From positions 1-44,246 of the forward strand of contig JAMFSE010000033.1 in the NCBI GenBank assembly GCA_026225115.1: 44,246 bases of DNA, read 5' to 3'. The notes beneath the pieces were generated by a model. That model did no database searches and was not told the origin of the DNA. It was given only the letters and a program-made list of their open reading frames with translations. Positions 1 through 44,246 of the stretch are shown here, piece by piece (the stretch's first letter is position 1; the number at the start of each line of letters is the position of its first letter). The position numbers and the translations under genes were made by a program. Source of the stretch: Rhodovastum atsumiense. GTDB lineage: Bacteria > Pseudomonadota > Alphaproteobacteria > Acetobacterales > Acetobacteraceae.

Positions 1-1
1 C

Positions 2-1138
2 ATCGGCCTGCACGGGCTGGCCATCGCCGATGCGGATCGCGCGGTTTCCTGGCTGCCCTTCTATCACGACATGGGCCTGGTCGGCTTTTTCTTGCTGCCG
101 ATGTGCTGCCAGTCATCTGTCGATATTCTGTCGCCGCGCGACTTCGCGCGCCGGCCCTTGATCTGGCTCAGCCTGATCTCGAAAAATCGCAGCACCACCG
201 CCTTCAGCCCGTCCTTTGGCTACGAATTATGCGCCAGGCGGGCCGAGACCGCCGACCTGAGCGATCTCGATCTTTCCAGCTGGCGCAGTGCCGGCATCGG
301 CGGCGACATGATCAGGCCCAGCGTGCTGAATAATTTCCTGGCGCGTTTTGAGCCCCACGGGTTCGGCTCCGGCGCCTTCGTGCCTAGCTACGGCATGGCA
401 GAGGCCACACTCGCGCTTAGCTTCACCCCGCCCGGCCGCGGCGCCAAACAGGTAACCGTGGATAGCGCGCTGCTCGAGAGTCGCCATCAGGCGCTGCCTG
501 TGCGCGACGCGACAAGCCGCGCGCGCAGCTTCGTGCGCTGCGGCTACCCATTGCCCGGCCATGAAATCGAGGTCCGGGACGAGCGCGGCGCGCCTCTGGC
601 CGAACGCCATGTTGGCCGCGTCTTCGCGCGCGGTCCGAGTCTGATGCAGGGATATTACGGCGCGCCTGCCGAGAGCGCGCTGGCCCTGACCCATGACGGC
701 TGGCTGGATACCGGCGATCTCGGATTTTTCGCCGATGGCGAGATCGTTATCTCCGGCCGCGCCAAGGATTTGATCATCGTCAACGGCCGCAACCTTTGGC
801 CGCAGGATCTGGAATGGACAGCCGAGGCCGAGCTTTCGCAGCTGCGATCGAACGATGTCGCGGTGTTTTCCGTGAATGGCGAGACCGACGAGGTTGTCGT
901 GGCGCTGGTGCAATGCCGGGCCGGCGATCCGGCGGCGCGCGCCGCCCTGTCGGGCGAAATCGGCAATATCTTCAGGGCAAGATACGGGGTTGAAGCGCGC
1001 GTCGTGCTGGTGCCGCCGCGCAGCCTGCCTTTGACCTCATCCGGCAAACTCAGCCGCAGCCGTGCCCGAAGCATTTACCTGGCAGGCGGATTTGCCGATA
1101 TCCGCGAAATAGCGACGGCGGGCGAAGCGGCGGAATGA
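2..1138 (+). CDS. Fatty acyl-AMP ligase / acyl-ACP synthetase, 5' end cut by window
   Basis: C-terminal part of an adenylate-forming enzyme; the frame is open to the window edge, so the true start lies upstream. The FAAL-type motif SWLPFYHDMGLVGF is at nt 47-88, SYGMAEATLA near nt 385, DTGDLGFFADGEI near nt 709, and KDLIIVNGRNLWPQDLE just after it. The C-terminal SSGKLSRS carries the usual catalytic lysine. Family members activate a fatty acid as acyl-AMP and pass it to an acyl carrier protein. The gene overlaps the next reductase by ATGA, and an ACP and a serine palmitoyltransferase lie nearby. This matches the acyl-ACP synthetase of the Caulobacter ceramide locus. A general FAAL feeding another lipid is the alternative. 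Family call firm, pathway inferred. Confidence 0.85.
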   Translation: MGLHGLAIADADRAVSWLPFYHDMGLVGFFLLPMCCQSSVDILSPRDFARRPLIWLSLISKNRSTTAFSPSFGYELCARRAETADLSDLDLSSWRSAGIGGDMIRPSVLNNFLARFEPHGFGSGAFVPSYGMAEATLALSFTPPGRGAKQVTVDSALLESRHQALPVRDATSRARSFVRCGYPLPGHEIEVRDERGAPLAERHVGRVFARGPSLMQGYYGAPAESALALTHDGWLDTGDLGFFADGEIVISGRAKDLIIVNGRNLWPQDLEWTAEAELSQLRSNDVAVFSVNGETDEVVVALVQCRAGDPAARAALSGEIGNIFRARYGVEARVVLVPPRSLPLTSSGKLSRSRARSIYLAGGFADIREIATAGEAAE

Positions 1139-2088
1139 TCGGCGGCCGATTGGTCGCGGTTACCGGCGCGTCCGGCTTTCTTGGCGCCCACATCATCACC
1201 TCGCTCAGCGCCGCCGGCGCCCGAATCCGTATTCTCCTCCATCGTCAGCCGCCGCATCCGCTCTGGCGGGATATGCCGGTGGAAATCATGACGGGAAATT
1301 TGATGGATGCCGCCGGCTGCGGCAGGCTGGTGGCAGGCGCCGATGCGGTTATTCACGCAGCGGGGCTGATCAAAGCGCGTAGCAATAAGGCCTTCTCGAA
1401 GGTCAACGGGCGCGGCACCGCCATTCTGGCGCAAGCGGTCCGAGACGTCGGGCCGGCCTGCCGTTTCGTACTCGTCTCCTCGCTGGCGGCGCGGGAACCT
1501 TCACTTTCCGCCTATGCCGCCAGCAAGCGGGAAGGCGAGCAGGCGGCGCGTGAAATATTTGCAGCAACCCCCGAACAACTTGCGATTCTTCGTCCGCCCG
1601 CAATCTACGGCCCGTGGGATCGCGAGACGCTGCCGTTCTTCAAAGCCGGAAGCAGCAAGGTGGCGCCGCTGTTTGGCGCCGGACACGCGGCGATCATGCA
1701 TGTTCAGGATGCGGCCAACGCGATCACGCAGGTTGCCCTGAACGATACGTGCTTCGGTTGTTATGCGCTGGCCGGGCCGGACCTTGCTGCCTTTAGCCCG
1801 CGGGAACTTGCGGAGGCGGTGGCACTTGCGGTCGGCGGCAATCCAATTCTGCTTCCGATGCCGGCCGCCGTTCTGCGCGCAGCCGGATCGATTTCCGGCT
1901 GGACGGCCAGGTTGAGCGGCCGCACCGTGATTTTCACGGCCGGCAAGGCCCGCGAACTCTTGCACCCGGATTGGACGGTGTCCAGGAACGAAGTCCTGCC
2001 TTTCAGCATATTTCAACCCTCCGTAAATCTGCAGGAGGGCCTGCGGAGAACCGTCGCCTGGTATAGAAACGCAGACTGGCTGAGTTAA
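1135..2088 (+). CDS. cerR: NAD-dependent epimerase/dehydratase, CerR-like ceramide reductase candidate
   Basis: An extended short-chain dehydrogenase of 317 aa. The Rossmann motif TGASGFLG is near residues 9-16, and the active-site pattern YAASK lies near residue 127, preceded by VLVSSLAA. The start ATG overlaps the stop of the upstream acyl-AMP ligase (ATGA), so the two are translationally coupled. In Caulobacter a protein of this class next to spt, acp and the acyl-ACP synthetase reduces the oxo group of 3-oxo-ceramide. The same neighbours occur here, so I infer the same role. The 3' end converges on the deacetylase gene: a single TTAA at 2085-2088 supplies TAA stops on both strands. A sugar-nucleotide epimerase role is the alternative. 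Confidence 0.75.
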   Translation: MIGGRLVAVTGASGFLGAHIITSLSAAGARIRILLHRQPPHPLWRDMPVEIMTGNLMDAAGCGRLVAGADAVIHAAGLIKARSNKAFSKVNGRGTAILAQAVRDVGPACRFVLVSSLAAREPSLSAYAASKREGEQAAREIFAATPEQLAILRPPAIYGPWDRETLPFFKAGSSKVAPLFGAGHAAIMHVQDAANAITQVALNDTCFGCYALAGPDLAAFSPRELAEAVALAVGGNPILLPMPAAVLRAAGSISGWTARLSGRTVIFTAGKARELLHPDWTVSRNEVLPFSIFQPSVNLQEGLRRTVAWYRNADWLS

Positions 2089-2837
2089 CCCAGCCGCCGG
2101 CCCGGATTGCGCAAGGGCGGCGGCCACCAGCGCAAACGGTCCGTATCCAATAACGACTCGCCTGTCAGCGTGCCGCCCGATGCCCCGGGCCGGGTTGCAT
2201 AAAGCGTCTCCGCAGCTGGCCATCGATGCAATCGGGTCCAGGTCCAGGCGCCCGCTTTCGCATAAACCTGCATCAATTGCCGTGCCTGTAAAACGCCCGG
2301 CGGTTGGAGGGCCCGCGCTGCCCAATGGATCTGCGCCGCCAGCTGCTGTGCCAGCGGTAAGCTCCGGCTGCTGACGTAATTTGAGAACCACAAGGTAAAG
2401 CCAAGCTCGGCCTGCAGCATGGCGACCGCGCGATACACCTGGAAATGCTCGGCATGGCCGTATTCGCCCCAGGGGTTATGCGTATAAACATCCCGGCAAT
2501 TCGCCAGGATCGGCCGCAGTGCGGCTACCAGACTTGAATAATTCGCCTCATAGCGCCGCCGCCCTTCGGCCTGGTTGATGGCGACGCCAAACCCGGTCAT
2601 CGCCGGCCGCGGCCAGTCCACGAAAAAACCCGCGCCGCTTTCCGGAATTTGCAAATCGATAAGCCCATCCAACGGCAAAGCCGCGACGGCCCGGCGCCGC
2701 GCAGCCGCCAGTCGTGGCCGTTGGAACGGATCGCCGTAACAGAAAACAATCCGCCCGGCTTTTGCCAAGGCGCTGCTCAGCCACAAAGCCTCGTCGTCAG
2801 GATGCGCGACGACGATCGCAATGCCGGGGTCGTTCAT
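2085..2837 (-). CDS. PIG-L/LmbE family N-deacetylase
   Basis: A 250 aa protein with the family's zinc-site signature AHPDDE at residues 11-16 and the second metal motif GHAEH at 127-131. Characterised relatives remove the acetyl group from GlcNAc-containing glycosides (MshB in mycothiol, BshB in bacillithiol, PIG-L in GPI anchors). The ATG overlaps the stop of the upstream GT4 glycosyltransferase gene by ATGA, a coupling that fits sequential glycosyl transfer and deacetylation. No signal peptide is seen, so it is probably cytoplasmic. Placed among sphingolipid genes, it may act on a glycosylated ceramide or its precursor. That substrate is inference, not something the sequence shows. Confidence 0.85.
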   Translation of the reverse strand: MNDPGIAIVVAHPDDEALWLSSALAKAGRIVFCYGDPFQRPRLAAARRRAVAALPLDGLIDLQIPESGAGFFVDWPRPAMTGFGVAINQAEGRRRYEANYSSLVAALRPILANCRDVYTHNPWGEYGHAEHFQVYRAVAMLQAELGFTLWFSNYVSSRSLPLAQQLAAQIHWAARALQPPGVLQARQLMQVYAKAGAWTWTRLHRWPAAETLYATRPGASGGTLTGESLLDTDRLRWWPPPLRNPGRRLG

Positions 2838-3958
2838 GCCTGCTCCAGAGCCTCGTCGTACAACGCTTCAAGCGCGCGCGTCTGGGTAACGAGATTGAAC
2901 TTCTGCTCCACCAGCGCCCGGGCGGCCGTGCCCATCCGCCGGCGCAGCGCATCCTCTCCCAGCAGCAGCGCAATCCGGGACGCCAGCCCCTCGACATCGC
3001 GCTCCGGCACCAGAAACCCGGTCTCGCCGTCAATGACGGCTTCTGGAATGCCGCCGATATCCGAGCCGATTACCGGTATTCCGCTGGCCCCCGCCTCCAG
3101 ACTGACCATCCCCAGACCTTCGACCCGCCCGGTTGAGGTTTGTACGCTGGGCAGCACCAGCATCGCCGCCTTGCGCATCCACGCCAGCACCTCGTCCTGC
3201 GGCAAGGCGCCAAGGAAGCGGACACGCCCCGCAATGCTGAGTGCCGCCGCCTCGGCTGCCAGCGGTTTCGCCAGCGGCCCATCGCCGATGATGACCAGTT
3301 CCGCCTGGGTCACCCCGAGCCTGGCAAAGGCGCGCAGCAGGTGCACGGTTCCCTTCACCTCCACCAGCCGGGCGACGTTCAGGATGATCGGCCTTTCCTC
3401 GGCAGGATCCCGCAGGCTGATGCGGCGGCAATCAACACCGATATAATGGGTTCGCACCCGCGCTGGCGGAAAACCCATTGCCAGCAATCGGCCGCGGATG
3501 AAGCCGGAGGCGCAAAGGAACAACGCGCCTTGCGCCGCCAGTTGCCGCCGGAACAGAGGATAATACGCCCAGGCCGGCGAGGTGAGCAGCGCCGCATTCG
3601 AGAGTGTCGCATCGAATCCGTGGAAGGTCGTTATCAGCGGCACGCCCAGCCTGCGGGCAAGCGGTAAAGCATGCGCGCCCTCAATGCCGAAATGCGCGTG
3701 CAGCAAGGCCGGCCGGTGTTGTCTCAGCAGCTTGAAAAAAGGCGAAGAACTGCGGCTTAACATCTGCCAGCCTGCGGCTACCTGCCAGCCGGTACCGCAA
3801 TCGGATAATGCCAGCGCCTCAGTACCAGGCGGCGCCGCCCCGTAGCGGATGCGGCCGAGAAAAACCGGTTTGAATTGCCGCAGTTCCATGGCCTGCGCGG
3901 CGATGAACGGCTCGGAGATTCGGAACAGATTGTGCCGGATAATCGCAACTTCCCGCAC
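2834..3958 (-). CDS. Glycosyltransferase family 4
   Basis: A GT-B-fold glycosyltransferase of about 374 aa. The N-terminal half has HAHFGIEGAHALPLARRL followed by TTFHGFD. The C-terminal half has the nucleotide-sugar motif EGLGMVSLEAGASGIPVI, with the E-x7-E spacing of GT4 enzymes. I chose the GTG at 3958 because GGGAG sits about seven bases upstream and homology begins there. The frame stays open to 4186, but that extension is arginine-rich, has no domain character and would run into the divergent DUF2141 gene. It is coupled to the PIG-L-type deacetylase downstream. Such pairs (MshA/MshB, BshA/BshB) build amino-sugar glycosides. The acceptor here is unknown; a ceramide is a reasonable guess from context. 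Confidence 0.85.
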   Translation of the reverse strand: MREVAIIRHNLFRISEPFIAAQAMELRQFKPVFLGRIRYGAAPPGTEALALSDCGTGWQVAAGWQMLSRSSSPFFKLLRQHRPALLHAHFGIEGAHALPLARRLGVPLITTFHGFDATLSNAALLTSPAWAYYPLFRRQLAAQGALFLCASGFIRGRLLAMGFPPARVRTHYIGVDCRRISLRDPAEERPIILNVARLVEVKGTVHLLRAFARLGVTQAELVIIGDGPLAKPLAAEAAALSIAGRVRFLGALPQDEVLAWMRKAAMLVLPSVQTSTGRVEGLGMVSLEAGASGIPVIGSDIGGIPEAVIDGETGFLVPERDVEGLASRIALLLGEDALRRRMGTAARALVEQKFNLVTQTRALEALYDEALEQA

Positions 3959-4089
3959 GTCCAACTCCCATCCCCGCCACCGCCGACGCTTAAACAACCG
4001 GTGCGCCGCCCGCAAGCCGGTTGCCAGTCCGGCGGCACAGCGGTACACGGCCCGGCGATCATGGCCGGAGCCTTTGCAAGTTGAACCTG

Positions 4090-4560
4090 ATGATGCGGCT
4101 ACTCGGCCTGACCCTGGTTTTGGGAATGGACTTCCATGCCGCCTCAGCCAAGGCGGTTGTCGCCTGTGATCCTGCCAATGCCGCACAGGTACGCCTGCAG
4201 ATAAGCGTGAGCGGTATGCGCACCACCCGCGGGCAGATTGTAATCGTGATCTATCCTGATATCGCCAAGGTATTTTTGAAAGACCGGTTTAAACTTGAAG
4301 AGCAGCGCCTAGCTGTGGTGCTGCCGGTAACAAAAGCCTGCTTCGTGGTGCCTGCCCCTGGCTATTACGCCGTGGCGTTATATGGCGATGTAAACAGCAA
4401 CGACCATTTCGACCTGACCGCCTTGGGCGTGCCGGCGGAAGGATACGGTTTTTCAAAAAACCCGCATCTATTTTTCGGACCGCCAAGCCTCGCGCGCGTA
4501 CGCTTTCCGGCCCATCCTGGCGACAATCCGATCGACGCCAGAATGTCGTATTATCCGTAA
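4090..4560 (+). CDS. DUF2141 family secreted protein
   Basis: About 156 aa. It begins with a hydrophobic segment and an AASAKA-type cleavage region, suggesting export to the periplasm. The mature part carries the DUF2141 pattern: RGQIVIVIYPD early, then APGYYAVALYGDVNSNDHFD and GVPAEGYGFSKN. Function of the family is unknown. The ATG at 4090 is followed directly by another at 4093. A TTG at 4081 with GGAG ten bases upstream is an alternative start. It is divergent from the GT4 gene with a gap of about 130 bp and converges on spt. Its position inside the lipid cluster suggests an envelope role linked to that lipid, but nothing in the sequence shows what it binds. Confidence 0.8.
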   Translation: MMRLLGLTLVLGMDFHAASAKAVVACDPANAAQVRLQISVSGMRTTRGQIVIVIYPDIAKVFLKDRFKLEEQRLAVVLPVTKACFVVPAPGYYAVALYGDVNSNDHFDLTALGVPAEGYGFSKNPHLFFGPPSLARVRFPAHPGDNPIDARMSYYP

Positions 4561-4561
4561 T

Positions 4562-4613
4562 CGCTAGCCACGGGCGCGCTAGCCGCGGGCGCGCTAGCCG
4601 CGGGCGCGCTAGC
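4562..4613. repeat. 15-bp tandem repeat covering the spt stop codon
   Basis: Three full copies and one partial copy of the unit CGCTAGCCGCGGGCG start at 4562, 4577, 4592 and 4607; the first has one substitution. Each unit holds two six-base palindromes, GCTAGC and CCGCGG. The last copy supplies the TAG stop of spt (4609-4611). Because the unit is a multiple of three, every copy would carry that stop in the same frame. The array lies between the convergent DUF2141 and spt genes. No T-tract follows, so it is not a classical terminator. Confidence 0.9.
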
Positions 4614-5841
4614 GGTGGGCCGCAGTCCGGCGGCCAGCCTTCGGCTCGGCCGGAATAAAATCCATGGCGCGGCCGATCTCGGCAAATAATCCCAGCGCGT
4701 AATCAATCTGCGCAGCCGTATGTGCAGCGCTGACGCTGGAGCGCAGCAGTGAAAGGCTCTTCGGGGTCGCCGGCGGCAGACTCACATTGGTGTAGAGCCC
4801 GGCATCTAGCAGTCTTTTCCAGAATTCGATTGCTGCCTGCGGTTCGGGCAGAATCACCGAAACCACCGGGCTTGGCTCCGGGCCAAGGCTGAAACCGAGC
4901 CCCTCAAGGCCGGCATAGAGCTGCCTGCCGCGATCGTTCAATTGCCGGCGTAGAACCGGCCGCGCGCGTAGCTGACGCAGCGCCTCGAGCGTGCCGGCAA
5001 CGTTGCCCGGCGGCGGCGAGGCGGTGAACATGTAAGGGCGGCAAGCCACCCTCAGCACATCGAACCCTTCCATATCGCTGACGCAATACCCGCCGACGCC
5101 GCCGAGACTTTTCGAGAAAGTTCCAACGATGAAGTCGACATCGGCTTCAACCCCGGCAGCCTCGGCCAGACCGCGGCCGGCATCGCCCAGCACACCCAGC
5201 GAATGCGCCTCGTCGACAATGAGATAGGCGCCCCATTCGCGCTTCACCGCCGCGAACTCGCGCAACGGGGCGCTGTCGCCCAGCATCGAATAAATGCCTT
5301 CGACGACGATGATCTTATCGCCGGGAACATCCGCCAGCCGGCGCAAACGCTGCGAGAGATCCTCCGGGCTGTTATGCCGGAAGCGGGTTACCTGCCCCTG
5401 GCCGAGCCGGGCGCCGTCGTAGATGCTGGCATGGCAATCGGCGTCGAGCAGCAGATGGTCGTTCTTGCCGGCAACTGTGGAGATGATGCCGAGATTGGCT
5501 TGGTAGCCGGTCGAGAACACCATGGCGTGCCGGCGGCCATAAAACTCCGCCAGACTCTGTTCCAAACGCTGATGCCCGTCATAGCTGCCATTCGCGATCC
5601 GCGATCCGGTGGTGCCGGTGCCGAATTTTTGCACCGCCTCGGCGCTTTTGGCGATGACGTCGGGATCATAGGTCAGGCCAAGGTAATTATTCGTCCCCAG
5701 CAACAGCGTCCGATGGCCGTTGATCACGGCCTCGGTCGGTGAGAGCACCTGGTCCAGAACCACGCTGAACGGGTTCGTGGCGGCCGCTTCGGCCTCCGCA
5801 TACTGCGCCGCCATCAAGCTGAACTTGTCGAGCAATGCCAT
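4609..5841 (-). CDS. spt: Serine palmitoyltransferase (alpha-oxoamine synthase family)
   Basis: A 410 aa PLP enzyme of the alpha-oxoamine synthase family, the usual length for a soluble bacterial Spt. Visible motifs are GTNNYLGLTYDP, GSRIANGSYDGHQRLE, DADCHASIYDGARL, the cofactor-ring motif VDEAHSLGVLG, and GTFSKSLGGVGGY with the predicted PLP lysine at residue 244. Relatives condense serine (Spt), alanine (KAPA synthase) or glycine with an acyl thioester. The choice of Spt rests on sequence character and on the ACP gene three bases upstream, a CerR-like gene and an acyl-ACP synthetase nearby, as in Caulobacter. The product would be 3-oxosphinganine. The stop lies inside a 15-bp tandem repeat. 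KAPA synthase is unlikely because no biotin genes are near. Confidence 0.88.
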   Translation of the reverse strand: MALLDKFSLMAAQYAEAEAAATNPFSVVLDQVLSPTEAVINGHRTLLLGTNNYLGLTYDPDVIAKSAEAVQKFGTGTTGSRIANGSYDGHQRLEQSLAEFYGRRHAMVFSTGYQANLGIISTVAGKNDHLLLDADCHASIYDGARLGQGQVTRFRHNSPEDLSQRLRRLADVPGDKIIVVEGIYSMLGDSAPLREFAAVKREWGAYLIVDEAHSLGVLGDAGRGLAEAAGVEADVDFIVGTFSKSLGGVGGYCVSDMEGFDVLRVACRPYMFTASPPPGNVAGTLEALRQLRARPVLRRQLNDRGRQLYAGLEGLGFSLGPEPSPVVSVILPEPQAAIEFWKRLLDAGLYTNVSLPPATPKSLSLLRSSVSAAHTAAQIDYALGLFAEIGRAMDFIPAEPKAGRRTAAHR

Positions 5842-5844
5842 TGC

Positions 5845-6096
5845 TTAAGCGTTGCTCAGGACATTATGCAGCGTTTCAACAAGATCGCCCAGGGTTTGCA
5901 CTTCCGCTATGCGGTCCAGGGGAACCGAGACGTTCAATTTGTCTTCAATTTCCATTACGAAGTCCATCACCGCCACGGAATCCAGGCCGAGATCGTTGGC
6001 GATATTGGTCTGGTCCGTGAGCTCGACAGGATGGCGCAGCAGTGAGCGCATGGTCTCGAAGATCACATCCCGAATTTCGCCCACCGAATTATCCAT
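5845..6096 (-). CDS. Acyl carrier protein dedicated to Spt
   Basis: An 83 aa acidic four-helix carrier protein. The phosphopantetheine site is LGLDSVAVMDF with the modified serine at residue 40; the usual DSL is DSV here. A purine-rich ribosome site (GAAGGCGAG) precedes the ATG, and spt follows after only three bases, so the two form an operon. It is clearly not the housekeeping ACP, which normally sits beside fabD/fabG/fabF. In Caulobacter a specialised ACP adjacent to spt supplies the acyl thioester for sphinganine synthesis, loaded by a dedicated acyl-ACP synthetase. The same arrangement of parts is present here. Role inferred from this synteny. Confidence 0.88.
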   Translation of the reverse strand: MDNSVGEIRDVIFETMRSLLRHPVELTDQTNIANDLGLDSVAVMDFVMEIEDKLNVSVPLDRIAEVQTLGDLVETLHNVLSNA

Positions 6097-6503
6097 GCTC
6101 GCCTTCGCCGTTGCAACCCGCCCATTTATCAGATTGCCCCGGCGGGCAAACTTCCAAATCGGTATCGGAATCCTTTATTAACAATAGCCTGCATTCTCTT
6201 TCGATCGTCGCAACTGGCGGCGAGCGCACGAATCCTTGGCAAAACATAAGCAGCGGCTCGCAGAGACTCGTTTCAAGTGACCCGCCTGGGGGACTGTCTC
6301 TAAAATGTAAACCGTCTTTTTGGCAAGTCGCGGGCCACAGTGCTGCCGCGCGCATGGGTGATAAATCCGTTACATTGACCCAAATCCGTCGTCTTTGTAG
6401 ACAGGCGCATGTTGAAATTGAATGCCCGGACGCCGGCGGCGCAGTGGCGCCGAGGCGGCCGCGGGGGCACATCCGGCGATCGCTTTCGCCGCGCGACGGC
6501 AAC
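6097..6503. other. Divergent intergenic region, acp-spt / lptF-lptG
   Basis: A 407-bp gap without a convincing gene separates the acp-spt operon from the divergent lptF-lptG pair. Open frames cross it in several directions, but they lack ribosome sites and domain character and are cut short by the true starts. The only element I can support is a sigma70-like promoter near 6375-6403. This is a natural place for shared regulation of the two operons. Confidence 0.6.
6375..6403 (+). promoter_or_regulatory. Candidate sigma70 promoter for lptF-lptG
   Basis: TTGACC (6375-6380) and TAGACA (6398-6403) are separated by 17 bases. This is a good match in the right orientation, with a predicted leader of about 95 bases before the lptF GTG. 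Recognised by eye only. Confidence 0.4.
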
Positions 6504-7589
6504 GTGACCGTCGGCCGCTACCTGGCGCGGGAAATCTGCAAGCCTTTTTTTGTCATTCTGGGCATTCTGGCGGCGTTGTTCGGCAGCTATTGCCTGGCAA
6601 GCGTTCTGGCCAGTGCCGTCGACAGCCTGCTGCCCGCCAGCGCGATCGTCGAGATCGTCGCGCTGAAATTGATGATCTCGCTTGAGGTCCTGATCCCGAT
6701 TTCGCTGTTTGCCGGCGTGGTCCTCGGCTTCGGCCGGCTCTATTCAGACTCCGAGATGACGGCCATGGCCGCGATCGCCATCTCTCCGCTGACCCAGTTG
6801 ACCGCCGTGCTGACCGTATCCGGCTATATGGCAATATGGGTCGCCGGCTTGTCGCTGCTGGGGCGCCCCTGGGCCTACCAGCAACTGGCCGCGCTGGCGA
6901 AAGCGGATGCCGCCATTTTCAACGTGAACGCAATGGCCGCAGGCACGTTCTACGCCGGACACGACAACGGCCGCATTATCTACCTTACGCGCCGGGACGG
7001 CGCCGATGCAAAGGCGCATGCGGTATTCGTCTGGATGAAGTACCCCGACCATATCGAAGTCATCGACGCCGATGAGGCGAACGCCCTCCCGTCCGCACAG
7101 TCTGGCAGCAACACCATGGTCGGGCTTAAAAACACGCATATCTACGATCTGGGCTATGCTGAGCCGGGTTCCGACCGGGCCGTAGATGCGCAGTCGATGA
7201 CGGTGGACCCCAGCGATGCGTCCATGCAGCCGCCCAAATATTCCACGGCCTCCATGAGCAGCGCCCGCTTGGCCGCCGCGGACAACCCAGGCACAAGCGC
7301 CGAATTGCAATGGCGGTTCTCGACACCGGTTTCAACCTTGCTGCTGGGACTCTGCGGCCTGCCGTTGAGCCGGGTGCGGCCGCGGCAGAGCCAATACGCC
7401 AAATTCGGTGCCGCGATCCTGATCTATTCGCTTTATTATCTGCTCTGCATGTCGGCCCGCAGCCTGGTCCAGCAGGGAATCATGCCGGGCTTTCCCGGCC
7501 TGTGGTGGGCGCCGGCGCTGTTGGCTACCGGCCTGTTGGCCGTTTGGTTTGCCCCCCTGCAGCGGCGCCGCGCCGCGCCGGCTTCATGA
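6504..7589 (+). CDS. LptF-like permease (LptF/LptG family)
   Basis: About 361 aa from the GTG at 6504. An N-terminal amphipathic stretch VTVGRYLAREICKPF leads into three membrane segments in roughly the first 130 residues. A periplasmic beta-rich domain follows (GTFYAGHDNGRIIYLTR), then three C-terminal membrane segments. This is the layout of the LptF subunit that, with LptG and the LptB ATPase, extracts lipopolysaccharide from the inner membrane. An upstream extension of the frame lacks membrane character and was excluded. It overlaps the LptG-like gene by ATGA. Neither pepA nor lptD, frequent companions of housekeeping lptFG, is nearby. The divergent neighbours are sphingolipid genes, so a paralogue serving another lipid is plausible. 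Confidence 0.75.
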   Translation: MTVGRYLAREICKPFFVILGILAALFGSYCLASVLASAVDSLLPASAIVEIVALKLMISLEVLIPISLFAGVVLGFGRLYSDSEMTAMAAIAISPLTQLTAVLTVSGYMAIWVAGLSLLGRPWAYQQLAALAKADAAIFNVNAMAAGTFYAGHDNGRIIYLTRRDGADAKAHAVFVWMKYPDHIEVIDADEANALPSAQSGSNTMVGLKNTHIYDLGYAEPGSDRAVDAQSMTVDPSDASMQPPKYSTASMSSARLAAADNPGTSAELQWRFSTPVSTLLLGLCGLPLSRVRPRQSQYAKFGAAILIYSLYYLLCMSARSLVQQGIMPGFPGLWWAPALLATGLLAVWFAPLQRRRAAPAS

Positions 7590-8650
7590 CGCGGCTCGAG
7601 CGCTACATCGCCTTCTGCGTACTGCGCGCCGTGTTACTGTCCGCGTCCGCACTGGTTGCGTTGTTCACCTTGCTGGAATTTGTCGATCAGCTCGGCGCGG
7701 TGGGGCAGGGGACATATACGCTCGGCGACGCGCTGATCTATGTACTGCTCACCATTCCGGCCCGGGTGATGCAAATCGCGCCGGTGGCAATGCTGCTCGG
7801 CGGCCTTCTCGGCTTCGGACTGCTCGCCCGGCAGTCCGAGCTGATCGTCATGCAAAGTCTTGGCTTATCGGCCGCTCGCATTGTCGGCGCGGTGGTGAAG
7901 CTCGCGGTGCCCGTGGTGATGGTATTATTCCTGAGTGCCGAATTTCTGGTGCCGCCGGCGCAGCAATTGGCGGAGTCCCGGCGGGGTGCTGCCATCGCCG
8001 GCGCTCCGGATTTAAATGTTGCCGGCTTCTGGGCGCAGAAGGACAGAAGTTTTTTATCCGTCCGTGGGCTGCACGGAAACGACCCGCAAGACATCAACAT
8101 CTACGACTTCGCAACCGATGGCAGCCTCATCAGCTCCACCCATGCCGCCACGGCAAAGGTTGAAGCCGGCGGCATCTGGCAGCTGCGCGGCGTGACTGAG
8201 GAGAATGTTGTGAATTCACAATTCAGCGTGCGGCATTTGACGCAGCTCGACTGGCCCGCTTTCATCAACCCGTCTGAAATCCGGCTGCTGATGCTCCCCC
8301 CCGATGCCATGCCGCCGCTTGCTCTGTTCAATTACATCGGCGTGCTGGACAGCCGGCATCAGCAGGCGACCCGCTACCGGCTGCAGCTTTGGGCAACTTT
8401 ATGCATTCCAGCCACGATGCTGGCGATGATCATGATTGCCGCCGCCTTCGTCTTCAACGCGGCGCGGGCGCGCAGCGCCGGCCAGCAGATCATCATCGGC
8501 GGAATCCTCGGTGTCAGCTTTCTCTTTATCCAGCAGATAACTGCCTATCTCGTCCTGATCCTGAATCTTGATCCGGCGCCGGCAACCCTGGCGCTTCCGC
8601 TTCTGTTATCGGCCGCTGCCTTGCTGCAATTTCGCCGGATGCAGCGCTAG
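7586..8650 (+). CDS. LptG-like permease (LptF/LptG family)
   Basis: About 354 aa starting at the ATG at 7586, which overlaps the stop of the LptF-like gene. N-terminal MTRLERYIAFCVLRAVLL leads into the first membrane helix. The conserved region FVDQLGAVGQGTYTLGDAL and the cytoplasmic-loop motif LGFGLLARQSELIVMQSLG, the expected contact with the LptB ATPase, follow. A periplasmic jellyroll domain lies near residues 140-260, then three more membrane helices. Both partners of an ABC permease pair are therefore present, but no lptB-like ATPase gene is in the window, so the ATPase would have to be shared with the main Lpt system or encoded elsewhere. Family call firm; cargo unknown. Confidence 0.8.
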   Translation: MTRLERYIAFCVLRAVLLSASALVALFTLLEFVDQLGAVGQGTYTLGDALIYVLLTIPARVMQIAPVAMLLGGLLGFGLLARQSELIVMQSLGLSAARIVGAVVKLAVPVVMVLFLSAEFLVPPAQQLAESRRGAAIAGAPDLNVAGFWAQKDRSFLSVRGLHGNDPQDINIYDFATDGSLISSTHAATAKVEAGGIWQLRGVTEENVVNSQFSVRHLTQLDWPAFINPSEIRLLMLPPDAMPPLALFNYIGVLDSRHQQATRYRLQLWATLCIPATMLAMIMIAAAFVFNAARARSAGQQIIIGGILGVSFLFIQQITAYLVLILNLDPAPATLALPLLLSAAALLQFRRMQR

Positions 8651-8733
8651 CAACGACAAAGCCTGGTTTGCATCAGCCTAATTTGTCCAGGGCCAAGGTT
8701 TCTGGCACGAATAAAAAAGGGGGGATTAACATC

Positions 8734-10107
8734 ATGTCATCGCAACCAGTCACCACCGGACGGCAGGCGTCACCGCTGGCCAGAATCACCGGCGCATTTG
8801 TGTATATGTTCGAACGTCTGCTACCGGAGCCGTTTGTTTTTGCCGTTCTGCTGACGATACTAACCGCCGTTCTGGCCGCGATCTTTGCACCGAAACACAG
8901 CCTGCCGGAAATACTCACCGGCTGGTACGGCGGTATTTTCCAGATTTTTCCTTTCGCCTTCCAAATGGTTCTGATTTTGGTCACCGGCTACGCGCTTACC
9001 AGTTCGCGCCCGGTTTCAGCGGCGTTGAAAATACTGGCGACGCTGCCGAAAACGCCGGCGCAGGCAGTCGCACTTACCGTGGTGGTGGGTATGGTAACCG
9101 TACTCCTGAACTGGGGGTTCGGCCTTATCGCCTCAGCCGTATTCGCGCGCGAGATCGCCAAGCGGCACCGGCTGGATTTTGCCTGGCTGCTGGCCGGCGC
9201 CTATAGCGGCTTCGTGATGTTTCCGCCCGGGCTTTCCAGCTCGATCGCGCTGGCGCAGGCAACCCCCGGCTCGGCGCTCAACATCGTGCAGAAGCTGACG
9301 GGCAAGCTGATCCCCCTTAACGAGTCGCTTTTGGTACCCTTCAACTATGTGCCGGTGATTATCCTGTTCGTCGTGCTGCCCTTCCTGTTCAGCCGCATGC
9401 AGCCGCCGGATGCGGAAATGCAGCCGGCGGATCAGAGCAGGCTGGAAGCGGAGGACGCGCCGGTCGCGCGGCCGCTGACCATCGGCTTCGGCGGCATGCT
9501 GGACCGCGCCTGGATCCTGAACATCATTCTGGTGGCGGCGGCCTTCGGGTTTCTCGGCATGGAAATGGCCCACGGCACATTCCACCTCGACATCAACTCG
9601 GTGATCCTGATTTTCCTCTCACTCGGTCTGCTGTTGCACTTCACGCCGATCGCCTATGTCGAGGCGATCAACAGCGCCGCGCGCGTCACCGGCTCGCTGC
9701 TGCTGCAATACCCCATCTACGGCGGGATCATGGGCATCATGACCGCCACCGGCCTCGCCGGCGTCATCGCGGAATGGTTCCTGGCATTCTCGACCACGCG
9801 CACTCTGCCGTTCTGGGGCTATATTTCTTCCATCATCATCAGCATTTTCGTGCCCAGCGGCGGCGGCCATTGGGCCGTGCAGGGGCCGTTCATCGTGCCG
9901 GCAGCGGTGGCGCTGCATGTCAATCTGGCAGCCGTGGCCCAGGGCGTCGGCTATGGCGAGGGCGTGGCCAACATGATCCAGCCGTTCTGGGCGCTGCCGC
10001 TGCTGGCCATCGCCGGCATCGGCATGCGCCGGGTGATGGGCTTTACCGTCATCACGTTTTTCGTGTCCTTCGTGGTGTTCGGCGCGTCGATGTTGCTTTT
10101 GGTCTAA
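8734..10107 (+). CDS. AtoE-family short-chain fatty acid transporter
   Basis: A polytopic membrane protein of 457 aa resembling AtoE/TIGR00366 short-chain fatty acid permeases. Features are FVYMFERLLPEPFVFAVLL near the N-terminus, LNWGFGLIASAVFAREIAK, and the conserved C-terminal PSGGGHWAVQGPFIVPAA. The start at 8734 has a strong purine-rich site (AAGGGGGG) about nine bases upstream; the same frame is open earlier without one. It opens a run of acyl-CoA metabolism genes, which fits import of a short or branched carboxylic acid for their use. The exact substrate cannot be read from sequence. It is the first gene after lptG, with an 83-bp gap, and may have its own promoter. Confidence 0.85.
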   Translation: MSSQPVTTGRQASPLARITGAFVYMFERLLPEPFVFAVLLTILTAVLAAIFAPKHSLPEILTGWYGGIFQIFPFAFQMVLILVTGYALTSSRPVSAALKILATLPKTPAQAVALTVVVGMVTVLLNWGFGLIASAVFAREIAKRHRLDFAWLLAGAYSGFVMFPPGLSSSIALAQATPGSALNIVQKLTGKLIPLNESLLVPFNYVPVIILFVVLPFLFSRMQPPDAEMQPADQSRLEAEDAPVARPLTIGFGGMLDRAWILNIILVAAAFGFLGMEMAHGTFHLDINSVILIFLSLGLLLHFTPIAYVEAINSAARVTGSLLLQYPIYGGIMGIMTATGLAGVIAEWFLAFSTTRTLPFWGYISSIIISIFVPSGGGHWAVQGPFIVPAAVALHVNLAAVAQGVGYGEGVANMIQPFWALPLLAIAGIGMRRVMGFTVITFFVSFVVFGASMLLLV

Positions 10108-10145
10108 TAGTTAGACGATAAGGGGGAAAACGACAGGAAGAACCC

Positions 10146-12347
10146 ATGCGGCTTGAGCCGAGTGACGACCAGAAGATGATGCTGGAAAGCTTTGCGCGTT
10201 TTCTCAACGCGGAAAGCTCCATGGCGCGGGTGCGGGCGGCTTTGCCCGTCGGCTTCGACAAGCAACTCTGGACCGGTCTGGCTGAACTTGGCGCGCTTGC
10301 CATGCGCGTTCCTGAAAGTGCGGATGGGCTTGGGCTCGGCCTGTTCGACGCAGCGCTTCTCATGGAAGAGGCGGGGCGCACTCTGGCCTCCGGCCCGCTG
10401 GCTGAAACCATGGTTGCCGCCCGGCTGCTTTCCTTGAGCGACCCGGAAAACAAAACCGGCCTGCGCGACGCCGTCGCCGCCGGCGAGACCGTGATCACCC
10501 TGGCGCTGTTTGATGCCGCAACCTCGCCGATTCAGCTGGTTCCGGGGGGTGCTTGCGCTAACGCGGTCATCTTCCGCAAAGCCGATGAGATCCGGCTGAT
10601 CGCCAATCTGACCCCGGCAGGCGCCGAGCACACAATCGCTTCCACGCCGATCGGCCGCCTGCATTTGGCCGAGGCAGAATCCATCCTGCTGGCCACAGGG
10701 CCGCAGGCCGGCGCGCTGTTTGCGGCGGCGCTGGAGGAGTGGAAGCTGCTCATGGCGGCCGCCCTCATTGGGCTCGCCGCCGAGGCCATCCGCCTCGCCG
10801 CCGCCTATGCCTGTGAGCGAACCCAGTTCGGCCGGGCCATCGGCGGCTACCAGGCCGTCTCGCACCCGCTCGCTGCCCTGATCGCGGAGGTCGATGCCGG
10901 GCGGCTGATGATCTGGCGGACCATCCGCGACATCGCCGATGGCGCGCCGCTGGCTGCCGCCGGCATTTCCACATCCCTCTGGTGGGCCAGCACCACCGCC
11001 GAGAAAGCCGTGGCGCAGGCGCTGCACACATTCGGCGGCTACGGCTTGACGCTGGAATACGACATCCATCTCCACAATCTGCGCGCAAAAGCCTGGCCGC
11101 TGGTGCTGGGCGACCCGAACCGGCTGCTGGATGAGGCTGCCCGGCGGCGCTATGCGGGCGCCGCGACCACGCTACCTGAGCCCGGCCCGGTCAGCATCGA
11201 TTTCGACCTGGGCGATGACGCCGAGACTCTGGCAGCCGAAGTCCACGAATTTTTCCGCAAAAACATCACCCCGGAACTGCGCGCCAAGGCGCATTACTCC
11301 TGGTCAGGCCATGACGCCGGCATCCACCGCAAACTCGCCGAGGCAGGGCTGTTGTTCCTGGCCTGGCCGAAGGAAGCGGGCGGCCGCGGCGCCAGCCGTT
11401 ACGCGGTCGAGGCAGCACTTGAGGCCTGGCATGACAACGAATGGACGGTACACCCGCAAGGCACCGCGAATATCATCGGCTATGTCATGCAACGTTTCGG
11501 CTCCGATACGCTGAAATCCGAAGTCCTGGCCAAGGTCGCCGCCGGCGAGGCAACCTGCTGTCTCGGTTTCAGCGAGCCGCATTCGGGCTCGGATGTGTTT
11601 GCCGCCAAAACCCGTGCCACGCCCGATGGCGATGGCTGGCGGATCGACGGCCAGAAGATGTTCACAACCGGTGCCGAAATCGGCGACTACGTCATCCTGC
11701 TCACCCGCACCGACCCGACCGCCGTCAAGCATCACGGCCTGACCATGTTCATCGTGCCGTTGAAGGCGCCGGGCGTGACTGTTCAGGCAGTGCCGACCTT
11801 CATGGATGAGCGCACCAACATCACCTATTACGACAATGTCTATGTACCGGACGCCTACCGCCTCGGGCCGGCCGGCGGCGGCGCCGGCGTGATGGCCGCC
11901 TCGCTGGAGATCGAGCACGGCATATCCTTCAAGAAACACCACCGCCATATGCTGCGCTCGGCTGAACGCTTCTGCGGCACGACGCTACGGGATGGCCACC
12001 CAATGATCGAGGAGCCGGCAGTGCAAGCCAGGTTGGCCCGGGTTGCCGCCAATGTCATGGCTGCGGACGTGCTGCATTTCCGCGCCATCTGGGCGGCCGA
12101 GGCGAAGAAGCCGGTGCCGGCCGCGGGGCCGGCCTCGAAAATGTTCTCCTCGGAGGCCTACCGCGCCGACTCTCTCGACCTGCTCAACATGACGGCGCCG
12201 GAATCTTTGGCTTTCGCTTCCACCGAGGCCATCGACATCAACCAATGTTTCCGCCACGCCCAGGTCGCAACCGTTTACGGCGGCACCACGGAGGTGCATC
12301 GCAGCATGATTGCCGAGAAACAGCTTGGCCTTCCGCGTACCCGCTGA
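10146..12347 (+). CDS. Double-domain acyl-CoA dehydrogenase
   Basis: At 733 aa this is about twice the usual length: two acyl-CoA dehydrogenase units in tandem. The first (about residues 1-330) has CERTQFGRAIGGYQAVSH and TFGGYGLTLEYDIH. The second (about 345-733) has the complete set: CCLGFSEPHSGSDVFAAKT, DGQKMFTTGAEIGDY and the C-terminal YGGTTEVHRSMIAEKQLGLP. Such proteins introduce an alpha-beta double bond into an acyl-CoA using FAD. Fused or paired dehydrogenases are typical of steroid side-chain and other bulky acyl-CoA substrates. The N-terminal unit looks more divergent and may be structural. A good ribosome site (AGGAAG) precedes the ATG. It sits between an acid transporter and a CmcJ-type oxygenase gene. 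Confidence 0.88.
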   Translation: MRLEPSDDQKMMLESFARFLNAESSMARVRAALPVGFDKQLWTGLAELGALAMRVPESADGLGLGLFDAALLMEEAGRTLASGPLAETMVAARLLSLSDPENKTGLRDAVAAGETVITLALFDAATSPIQLVPGGACANAVIFRKADEIRLIANLTPAGAEHTIASTPIGRLHLAEAESILLATGPQAGALFAAALEEWKLLMAAALIGLAAEAIRLAAAYACERTQFGRAIGGYQAVSHPLAALIAEVDAGRLMIWRTIRDIADGAPLAAAGISTSLWWASTTAEKAVAQALHTFGGYGLTLEYDIHLHNLRAKAWPLVLGDPNRLLDEAARRRYAGAATTLPEPGPVSIDFDLGDDAETLAAEVHEFFRKNITPELRAKAHYSWSGHDAGIHRKLAEAGLLFLAWPKEAGGRGASRYAVEAALEAWHDNEWTVHPQGTANIIGYVMQRFGSDTLKSEVLAKVAAGEATCCLGFSEPHSGSDVFAAKTRATPDGDGWRIDGQKMFTTGAEIGDYVILLTRTDPTAVKHHGLTMFIVPLKAPGVTVQAVPTFMDERTNITYYDNVYVPDAYRLGPAGGGAGVMAASLEIEHGISFKKHHRHMLRSAERFCGTTLRDGHPMIEEPAVQARLARVAANVMAADVLHFRAIWAAEAKKPVPAAGPASKMFSSEAYRADSLDLLNMTAPESLAFASTEAIDINQCFRHAQVATVYGGTTEVHRSMIAEKQLGLPRTR

Positions 12348-12407
12348 CGATGATAACGCAACCGGAATAAGCGGCGCCCAGCAGATGCCGCGTTTAAGGA
12401 GAAAGCG

Positions 12408-13208
12408 ATGAACGAACTCTCGCACAAGCCATTCACCGTCAAAGCGGCATTGAACTTTGCCGCCGACCGGACCAATGGCGGCATCTGGTGCAACACCGAT
12501 ACCAGCCTCATCACCCAGGACCTGACAGGTCTTGAAGTGACCCTGCGGGATGCACGAACATTAACCGAGCCGCCGAAAATCGACCGCGAGGGTTTCGAGC
12601 ATCGCCATGTGCCGATCGAGAATCCGCAATGGGGCAATCCGGAATGGGTCGCGCAAGTCTATGTACCGCATAGTCTTGCGCTGCTGAAGGAAGTCACGGG
12701 CGCTGCCCACGCCGCAGCGCTCTATCCCGGCGTTCTGCTGCGCGACACCGGCAATCCGAAAGCTTCGCCCGCTGCCGAGTTCGTGCATATCGACCAGGAC
12801 CGCACCGCCGCCGAGCTTTTCATCTCGATGTTGCCGGACCAGGACATGCTTAAAAAATATCGGCGTTCGACGATCTTCAACGTCTGGCGCCCGGTCACGC
12901 CGCCGCCGCAGGACATACCGCTGGCACTTTGCGACCAGCGCACGCTTGATCCGGCGGACTGGGTAGTCGGCCGCACCTTGTCGCCGGGCATCGACCCCAT
13001 TCCGTATGTCAGCTCGGTTTTTAATCCGGATCAGAAATGGTACTATTATTCCAATCTGACGACAGATGACGCCATCGTCTTCAAGAATTACGACAGCGAT
13101 CTGGCGGCGCCGCTAGGCTGTCTGCACGGCGCATTCAAATTACCGGACTGCCCCAGCACCGCCGTTCCCCGCGCCAGCGTCGAACTTCGGCTGATGGCCT
13201 TCTTCTAG
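12408..13208 (+). CDS. CmcJ/NvfI-family oxidoreductase (putative Fe(II)/2-oxoglutarate type)
   Basis: A 266 aa protein resembling the CmcJ/NvfI/AsaB group, related to the cephamycin 7-methoxylase partner protein and to fungal oxygenases. Family traits seen are EFVHIDQDRTAAE (an HxD pattern), STIFNVWRPVTPPPQDIPLALCD, the ending VFKNYDSD and the following CLHGAFKLP. The HxD and later His suggest an Fe(II) site, but I did not verify the full triad. AGGAGAAAGCG is a strong ribosome site. It follows the double acyl-CoA dehydrogenase by 60 bases. An oxygenase of this class inside a beta-oxidation-type cluster is unusual and may perform the first hydroxylation or desaturation of the substrate. Reaction unknown. 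Confidence 0.75.
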   Translation: MNELSHKPFTVKAALNFAADRTNGGIWCNTDTSLITQDLTGLEVTLRDARTLTEPPKIDREGFEHRHVPIENPQWGNPEWVAQVYVPHSLALLKEVTGAAHAAALYPGVLLRDTGNPKASPAAEFVHIDQDRTAAELFISMLPDQDMLKKYRRSTIFNVWRPVTPPPQDIPLALCDQRTLDPADWVVGRTLSPGIDPIPYVSSVFNPDQKWYYYSNLTTDDAIVFKNYDSDLAAPLGCLHGAFKLPDCPSTAVPRASVELRLMAFF

Positions 13209-13214
13209 AGCAGC

Positions 13215-13982
13215 CTATTTCCCGGTAAAGATGGGCGGGCGGCGCTCCCTGAAAGCCGCCACGCCCTCGGCGAAATCCGGGGTCAAGGCGGCGGCGCATT
13301 GATTGACCCGCTCGGTCTGCAGGCTCTCTTCGAAACTCTGCGAGAACGCCGAATTCACCTGCTTGCGGATCATCTCCAGCGTGCGGGTCGGCATGGATGC
13401 CAAACGGGTTGCAACCTGCATGGCGCTTTCCTGCAGCGCGTCATCCTCGGCAATCTGCGTGATCAACCCGGCGGCCAAAGCTTCCGCCGCCGGCATCTTG
13501 TCGCCTAGCATCGCCATCTGCATGGCCCTGGCGCGGCCGGCAGCCCGGGCCACCAGCCAGGTGGCGCCACAATCGGGCACCAGCGCGATTTTGGCGAAAC
13601 TCAGCACGAAAGACGCGGAGCGTGCGGCCACGATAATATCGCCGGCAAAGGCCAAGGCCGCCCCGGCACCGGCGGCCACGCCGTTCACCGCCGTCACCAG
13701 CGGCACCGGCGAATTATAGAAGGCCCTGGCCAGCGGGTTGTACAAACTCTCCATCTGCGCGTCATGGCTCAGGCCGCTCTTGGCCCCACTCAGGCTGGCG
13801 CCGGAACAAAAGCCGCGGCCCGCGCCGGTCACCAGAATCGCGCGCGCGCCTTGCGCCACGCAATCGGCCATCACCCGCGGTATTTCGAGCGCCAGTGCAG
13901 CGCTTATGGAATTCAGCTCCTGCGGACGGTTCAGCGTCAGCCGGAAGACATCGCCGATGCGCTCGGTGAGGAGTTCTTCCAT
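13215..13982 (-). CDS. Enoyl-CoA hydratase/isomerase (crotonase family)
   Basis: A 255 aa crotonase. The oxyanion-hole segments are VTGAGRGFCSGASLSG and AVNGVAAGAGAALAFAGD. The following helix has KIALVPDCGATWLVARAAG, where hydratases often carry a catalytic Glu, so isomerase or PaaG-like chemistry is possible. The ATG at 13982 overlaps the stop of the upstream flavoprotein gene (TGATG); a TTG one codon earlier is less likely. It ends the minus-strand operon formed with the flavoprotein and the CoA synthetase, converging on the CmcJ-type gene with only six bases between. It probably hydrates or isomerises an enoyl-CoA of the pathway encoded here. Confidence 0.85.
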   Translation of the reverse strand: MEELLTERIGDVFRLTLNRPQELNSISAALALEIPRVMADCVAQGARAILVTGAGRGFCSGASLSGAKSGLSHDAQMESLYNPLARAFYNSPVPLVTAVNGVAAGAGAALAFAGDIIVAARSASFVLSFAKIALVPDCGATWLVARAAGRARAMQMAMLGDKMPAAEALAAGLITQIAEDDALQESAMQVATRLASMPTRTLEMIRKQVNSAFSQSFEESLQTERVNQCAAALTPDFAEGVAAFRERRPPIFTGK

Positions 13983-15106
13983 CAAACGCCAACCTGGGTC
14001 AGGAACTGCTCGAACGCCTCGGCAAATTCCTGCTTGAAATCCTGCACCACGGCGGTGGCGGATTTCACCGATTCAATCAGTCCGACGCCCTGGCCAGATT
14101 CATAGGTCGCAAGCTTGAACGCGCCCTCCACCCCCGCCTCCGCGGCCCGCAGCGTCTTGTTCAGCGCCGGCACGCAGATCAGCGGCATCAGCGGGAAGGG
14201 CAGGGGTTTGGGCGCATCCGGCGCGTTCCAGGCGGTGTGCCAGGGGCTGTCCAGCAAACGGCACGGTTTTCCCGTACGCGCCCTCGAACGAATGGTGCCC
14301 GACGAGGTCGCTGCGATCATCTTCTCGCGGATCACCGGGCTGGTTTCGGCATCGCTGGTCGCCAGCCAGACCGTGCCGGTCCATACCCCTTGCGCGCCCA
14401 TGGCCATGGCGCCGGCCATCTGGCTGCCGGTGACAATTCCGCCCGCCGCCAGCACCGGCGGCGCACCCAGCCCCGCCACCGCCCGGATCACTTCGGGCAC
14501 CAGCACCATGGTCGCCACATCGCCGCAATGCCCGCCGGCCTCGCCGCCCTGGGCCACAATAATATCCACCCCGGCCTTCGCCTGTTTGATGGCATGCTCC
14601 TTGGTGCCGACCAATGCCGCAACCGGCACGCCCGCCGCCTTGGCGCGCTCGATCATCAGCGGCGGCGCCACGCCCAGCGCATTTGCAATCAGCCGGATCG
14701 GATGCCGAAGCGCGATGTCGAGCAACCGCTCCGCTTCATCAGGTGCGGTCGGCGGCACGCGCTGGCGGATCACCTCGTCAGGGCGGATTTTCACATCGTG
14801 CCAGTCCAGCAAATCCACCACAAAATCCACATGCCCGGCCGGAATTGCGGCGGAAAAATCATCCATCGTCATGCCGGGTGCCGCCGATTGCGTCGCCGGA
14901 AACAGAATATCCACGCCGTAGGGCTTGCCGTCGACATGCGCATCGATCCAGGCCAGTTCCGCCTCCAGCTCGTGCGATCCATAGGAGCTGCAGCCGAGCA
15001 CGCCAAACCCGCCCGCGCGGCTGACGGCGGCAACAACATCCCGGCAATGGCTGAAAGCAAATAGCGGAAATTCCGCGCCGGTGAGCCGGCAGAGTGCGTT
15101 ATCCAT
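13982..15106 (-). CDS. Nitronate monooxygenase / 2-nitropropane dioxygenase-type flavoprotein
   Basis: A TIM-barrel FMN protein of 374 aa in the NPD/NMO family. The N-terminus holds AVSRAGGFGVLG. The FMN phosphate-binding region reads GGEAGGHCGDVATMVLVPEV, then PPVLAAGGIVTGSQMAGAM and GAQGVWTGTVWLAT. The start has a near-perfect AAGGAGG ribosome site. It is translationally coupled to the crotonase downstream and follows an acyl-CoA synthetase gene by 16 bases. Many members found in fatty-acid-catabolism operons have no demonstrated nitronate activity and may act as enoyl-CoA reductases or other flavoenzymes. I therefore take the name as a family label. The setting suggests an acyl-CoA or small organic substrate. 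Confidence 0.82.
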   Translation of the reverse strand: MDNALCRLTGAEFPLFAFSHCRDVVAAVSRAGGFGVLGCSSYGSHELEAELAWIDAHVDGKPYGVDILFPATQSAAPGMTMDDFSAAIPAGHVDFVVDLLDWHDVKIRPDEVIRQRVPPTAPDEAERLLDIALRHPIRLIANALGVAPPLMIERAKAAGVPVAALVGTKEHAIKQAKAGVDIIVAQGGEAGGHCGDVATMVLVPEVIRAVAGLGAPPVLAAGGIVTGSQMAGAMAMGAQGVWTGTVWLATSDAETSPVIREKMIAATSSGTIRSRARTGKPCRLLDSPWHTAWNAPDAPKPLPFPLMPLICVPALNKTLRAAEAGVEGAFKLATYESGQGVGLIESVKSATAVVQDFKQEFAEAFEQFLTQVGV

Positions 15107-15122
15107 GAAAATTCCTCCTTAA

Positions 15123-17231
15123 TCAGGCCTGGTAAACTGCCAGCGCATCCAAAGCTTCGATCTCCGCGCCGTGCACCCGCAACGGATTGATCTCCAACAC
15201 GGCGAGGTTTGGCCCCAACGCTTCCGCGGCTTGCGCGATGGCCACGATCACTTCGCTCAGTCGATCAAGATCAGCCGCCGGCTGGCCGCGGAACCCTTGC
15301 AAAAGCCGCGCGCCGCGCAAGGCCATCAACATGGCCCGCACCGCCGCCGCATCCAGCGGCGCCAGTCGGATCGCGCGGTCCTCCAGAATTTCCGTCAGCA
15401 CCCCGCCAAGCCCGGCGCTGACCGCCAGACCCCATTCCGGATCGCGCACGATACCGACGATCAACTCCGTGCCGGCGCCTCGCATCGGCGAGACCAGCAC
15501 GCCGTCGATCGCAGCCGCCGGCGCATGGTTTTTCACCGACGCAATAATCTCCTCGAACACGCGCGCCGCGTCTGTTGCCGCGACGTTCAGCCGCACCCCG
15601 CCGGCCTCGGTCTTATGCGCAATATCGGGCGATGCGATTTTGAGCGCAGCCGGGCCGCCGATCGAGGCCGCGGCCCGTCCGGCCGCCTCAGCATCAGCGA
15701 CGAGTACCGATTTGATCACCGGCACACCACGTTCGGCCAGATAGGCCAGCGTCTCGCGCTCGCCTTGCGGCTGCGTGCCGGCGGCAACCACTGCCTGACC
15801 CGTTGGCATTTCCAGCGCGAGGCGCTCCGACCAGCGCTGCAGATGTGCCAGCGCTCGTACCCCGATATCGAGGTTCGGCAAAATCGGATCAATCCCGGCA
15901 TCGCGCATGAATTCCAGCCGCGCTTCGCTGACATCCTGCACGGTGGTGTTGGCCACCATCGGCACCCGGCCGGCGGTGCGGAAGGCCTTGCCGATGGGCC
16001 GGATGCCGTCGCCGAGCAACGCGACCTCGGTTGGCGTGTTCGGCAGCAGAGTGACAACCAGCACCATCCCGATATTCGGGTCCTCGCACACCGCGCGGAT
16101 CGCGTCGGTCCAAATCTCCGGGGTCTGCACCACGGCGCCCGTGACATCGAGCGGGTTGAGCGTGGCGGCAAAAGACGGCAGCACTTCCCGCAATTTCGCC
16201 TGGGTCGGTTCCGACCACTGGGGGACGTCCAGGCCGTAAATACTGGCAAGATCGGCATACATGGCGCAGGCGCCGCCGGAGATCGAAAGCATGCCGATGC
16301 GCGCAGGATAAATTGGCCCCACCCGCGCCAGCACATTGGCGGTGATGATCAGTTCTTCGATCGAGTACACCCGGGTGATGGCGTAGCGCTGGCACATCGC
16401 GTCGAAAATGCCGTCATCGCCAAGCAGCGATCCGGTATGCGCCTGCGCGATCGCGGCGGACATTTCGCTGCGGCCAAGCTTCAGCAGCACGATCGGTTTG
16501 CGCGCCGCCCGCGCCTTGGCCGCCGCCGCCGCAAACCGCGCCGGATTGTTGATTGATTCCGCATAAATGCCGATCGCCTTCACGGCGTCGTCATTGACGA
16601 GATATTCGACGATATCAGCAAGCCCGATATCCGCCTCATTGCCGGTGGCAGCCAGGAATGAGAGCCCGATGGCCTGCGTATGCGCGAACTTACCCAGCTC
16701 ATTTGCAATGGCGCCGGATTGCGAAACCAGCGCCAGCGAGCCTGCCCGCACCGGCAGCCGGCTGTTGATCGAGGTGACTGCGGAGCGGTGCGCAATATTG
16801 GCATAGCCCATCGAATTCGGCCCCATCAGCCGAATCCCCAGCTCCCGCGCGACGGCCGCCACATCATCCTGCATCGCCGCCCCTTCGGGCCCCGCTTCGG
16901 CAAAGCCCGAGGTCAGGATCACGGCGCGGCGAATGCCTGCTGCCGCGGCGTCGCGCAGCGCCTCCGTCACCGCCGTGGCGGGTACGTAGATATAGGCCAT
17001 ATCGATCGGCAGATCGGCCTCGGTGCAGCTTTTAAACCCCGGCAACCCATGCGCCATATTGCCGTTGCGGTTGACCGCCAGCAGGCTGCCTTCGTGGCCA
17101 AACCGCTCGAAGCGGCTGTGGATCAACTTGCTCCACTCCGATTTATCCGATGCACCGACCAGTGCGATATCGCGCGCCTGGAAAAAGCCGGTCAGGTCTT
17201 CACCCGCCAGGGTCTCTGAATCTTGAGGCAT
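15123..17231 (-). CDS. ADP-forming acyl-CoA synthetase (acetate-CoA ligase family)
   Basis: A 702 aa protein with alpha and beta parts fused. An N-terminal CoA-binding Rossmann domain (DIALVGASDKSEWSKLIHSRF) is followed by a succinyl-CoA-ligase-like region with GPNSMGYANI and LVSQSGAIANELGKFA. The phosphohistidine loop AHTGSLLGDDGIFDAM comes next. The C-terminal ATP-grasp domain holds GGPAALKIASPDIAHKTEAGG. It interconverts acid + ATP + CoA with acyl-CoA + ADP + Pi. It heads a minus-strand operon with the NPD-type flavoprotein and a crotonase, so it probably activates the imported carboxylic acid. AAGGAACTT precedes the ATG. Substrate not determinable from sequence. Confidence 0.87.
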   Translation of the reverse strand: MPQDSETLAGEDLTGFFQARDIALVGASDKSEWSKLIHSRFERFGHEGSLLAVNRNGNMAHGLPGFKSCTEADLPIDMAYIYVPATAVTEALRDAAAAGIRRAVILTSGFAEAGPEGAAMQDDVAAVARELGIRLMGPNSMGYANIAHRSAVTSINSRLPVRAGSLALVSQSGAIANELGKFAHTQAIGLSFLAATGNEADIGLADIVEYLVNDDAVKAIGIYAESINNPARFAAAAAKARAARKPIVLLKLGRSEMSAAIAQAHTGSLLGDDGIFDAMCQRYAITRVYSIEELIITANVLARVGPIYPARIGMLSISGGACAMYADLASIYGLDVPQWSEPTQAKLREVLPSFAATLNPLDVTGAVVQTPEIWTDAIRAVCEDPNIGMVLVVTLLPNTPTEVALLGDGIRPIGKAFRTAGRVPMVANTTVQDVSEARLEFMRDAGIDPILPNLDIGVRALAHLQRWSERLALEMPTGQAVVAAGTQPQGERETLAYLAERGVPVIKSVLVADAEAAGRAAASIGGPAALKIASPDIAHKTEAGGVRLNVAATDAARVFEEIIASVKNHAPAAAIDGVLVSPMRGAGTELIVGIVRDPEWGLAVSAGLGGVLTEILEDRAIRLAPLDAAAVRAMLMALRGARLLQGFRGQPAADLDRLSEVIVAIAQAAEALGPNLAVLEINPLRVHGAEIEALDALAVYQA

Positions 17232-17267
17232 AAGTTCCTTGAACTTCCACTTTCCGGAATTGTTGAA

Positions 17268-18494
17268 CTATTTATGCTTGCCTAATGTGAATAACGCCAG
17301 GGATGCAAGAGCGAACAGGGGAATCAGGCCCCAGATCGCCGGCAGATACGAGTGCTCCACGTCAAAAACCCGATTTGCCATCAACGGCCCCAGCCCGGCC
17401 GAGAGCGACCACAACCCCGAAATAGTGCCGAAAATAGTTCCGTACCGCGCGGTGCCGAAACGCTGGGCGGTGAGGAAGGCAATCGCGTTTACCTCGGCGC
17501 CGACGCATAGACCGATTATCAATACCGCAGCCATCGTCGCCGGTATCGAGCCCGGCGCCAGAACAAAACATAGACAGCTGGCAATTGGGGTGCCTAAGCA
17601 AAACCCGCCGATGATATTGCCGTCCATGCGATCCAGCAGAAAGCCGCTGGTAAGCCGCCCGGCAACGGTTGCGATGCCAAAGATTCCCGCAATTGCGGCT
17701 GCATCCTTAGGCCCAATGCCGGATGCAACCATGATGGGAATGAAGTTCACCAGTATCGCCAGCGCCGCAAAGGTGAAGCAGAAAGCTGCAGTCCCGAGCT
17801 TCAAGAAAGGGAATGACAGAAGTGCCGCGCGGGCTTCCATGCTGGCGGAATCCGGCGTCGCACTGCGCGTTCGCAGAGCGGTGACCTGCGCCTGATCGGC
17901 AGGGCTGCGCAGGCAAAAATAGAAGATCGGCCAGGCGCTAACAAAGGCGATTGCCGGTAGCAGCCGATAGGCCATCCGCCAGCCGAAATGCTCGATCAGA
18001 ACCGTGCTCAACAAGGGTATTCCGGACGAAGCGACAGCCGTCCCGCACAGCATCACCGCCAGCGCCAGGCCACGGCCGCGCTTAAAAAAGCCGGTGACGG
18101 AAACGGCCCATATCGCCGGCGTCAATGCCAGCGACCCTATGCCGAACAGCAGCCATAGCACGCGCCAAAGCCCTAGGCTTGGTGTTGCCAGGGAAAGCAG
18201 CGCCATGCCGGCAAGAAACAACACCGAACCCGGCAGCGCGATCCGCCGCGGGCCGACACGATCAATCAGCACTCCCACCAGCGATGAACCCAGGACGCCT
18301 ACGATCATAATGACGGTAAAGCCGGAGGTGATCGCCGCCCGTGACCAACCGAACTGCTGCTGCAATGGGCCTAAAAATGCGCCCACGGAATAAGTGGGCA
18401 TTGCGGCCAAAGCCATTCCAGCCATGCCGGCCAGCACGACCGGCCAGTGCGCCCGCCACTCACTTTTTGTGGCTAAAGCTTCATCCTGGTTCAT
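17268..18494 (-). CDS. MFS transporter
   Basis: A 12-helix major facilitator of about 408 aa. The first helix pair has GMALAAMPTYSVGAFLGPLQQQFGWSRAAITSGFT, here given only as an extent (first 60 residues), and the loop-2-type motif GVLIDRVGPRRIALPG follows. A cytoplasmic central loop separates two six-helix halves. The sequence resembles monocarboxylate/oxalate-formate-type carriers. I use the ATG at 18494 because it overlaps, as ATGA, the stop of a 19-codon leader ORF that has a very strong ribosome site; a GTG five codons upstream has none. It lies 36 bases upstream of the CoA synthetase gene on the same strand, so it likely imports or exports a compound of that pathway. Confidence 0.82.
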   Translation of the reverse strand: MNQDEALATKSEWRAHWPVVLAGMAGMALAAMPTYSVGAFLGPLQQQFGWSRAAITSGFTVIMIVGVLGSSLVGVLIDRVGPRRIALPGSVLFLAGMALLSLATPSLGLWRVLWLLFGIGSLALTPAIWAVSVTGFFKRGRGLALAVMLCGTAVASSGIPLLSTVLIEHFGWRMAYRLLPAIAFVSAWPIFYFCLRSPADQAQVTALRTRSATPDSASMEARAALLSFPFLKLGTAAFCFTFAALAILVNFIPIMVASGIGPKDAAAIAGIFGIATVAGRLTSGFLLDRMDGNIIGGFCLGTPIASCLCFVLAPGSIPATMAAVLIIGLCVGAEVNAIAFLTAQRFGTARYGTIFGTISGLWSLSAGLGPLMANRVFDVEHSYLPAIWGLIPLFALASLALFTLGKHK

Positions 18495-18550
18495 GCGACG
18501 CGCGCCCACACGCCGGAAACCGCGGCAATAAAGCCATGGCCGATATCCAT
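18491..18550 (-). CDS. 19-codon leader ORF coupled to the MFS gene
   Basis: A short frame encoding MDIGHGFIAAVSGVWARVA and ending in a TGA that overlaps the MFS start as ATGA. A GGAGGA ribosome site lies six bases before its ATG, while the MFS start itself has no clear site. The arrangement suggests translation of the leader delivers ribosomes to the transporter. Whether the peptide acts by itself, for example as a small membrane subunit or an attenuation sensor, cannot be told. No homologue is recognised. Confidence 0.5.
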   Translation of the reverse strand: MDIGHGFIAAVSGVWARVA

Positions 18551-18767
18551 GTTGTTTCCTCCGCCCGCTTGTTCTCCAAAAGCTCCGTTTTCGGGCTGAC
18601 TGGTTAGGGCTTATCCAAGCAGTTTCAGTGGATTCACCTGCTGTTGCAACAGGTTTCGCCGCAGTCTCGGGGCCCGTAATTTTGACAGCCGGGATAGCCC
18701 TCTCTACACGAGGCTGCGTCCCATTTTGGCGATCGGCGGAAGTCGGCGCCCCAGAGAGAACCCTCCG

Positions 18768-19802
18768 ATGAAACTTGGCCTTGAACTTGGATATAGCGGC
18801 GCGAAGCTCGCTTTGCCGATGGACAAAATCCTGCTGGCGGAAAAACTGGGCTTTGACTCGCTATGGACGGCCGAAGCCTACGGCTCGGATGCGATGACGC
18901 CACTGGCCTATATTGCGGCGCTGACCAAAAATATCCGGCTCGGCACCGGCATTGCCCAACTCGCCGCCCGCACGCCGGCCAACCTCGCCATGTCCGCGCA
19001 AACGCTGGATGCGCTGGCCGGCGAGGGCCGGATGATTGTCGGCCTCGGCGTCTCCGGACCGCAGATCGTCGAGGGATGGTACGGCCAGCCCTGGGGCAAG
19101 CCCGCGGACCGGATTCGCGACTATGTCGCCATCATGAAAAAAATCTGGCGGCGCGAAGGTCCGGTGACCCATGACGGGCCGGAAATTCAGCTGCCATACC
19201 ACGGCCCAGGTTCGTCGGGCCTCGGCAAGCCGCTCAAAAGCATCCTGCACGGCAATCCAAACATCCCGGTCATGCTGGGCACCAGCACGAAAGGCAATAT
19301 CCGCCTCACCGGCGAGATCGCCGACGGCTGGATCACCATGCACATCATCCCGGAAACCCTGCCAGCCAAAATCGAACCTTTAAAACAGGGGATTGCAAAG
19401 CGAAACGATGGCAAAACCCTGAAAGACTTTGAAATCGTCACCAGCCTGCGCGCAATCATCACGAACGACGTGAAGGGCGCCATGGCCGAAGGACGCGCCT
19501 TCATCGCGCTCTATGTGGGTGGCATGGGCGCCCAAGGTCAGAACTACCACAAGGACGCAATGATCGAGAGCGGCTTTGCCGCCGAAGCCGAACGCATCCA
19601 GGAACTCTACCTCGCCGGCCGCAAACAGGAAGCCGAAGCCGCGGTGCCAGACGAATACCTGGACCAGAGAGCGCTTTACGGCACGCCGGAACGAATCAAA
19701 CAACGCTTCGCAGCATGGCGTGATTCGGAGTTCACAACGCTGCGCCTGACCGACGTTACCGAAGAAGCCATGGAACTCATGGCAAAGATCGCAAGCGCGT
19801 GA
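18768..19802 (+). CDS. Luciferase-like (LLM class) flavin oxidoreductase
   Basis: A 344 aa TIM-barrel protein of the luciferase-like monooxygenase family. N-terminal MKLGLELGYSGAKL is followed by AEKLGFDSLWTAEAYGSD, KNIRLGTGIAQLAARTP and GRMIVGLGVSGPQIVEG, all typical of F420- or FMN-dependent members. The ATG at 18768 has AGAGAGAA at suitable spacing; an in-frame TTG at 18726 lacks one. It is divergent from the MFS gene and ends at a hairpin within a dispersed repeat. Whether it uses F420 or FMNH2 cannot be decided here. Members annotated as F420-dependent are common in alphaproteobacteria. A role in oxidising a substrate of the neighbouring acyl-CoA pathway is likely but unproven. Confidence 0.85.
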   Translation: MKLGLELGYSGAKLALPMDKILLAEKLGFDSLWTAEAYGSDAMTPLAYIAALTKNIRLGTGIAQLAARTPANLAMSAQTLDALAGEGRMIVGLGVSGPQIVEGWYGQPWGKPADRIRDYVAIMKKIWRREGPVTHDGPEIQLPYHGPGSSGLGKPLKSILHGNPNIPVMLGTSTKGNIRLTGEIADGWITMHIIPETLPAKIEPLKQGIAKRNDGKTLKDFEIVTSLRAIITNDVKGAMAEGRAFIALYVGGMGAQGQNYHKDAMIESGFAAEAERIQELYLAGRKQEAEAAVPDEYLDQRALYGTPERIKQRFAAWRDSEFTTLRLTDVTEEAMELMAKIASA

Positions 19803-19810
19803 AGCAAGAA

Positions 19811-19935
19811 GCCGCTTTTTTGAAAAAAAGCGGCGCAAAAAACTTTTGTTATTTTGGGCCATGGGCTGTGGGGGCGCCAACGCCCATGGCCCGGACAACA
19901 AAGTCTTTTTGGTTCTTTTTCTTCAGAAAAAGAAC
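19811..19935. repeat. Three-hairpin dispersed repeat, copy A
   Basis: The left hairpin is GCCGC plus T-run / A-run plus GCGGC (19811-19834). The central perfect 11-bp stem is GGGCCATGGGC (19856-19866) with GCCCATGGCCC (19882-19892). The right hairpin runs from GTTCTTTTT to AAAAAGAAC (19912-19935). The whole unit lies between the convergent LLM and crotonase genes and can terminate transcription from both sides. It aligns along its length with the element at 38262-38383, sharing the central ATGGGCT...CGCCCAT, the AAGTxTTTTTGGTTC arm and the outer hairpins. Confidence 0.85.
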
Positions 19936-19940
19936 TGCTT

Positions 19941-20765
19941 TTAATTGGCTTTATTTGGATCGTAGTACGCGAGCTTAGGGTCCAGCGGCGGAAACTGCGG
20001 CGGCCGTTTTTCCTTGAAGGATTGGATGCCTTCGGCGAAATCGGCGCTCACCAGCGCGTCGCACAGCAAGCCTTCGGAGCGATCGTAGGCTGCGCTTAGA
20101 TTGCTCATCAGGTCGGTGTAGATTTGCCGCTTCATGATGCTCAGCGATGACGGCGCGCAGGTTGCGGCAATTTCCTTGCAGTAGGCAAAGGCGGTGTCGA
20201 ACAGCGCTTCCGTGTCGACGATCCGGTTTGCCAGACCGATTGCCAAGGCTTCCCTGGCGTCGATATTCCGGGCGGACATCAGCAGGTCCATTGCCGCCCC
20301 CGCGCCGATCAGCCGCGGCAATAGCCAGGTCAGGCCGAGCTCGGCGACCAGGCCGCGCTTGGCGTAGACTATGGCGAGTTTGAGATCTTCGGCGACGAAG
20401 CGAATATCGCAGCATAGCATGAGGACAACGCCAAAACCGATGCAGGGGCCTTGAATGACGCCGACAACCGGCTTGCCGATCGACAGCGGCAGCCAATAGG
20501 GCCGGGGATCGCGATAGGCGGCGGAATCTTCGCCGCCGGCGAGATTGCTCAACCCCGACATATCGGCGCCGGCGCAAAATGCCCGGCCCGCGCCGCGCAG
20601 CAGAATCACCCGAACCCGAGGCGATTTTGTCATCTCGTCCAGGATGTCGAAATAGATCCGCCCCATGCCCGGCGCCCAGGCATTGAGGCGCTCGGGCCGG
20701 TTGATGGTGACGATACCGACGCCGTCACGCACTTCGGAAGTGATCGGGGCGGGGCCGGTATCCAT
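19941..20765 (-). CDS. Enoyl-CoA hydratase/isomerase (crotonase family)
   Basis: A 274 aa crotonase. Features are EVRDGVGIVTINRPERLNA near the N-terminus, oxyanion-hole segments LLRGAGRAFCAGADMSGL and GVIQGPCIGFGVVLMLCCD, and AKRGLVAELGLTWLLPRL. The Glu in VAELGLTW fits a hydratase-type catalytic residue. The ATG at 20765 lies ten bases after the ilvC stop; an earlier in-frame start would overlap ilvC. A co-transcribed crotonase behind ilvC is not a standard branched-chain amino acid arrangement. The gene may belong functionally to the acyl-CoA cluster to its left. It ends just before dispersed repeat copy A. Confidence 0.85.
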   Translation of the reverse strand: MDTGPAPITSEVRDGVGIVTINRPERLNAWAPGMGRIYFDILDEMTKSPRVRVILLRGAGRAFCAGADMSGLSNLAGGEDSAAYRDPRPYWLPLSIGKPVVGVIQGPCIGFGVVLMLCCDIRFVAEDLKLAIVYAKRGLVAELGLTWLLPRLIGAGAAMDLLMSARNIDAREALAIGLANRIVDTEALFDTAFAYCKEIAATCAPSSLSIMKRQIYTDLMSNLSAAYDRSEGLLCDALVSADFAEGIQSFKEKRPPQFPPLDPKLAYYDPNKAN

Positions 20766-20775
20766 CGGTGCGGCT

Positions 20776-21879
<1,104 letters not shown>

Positions 21880-21999
21880 TCAAACAGTGATGACGGCGCT
21901 CCCCTATTCCTTTTTGCGGCGAATGTCACCTTGGGCGGAAGGCCCTGGGCATGAAAGTCCATTGCAAAAACGCCGGGGTTCAAGACTCTCATAAAATTC

Positions 22000-22038
22000 C
22001 GCCATTTGGCCTAATAATATCCTATTGCGTCATTTGGC
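22000..22038. promoter_or_regulatory. Paired direct repeats upstream of the toxin-antitoxin operon
   Basis: CGCCATTTGGC at 22000-22010 and CGTCATTTGGC at 22028-22038 differ at one base and are spaced 28 bp start to start. They flank an AT-rich TAATAAT stretch that could be a -10 box. Paired sites just before an antitoxin gene are typical of autoregulatory operators. This is a visual match only. Confidence 0.4.
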
Positions 22039-22059
22039 GCTTCATGCTAGCCACGACAC

Positions 22060-22497
22060 ATGAACACTCCCGCAACGAAAGGCTTCGCTGACGCGCAATC
22101 CGGTTTTTTGCAGGCGGACATAATTTTCGAGGAGGTCAGCGTCCAGGAATCCGCGGTGATGCTGCGGGCCGTGCTGAATCTGTTTGAGAAATGGTCCCTC
22201 AAATCAAGCGAAATACGGATCTTGCTTGGGTCTCCGGCAGAACGGACGCTGCAGCGCTGGCGCAGCGGGCAAATTGCCGGGGTACCGCATGATACGGTCT
22301 ATCGGCTGGGATGTTTGCTGGGGATTCACAAAGCCCTTCGCTATATGTTTTCGGCGCCGGAGCGCGGCTATGAATGGGTAAAAAAACCTAATGAAGCCTT
22401 CGGAGGCCGCTCGGCGCTCGATAAAATGCTGCAAGGCGCGCCGACGGATATTGCCGAGGTACGGGCATTTTTGGATGCCGAGCGGGCCGGCTGGTGA
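22060..22497 (+). CDS. Xre/MbcA/ParS-type antitoxin (RES-Xre system)
   Basis: A 145 aa protein with the layout of RES-partner antitoxins. An N-terminal helical Xre-like region contains LLGSPAERTLQRWRSGQ. The C-terminal toxin-binding domain (DUF2384-like) contains GIHKALRYMF, WVKKPNEAFGGRSALDKML and the ending FLDAERAGW. Such proteins bind and neutralise the RES toxin and usually repress their own operon. The toxin gene starts inside its stop codon (GTGA overlap), so the pair is translationally coupled. A weak ribosome site precedes the ATG. Paired direct repeats lie 22-60 bp upstream. Confidence 0.87.
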   Translation: MNTPATKGFADAQSGFLQADIIFEEVSVQESAVMLRAVLNLFEKWSLKSSEIRILLGSPAERTLQRWRSGQIAGVPHDTVYRLGCLLGIHKALRYMFSAPERGYEWVKKPNEAFGGRSALDKMLQGAPTDIAEVRAFLDAERAGW

Positions 22498-23171
22498 AAT
22501 GGGCAAAGGCTCACCGGATCATTCGGACGATTTACCCGCCGGTTGATCTGTTTGAGGACCTGGCACCGCCTGAAGACTGGGAAATCCTGGTTGCGGCGGA
22601 GGCCCGGTGCAATCCCCGGATCAGGGATACGGTGGGAAATCTGGCGCTAGTGCCACCGGCGCGGCGCTTGGCTGGACCGACGGCTTCGCTGGTAATGGCC
22701 GCTTTTACCCATGTCTCCAAAGCCCGGCCCAGCCGGTTTTCAGACGGCGCTTACGGCGTCTGGTATTGCGGCGACCGGCTCGAAGTGGCCTTGGCGGAAA
22801 CGGCCTATCATTTCGAACGGTTCATGCGCCTCACCCAGGAGCCACCCGGGGACGCTGATTTTCGCGAGCTCTGCGCCGCCCTGAACGGAAATTTCGTGCC
22901 GCCCCCGCCGGACTGCCTGGACCCGGAGGATTGGCGCAAAGGCCAGGTTTTTGGGCGGGAGGCGCGAGTCCAGGGCAAAGACGGCGTGGTTTATCCAAGC
23001 GTGCGCTATCCAGGCGGCATGGCCGCGGCGGTGTTCTGGCCGGACTGCATCGCTTTGCCCGTCGCGCAGGCGCGGCAGTTTCGCTATCACTGGGATGGCG
23101 CGCGCATGACGCGGTATCTGGTGCATGGCGCCCGCGAATGGGTCCCGATTAACGAAAACGCCCCGCTTTAA
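22494..23171 (+). CDS. RES-domain toxin (NAD-degrading type)
   Basis: A 225 aa RES protein. It starts at GTG 22494, overlapping the antitoxin stop. Conserved features include SRFSDGAYGVWYCGDRLEVALAE with the Arg and Glu of the family core, TAYHFERFM, and VYPSVRYPGG carrying the conserved Ser and Arg. Characterised relatives such as MbcT and the Photorhabdus RES toxin deplete cellular NAD+, causing growth arrest. The C-terminal FRYHWDGARMTRYLV is also typical. No frameshift or missing core motif is visible, so the system looks intact. It converges on the PfkB kinase gene with an overlap of a few bases. Confidence 0.87.
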   Translation: MKWAKAHRIIRTIYPPVDLFEDLAPPEDWEILVAAEARCNPRIRDTVGNLALVPPARRLAGPTASLVMAAFTHVSKARPSRFSDGAYGVWYCGDRLEVALAETAYHFERFMRLTQEPPGDADFRELCAALNGNFVPPPPDCLDPEDWRKGQVFGREARVQGKDGVVYPSVRYPGGMAAAVFWPDCIALPVAQARQFRYHWDGARMTRYLVHGAREWVPINENAPL

Positions 23172-24115
23172 TCCCGGCTCAGCAAGGCCTCGATCGCCGG
23201 GCGCCGAGGCAGCGCGTCGAGCACGCCGAGTGCTGCGGCCGTGCAGGCGCCCGCTGCCGCTCCCCAACGCAGGCAATCCTCGAACGGCCGGTTCTCGGAA
23301 AGGCTGGTTGCAAGGCCGGCGGTGAAGGCGTCGCCGGCGCCGATGGTATCCACCGCCTCAACCTCGAATGCAGGTTGGTACACCGCTGGGCCGCCGTTTC
23401 GCCAGGCGACAGCGCCATTTGCGCCAAACGTAACGATTAGGGTGCCGACGCCGGCGCCCAGTAAGGTCTGCGCCAGCGGTTGGTAGAAATTTACATCCCG
23501 GTTCCCATGGTGGTCAGGCATGCCGAGATCGCGGCCCAGCTGACTGGCCTCAACAGCGTTAACTATAATAATATCGGCGGCTGACAATATCTGCCGCGTG
23601 ATTGCGCGGTACGGCGAAGGATTCAAAATGGTAAGGCAACCCGACCGGCGTGCCGCGGTGAACGCAGCTTCGATGGGTTCGTCCCCAATCTCATACTGCG
23701 CGATGACGAGGCGCGCCTGCGTGAGCCGGGCACCCGCTTGCGCCACATGCCGGGCTGACAAAAGCGCATTGGCGCCGGGAAAAACGGCGATGCAATTCTC
23801 GCCGTTCTTGTCGATAAAGCCGACCCCTGTGCCGGTAGCGCCGGTTTGCCGCACCAACATGCCCAGTGGCAGGTCGGCTTTGTCCAGCGCTGCCTCGGCG
23901 AGCGTGGAAAAAAGATCGTCACCAATTGCCAGCAGCCCATCAACCGTGGCGCCGAGACGCCGCGCCCCCGCTGCGATGTTCAGCCCCTTGCCGCCGGCTT
24001 CGATGAAGCATGATTCCGCGGACAACGACTCTCCGGCCAAAGGAAATCGTTGCACTTTGACACAACAAGCAGCGACAAAACTGCCAAGGACGAATATAGA
24101 ATTGTCTGTACCCAC
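23168..24115 (-). CDS. PfkB-family carbohydrate kinase
   Basis: A ribokinase-type sugar kinase of about 315 aa. The N-terminal VLGSFVAACC is followed by the substrate motif EAGGKGLNIAAGARRLGA. The C-terminal signature DTIGAGDAFTAGLA includes the catalytic Asp. I prefer the GTG at 24115, which has AAGGA seven bases upstream; an in-frame ATG at 24136 has no site and would leave only 11 bases to the divergent regulator. The sugar is unknown; ribose- or fructose-type substrates are typical of the family. It is divergent from a GntR/UTRA regulator that probably controls it. No sugar transporter gene is adjacent. Confidence 0.85.
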   Translation of the reverse strand: MGTDNSIFVLGSFVAACCVKVQRFPLAGESLSAESCFIEAGGKGLNIAAGARRLGATVDGLLAIGDDLFSTLAEAALDKADLPLGMLVRQTGATGTGVGFIDKNGENCIAVFPGANALLSARHVAQAGARLTQARLVIAQYEIGDEPIEAAFTAARRSGCLTILNPSPYRAITRQILSAADIIIVNAVEASQLGRDLGMPDHHGNRDVNFYQPLAQTLLGAGVGTLIVTFGANGAVAWRNGGPAVYQPAFEVEAVDTIGAGDAFTAGLATSLSENRPFEDCLRWGAAAGACTAAALGVLDALPRRPAIEALLSRD

Positions 24116-24147
24116 TTGTTGATCCTTACCTGCCATGAAAGTAGAGC

Positions 24148-25014
24148 GTGTTGAGAAGTAACCAACATCGCGCCCGCCGGCCTCAGTTTCCCGATCCTGC
24201 CGCTGACGCACCGCGCCACCGGCCTGAAAACTCCCCGGTTCTTATCGCCGAGGCATATGGCGATGAGCAAGCGCCGATCGCAAGCTGGCTGCGAATCCGC
24301 GGCGATACCGCCAAGCCGATCTACCAGCAGCTCGAGGAACAACTGATCACCTTGATTGAGGATGGCCGGATCAGGCCCGGAACGACGTTGCCGGCGGAAC
24401 GCCAGCTTGCCGAAACCATGGGTATCAGCCGCGCCACCATTCAGCGCTGCTACAACACCCTGCGGGACCGGCGGTTGATCCGCGCCTATGGCCGGAATGG
24501 ATCGATCGTCGAGGGCGAAGGGGTGCGGCTGCTACCCGGCATGGACCGGCTGAAGGGTTTCACCCAGGAAATGCAGGAGATGGGACGCACGCCCTCATCC
24601 AGAATCCTTGAGCGGGAAATTGTCGAGGATCGGCAAATCGCCTCGATCTTCGATCTTCCATCAACCGCGCCGTTGCTGAAATTGGTACGAATCCGATATG
24701 GTGACGATATCCCGCTTTCCTATGAAAAAGCCTGGTACAGTCTCAATGCGGCACGGTTTTTGGAGCATGCTGACATGACCGGCTCGATCTACGCGCAATT
24801 GGCGCAAGGCGGTGTCGGCCTCGCATTTTGCGACCAGACCATTGAAGCGACGCTGCCAAACGCGCTTGAGTCTGAAATCTTTGGGTTCGAGGCGCCGGTG
24901 CCTTGTCTGTTGATAAAACGCCGCAGCTATAACCGCCGCGAAGTAATGGTGGAATATGTCGAAGGGCTATTCCGGGGCGATACCTATACCTACCGCCTGC
25001 GGTTAAATATCTAG
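24148..25014 (+). CDS. GntR-family transcriptional regulator with UTRA domain
   Basis: A 288 aa HutC/UTRA-type GntR repressor. A winged helix-turn-helix occupies about residues 50-120: PIYQQLEEQLITLIEDG, PGTTLPAERQLAETMGISRAT and NTLRDRRLIRAYGRNGSIVEG. A UTRA ligand domain follows (LLKLVRIRYGDDIPLSYEKAWY). Such proteins sense sugar phosphates or related small molecules. No ATG lies between 24148 and the DNA-binding domain, so translation begins at GTG 24148 or the adjacent TTG. The leading 40 residues look disordered. It is divergent from the PfkB kinase, a likely target, and its 3' end overlaps the MATE gene by 12 bases. Confidence 0.87.
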   Translation: MLRSNQHRARRPQFPDPAADAPRHRPENSPVLIAEAYGDEQAPIASWLRIRGDTAKPIYQQLEEQLITLIEDGRIRPGTTLPAERQLAETMGISRATIQRCYNTLRDRRLIRAYGRNGSIVEGEGVRLLPGMDRLKGFTQEMQEMGRTPSSRILEREIVEDRQIASIFDLPSTAPLLKLVRIRYGDDIPLSYEKAWYSLNAARFLEHADMTGSIYAQLAQGGVGLAFCDQTIEATLPNALESEIFGFEAPVPCLLIKRRSYNRREVMVEYVEGLFRGDTYTYRLRLNI

Positions 25015-26427
25015 CATTTTTGCGCGCCGCCAATTGCCGAAACGGTAATAGGCGATTGTCATGACGACCGAGGCGATGGAGCCGGCAGGAAAACCCCATA
25101 GAACGCCGTCCACCCCAAAATGCGACATAAAGGCGGCAACCGGAATCCGGATGCCCCAGATGGCCACCAGCAAAATCAGCAGCGGTGGAATGACGGCGCC
25201 GGTGGCGCGCACGACGCTGGATAGAACAAAAGCGATTCCAAAAAATATGAACGACCAGGAGACGATGAGATGCATATGCTTGGCGATCGCGATCGCCTCG
25301 ATATTGCCGCCGAGAAACAGGGAAAAGGCTGCGTTATCTGAAAGCGTCACCGCCCCCACCAGTGCGCCGGTCAGCAGAATATTGAACGCCACCGCGGCAA
25401 AAGCGATTCGATTCACCCGGTCCCAGCGCCCGGCGCCGACATTCTGAGCCGCCATCGAGGACGCAGCGTTGCCGATGGAAAATGCCGGCATCTGGATGTA
25501 ATTCCAAAGCTGGAAAGCTGCGCCGTAGGCGGCCACCGTCAAAGATCCGTAGCGATCGATCAGGCTGATCAGCAAAATCATCGAGGAAGACACCACGACG
25601 ATTTGCAATCCCATCGGAACACCCTTGGTGAGCAGGCTGCGCAGTATCGCGCCGTCGATGCGGAAATAACGCAATTCCCTACGGCCAATGGTGAGCACAT
25701 GCGGGCGCCGGTAGAGCCAGGCAATCAGCAAGCCAAAGGATAGCCATTGCGCGATCGCGGTCGCCATCGCCGAGCCAGCAATGCCTTGCGCCGGAATCGG
25801 ACCGAAGCCGCGTATCAAAAAAGGGTTAAGCGCGACATCCAGTGTCACCGAGATCAACATGAAAAAAAACGGCGTGCGGGAATCCCCTGCGCCACGCAGC
25901 GCCATCATCATGAAGGTGGAGAGGAATATTGCCGGAACCGCGACGAAGATGATGCGAAGATAGGCCGCGGCAAGCGGCGCGGCATCCGGCGGCGTCTGCA
26001 TTGCATGCAAAATCAGCGGCGCCACGGCAAACCCTGCTATGGCAATCAGAAGCGATAAACCGCCGAAGAATACGCTCGCGGTTCCCATTACACGCTTGGT
26101 CTGCAGCAGATCCCGCGCGCCAAGGCTTTGTCCCACCAGAATCGTCGCCGCGAGGCTGAGTCCCAGGCTGAGGCTAAGAAGAAAAAACAGCAGCGTGTTC
26201 GCATTGGCGCTGGCGGTTAATGCGCGAGTACCAAGCAGATGCCCGATCCAGGCGGCGTTGATCGACGCGTTCAACGATTGCAGGATATTGCTCGCCAGGA
26301 TCGGCAGCGAGAATAACACCAGCGTTTTTACAATCGGCCCCTCGACAAGGATGGGAGATGGCGGCGGTTTGACAGGCGCAACGGGCTCGCCTGCGGATGC
26401 GGTTGTGGAGGGGTTGCCGATTGTCAA
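25003..26427 (-). CDS. MATE-family efflux transporter
   Basis: A 474 aa, 12-helix multidrug and toxic compound extrusion protein. Typical stretches are LFSLPILASNILQSLNA in the first helix, ATILVGQSLGARD, MMALRGAGDSRTPFFFML, and QNVGAGRWDRVNRIA at the start of the second half. It exports cationic or other small compounds using a Na+ or H+ gradient. The start is TTG at 26427; a nearby upstream ATG is closed by an immediate stop. The N-terminal 30 residues are Pro/Ala-rich and probably cytoplasmic. It is convergent with the GntR gene and divergent from Ku. No evidence ties it to either. Confidence 0.85.
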   Translation of the reverse strand: MTIGNPSTTASAGEPVAPVKPPPSPILVEGPIVKTLVLFSLPILASNILQSLNASINAAWIGHLLGTRALTASANANTLLFFLLSLSLGLSLAATILVGQSLGARDLLQTKRVMGTASVFFGGLSLLIAIAGFAVAPLILHAMQTPPDAAPLAAAYLRIIFVAVPAIFLSTFMMMALRGAGDSRTPFFFMLISVTLDVALNPFLIRGFGPIPAQGIAGSAMATAIAQWLSFGLLIAWLYRRPHVLTIGRRELRYFRIDGAILRSLLTKGVPMGLQIVVVSSSMILLISLIDRYGSLTVAAYGAAFQLWNYIQMPAFSIGNAASSMAAQNVGAGRWDRVNRIAFAAVAFNILLTGALVGAVTLSDNAAFSLFLGGNIEAIAIAKHMHLIVSWSFIFFGIAFVLSSVVRATGAVIPPLLILLVAIWGIRIPVAAFMSHFGVDGVLWGFPAGSIASVVMTIAYYRFGNWRRAKMLDI

Positions 26428-26685
26428 GTTAGATTTCCATCCAGTTTAATAGCCGGAAGGTCTCGGACTTCCTCAAAAATCCATCCAAGCGCCCGTTGCG
26501 TTATAATTGCTCCAACCTGCTAGCATTGATTGGCCACGGCCTGAAGTACCCCCCTCCCGGCTCCCGAGAGATGGTTTTTCGGTGCCGGAAAATTGAACCC
26601 TTTCGATATTCCTGCTTGCTTAAAAAAGAGTCACTCGGGAGCGCCGGTTGTTGCGCTGCCGGTAATAGCTTCCCATCTGCAGATA

Positions 26686-27612
26686 ATGGCCCGGCCGCGT
26701 GCAAAATCGACCAAGATCATGAAAACGCCCTCAGCGGGCGGGCAGGGGCGCAGTCTCTGGACCGGTCAACTGCGTCTGGCGCTGGTCTCCGTGCCCGTGC
26801 AGCTGGTGTCCGCGGTTAAAACCGGCGCCCGCATCGCCTTTCACCAGGTCGACCAGAAATCCGGCAAGCGCATTCGCTATGAGAAGGTGGCACCCGGTAT
26901 CGGCAAGGTGGAAGCCGACAACATCGTCAAAGGCTTCGAGGTTTCCAAGGGAAAATATGTCTTCGTCACGGATGACGACATTGAAAACGTGAAAATCGAA
27001 GCCAAGCGTACGATCGACCTCATCCAGTTCGTCGACCATTGTGAGATTGATCCGATCTATTTCGACAAACCCTATTACGTGCTGCCGGATGGCGAATTGG
27101 CGGAGGAGGCTTACGGCATATTGCGCGATGCTTTGCGGAGCACCGGCAAAATGGGCCTGGGACAATTCGTAATGCGGGGACGGGAATATGTCGTGGCGCT
27201 CAAACCCTGCGGCGCGGGAATGATGCTGGAGACCCTGCGCTTCTCGGATGAAGTCAGGGACGCCGCGCCGTTTTTCGCCGATGTCAGCGATGACAAGCCG
27301 AGCAAGGAATTGCTGGATCTCGCCAAGGAGTTGATCGGCCGCAAGAGCCAGAAATTCGAGCCGGGAAAATTTCACGACCATTATACCGAGGCGCTGCGAG
27401 CCTTGATCGAGGCAAAAGCCAAGCATCAGCCGATCGAGGTGGATGCCGGCGACGACAGCGGCAACCGCGGCAACGTCATCGATCTGGTGGAAGCCTTGCG
27501 CCGCAGCGTGCGCGATAACGAGACCAAACCGGCCGCAAAACCGAAAGCGGCGACCCAGCCGAAAGCCGCGGCGAAAGCGCCGCCGCCAGCCAAACGCGCG
27601 CGCGCCAGATAA
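26686..27612 (+). CDS. ku: Ku protein (non-homologous end joining)
   Basis: A 308 aa bacterial Ku homodimer subunit. The N-terminal core begins SLWTGQLRLALVSVPVQL, followed by HQVDQKSGKRIRYEKVAPG, VFVTDDDIENVKIEAKRTID and KPYYVLPDGELAEEAYGIL. A minimal C-terminal domain and a Lys/Ala/Pro-rich basic tail (from about residue 275) follow, as in many bacterial Ku proteins where the tail aids DNA binding and ligase recruitment. The start could be ATG 26686 or 26719; neither has a strong ribosome site. The stop codon abuts the ligD start (TAAATG). Together they form a two-component break-repair system. Confidence 0.93.
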   Translation: MARPRAKSTKIMKTPSAGGQGRSLWTGQLRLALVSVPVQLVSAVKTGARIAFHQVDQKSGKRIRYEKVAPGIGKVEADNIVKGFEVSKGKYVFVTDDDIENVKIEAKRTIDLIQFVDHCEIDPIYFDKPYYVLPDGELAEEAYGILRDALRSTGKMGLGQFVMRGREYVVALKPCGAGMMLETLRFSDEVRDAAPFFADVSDDKPSKELLDLAKELIGRKSQKFEPGKFHDHYTEALRALIEAKAKHQPIEVDAGDDSGNRGNVIDLVEALRRSVRDNETKPAAKPKAATQPKAAAKAPPPAKRARAR

Positions 27613-30084
27613 ATGCCCGCCGCGACGCCGGATGCGCTGACGACCTATCGAAACAAGCGCAGATTCGCGGAAACCCCGGAACCCCGAGGCGCCGCCGCCA
27701 AGGCCGCGCCCGGCCATGCCTATCTGATTCAAAAACATGACGCGACGCGCCTGCATTACGATTTCCGGCTTGAGTTGGACGGGGTGCTGCTGAGCTGGGC
27801 CGTCACGCGCGGTCCGAGTTACAGCACCAAGGACAGGCGCCTGGCGGTGCGAACCGAAGACCATCCGCTGGAATACGGCAGTTTCGAAGGCACCATCCCC
27901 AAAGGCAATTACGGCGGCGGCACCGTCATGCTTTGGGATACCGGCACATGGGAGCCGATCGGCGACCCGCGCGAGGGACTTCAAAAAGGCAAGCTGGTCT
28001 TCCTGCTGCACGGCAAACGCCTGCAGGGCCGCTGGGGGCTGATCCGCATGAAACCCCGCGGGCAAGAGAAGAACGAAAACTGGCTACTCATCAAGGAACG
28101 TGACGAATACGCCAACACCAACCCGGATCTGCTCGAAAAATCGACTACAAGTGTGGTCAGCCGGCGCGATTTGGCCCAGATCGCAAAATCTCAGGATCGG
28201 GAGTGGCACAGAAGCGGCGAAAAACTCCCGGAATTCGCGCCGCCAATGCTGGCGACCCTGGTCGAAGAAGTGCCCGCCGGCGCGGACTGGCTATTTGAGA
28301 TCAAATTCGACGGATACCGGGCGCAGATCGCCGCCAGCGGCGATACGGTAAAAATCTACACCCGCTCCGGCCTGGATTGGACCGGCAAATTCCCCACCAT
28401 CGCCAAAGCAGCCGCGGCATTGCAGCTCGACGCCGCGCTGATCGATGGCGAGGCCGTGGTTTTGGACGGTCAAGGCCGCAGCGATTTTCCAGCCCTGGTC
28501 GCAGCGCTGGAATCCGGCAAAGGCAACCTCAGTTTCTTTGCCTTCGACCTGCTCGAACTGGGCGGCAAAAAGCTAACGGCGCTTCCCTTCACTGCCCGCA
28601 AAAGCGAGCTTAAAAAACTACTGGGCGCGCCCGCGGGAAATGCCGTCATCCAGTACAGTGAGGATTTCGCCGCCACGGGCAAGGGCGCCGGCGCCAGGCT
28701 GTTGAAAACGGCTTGCGAACAGGGGCTCGAAGGCATCATCGCCAAGCGCAAAACCGCCCCCTACCGCGCCGGCCGCGGCAGCGCCTGGGTCAAGATAAAA
28801 TGCCGCCAGGAGCAGGAGTTTCTTATTCTGGGCTTCTCCGCCTCTGAAAAATCCCGGCCCTTTTCCTCCTTGCTCATGGGAGTGAATGAGGACGGCGGCG
28901 TCCGCTACGCCGGCCGCGTCGGCACCGGTTTTAACGACCAGACATTGGCGGAGCTCGCCGCACTGCGCGAGAAACATAAAACCGCCAAGCCGCCCGCAGC
29001 CGACATCCCGAGAGAAATGCGCCGCAACGTCACCTGGGTAAAACCGGTGCTCGTGGCGAACATCGCCTTTGCCGGTTGGACCGGCGACCGGCAAATTCGC
29101 CAGGGCAGTTTCCTAGGCCTGCGCCAGGACAAAAAGCCGGCGGAGGTGGTCCGCGAGATTCCGAAAAGGATAGATTCCATGGGCGATAAAATCGACGGCG
29201 TCGCCATCAGCCACGGGGAGAAAATCGTCTACCCCGATACCGACATCAGCAAAGGCGAGATCGCAACTTACATGCATGAAGCGGCGAAACTGATGCTGCC
29301 GTTCGCACAAGACCGCTTCATCACGCTGGTCCGCGCGCCGGAGGGTGCGGGCGGCAAAACCTTCTACCAGCGCCACCCAGGCCCCGGTTTCGGCGAGGCG
29401 TGGCTGCACGATGCTTTCGTGAAGAAGGACCATAAGACTGAGGAATATATTTACTTCAAAAAGCCGGAAGCCTTGATCGCCGCCGTTCAAATGAACGTCC
29501 TGGAATTCCACATCTGGGGCAGCCGAACCGATAAGATCGACCAGCCGGACCGCATCGTCTTCGACCTCGACCCCGACACCAGCGTCGATTTCGCCGCCGT
29601 CAAACGCGCCGCCCTTCGTCTGCGGGATGTGCTGGAAGCGCTCGACCTGCAGTCCCTGCCGCTGCTCACCGGGGGCAAGGGCGTGCATGTCGTGGTGCCG
29701 ATCGAGCGCAAATTTTCATGGCCGGTTATCAAGGAATTCTCCGCCGTTCTGGCCAACCGCCTGGTTGCCGACGCTCCGGACCTCTATGTCGCAACCATGA
29801 GCAAGGCGCGCCGCACGAAAAAAATCTTTATCGACCATTTCCGCAATGAAATGGGCTCTACCGCGGTCGCACCCTACTCACCACGGGCCCGGCCCGGCGC
29901 CCCGGTTGCCTGGCCACTGGATTGGACGGGATTGAACAAAACAGAAGCAGCGAACGCCATTTCCGTACGCGACGCGGCCGCCGCCATCGCATCCGGCGAA
30001 GCCTCCGGCTGGGCAGGTCATCCAAAAATCAAACAACAGTTGAAACCGGCGGTATTGCGCGCACTCGGCCTCGACTTCAGCTAA
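27613..30084 (+). CDS. ligD: Multifunctional DNA ligase D (phosphoesterase-ligase-polymerase)
   Basis: An 823 aa protein in the order phosphoesterase, ligase, polymerase, as in Pseudomonas LigD. The 3'-phosphoesterase domain (about residues 30-180) has HDATRLHYDFRLELDG, EDHPLEYGSFEG and KGNYGGGTVMLWD. The ATP-dependent ligase has EIKFDGYRAQI with adenylated Lys231 and an OB-fold region ending near residue 510. The polymerase/primase domain (about 535-820) has HIWGSRTDKIDQPDRIVFD, the metal motif DLDP and GGKGVHVVVPI. It processes, fills in and seals broken ends held by Ku. The ATG follows the Ku stop with no gap. Domain set appears complete. Confidence 0.95.
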   Translation: MPAATPDALTTYRNKRRFAETPEPRGAAAKAAPGHAYLIQKHDATRLHYDFRLELDGVLLSWAVTRGPSYSTKDRRLAVRTEDHPLEYGSFEGTIPKGNYGGGTVMLWDTGTWEPIGDPREGLQKGKLVFLLHGKRLQGRWGLIRMKPRGQEKNENWLLIKERDEYANTNPDLLEKSTTSVVSRRDLAQIAKSQDREWHRSGEKLPEFAPPMLATLVEEVPAGADWLFEIKFDGYRAQIAASGDTVKIYTRSGLDWTGKFPTIAKAAAALQLDAALIDGEAVVLDGQGRSDFPALVAALESGKGNLSFFAFDLLELGGKKLTALPFTARKSELKKLLGAPAGNAVIQYSEDFAATGKGAGARLLKTACEQGLEGIIAKRKTAPYRAGRGSAWVKIKCRQEQEFLILGFSASEKSRPFSSLLMGVNEDGGVRYAGRVGTGFNDQTLAELAALREKHKTAKPPAADIPREMRRNVTWVKPVLVANIAFAGWTGDRQIRQGSFLGLRQDKKPAEVVREIPKRIDSMGDKIDGVAISHGEKIVYPDTDISKGEIATYMHEAAKLMLPFAQDRFITLVRAPEGAGGKTFYQRHPGPGFGEAWLHDAFVKKDHKTEEYIYFKKPEALIAAVQMNVLEFHIWGSRTDKIDQPDRIVFDLDPDTSVDFAAVKRAALRLRDVLEALDLQSLPLLTGGKGVHVVVPIERKFSWPVIKEFSAVLANRLVADAPDLYVATMSKARRTKKIFIDHFRNEMGSTAVAPYSPRARPGAPVAWPLDWTGLNKTEAANAISVRDAAAAIASGEASGWAGHPKIKQQLKPAVLRALGLDFS

Positions 30085-30087
30085 CCT

Positions 30088-30288
30088 TCACTTGCCTCCC
30101 AATGCGTAAACCCTGAGTGCCGAGGCCAAGGGTTGCGCAGGCGACCGCTCGCAGTCGATCCCTCCGATAAGCGCGGTCAGCGAACGCCTCTGCGCGACAG
30201 CCAGTGCCTCCAGCGCCGCCCAAAACTCCGGCTCCAGCGCAATGCTGGTGCGGTGGCCTGACAGGCTCAGGCTACGTTTTTGGAGCAT
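30088..30288 (-). CDS. Small ribbon-helix-helix domain protein
   Basis: A 66 aa protein beginning MLQKRSLSLSGHRTSI, followed by LEPEFWAALEALAVAQ, SLTALIGGID and the ending ASALRVYALGG. This pattern matches the RHH_4 (PF13467) family of small alphaproteobacterial proteins of unknown target. A beta strand and two helices are expected to dimerise and bind DNA. Its ATG at 30288 lies 17 bases inside the end of hpnN on the same strand, so it is probably co-transcribed with hpnN. A role in regulating its own operon is possible but unsupported. The frame is open further upstream without a ribosome site. Confidence 0.78.
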   Translation of the reverse strand: MLQKRSLSLSGHRTSIALEPEFWAALEALAVAQRRSLTALIGGIDCERSPAQPLASALRVYALGGK

Positions 30289-32869
30289 CGTCCTCCGGCA
30301 GCGTATAGAGCAGGGTCGGTAGATAGTGGAAGGTTGCAATCAGCACCGCCAGCAGGCTGAGCAGCAGCAGCACGCCCATGCTGGAGGTCCCCCGATCATG
30401 CGACGCCGCCAGCGTCCCAAACGCGGTGCCCGTCGTCAGCGCCGAGAACAAAACCGCATGCGCCGTTGCGGTATGCAGGAAACGGCGCATGCCGGCGCGG
30501 TGGTTCATCACAAAATAAACATTGAACGACACGCCAACGCCCAGCAGCAGCGGCAAGGCAATGATATTGGCGTAGTTGATCTGCACCCCCGCGATTTTCG
30601 CAAACAGCGCGGTAAGCAGCGACGAGAGCGCCAAAGTCGACAACACCAGCAGCGTATCGGCCAGATTGCGAAAAACGATGAACAGGATAACGGCAATCGC
30701 GAGTGCGGCCAGCAAGGCCGCTTCGCGGAACGAATTCAAAATCGTCCGTGCAGTCGCGATGGTAGAAATCGCGGGGCCGCCGGCAGTCGGGGCGACGCTG
30801 AGCACCGCCTGCGCAAATGCCTTCAGCCCCTTGGTTTGCTGCGCGGCGCCGGTTGGCAGCGCCTGCACGCGAACCTGGCCATCCGGCAGAAACCAGTTGC
30901 GGGCAATTTCCGGCGGCAGATTGGCCTCGGTGATGCCTTTGGCGGTGAGTGAGTCATTCAGCCGCGCCAGCTCCGCCGGCAGGAAACGGGTAATGGCGGC
31001 GTTCATCGCCATTATCTGTGCATTGTTCTTGCCAAGCATCACGGTCATCGCATTGGCAATGCCCAGCATCGGCGAATTTGCCGGCAAATGCGATTTTGCC
31101 TTCAGGATGGAATCGCGCGCCATGCGCATCGAAATGCGGATATCCTCAGCGGTTACCGGGTTTCCGCCGCCGGATTGCGTAATTTCGGTGGTCTCAATCG
31201 TCGGCGCCAAAATGGTCTGCGCCTGCTCGATCATCGCCAGTTTCACAGACTGGTCGGGCGGCACGAATGTGCCGCCGTAGATAACGCCGGAGACCTCCGG
31301 CAAAGCCCGGAGCTTGGCGGCCATCACATTTGCAGCCGCCAGGTTCGGCGTCAGCACATCGGCATAGAATGGGTTGGTTGCCGGGTTATTCAGCAGCCCC
31401 TCCAATGTGCGCATGCTCTCGGTGTTCGGGTCCTTGGTATCCAGCGGGTTGGCATCAAAGCCGATCGTGAAGGCGGCGAATATTCCCAGCACGGCCAGGA
31501 TACCGAACCCTCCAAGGACCAGGCGGCGATATTTGTACATCAGATTATCGACCGGCTCACCAAAGGGCAGCCCGAGCAGAAAAAATTCCGGCTTTGGCGA
31601 AAACATCCACAAAAGCGCCGGCAGGAAGGTAATCGTACAGAGAAAAGCAATGCCCATCCCGGCGCCGGCAATAACGCCAAGCTCGGCAACGCCGGTAAAT
31701 GGCGTCGGCGCGAAGGCAAGAAATCCGCTGGCAGTGGCCGCGGCAGCAAGCGCAATCTGGCCGCCGGCCTGGCGCGCGGTCTCCGGCAGTGCCAGCGTGA
31801 GATCATTGATCTGATGCCGGACATCGCGGAGACGCACCGAGAACTGAATGCCGAAATCGACCGCCAGCCCAATGAATAAAATGGCGAAGGCGACCGAGAT
31901 GAGATTGAGCGCGCCGATCGCAATGGCCGCGAAGCTGATGGTCAACGCCAGGCCCAGCACCAATGTCAGCAGAATAGGAATAATCAACCGCCAGGAGCGC
32001 AACGCCAGAAACAGCCAGAGCGCGATCAGGAGCAGGCTGACGATGCCGCCGGTTACCAACCCCTGCGTCAGCGAGGCGAATTGCTCATCGGAGAGCGGGA
32101 TCTGGCCGGTATAATCGACGCTGGCCCGCCCCGCCCGCACATCCGGCAGGTTCGCGGCAATTTTATTCAGCGCGATGGTCGCGGTGCCGCCGGGCTGAAT
32201 ACCGCCCTGGTCCAACACCGGATGGGCAAGCACAAATTGCGCGTCACCGCCAAGATCGCCACCGATCAAACCTTGCCAGGACAGCGGCACCGGTCTGCCA
32301 GCCGCGGCTGCTGCCAGGTTTTTCTCAACGCCGCCAAGCGCCTCATTATAAGGGGTCAGGTTGGCCTGCCCCAGTTGCACGCCCTGGGCGATCAGACTGA
32401 TGCCGGTAAACAGACCGCGCGCCGATGGATCCGCCGCCAACTGGCCAAGAAAGGGTTGCGCGGCAACAATCGAGCCCAATAACTTCGCCAATTGCGGCAC
32501 CGGCAACAGCAGCAACCCGTTCCTGTTGTAGAAATTCGCATTGGCCGGATAGTCGGAATCGGTGAAATGTTGCTTATCCGCATTCAGGGCAGCGTTAAGA
32601 GCCTGAGCGGTCTCCGTTGCCTCCTCCGGCGTCTTTGCCCGCACAACCGCGACAATCAGCCGATTGAACTGCGGAAAATTCTTAGACTCCGCAATCTGCG
32701 CCTGGCGCCAGGGCAGCGAGCTTGCGAACAGATGGTCGGTATCGGCATCAACGGATAAATGCCGGGCGCTATAGGCCAGGCCAACTACCGCGAGCAGCAA
32801 TGCGCCAATCACGACCAGAACGGCCCGGCGCTGAGAAGCGCCGACGATTCCAACGATAAGATTAATCAA
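30272..32869 (-). CDS. hpnN: Hopanoid transporter HpnN (RND/MMPL family)
   Basis: An 865 aa RND-type exporter with 12 predicted membrane helices and two large periplasmic domains. The N-terminal helix is followed by SVDADTDHLFASSLPWRQAQ, typical of HpnN. The first transporter half has FIGLAVDFGIQFSVRLRD, the second LLLGVGVSFNVYFVMNHRAG. HpnN moves hopanoids to the outer membrane in Rhodopseudomonas. The start is a TTG with GAGGG eight bases upstream. No other hopanoid synthesis gene (hpnA-M, shc) is in the window, so the transporter is separated from its pathway. The 3' end overlaps the small RHH gene. A general MMPL lipid exporter is the alternative. Confidence 0.85.
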   Translation of the reverse strand: MINLIVGIVGASQRRAVLVVIGALLLAVVGLAYSARHLSVDADTDHLFASSLPWRQAQIAESKNFPQFNRLIVAVVRAKTPEEATETAQALNAALNADKQHFTDSDYPANANFYNRNGLLLLPVPQLAKLLGSIVAAQPFLGQLAADPSARGLFTGISLIAQGVQLGQANLTPYNEALGGVEKNLAAAAAGRPVPLSWQGLIGGDLGGDAQFVLAHPVLDQGGIQPGGTATIALNKIAANLPDVRAGRASVDYTGQIPLSDEQFASLTQGLVTGGIVSLLLIALWLFLALRSWRLIIPILLTLVLGLALTISFAAIAIGALNLISVAFAILFIGLAVDFGIQFSVRLRDVRHQINDLTLALPETARQAGGQIALAAAATASGFLAFAPTPFTGVAELGVIAGAGMGIAFLCTITFLPALLWMFSPKPEFFLLGLPFGEPVDNLMYKYRRLVLGGFGILAVLGIFAAFTIGFDANPLDTKDPNTESMRTLEGLLNNPATNPFYADVLTPNLAAANVMAAKLRALPEVSGVIYGGTFVPPDQSVKLAMIEQAQTILAPTIETTEITQSGGGNPVTAEDIRISMRMARDSILKAKSHLPANSPMLGIANAMTVMLGKNNAQIMAMNAAITRFLPAELARLNDSLTAKGITEANLPPEIARNWFLPDGQVRVQALPTGAAQQTKGLKAFAQAVLSVAPTAGGPAISTIATARTILNSFREAALLAALAIAVILFIVFRNLADTLLVLSTLALSSLLTALFAKIAGVQINYANIIALPLLLGVGVSFNVYFVMNHRAGMRRFLHTATAHAVLFSALTTGTAFGTLAASHDRGTSSMGVLLLLSLLAVLIATFHYLPTLLYTLPEDDAPKT

Positions 32870-32962
32870 ATCCTTGTCCCTCGCGTTTCTTAAGACCTTC
32901 GTTCAGGGTCTAGGTAAGGCAGAAACCGTCTTGATACGCCTAAATAGGTTATCGGCGGACGA

Positions 32963-33271
32963 TCAGAAGGTCACTCCTGAGAGGACAAGATGAACATAAA
33001 GAGAGGAAAGCAATCGGTTGACGAATTCCAGCAACAGGATTGCAATCAGGGGGCTGATGTCGATGCCGCCCAAATCAGGCAGGAAGCGCCGGATAGGCGC
33101 CAGCACCGGCTCGGTAAGCCGGTTGAGGAAATCAGCCACCGTATACACAAACCGGCTGTGCGCATTGATCACGCCGAACGATATCAGCATGCTGATCACG
33201 ACAGCGACGATGATCGCCAGAATATAAAGATGGATGATTTCGCTGATTAGCCAGAATACTGCGCCGAGCAT
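32963..33271 (-). CDS. YggT-family membrane protein
   Basis: A 102 aa protein with two hydrophobic blocks: LGAVFWLISEIIHLYILAII at the start and SPLIAILLLEFVNRLL near the end. Between them lies DFLNRLTEPVLAPIRRFLPDLGGIDISP, given as an extent only (roughly residues 46-75); this is the diagnostic YggT signature of NRLTEP, RRxxP and GGxDxSP. The family is widespread and linked to membrane or osmotic stress and division-site functions without a settled biochemical role. I start at the ATG at 33271. It lies 93 bases upstream of hpnN on the same strand and may share its transcript. Confidence 0.88.
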   Translation of the reverse strand: MLGAVFWLISEIIHLYILAIIVAVVISMLISFGVINAHSRFVYTVADFLNRLTEPVLAPIRRFLPDLGGIDISPLIAILLLEFVNRLLSSLYVHLVLSGVTF

Positions 33272-33467
33272 GAGATGCCGTCCCTGTTCAGATTGTTTTG
33301 ACGGCCTCAAGTACCGATCCCCGGTCGCGATAGCAAATGCAATTGCGAATGCAATGGCAACTGCAACGGCAGATGCCGCCGTTTCGCTTGCCGCCCAGCT
33401 TGACTTGACCGCGCCGATGCGCGAAGCCGCCCACCGGATGGACCCTGATCGGAGCCAAATTCAGATA

Positions 33468-33543
33468 GGGGCTGTAGCTCAGTTGGTAGAGCGCGTCGTT
33501 CGCAATGACGAGGTCTGGGGTTCGATTCCCCACAGCTCCACCA
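33468..33543 (+). tRNA. tRNA-Ala (anticodon CGC), CCA encoded
   Basis: A 76-base cloverleaf. Acceptor GGGGCTG pairs with CAGCTCC, including the G3-U70 wobble pair that identifies alanine tRNAs. The D-arm is GCTCAGTTGGTAGAGC and the anticodon loop TTCGCAA gives anticodon CGC, reading GCG codons. The T-arm is TGGGG-TTCGATT-CCCCA. The 3' CCA is encoded at 33541-33543. It is 19 bases upstream of rsmB. Confidence 0.97.
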
Positions 33544-33562
33544 TCCCCTCCCTTGCCAGGCA

Positions 33563-34792
33563 ATGAAAGACCCCACGCGCGAGGCAGCACTTAGCCTGAT
33601 CACCGCCGTGCTGACCCGCAACAGCTCGCTGGATACTGCCCTGGACGCACTGCCCGAGATCGACGCCAGGGACAAAGCCGCGGCGCATCGGTTGGCAGCC
33701 ACCGTTCTGCGACACACCGGCACGCTGAACGCGGTATTGGAACCGTTCCTGCTGCGCGAACCGCCGCTCGGGGTGCGGCATATCCTCTGGCTTGGCGCCG
33801 CCGCCAGCCTGTTCCTGGAAGCACCGGCGCACGCCGCCGTCGGCACCGCTGTGGATCTGGCCAAAAGCGGCAAGCTCGCGCCCTTTGCCGGCTTGATTAA
33901 TGCGGTACTGCGTAAAGTTGTCACCGGCGGCCCGGCCGGGCTGGAATCGCTCGATATGCCCCGGCTCGACACGCCGGCCTGGGCATGGGCCAGCTGGGGC
34001 GCGCAGGCCCGCGCCATCGCCACCGCGCATCAACATGAAGCGCCTTTGGACATAACGCCGATGCCGGGCTTTCTGCCGGTGGGCGGGGAAAAATTACCGA
34101 CGGGATCGTACCGCTACCCCGCCGGCACCAGCGTTACCGGTCTGCCGGGCTATTCGGCAGGACAATTCTGGGTGCAGGATGCCGCCGCCGCCTTGGCCGC
34201 CAACTACCTCAACATCCAACCCGGCGAGCGCGTGCTTGACCTCTGCGCGGCCCCCGGCGGCAAGACCGCCCAGCTGGCCGCCGCCGGCGGCATTGTCACG
34301 GCGCTCGACCGCGACGCGGCGCGCCTTGGAACGCTCCGCGGCAATCTGCAGCGCCTGCAACTGACGGCCGAGCTGGTCGAGGCTGACGCCACCGGCTGGC
34401 GCCCAGCCGAAAACTTCTCGGCCATCCTGCTGGACGCGCCCTGCAGCGCCACGGGAACGGTTCGCCGTCATCCGGACCTGCTGCATTTACGCAAGCCGCG
34501 CGACATCGCGACTTTGACCCGGCTGCAGGACCAGCTGCTCGATGCAGCGGCTAGTTTCCTGAAGCCAGGCGGCAGGCTGGTTTACGCCGTCTGCTCCCTG
34601 CAGCCCGAGGAGGGCGAGCAGCGGATCAACGCCGCCGTCAGCCGACTCGGATTGCGCCACGACCGCCTGGGCTCGGCCGGATTGCCGGAGGCGATCACCG
34701 CGCAGAAGAATATCCGCACCCACCCCGGATTGTGGCCGGAGCGCGGCGGTATGGACGGTTTTTTTATTGCCAGATTAACAAAGCCCGCCTGA
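33563..34792 (+). CDS. rsmB: 16S rRNA (cytosine-967-C5)-methyltransferase RsmB
   Basis: A 409 aa protein with a NusB-like N-terminal domain (about residues 1-130) and a C-terminal SAM methyltransferase. SAM motif I is VLDLCAAPGGKTAQLAAAGG. The catalytic motifs are LLDAPCSATGTVRRHPDL (the PC cysteine) and YAVCSLQPEEGEQ (the second cysteine, nucleophile). It methylates C967 of 16S rRNA. It starts shortly after tRNA-Ala; rpe follows 122 bases later. Length and motifs are standard. Other members of the Fmu family (NOL1/NOP2) are the alternative, but the NusB domain favours RsmB. Confidence 0.92.
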   Translation: MKDPTREAALSLITAVLTRNSSLDTALDALPEIDARDKAAAHRLAATVLRHTGTLNAVLEPFLLREPPLGVRHILWLGAAASLFLEAPAHAAVGTAVDLAKSGKLAPFAGLINAVLRKVVTGGPAGLESLDMPRLDTPAWAWASWGAQARAIATAHQHEAPLDITPMPGFLPVGGEKLPTGSYRYPAGTSVTGLPGYSAGQFWVQDAAAALAANYLNIQPGERVLDLCAAPGGKTAQLAAAGGIVTALDRDAARLGTLRGNLQRLQLTAELVEADATGWRPAENFSAILLDAPCSATGTVRRHPDLLHLRKPRDIATLTRLQDQLLDAAASFLKPGGRLVYAVCSLQPEEGEQRINAAVSRLGLRHDRLGSAGLPEAITAQKNIRTHPGLWPERGGMDGFFIARLTKPA

Positions 34793-34878
34793 GGCTCAGG
34801 AACTCGCGCCTGAACGTGCCCTGCTTGCGCCAGCCGAGAAAATTCAGCGGTTCTTGGCGATGGTAAAAGTTCTGTGAC

Positions 34879-34908
34879 TTGTGAAAGTCTTAACTAAACA
34901 GGTACAAT
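34879..34908 (+). promoter_or_regulatory. Candidate promoter giving a leaderless rpe transcript
   Basis: TTGTGA (34879-34884) and TACAAT (34903-34908) are spaced 18 bases. The rpe ATG begins six bases after the -10 box, where transcription would be expected to start, and no ribosome-binding site is visible. This is consistent with leaderless translation. Visual match only. Confidence 0.4.
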
Positions 34909-34914
34909 CGAAAT

Positions 34915-35619
34915 ATGGTCAGTGTAACAAATCGTGTCATTATCGCGCCCAGCCTGCTGGCCGCCGATTTTGCCAGGCTGGGCGAAGAAGCCCAGGCGGT
35001 CGAGCGCGCTGGCGCCGACTGGCTGCATCTTGACGTCATGGACGGCCATTTTGTCCCCAACATCACTTTTGGTCCGTTGATCGTCAAAGCTTTGCGCCCG
35101 CACACCAAACTGCCGCTGGATGTGCATCTGATGATCGCGCCGGTTGACCCCTACATCGCCGCCTTCGCTGACGCCGGTGCCGATCATATCAGTGTGCATC
35201 CGGAATCGGGGCCGCATCTGCATCGCACCCTGCAGCTCATCCGCAGCCTCGGTAAAAAGCCCGGCATCGTCCTTAATCCGGCAACGCCGGTGGACGCCAT
35301 CGCCCATGTGCTGGACCTCGCCGATCTGATCATGGTGATGACCGTCAACCCCGGCTTTGGCGGCCAGGCGTTCATCGCCTCCCAGCTTGCCAAAATCGCC
35401 ACGATTCGCGGCATGATCGACGCCACCGGCCGGGACATCGCCTTGCAGGTCGATGGCGGCATCACGCCGCTGACCGCGCGCCAGGTACTTGCCGCCGGCG
35501 CCAACGCGCTGATTGCGGGCACCTCGGTTTTCGGTGCGCCCGACTATGCCGAGGCAATCGCTGACCTGCGCGCCGCGGCTCCTCGCCGCGCTCCAGCCCT
35601 GGCGTCCAGCGCCGGATGA
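34915..35619 (+). CDS. rpe: Ribulose-phosphate 3-epimerase
   Basis: A 234 aa TIM-barrel enzyme interconverting ribulose 5-phosphate and xylulose 5-phosphate in the pentose phosphate pathway. Motifs are IAPSLLAADFARLGEE, the metal-site segment WLHLDVMDGHFVPNITFGP, LDVHLMIAPVDPYI, MVMTVNPGFGGQAFI and the catalytic LQVDGGITPLTA. The last 15 residues are an Ala/Pro/Arg-rich extension. No ribosome site precedes the ATG, but a promoter-like pair sits directly before it. It overlaps the downstream heparinase-like gene by ATGA, so these are co-translated. Confidence 0.95.
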   Translation: MVSVTNRVIIAPSLLAADFARLGEEAQAVERAGADWLHLDVMDGHFVPNITFGPLIVKALRPHTKLPLDVHLMIAPVDPYIAAFADAGADHISVHPESGPHLHRTLQLIRSLGKKPGIVLNPATPVDAIAHVLDLADLIMVMTVNPGFGGQAFIASQLAKIATIRGMIDATGRDIALQVDGGITPLTARQVLAAGANALIAGTSVFGAPDYAEAIADLRAAAPRRAPALASSAG

Positions 35620-37223
35620 GTGGCTTAATGCCGCGCGGCAGCTTTACCCGTAGCGCTCGCGGACTATTCGCCAAACTCCAGAATCTGCGTGCCGCCAACT
35701 TCCCCGACGCCCCATCATTGGCAGTTCGCGACCCATGGCCGGGAGACCCCAGCCGCGGCGCCCGTCTGATCAAAGGGGAAATCACCCTGCTGGGCGCCAG
35801 CCGGGCCTTGCCGCCCGGCCAGTTTTCCAATCTCAGCGGCGCCTCGCCGCTGCTGCGCGCGCATTTGCTGGGCTTCACCTGGCTGCGCGACCTGCGCGCT
35901 CTGGGGACCGACGCCGCCCGCGCCCGCGCCCGCGCTTTGGTCTCGGAATTTATGGATACGATGGACCTGGAGCCGCTGGCGAACCGCGCCGATGTCACCG
36001 GTGCCCGCATCGCCGCCTGGCTTGGCCATTACGATTTTTTTGCCGCCTCCGCCGATGACGACTTCCGTCAGCGATTGATGAGCCGGCTGGTGACCGATGC
36101 CCGCAACCTCGCCGCAGCCCTCCCCGCCGAGGAACATGACGGCCGCGCTTTAACTGCGCTGAAGGGGCTGATCGCCGCTTCAGTGGCGATGCCGGAACAC
36201 GCTGCGTACAGCACCCGCGCCTTGCGCTTTCTGCCACAGGAAATCGAGCGGCAGGTGCTCGGCGATGGCTGTCACATCGAACGCAGCCCAGCGGCGCATC
36301 TCGCCGCTTTGCAGGATCTGACCGAAATACGGGCCCTTCTCCAAAGCGTCAAAATCGAACCGCCGGAAATCCTGCCGGCGGCGATCGACCGCATGGCGCT
36401 GGCGCTCCGCGCCCTGCGGCACGGCGATGGCGGTCTCGCATTGTTCAACGGCAGTCGCGAGGACTTGCCGGGCCTGATCGATCTGGTGCTCAGCCAGGCA
36501 GGGCGTTCGGGCCGTGCCGCCGGCCAGCTGGGCGATAGCGGGTTTCAACGCCTCGCCGCCGGTAAATCCGTCCTGATCGTCGATGCCGGCGCACCGGCGC
36601 CTGCGGGCGCCGACCGCTTTGGCCATGCCGGCACGCTCGGCTTTGAATTTTCAGCTGGCAAGGAGCGCCTGATCGTCAATTGCGGCGCGGCGCCCGCTTC
36701 CGGCGCCGAATGGCGCGACGCTTTGCGCGCCACAGATGCGCATTCAACGCTGATCATCGCCGGCGTCTCGTCCTCGGAAATCCGGGAACGCGGCCTTGGC
36801 CGCAGGCCCGGCCATGTCACCGGCCAACGCCAGGCCGCCGGCGGCGCGCATTGGCTGGAGGCCAGCCACGATGGCTGGGGCAAACTGTTCGGCGCCATCC
36901 ATCATCGCAGACTCTACCTTTCCGAAAGCGGTGAGGATTTGCGCGGCGAGGATCTGATTGAGGCGGAACAACCGCAGCCTTTCCTCATTCGCTTTCACCT
37001 GCACCCCAATGTCACCGCCAGCCTGCAACAGGATAGCGAGGCCGTGCTGCTCCGCCTGCCATCCGGCCAGGGTTGGCGGCTGCGGGCCGATGGCACCAAA
37101 ATTACGATCGAGGAAAGTGTCTATTTCGGTACAACCGAAGCACGCCGCGCAGAACAAATCGTCCTTGCCGGCCATCAGGACGGACCTCAACAGGTCAAAT
37201 GGGCCATCACAAAACTCGGCTGA
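35616..37223 (+). CDS. Heparinase II/III family protein
   Basis: A 535 aa protein with an alpha-helical N-terminal half and a C-terminal beta-rich domain of the heparinase II/III type. Typical segments are LLRAHLLGFTWLRDLRALG, SRLVTDARNLAAALPAEEHDGRALTALKG (extent only) and, in the C-terminal domain, ERLIVNCGAAP, HSTLIIAG and YLSESGEDLRGED. In alphaproteobacteria members lie beside rsmB and purH, and their substrate is unknown; they are presumed polysaccharide lyases without proof. Here the gene overlaps rpe (ATGA), and galE, a glycosyltransferase and creA separate it from purH. No signal peptide is obvious. Confidence 0.85.
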   Translation: MSGLMPRGSFTRSARGLFAKLQNLRAANFPDAPSLAVRDPWPGDPSRGARLIKGEITLLGASRALPPGQFSNLSGASPLLRAHLLGFTWLRDLRALGTDAARARARALVSEFMDTMDLEPLANRADVTGARIAAWLGHYDFFAASADDDFRQRLMSRLVTDARNLAAALPAEEHDGRALTALKGLIAASVAMPEHAAYSTRALRFLPQEIERQVLGDGCHIERSPAAHLAALQDLTEIRALLQSVKIEPPEILPAAIDRMALALRALRHGDGGLALFNGSREDLPGLIDLVLSQAGRSGRAAGQLGDSGFQRLAAGKSVLIVDAGAPAPAGADRFGHAGTLGFEFSAGKERLIVNCGAAPASGAEWRDALRATDAHSTLIIAGVSSSEIRERGLGRRPGHVTGQRQAAGGAHWLEASHDGWGKLFGAIHHRRLYLSESGEDLRGEDLIEAEQPQPFLIRFHLHPNVTASLQQDSEAVLLRLPSGQGWRLRADGTKITIEESVYFGTTEARRAEQIVLAGHQDGPQQVKWAITKLG

Positions 37224-37238
37224 ACGGACGCAGGATTA

Positions 37239-38255
37239 ATGGCCAACGTACTTTTAACCGGCGGCGCAGGATATATCGGCTCACACACCGCGGTCGCTCT
37301 GGCCGAGCGCGGGCATCAGGTCGTCATTCTAGACAATTTCAGAAATTCCCAGCGCGACGTCCCGGACCGTCTGTTGCGCCTGACAGGAAAAAGCTTTCCG
37401 GTAATCGAAGCGGACATCCGCGATACGGCTGCGTGCTCTGCCGCTTTGGCGGCCCACCCGGTCGATGCGGTGATCCATTTCGCGGCCTTGAAGGCGGTCG
37501 GCGAAAGCGAGGCCGATCCGCTGTTATATTACGATATGAATATCATCGGAACGATCCGGTTGCTGGAGGCGATGCAGGCGCAGAACATCCGCCGCATCGT
37601 TTTTTCCTCCTCCGCCACCGTCTACGGCCAGCCGGACACCTCTCCAATCCTGGAAAATTTCCCGACGCGCGTCCAAAGCATCTATGGCCGCACCAAGCTG
37701 GTGATGGAAAACCTGATCACCGATCTGGCCCGCACCGGCAAACTGCTGGCCGCGGCCAATTTGCGTTATGTCAATCCGGTCGGCGCCCATCCCTCGGCCG
37801 TTATCGGCGAGACTCCGACCGGCGTTCCAAATAACCTGATGCCCTTTATGTGTCAGGTCGCCACCGGCCAACGGGAATTTCTAAGTGTCTTTGGCAACGA
37901 CTACAACACGCCGGACGGCACCGGCGTGCGCGACTATATTCACGTCGTCGACCTGGCAAACGCCCACGCTTTGGCGCTGGAATATCTGCTCGCGAACGAC
38001 GTCGCGGTAACCGTCAACCTCGGCACTGGCATCGGCATCTCGGTGCTGGACCTCGTCAACGCCTTCGAGAAAACCACCGGCCGCGCCGTGCCCTATAAAA
38101 TCATGCCCCGCCGCCCCGGAGACGTCGCCAGCTATTTCGCCAACCCCGGCGCCGCCGAAAAACTCTTCGGCTGGAAAGCGGCACTGAATGTGGACGACAT
38201 GTGCCGCGACTCCTGGACCTGGGAAGCAAAGCGGGCAGGGATTAATGATGTTTAG
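37239..38255 (+). CDS. galE: UDP-glucose 4-epimerase
   Basis: A 338 aa extended SDR enzyme of standard length. The NAD motif is TGGAGYIGSHTAVALAERGH at residues 7-26. The active site has FSSSATVYG and YGRTKLVMENL (YxxxK). LRYVNPVGAHPSAVIGE and GTGVRDYIHVVDLA are specific to GalE. It interconverts UDP-glucose and UDP-galactose for cell-surface glycans. AGGA precedes the ATG. It lies 15 bases after the heparinase-like gene, probably in the same operon, and is followed by dispersed repeat copy B and a glycosyltransferase gene. Confidence 0.95.
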   Translation: MANVLLTGGAGYIGSHTAVALAERGHQVVILDNFRNSQRDVPDRLLRLTGKSFPVIEADIRDTAACSAALAAHPVDAVIHFAALKAVGESEADPLLYYDMNIIGTIRLLEAMQAQNIRRIVFSSSATVYGQPDTSPILENFPTRVQSIYGRTKLVMENLITDLARTGKLLAAANLRYVNPVGAHPSAVIGETPTGVPNNLMPFMCQVATGQREFLSVFGNDYNTPDGTGVRDYIHVVDLANAHALALEYLLANDVAVTVNLGTGIGISVLDLVNAFEKTTGRAVPYKIMPRRPGDVASYFANPGAAEKLFGWKAALNVDDMCRDSWTWEAKRAGINDV

Positions 38256-38261
38256 GAAGGA

Positions 38262-38383
38262 GTTCTTTTTCTGAAGAAAAAGAACCAAAAAGACTTTTTG
38301 TGCTGGGGTATGGGCTTTGGTGACATCAGCGCCCATGATCCAGAGTAAATGAAGTTTTTTGGTTCTTTTTTTCAAAAGAGAAC
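38262..38383. repeat. Three-hairpin dispersed repeat, copy B
   Basis: The left hairpin GTTCTTTTTC/GAAAAAGAAC occupies 38262-38285. The central stem is ATGGGC (38310-38315) with GCCCAT (38331-38336). The right hairpin starts GTTCTTTTT at 38362 and ends GAAC at 38383. It fills the gap between galE and the next glycosyltransferase gene. It aligns with copy A at 19811-19935 over its whole length. The hairpins with T-runs could attenuate transcription between the two genes. Confidence 0.85.
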
Positions 38384-38401
38384 TTTCCTATTGAAAACAG
38401 A

Positions 38402-39538
38402 ATGAATCCCAAAACCCTTATTTTCCTGCTGACGGAGGATTGGTTTTTCGCCTCCCACTTCCTCACGCGCGCGCTGGCTGCCAAAGCCGCCGGCTGGCGG
38501 GTGATTTTGGTCGCCTATTCCGGGGCGGCGACGCCCACGATCAGAGAAGCCGGGATAGAGGTTATCCCGGTGGCGTTCATCCGGCGCCGGACCAATCCCT
38601 TCGCGGAATTGCTGTTCACGCTGCAGCTTGCAAAGCTCTACCGGCGGCTGCGGCCGGATATGGTGCATCATATCGCGCTCAAACCGATTTTGGTGGGCGG
38701 TATTGCCGCCAGGCTCGCCGGCGTGCCGGCGATCGTCAACGCACCCACCGGGCTCGGCTTCGTGTTCTCCTCGGAAAAATTGCTCGCGAAACTCTTGAAG
38801 CCGCTGGTCAGCCTGTTGCTGCGCGTGACCCTGTCGCCGAAGAATGCCCGGGTGATTTTCGAGAATCCCGACGATCAGGCTGAATTGGAACGGCTCGGCA
38901 TGATCCGGCCGGGCGCCGCTGTCCTGATCCGGGGCGCAGGTGTCGATATCAAAACTTTCCACCCGGCACCGGAACCGCCGCTGCCGGTGCGGGTGATACT
39001 GATCGCCCGGATGATCCGCGAGAAGGGCGTCGCGGATTTTGTTGAAGCCGCCAGGGTGCTGCGGGACCAGAGGATAGCCGCCGAGTTCGTGCTGGTTGGC
39101 GCGCCGGACCCGGGCAACCCAAATACCGTAAGCGAAGCGGAACTGCGGGCCTGGGAGGCCGCGGGGTTGGTGACATGGCTGGGGCCCAGGAAGGACATCG
39201 CGCAACGCCTGCGCGGCGCGCACATCGCCTGCCAGCCCTCCTCCTACCGCGAAGGGCTGCCGAAATCCGCACTTGAGGCGATGGCCTCCGGCAAGCCCTT
39301 GGTCGCCACCGACATTCCCGGCTGCCGCGAGGCTGTGGTTGATGGAGAGACCGGCATTCTGGTGCCGCCCCGAAACCCGGCGGCGCTGGCGGCAGCATTG
39401 CGGCGGCTGATCGAGGACCCGGCGCTTCGTGCCAGAATGGGCGCCGCCGGCCGGCTGCGCGTCGAACAATATTTTGCCGATGCCATTATCTGCCGCCAGA
39501 CACTTTTAGTGTATGACGCGCTCGTCGCTGGAGCATGA
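38402..39538 (+). CDS. Glycosyltransferase family 4
   Basis: A 378 aa GT-B glycosyltransferase. The N-terminal half has FASHFLTRALAAKAAGW-like character with HHIALKPILVGGIAARLAG and VNAPTGLGFVFSSE. The C-terminal half has VILIARMIREKGVADFVEAA and the nucleotide-sugar motif REGLPKSALEAMASGKPLVATD (E-x7-E). It resembles enzymes of capsule, exopolysaccharide and lipid-linked oligosaccharide synthesis such as PglA-type transferases. The galE gene just upstream may supply UDP-galactose-type donors. No clear ribosome site precedes the ATG. A terminator hairpin begins within its last codons. Confidence 0.88.
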   Translation: MNPKTLIFLLTEDWFFASHFLTRALAAKAAGWRVILVAYSGAATPTIREAGIEVIPVAFIRRRTNPFAELLFTLQLAKLYRRLRPDMVHHIALKPILVGGIAARLAGVPAIVNAPTGLGFVFSSEKLLAKLLKPLVSLLLRVTLSPKNARVIFENPDDQAELERLGMIRPGAAVLIRGAGVDIKTFHPAPEPPLPVRVILIARMIREKGVADFVEAARVLRDQRIAAEFVLVGAPDPGNPNTVSEAELRAWEAAGLVTWLGPRKDIAQRLRGAHIACQPSSYREGLPKSALEAMASGKPLVATDIPGCREAVVDGETGILVPPRNPAALAAALRRLIEDPALRARMGAAGRLRVEQYFADAIICRQTLLVYDALVAGA

Positions 39539-39567
39539 GCGCCTGCAGCATTCATGCTCCAGCTTTT
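39527..39567 (+). terminator. Rho-independent terminator after the GT4 gene
   Basis: A perfect 12-bp stem, GCTGGAGCATGA (39527-39538) pairing with TCATGCTCCAGC (39552-39563), is followed by CTTTTGTTTT. Its left arm includes the last codons and TGA stop of the glycosyltransferase gene. Confidence 0.85.
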
Positions 39568-39644
39568 GTTTTGGCGATCAATTTCATTGGTTTGGCGTCA
39601 ATCTAGCGATTCACTCCAAACCAATATTGATCTAGGAGAGCGCC

Positions 39645-40127
39645 ATGAAAATTGTCCCTATGCTCGCAATAGCCTGTTGTCTGGCAAGCCCGGCCCTGGC
39701 CGAGCAGACCGTCGGCAGCGTGAGCACCAATTTCCGCCTGCTGGGACCGAATGATAAAATCGTGGTCGAGCGTTTCGACGATCCGGACGTCGCCAATGTT
39801 GCCTGCTATGCCTCCTTTGCGCAGACCGGCGGGGTCTCCGGCGGGTTCGGCCTTGCGACAAATCCAAGTAATTTCGGCCTTTCCTGCCTCAGCTACGGTC
39901 CGGTGAGCATTCCGGCGAATTTGCCGCAACGCCAGCAGGTTGGTGCAATCTCAGCTTCCTTCCTGGTCAAGCATTTCGTCCTCAACCGGTTTGTCGACGC
40001 TGCAAACCACACATTGGTTTACGTGCTGATCAGCACGAAAGTCATCAGCGGCTCGCCAGCCAACGCCGTCTCGGCCGTTGTCGCCGGCGGCCCGAGCCCC
40101 GCCAGCCCCGCCAGCAACGCGCCATAA
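39645..40127 (+). CDS. creA: CreA-family periplasmic protein
   Basis: A 160 aa protein with a signal peptide (MKIVPMLAIACCLASPALA, cleavage before EQTVG). The mature part matches CreA: VGSVSTNFRLLGPNDKIVVE, ERFDDPDVANVACYAS and QTGGVSGGFGLA. CreA is a conserved secreted protein of unknown function. The C-terminus has an Ala/Ser/Pro-rich extension, GPSPASPASNAP. AGGAG precedes the ATG. It follows a strong terminator and lies nine bases upstream of purH, so it is likely co-transcribed with purH. The name reflects family membership only. Confidence 0.88.
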   Translation: MKIVPMLAIACCLASPALAEQTVGSVSTNFRLLGPNDKIVVERFDDPDVANVACYASFAQTGGVSGGFGLATNPSNFGLSCLSYGPVSIPANLPQRQQVGAISASFLVKHFVLNRFVDAANHTLVYVLISTKVISGSPANAVSAVVAGGPSPASPASNAP

Positions 40128-40136
40128 GGAAGCCCC

Positions 40137-41693
40137 ATGACGACCGATATTCTACCCATCCGCCGCGCCCTGATTTCCGTCTCCGACAAATCCGGCCTGG
40201 TTGAGTTTGCCAAGGCTTTGTCCGCGCAAGGCGTCGAGATCCTCTCGACCGGCGGCTCCGCCAAAGCGTTGCGCGATGCCGGTGTGATGGTCGTCGAAGT
40301 CTCCGACCACACCGGCTTTCCGGAAATTCTGGATGGCCGCGTTAAAACTTTGGTGCCGCAAATCCACGGCGGCATTCTGGGGCGGCGGGATCTGCCCGAA
40401 CATCTGGCGCAGATGCAGGAACATAACATCGCGCCAATCGATCTGGTTGCCGTCAATCTATATCCCTTCGAGGCGACGGTGGCGCGCGGCGCCGCGTTCG
40501 AAGATTGCGTCGAGAATATCGATATCGGCGGCCCGGCGCTCATTCGCGCCGCGGCGAAAAACCATGATTTCGTTGCGGTGCTGACAGCGCCTGAGCATTA
40601 CGCGACGGTATTGGAAGAACTTGCGGCCCACGGCGGCACCACATTGGCGACCCGAAAAAAACTGGCGGGCAGCGCCTACGCCCGCACCAGCGCCTATGAC
40701 GCCGCCATCGGCGGCTGGTTCGCCGGCCAGAACCACGAGGAATACCCCGCAATTTTCACCTTCTCAGGAAATTTGAAACAAACATTGCGGTATGGCGAAA
40801 ACCCCCACCAATCGGCGGCTTTCTACACCAGTGGCGCGCGCTTTGGCGTCGCCAGCGCCACGCAAATCCAGGGCAAGGAACTCTCCTACAATAATCTCAA
40901 CGACACCGACGCCGCTTTCGAATGCCTGGCCGAATTCACCGGCCCCACGGTCGTCATCGTCAAACACGCCAACCCCTGCGGGGTAGCAACCGCCGGCGAT
41001 CTCTCAGCCGCCTGGGACCTGGCGCTCGCTTGCGATCCGGAATCCGCCTTCGGCGGCATCGTCGCCCTGAACCGCAGGCTCGATGAGGCGACCGCCGCCA
41101 AGATCGCCTCGATCTTTACCGAGGTCATCATCGCGCCGGACGCCACCGAAGGTGCCAAATCCGTGCTGGCGAAGAAGAAGAACCTGCGCCTGCTGCTCAC
41201 CGGCGGCATTCCCGATCCGGCCAGCCTTGGGACCAGCTTCAAATCCATCGCCGGCGGATTTCTACTGCAAAGCCGCGACTATGGGCGGGTCGCGCTGCCG
41301 GACCTGAAGGTCGTAACCAGGCGGGCGCCCTCGGACGCCGAACTGGCCGATCTGCTGTTTGCCTTCCGGGTCTGCAAGCACGTAAAATCCAACGCCATCA
41401 TCTACGCCAAGGCGGGCGCCACGGTCGGCATCGGCGCCGGCCAGATGTCCCGCGTAACCTCCGCCAAAATCGCCGCCTGGAAAGCTGAGGCCGCCGGGCT
41501 GGATACCAAAAACTGCGCCGTCGCCTCGGACGCCTTCTTCCCCTTCGCCGATGGCCTGCAAGCCGCCATCGCCGCCGGTGGGGCCGCCGTCATTCAGCCC
41601 GGCGGCTCGATCCGCGACGCCGAAGTGATTGCCGCGGCCGACGAAGCCGGAATCGCCATGATCTTCACCGGCATGCGGCATTTCCGGCACTAG
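40137..41693 (+). CDS. purH: Bifunctional AICAR transformylase/IMP cyclohydrolase
   Basis: A 518 aa enzyme of standard length performing the last two steps of IMP synthesis. The N-terminal IMP cyclohydrolase domain (about residues 1-200) has [31 protein letters not shown] and [16 protein letters not shown]. The AICAR transformylase domain has [14 protein letters not shown], the conserved [23 protein letters not shown] and the C-terminal [11 protein letters not shown] with [16 protein letters not shown] precedes the ATG. It follows creA by nine bases. The 3' region has a palindromic element rather than a T-tailed terminator in the forward direction. Confidence 0.97.
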
Positions 41694-41724
41694 AGCGCGA
41701 ACGTGAATCGCCCTCAGCAAAAAT

Positions 41725-41763
41725 GCTAGAGCATGATCGCAGCTAAAGCGATCATGCTCTAGC
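41725..41763. repeat. REP-like palindrome after purH
   Basis: A perfect 16-bp stem, GCTAGAGCATGATCGC (41725-41740) with GCGATCATGCTCTAGC (41748-41763), and a 7-base loop. No T-run follows on the plus strand; on the minus strand ATTTTTGC follows, so it could terminate leftward transcription. Palindromes with an AGAGCATGATC core are frequent between genes in alphaproteobacteria. No second copy is present here. Confidence 0.8.
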
Positions 41764-41828
41764 GCGCAACGCTCCCTTACAAATATCTAGCTTGCACCGG
41801 CGCGGATTGGGGATGATAGAAGTTTGCG

Positions 41829-42242
41829 ATGAATTTGCCATTTACCCTGCCGGACTGGCTGCCAGCCTGGGCCTTCCTGCTCCTGGCAATCCCCGCCTTG
41901 TTGTTTCTATTGGCCTTCATGCTGATGCCGTTTAGCGTCTTTGGGGTCAAAGCGCGGCTGGAGACGATTGAATCCCAACTTGATGCGGTCCAGGAAGAAC
42001 TTCGCAACCTCAATCTCCGCGCCCGCGGCGTCGGCGGACGGGCCTTTACCGACGATGACGCGTTTGATTCGCTGCCCAATTTCGGCGCATTAAAATCCTC
42101 GCAAAAAGCCTATACCGAAATCCCGACAGCGCCGCCGATCCCGCCGCCGCCGCTCACCCCCGTGGTGGACCGGCGCGACCGGGCGGAGCCGCCGCGCCTG
42201 CCGCCGCGCCCCACCCGGCGCACTGAGCCGCGGCTAGACTGA
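41829..42242 (+). CDS. Small membrane-anchored hypothetical protein
   Basis: A 137 aa protein that I do not recognise. One hydrophobic segment (about residues 14-38, including LLLAIPALLFLLAFML) is followed by a short coiled-coil-like stretch RLETIESQLDAVQEELRNLNLR. A proline-rich, arginine-rich tail with PPIPPPPLTP and PPRLPPRPTRR follows. The layout suggests an inner-membrane anchor with a cytoplasmic or periplasmic scaffold tail. It follows purH and the palindrome, and its TGA stop shares a base with the presumed ATT start of the epimerase-like gene, so they form a coupled pair. Confidence 0.65.
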   Translation: MNLPFTLPDWLPAWAFLLLAIPALLFLLAFMLMPFSVFGVKARLETIESQLDAVQEELRNLNLRARGVGGRAFTDDDAFDSLPNFGALKSSQKAYTEIPTAPPIPPPPLTPVVDRRDRAEPPRLPPRPTRRTEPRLD

Positions 42243-43150
42243 TTTCCAAAATCCTCGTCACCGGCGCCGGCGGCTATATCGGCGGCGCAATCGCGCGTGA
42301 ACTGGCCCAAAACGGATTTTTTGTCCAAGGCGGCCTGCGCCAACCCCGCCCGCTGCCGGCCGGAATAACGCCGCTGGTCACCGGCGACCTGGCGGCGGCA
42401 AGCCTCGATCTCTCAGGGCTGGACGCCGTGGTCCACGCCGCTGGACTGGGACACAGGAGGGGGGTACCGCCGGCCGTCTGGCGCAGCGCCAATATCGACG
42501 CCGCTTTGAATATGGCCCGGCTGGCAAAAGCTGCCGGCGTGAAGCGGTTCCTGCTGATCTCCACCGCGCATGTGCACGGCCGGGTGCATGCTGAAACCGT
42601 CAGCGACGCCACGGCCCCCAACCCGATGGATGATTACGCTGCCAGCAAACTGCAAGCTGAGCGTGAGGTGACGGCCCTGTTCGGCCAGGGCCTGAGCATT
42701 TTGCGCCCCGTCGCGGTCATCGGCCCGCACTGCCCCGGTAATCTGCAACTGGTGATGAAGCTCATGCACCGTGGCCTGCCGCTGCCTTTCGGCACCATTG
42801 CGAATCAACGATCGTTCATCGATGCCGGCGACCTTGCCCGCCTGGCACAAGCGGCTCTGCAGGCGCCCGCACCCCCCGCCATCCTGCTCGCCGCAAGCCC
42901 CGAGGCGATCTCGACCCCTGAGCTCATCCAGGCCCTCGCCGAAGGCATGGGCGTGCAGCCAAAATTATGGGGTTTTCCGCCCCCGCTACTCGCCGCAGCG
43001 GCTAAGACGCTCGGCCGGGGTGCCATGTGGCAAAGCCTCGCAGGCAGCTTCGCCGCAAACCCGCGGGCAGCGCTGCAACTGGGCTGGGCGCCCGCCAAAA
43101 CCTTAAGGGAAAGCCTGGTGGAAACCGGCAAAGTATACACGGTATCATAA
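42242..43150 (+). CDS. NAD-dependent epimerase/dehydratase with non-standard (ATT) start
   Basis: An extended SDR protein of about 302 aa. The N-terminal dinucleotide motif KILVTGAGGYIGGAIAREL begins at once after the presumed start, and YAASKLQAEREV (YxxxK) lies near residue 133. An in-frame stop at 42224-42226 means translation must begin between there and the Rossmann motif. The only candidates are CTG 42239 and ATT 42242. The first standard start, GTG 42428, would remove the NAD-binding motif. The ATT overlaps the upstream TGA as TGATT, exactly where a TGATG would be expected, so a G-to-T change in the start codon is the simplest explanation. Substrate unknown; a sugar-nucleotide or lipid intermediate is likely. 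Confidence 0.75.
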   Translation: MSKILVTGAGGYIGGAIARELAQNGFFVQGGLRQPRPLPAGITPLVTGDLAAASLDLSGLDAVVHAAGLGHRRGVPPAVWRSANIDAALNMARLAKAAGVKRFLLISTAHVHGRVHAETVSDATAPNPMDDYAASKLQAEREVTALFGQGLSILRPVAVIGPHCPGNLQLVMKLMHRGLPLPFGTIANQRSFIDAGDLARLAQAALQAPAPPAILLAASPEAISTPELIQALAEGMGVQPKLWGFPPPLLAAAAKTLGRGAMWQSLAGSFAANPRAALQLGWAPAKTLRESLVETGKVYTVS

Positions 43151-43168
43151 TACCACAGGACCGATCGC

Positions 43169-43197
43169 TTGACTTCTTAAGCAAGAATCACGATAAG
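43169..43197 (+). promoter_or_regulatory. Candidate sigma70 promoter for rplM-rpsI
   Basis: TTGACT (43169-43174) and GATAAG (43192-43197) are spaced 17 bases and lie 28 bases before the rplM start. Position and spacing fit a strong ribosomal-protein promoter. Visual match only. Confidence 0.45.
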
Positions 43198-43225
43198 CCG
43201 CCAGCTTTGTTAAGGGTATGAACAT

Positions 43226-43690
43226 ATGAGAACGACCGTTTCGCTGAAACCGGCGGATGTTAAAAAAGATTGGACGCTGATCGACGCCGAAGGCCTGGTC
43301 CTCGGCCGCCTCGCCGTCATCATCGCCACCCGCCTGCGCGGCAAACACAAGCCGCAATTCACCCCGCATGTCGATTGCGGCGATAACATCGTCGTCGTGA
43401 ACGCGGAGAAAGTGAAGCTGACCGGTAAAAAGGCCGAGCAGTCGATCCTGTATTACCACACCGGCTATGCCGGCGGTATCAAGGGCCGCTCCGCCCAGCA
43501 GCGCCTGGATAGCGCGCACCCGGAGCGCGTTTTGGAAAAGGCCGTGGAGCGCATGATCACGCGCGGCCCGCTGCAGCGCCAGCAGATGAAAAACCTGTAC
43601 GTCTACGCCGGGACCGAACACCCGCACGCCGCCCAGCAGCCGAAGCCGTATGATGTCGGCGCGCTGAACCGCAAGAACCGGAGAGATTGA
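43226..43690 (+). CDS. rplM: 50S ribosomal protein L13
   Basis: A 154 aa L13 of typical bacterial length. It begins [16 protein letters not shown], with [40 protein letters not shown] and [19 protein letters not shown] following. L13 binds 23S rRNA early in 50S assembly. AAGGG lies about nine bases before the ATG. rpsI follows after two bases, the conserved L13-S9 operon. Confidence 0.98.
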
Positions 43691-43692
43691 GT

Positions 43693-44178
43693 ATGTCAGA
43701 ATCCACCAACAGCTTCGCCGGCCTCAAAGACCTCGCCGGTGTGGTCAGCGCCGAAGCCGCAACGCCGAAGCGTGAGCCCAAGCGCGACGTCCAGGGCCGC
43801 TCCTACGCCACCGGCCGCCGTAAAAACGCCGTCGCCCGCGTCTGGATCAAGCCCGGCAAAGGCGAGATCATGGTCAACGGCAAAAAGGCGCCGCAATATT
43901 TTGCCCGCCCGGTCCTGCGCATGCTGATCACCCAGCCCTTCCTGGTCGCCGACCGCTACAACCAGTTCGACGTGATGTGCACGGTCACCGGCGGTGGCCT
44001 ATCCGGCCAGGCCGGCGCAGTCCGCCACGGCATCTCCCGCGCTTTGACCCTGTACGAGCCCGACCTGCGCGGGATCCTCAAGGTCGCCGGCTTCCTGACC
44101 CGCGATAGCCGCGTCGTGGAACGTAAGAAATACGGCAAGGCAAAAGCCCGCCGTAGCTTCCAGTTCAGCAAGCGCTAA
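43693..44178 (+). CDS. rpsI: 30S ribosomal protein S9
   Basis: A 161 aa S9 with an alphaproteobacterial-type N-terminal extension of about 40 residues. The core begins [18 protein letters not shown], followed by [19 protein letters not shown] and the ending [12 protein letters not shown], the basic tail that reaches the P-site tRNA. The ATG at 43693 lies two bases after the rplM stop. A strong terminator follows directly. Confidence 0.98.
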
Positions 44179-44187
44179 ACTAAAAAA

Positions 44188-44213
44188 CCCCGGATCGCTC
44201 CGGGGTTTTTTTT
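44188..44213 (+). terminator. Rho-independent terminator after rpsI
   Basis: The stem CCCCGGA/TCCGGGG (44188-44205) with a four-base loop is followed by eight T residues. The A-run before the stem would also allow termination from the opposite side. Confidence 0.92.
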
Positions 44214-44223
44214 AAGCCAAGCA

Positions 44224-44246
44224 GTTCTTTTTTGAAAAAAAGAACC
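44224..44246. repeat. Start of a third copy of the three-hairpin repeat
   Basis: The hairpin GTTCTTTTTT/AAAAAAGAAC (44224-44245) followed by C has the same form as the left hairpin of copy B, including the GAACC edge. The window ends here, so the centre and right arm are not visible. Confidence 0.6.

What the first reader, a model, noticed from the sequence alone, without database searches (positions are those of the whole stretch)
2..8650. Compact sphingolipid module combining synthesis, sugar-modifying and export-type genes
Seen: acyl-ACP synthetase, CerR-like reductase, Spt and a dedicated ACP are interleaved with a GT4/PIG-L pair, a secreted DUF2141 protein and an LptF-LptG pair. Known: the first four correspond to Caulobacter ceramide genes. 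Inferred: the remaining genes extend this to a glycosylated ceramide and its transport to the outer membrane. A ceramide synthase (GNAT-type in Caulobacter) is not in the window and could lie just upstream.
Basis: partly seen in the sequence, partly recalled or inferred. Interest (0 to 1): 0.8.

Follow-up and report, generated by a model that had tools for sequence, protein, structure and literature searches.

The report
Bacterial gene set for plant-like sphingolipids
The bacterium in this window and several of its relatives appear to carry one block of genes that makes ceramide, puts an inositol phosphate and then a glucosamine on it, and ships the product to the outer membrane, a head group otherwise known from plants, fungi and GPI anchors; the lipid itself has not been measured.

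Summary
In detail: the window carries aasR (5' end cut by the contig end), cerR, PIG-L, GT4, DUF2141, spt, acpR, lptF and lptG. In relatives, the block between lptG2 and aasR encodes inositol-3-phosphate synthase, a CTP:inositol-phosphate cytidylyltransferase-like enzyme and a CDP-alcohol phosphotransferase. In the window's genome these lie on contig C86, which starts with the missing front of aasR and also carries the ceramide-synthase candidate. In the 23 clean genomes of the genus, Spt, PIG-L, LptG2, Ino1, phosphotransferase and CerS occur in the same 13 and in none of the other 10. In 385 genomes of the class, the phosphotransferase occurs in 3, and PIG-L in the same 3 plus one weak, unlinked match. 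LptF2 and LptG2 form clades apart from the other LptF/LptG pair. Best reading: a pathway for glucosaminyl-inositol-phosphoryl-ceramide (a bacterial GIPC, GPI-like in logic) with its own Lpt export pair. DUF2141 is optional. Lipid structure and destination are inferred.

The parts
2..1138 (+). aasR, acyl-ACP synthetase / fatty acyl-AMP ligase, 3' part (5' part is on contig C86, bases 1-621 on its minus strand)
   Evidence: PF00501; best NCBIfam match NF006624 fatty acyl-AMP ligase, 556 bits against a cut-off of 600 for this truncated protein; window part aligns to residues 210-570 and the C86 part to 1-205 of an intact relative
1135..2088 (+). cerR, NAD(P)-dependent reductase
   Evidence: PF01370; follows aasR in relatives
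2085..2837 (-). PIG-L/LmbE-type de-N-acetylase
   Evidence: motifs invariant in 20 of 20; the only 3 PDB profile matches are MshB; model pLDDT 91.6, all 15 Foldseek matches with E<=0.001 are de-N-acetylases, TM-scores 0.42-0.54
2834..3955 (-). GT4 glycosyltransferase, 4-base overlap with PIG-L
   Evidence: PF00534/PF13439; best PDB profile matches are the BshA and MshA structures, 129 and 121 bits; EX7E invariant; overlap
4090..4560 (+). DUF2141, probably secreted beta-sandwich protein (optional member)
   Evidence: PF09912; hydrophobic N-terminus seen in the sequence, no signal-peptide program run; model pLDDT 84.8; no PDB match at E<=0.001
4609..5841 (-). spt, serine palmitoyltransferase
   Evidence: NF047599 654 bits, over cut-off
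5845..6096 (-). acpR, dedicated acyl carrier protein
   Evidence: PF00550; next to spt in the 20 genus relatives' loci
6456..7589 (+). lptF2, second LptF-like permease
   Evidence: TIGR04407 over cut-off; in the module LptF2 clade of 18 rows, SH-aLRT 100, apart from the other LptF of the genus
7577..8650 (+). lptG2, second LptG-like permease
   Evidence: PF03739; in the module LptG2 clade of 18 rows, SH-aLRT 100; another LptG of this genome is on G000:C51

Best explanation
The window holds half of a gene module of about 13 to 17 genes for a glycosylated inositol-phosphoryl-ceramide and its export. AasR loads a fatty acid onto AcpR, Spt condenses it with serine, and CerR and CerS finish dihydroceramide. 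Ino1 makes inositol-3-phosphate, the cytidylyltransferase turns it into CDP-inositol, and the CDP-alcohol phosphotransferase moves inositol phosphate onto ceramide (IPC). GT4 adds GlcNAc to the inositol and PIG-L removes the acetyl, giving glucosaminyl-IPC: the first two steps of GPI-anchor making, but on a ceramide-based inositol lipid. In a good part of the relatives a GT32-type and a second GT4 transferase may add further sugars, and a Wzx-like protein may flip the lipid. The LptF2-LptG2 pair, probably borrowing LptB and the rest of the LPS bridge, lifts it to the outer membrane. Shown here: gene content, co-occurrence, co-location, enzyme classes, motifs, separate LptF2/LptG2 clades. Inferred: substrates, order of steps, lipid structure, destination.
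For: Trio in the module: Ino1 PF01658, NTP transferase PF12804, phosphotransferase PF01066. The NTP transferase matches inositol-1-P cytidylyltransferases best (NCBIfam NF041135 E 2.9e-33, under the cut-off of that longer two-domain model; PDB 2xme E 3.4e-17). The phosphotransferase keeps DxxDGxxAR...GxxxDxxxD in 17 of 17; its 5 matching plasmid records are Bacteroides, Parabacteroides (2), Prevotella and Sphingomonas. Of the 3 regions viewed, B. finegoldii has inositol-3-P synthase, NDP-sugar synthase and HAD, S. parapaucimobilis has inositol-3-P synthase and NTP transferase, and P. distasonis has NDP-sugar synthase and HAD without the synthase. This resembles the alternative inositol-lipid cluster predicted in PMC9246714 (passages). 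GT4 and PIG-L resemble MshA/BshA and MshB, which transfer GlcNAc and then deacetylate (recalled). Co-occurrence in the 23 clean genus genomes: 13 of 13 with Spt have PIG-L, LptG2, Ino1, phosphotransferase and CerS; 0 of 10 without. Class sample: phosphotransferase in 3 of 385, PIG-L in the same 3 plus 1 weak unlinked. The order recurs in G490, another family (17 of 17 module queries); Nitrospirillum amazonense shows 12 of 17 (Ino1 as a fragment) and an Elstera MAG 11 of 17 on contigs of 12.3 and 11.4 kb.
Against: No lipid data. GT4's sugar donor and acceptor cannot be read from sequence: its best NCBIfam model is TIGR03088, a PEP-CTERM/XrtA glycosyltransferase (124.5 bits), ahead of BshA (115) and MshA (97), all far under their cut-offs. 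PIG-L is below the Pfam cut-off, and its Foldseek matches have TM-scores of only 0.42-0.54. The phosphotransferase could use diacylglycerol instead of ceramide; a HAD gene as in the Bacteroides cluster was not seen among the module proteins scanned. No LptC2 gene was seen in the L078 module by inspection, unlike Caulobacter. Co-occurrence in related genomes is partly shared descent, so the Fisher p values (8.7e-7 and 1.2e-8) overstate independence.
Confidence: 0.62

Rival explanations
1. GT4 and PIG-L act directly on ceramide (hexosaminyl-ceramide, the first reader's idea), while the inositol trio makes a separate IPC in the same block.
For: GT4 and PIG-L continue an acpR-spt-GT4-PIG-L run on one strand, apart from the trio. 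Direct ceramide glycosylation is known in Caulobacter and sphingomonads (PMC13318209 passages).
Against: In the class sample strong PIG-L and phosphotransferase matches occur in the same 3 genomes, and the 19 genus genomes with PIG-L all have Ino1 (18 in full, G110 as a contig-edge fragment), which separate branches would not need. The structural kin of GT4 and PIG-L include the pair that acts on inositol (MshA, MshB).
Confidence: 0.15
2. The inositol lipid is diacylglycerol-based (glucosaminyl phosphatidylinositol), and sits beside spt only because both are outer-membrane lipids.
For: PIPS and archaetidylinositol-phosphate synthase are among the phosphotransferase's profile matches; Bacteroides makes both PI and IPC (PMC9246714 passages).
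Against: Near-strict co-occurrence with Spt and CerS; homologues beside inositol genes in Bacteroides and Sphingomonas records, groups known for sphingolipids.
Confidence: 0.12
3. Ino1, GT4 and PIG-L make a soluble mycothiol-like thiol (GlcN-inositol).
For: Ino1's best model is mycothiol_INO1 (427 bits, cut-off 638), GT4 and PIG-L resemble MshA and MshB.
Against: The cysteine ligase MshC is over its cut-off in 0 of 38 genus genomes; a sub-threshold match occurs in 35 of 38, with and without Spt, and in 13 of 14 control genomes (over the cut-off in 1), and is taken to be CysS. A cytidylyltransferase, a membrane phosphotransferase, spt and LptFG2 have no place in mycothiol making (recalled).
Confidence: 0.03
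4. LptF2-LptG2 carry something else (an LPS variant) and are neighbours by chance.
For: Substrates of LptFG cannot be read from sequence.
Against: LptG2 is present with E<1e-60 in 20 of 21 Spt genomes of the genus (not G110, whose stretch as mapped ends in lptF2) and in 1 of 17 without a found Spt; that one (G111, 81% complete) also has Ino1. The same adjacency is published for Caulobacter, and an LptFG pair lies near spt in the 18 of 28 other family loci that I gave to the search.
Confidence: 0.1

Closest known systems
Caulobacter crescentus sphingolipid region CC_1168-CC_1152 (aasR, cerR, acpR, spt, cerS; LptC2/F2/G2; ceramide phosphoglycerate genes)
   Same: Same five ceramide gene types, and an LptF2-LptG2 pair in the region; transport role proposed there (PMC11324152, section 8 part 1).
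   Different: Head group: Caulobacter uses a ceramide kinase and phosphoglycerate genes; here an inositol trio plus GT4 and PIG-L. No LptC2 seen in the L078 module. The Caulobacter proteins themselves were not compared.
Bacteroides alternative inositol-lipid cluster (MIPS, NTP transferase, CDP-alcohol phosphotransferase, HAD; PMC9246714)
   Same: Similar trio; CDP-inositol route proposed there but not confirmed (passages).
   Different: No HAD among the module proteins scanned; spt, ceramide genes, GT4, PIG-L and Lpt genes are in one block.
GPI-anchor start (PIG-A GT4 + PIG-L) and mycothiol (MshA + MshB) (pathways recalled)
   Same: GT4 and PIG-L-type deacetylase acting in series, with inositol as the likely acceptor.
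   Different: Acceptor proposed here is inositol-phosphoryl-ceramide; no MshC over cut-off; PIG-A not compared.
Plant and fungal glycosyl-inositol-phosphoryl-ceramides (recalled)
   Same: Proposed product class; hexosamine-inositol-P-ceramide occurs in plants and some fungi (recalled).
   Different: IPC would come from CDP-inositol, not by an AUR1-type exchange with PI.

Membership tests
Caulobacter-type ceramide synthesis (aasR, acpR, spt, cerR, cerS) | serine palmitoyltransferase | tested here: met
   NF047599 654 bits, cut-off 500
Caulobacter-type ceramide synthesis (aasR, acpR, spt, cerR, cerS) | dedicated ACP and acyl-ACP synthetase with spt | tested here: met
   PF00550, PF00501; AasR completed by contig C86
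Caulobacter-type ceramide synthesis (aasR, acpR, spt, cerR, cerS) | GNAT-like ceramide synthase | tested here: inconclusive
   GNAT-like protein on C86 7272-8402, PF00583 23.5 bits; its family is in 21 of 21 Spt genomes (G131 only a contig-edge fragment) plus G121; not compared with the Caulobacter protein itself
Second LptF/LptG pair of sphingolipid clusters | own clade apart from the other LptF and LptG of the same genus | tested here: met
   100 of 113 rows; 18-row clades with SH-aLRT 100 for each; the other pair forms clades of 14 rows each
Second LptF/LptG pair of sphingolipid clusters | LptC2 in the cluster (Caulobacter CC_1168) | tested here: inconclusive
   by inspection no spare gene of that size between the module genes of L078; no LptC model was run, and an LptC2 elsewhere was not sought
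Alternative (CDP-inositol) inositol-lipid cluster | inositol-3-P synthase + NTP transferase + CDP-alcohol phosphotransferase together | tested here: met
   set beside L153 and L154
Alternative (CDP-inositol) inositol-lipid cluster | HAD hydrolase | tested here: not met
   no HAD family among the module proteins scanned; elsewhere in the genome not sought, so the module is not filed as this cluster
Mycothiol biosynthesis | MshC cysteine ligase | tested here: not met
   0 of 38 over cut-off
PIG-L/LmbE de-N-acetylases | HPDDE and second His motif, de-N-acetylase fold | tested here: met
   (Pfam score itself just below cut-off)
Glycosyl-inositol-phosphoryl-ceramide producers | the lipid itself | not testable with these tools
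   needs lipidomics

The most novel reading that the evidence does not exclude
Some Alphaproteobacteria build a complete GIPC/GPI-like outer-membrane glycolipid, with one or more sugars on glucosaminyl-inositol-phosphoryl-ceramide, by a CDP-inositol route unlike the eukaryotic IPC synthase route, keep a dedicated LptF2-LptG2 exporter for it, and have passed the whole block between families as one unit.
Probability: 0.45. Interest if true: 0.85.

Novelty: new variant of a known kind. Interest (0 to 1): 0.7.

Why it matters
If true, the hexosamine-inositol-phosphate-ceramide head group of plants and fungi was also reached by bacteria, by a different chemical route, and a single compact block gives the steps from acyl-ACP to export. 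It gives a test organism (Nitrospirillum amazonense holds the block; that it is culturable is recalled) for two open questions: how bacterial sphingolipids get to the outer membrane (PMC11324152 says this is not known, passage), and whether CDP-inositol is the true precursor of bacterial IPC (not confirmed in PMC9246714, passage).

Tried and rejected
Rejected: mycothiol-like thiol (no MshC over cut-off). Chance neighbourhood. DUF2141 as a fixed part: absent from the 19 relatives' loci of the genus that cover the GT4-spt interval. The model of DUF2141 gave no PDB match at E<=0.001, so its role is open (periplasmic helper is a guess). An inositol synthase near spt in L067 (G021) was followed up and is not the same module: no cytidylyltransferase or phosphotransferase match at E<=1e-5 in that locus, and none among the 8 of 12 ORFs scanned with Pfam. 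Led nowhere: paper searches on sphingolipids of Azospirillum or Nitrospirillum and on glycosylated bacterial IPC. Not settled: whether the window's block was acquired from outside. Its other LptF and LptG group with Spt-free members of the genus (14 of 38 genomes in the tree), while its LptF2/LptG2 and the concatenated block group with blocks of other genera and families; the concatenated tree is unrooted and is also compatible with one origin in the genus.
Full report
What is in the window. The window is the stretch G000:C74:1-44246 of a 3.67-Mb, 149-contig genome. aasR is cut at the window start; PIG-L and GT4 overlap by 4 bases, and so do aasR and cerR; spt and acpR are 3 bases apart; lptF2 and lptG2 overlap by 13. 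Spt passes the serine palmitoyltransferase model (654 bits, cut-off 500) and the LptF-like protein passes TIGR04407 (239 bits, cut-off 230).

Where the missing part lies. I searched the 38 genomes of the genus for Spt and found it in 21, the window's among them. I fetched regions around the other 20 and mapped them. Relatives show a common order: second GT4, Wzx-like flippase, PIG-L, GT4, spt, acpR, lptF2, lptG2, CDP-alcohol phosphotransferase, NTP transferase, inositol-3-phosphate synthase, GT32, aasR, cerR, then, where the sequence reaches that far, the ceramide synthase candidate and in G068 and G102 a fatty acid hydroxylase. L087 has the core genes in another order. Among the 20 loci, GT4 is next to spt in 19 and PIG-L in 18; the missing ones (L085, L090) end at a contig edge. 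The phosphotransferase is in 17 of 20; the second GT4 in 12, GT32 in 12 and the flippase in 10, with one more on L069. GT32, the second GT4 and the flippase gave no match in L081 although the usual stretches are held, so they look optional.

In the window's own genome the trio and the ceramide synthase candidate are on contig C86. The first 621 bases of C86 encode residues 1-205 of AasR, and the window's first ORF aligns from residue 210 (the two ends share no exact overlap).

Co-occurrence. In the 23 genomes that are at least 90% complete and at most 5% contaminated, Spt, PIG-L, LptG2 (E<1e-60), inositol-3-phosphate synthase, phosphotransferase and the CerS candidate occur in the same 13 and in none of the other 10. 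In all 38: Spt 21; PIG-L 19, all with Spt; LptG2 21 (20 with Spt, plus G111); Ino1 22 (21 with Spt, one of them, G110, only a fragment at a contig edge, plus G111); phosphotransferase 20, all with Spt; CerS 22 (21 with Spt, G131 only as a fragment, plus G121). G111 and G121 are 81% and 80% complete. A second, weaker LptG match is present in 36 of 38 (not in G125 and G129) and is taken to be the canonical one. Fisher p is 8.7e-7 for the clean set and 1.2e-8 for all 38, without correction for shared descent. In the family sample, Spt is in 31 of 100 genomes; of the 30 loci fetched besides the window (up to about 10 kb either side of spt, often cut by contig ends), two (L039, L040) have PIG-L and the other 28 gave no match. 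In a class sample of 385 genomes the phosphotransferase occurs in 3 and PIG-L in the same 3 plus one weak partial match with no module genes near it; at most 6 or 7 candidates per genome were scored in the rows shown, so misses are possible. Outside the family, G490 has all 17 module queries in the same order, G383 has 11 on a short contig, and Nitrospirillum amazonense and an Elstera MAG carry 12 (one a fragment) and 11.

What the enzymes are. The phosphotransferase has the CDP-alcohol signature in 17 of 17 aligned sequences. The NTP transferase matches inositol-1-phosphate cytidylyltransferases best. The three-gene set resembles the alternative inositol-lipid cluster of Bacteroides predicted in PMC9246714 (passages): in the plasmid collection the phosphotransferase of G490 finds 5 records at 24-36% identity, and of the 3 opened, Bacteroides finegoldii and Sphingomonas parapaucimobilis have inositol-3-phosphate synthase and an NDP-sugar or NTP transferase beside it, while Parabacteroides distasonis has the NDP-sugar synthase and HAD but no synthase. 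The PIG-L profile finds only MshB (3 sequences) among solved structures; its model (pLDDT 91.6) has 15 matches with E<=0.001, all de-N-acetylases, at modest TM-scores of 0.42-0.54. The GT4 profile finds 2jjm, 3mbo and 5d00 first and 3c4q and 3c48 next; 5d00 is labelled as the BshA enzyme, the naming of the others as BshA and MshA is recalled, as is the fact that both move GlcNAc and are followed by a PIG-L-type deacetylase. In NCBIfam the GT4's best model is another one (TIGR03088), with BshA second. A mycothiol role is unlikely because MshC is over its cut-off in 0 of 38.

Export. LptF2 and LptG2 of the module fall into two clades of 18 rows each, apart from the other LptF and LptG of the same genus (14 rows each). 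The tree used 100 of 113 rows; 12 rows of six genus loci and one truncated row were dropped for speed. Branches between these groups are long and the tool warns of possible long-branch joins. A further LptFG pair lies near spt in the 18 of 28 other family loci that I gave to the search and forms its own clades; whether those genomes have another pair was not tested. For Caulobacter the same idea is in print: CC_1168, CC_1156 and CC_1155 are called LptC2, LptF2 and LptG2 and are proposed to carry phosphosphingolipids (PMC11324152, section 8 part 1 and passages).

Novelty. Ten paper searches listed no paper on a glycosylated inositol-phosphoryl-ceramide from bacteria; I judged from titles and abstract starts of the rows listed, in an open-access library only. 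IPC itself is known in Bacteroides (PMC8791184, PMC9246714, passages), and PMC9246714 reports an IPC-like lipid in Novosphingobium acidiphilum without either cluster. I therefore call this a new variant of a known kind: ceramide genes and the CDP-inositol trio are known or predicted elsewhere, but their union with a GT4/PIG-L pair and a second LptF-LptG pair in one block is not described in what I saw.

DUF2141. It sits between GT4 and spt in the window, L039, L099, L100, L101 and L136; next to spt in L091, where the contig ends before GT4; and between lptF2 and GT4 in L135. It is also found near spt in L041, L045 and L051, where no PIG-L or inositol gene was matched. It is absent from the 19 relatives' loci of the genus that cover the GT4-spt interval. 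It is likely a periplasmic helper; nothing more can be said.

Noticed in passing
window 1-1138 and L097 (G000:C86) 1-621: Two contigs of the assembly break inside the same aasR gene; their parts align to residues 1-205 and 210-570 of an intact relative.
   Followed up: yes
L139 (G000:C51) versus window 6456-8650: The window genome's other LptF and LptG group with Spt-free members of its genus, while its LptF2/LptG2 group with blocks from other genera and families: possible transfer of the whole block.
   Followed up: partly
L153 (Sphingomonas parapaucimobilis plasmid NZ_CP155750.1) 8974-11641: Phosphotransferase, inositol-3-phosphate synthase and NTP transferase on a plasmid, with no GT4 or PIG-L annotated in the 18.7 kb seen: might explain inositol-phosphate-ceramide-like lipids in sphingomonads.
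   Followed up: no
L067 (G021) 2128-3363: An inositol-3-phosphate synthase about 6 kb from spt in a family member that lacks the rest of the inositol block in the stretch seen, with a methyltransferase next to it.
   Followed up: partly
L041, L045, L051: DUF2141 near spt in family members where the inositol block was not matched, so its link to sphingolipids may be older than the module.
   Followed up: no
window 10146-12347: A 733-residue ORF that by eye looks like two fused acyl-CoA dehydrogenase-like halves (not scanned), after a short-chain fatty acid transporter (about 8728-10107, PF02667); not part of the module.
   Followed up: no
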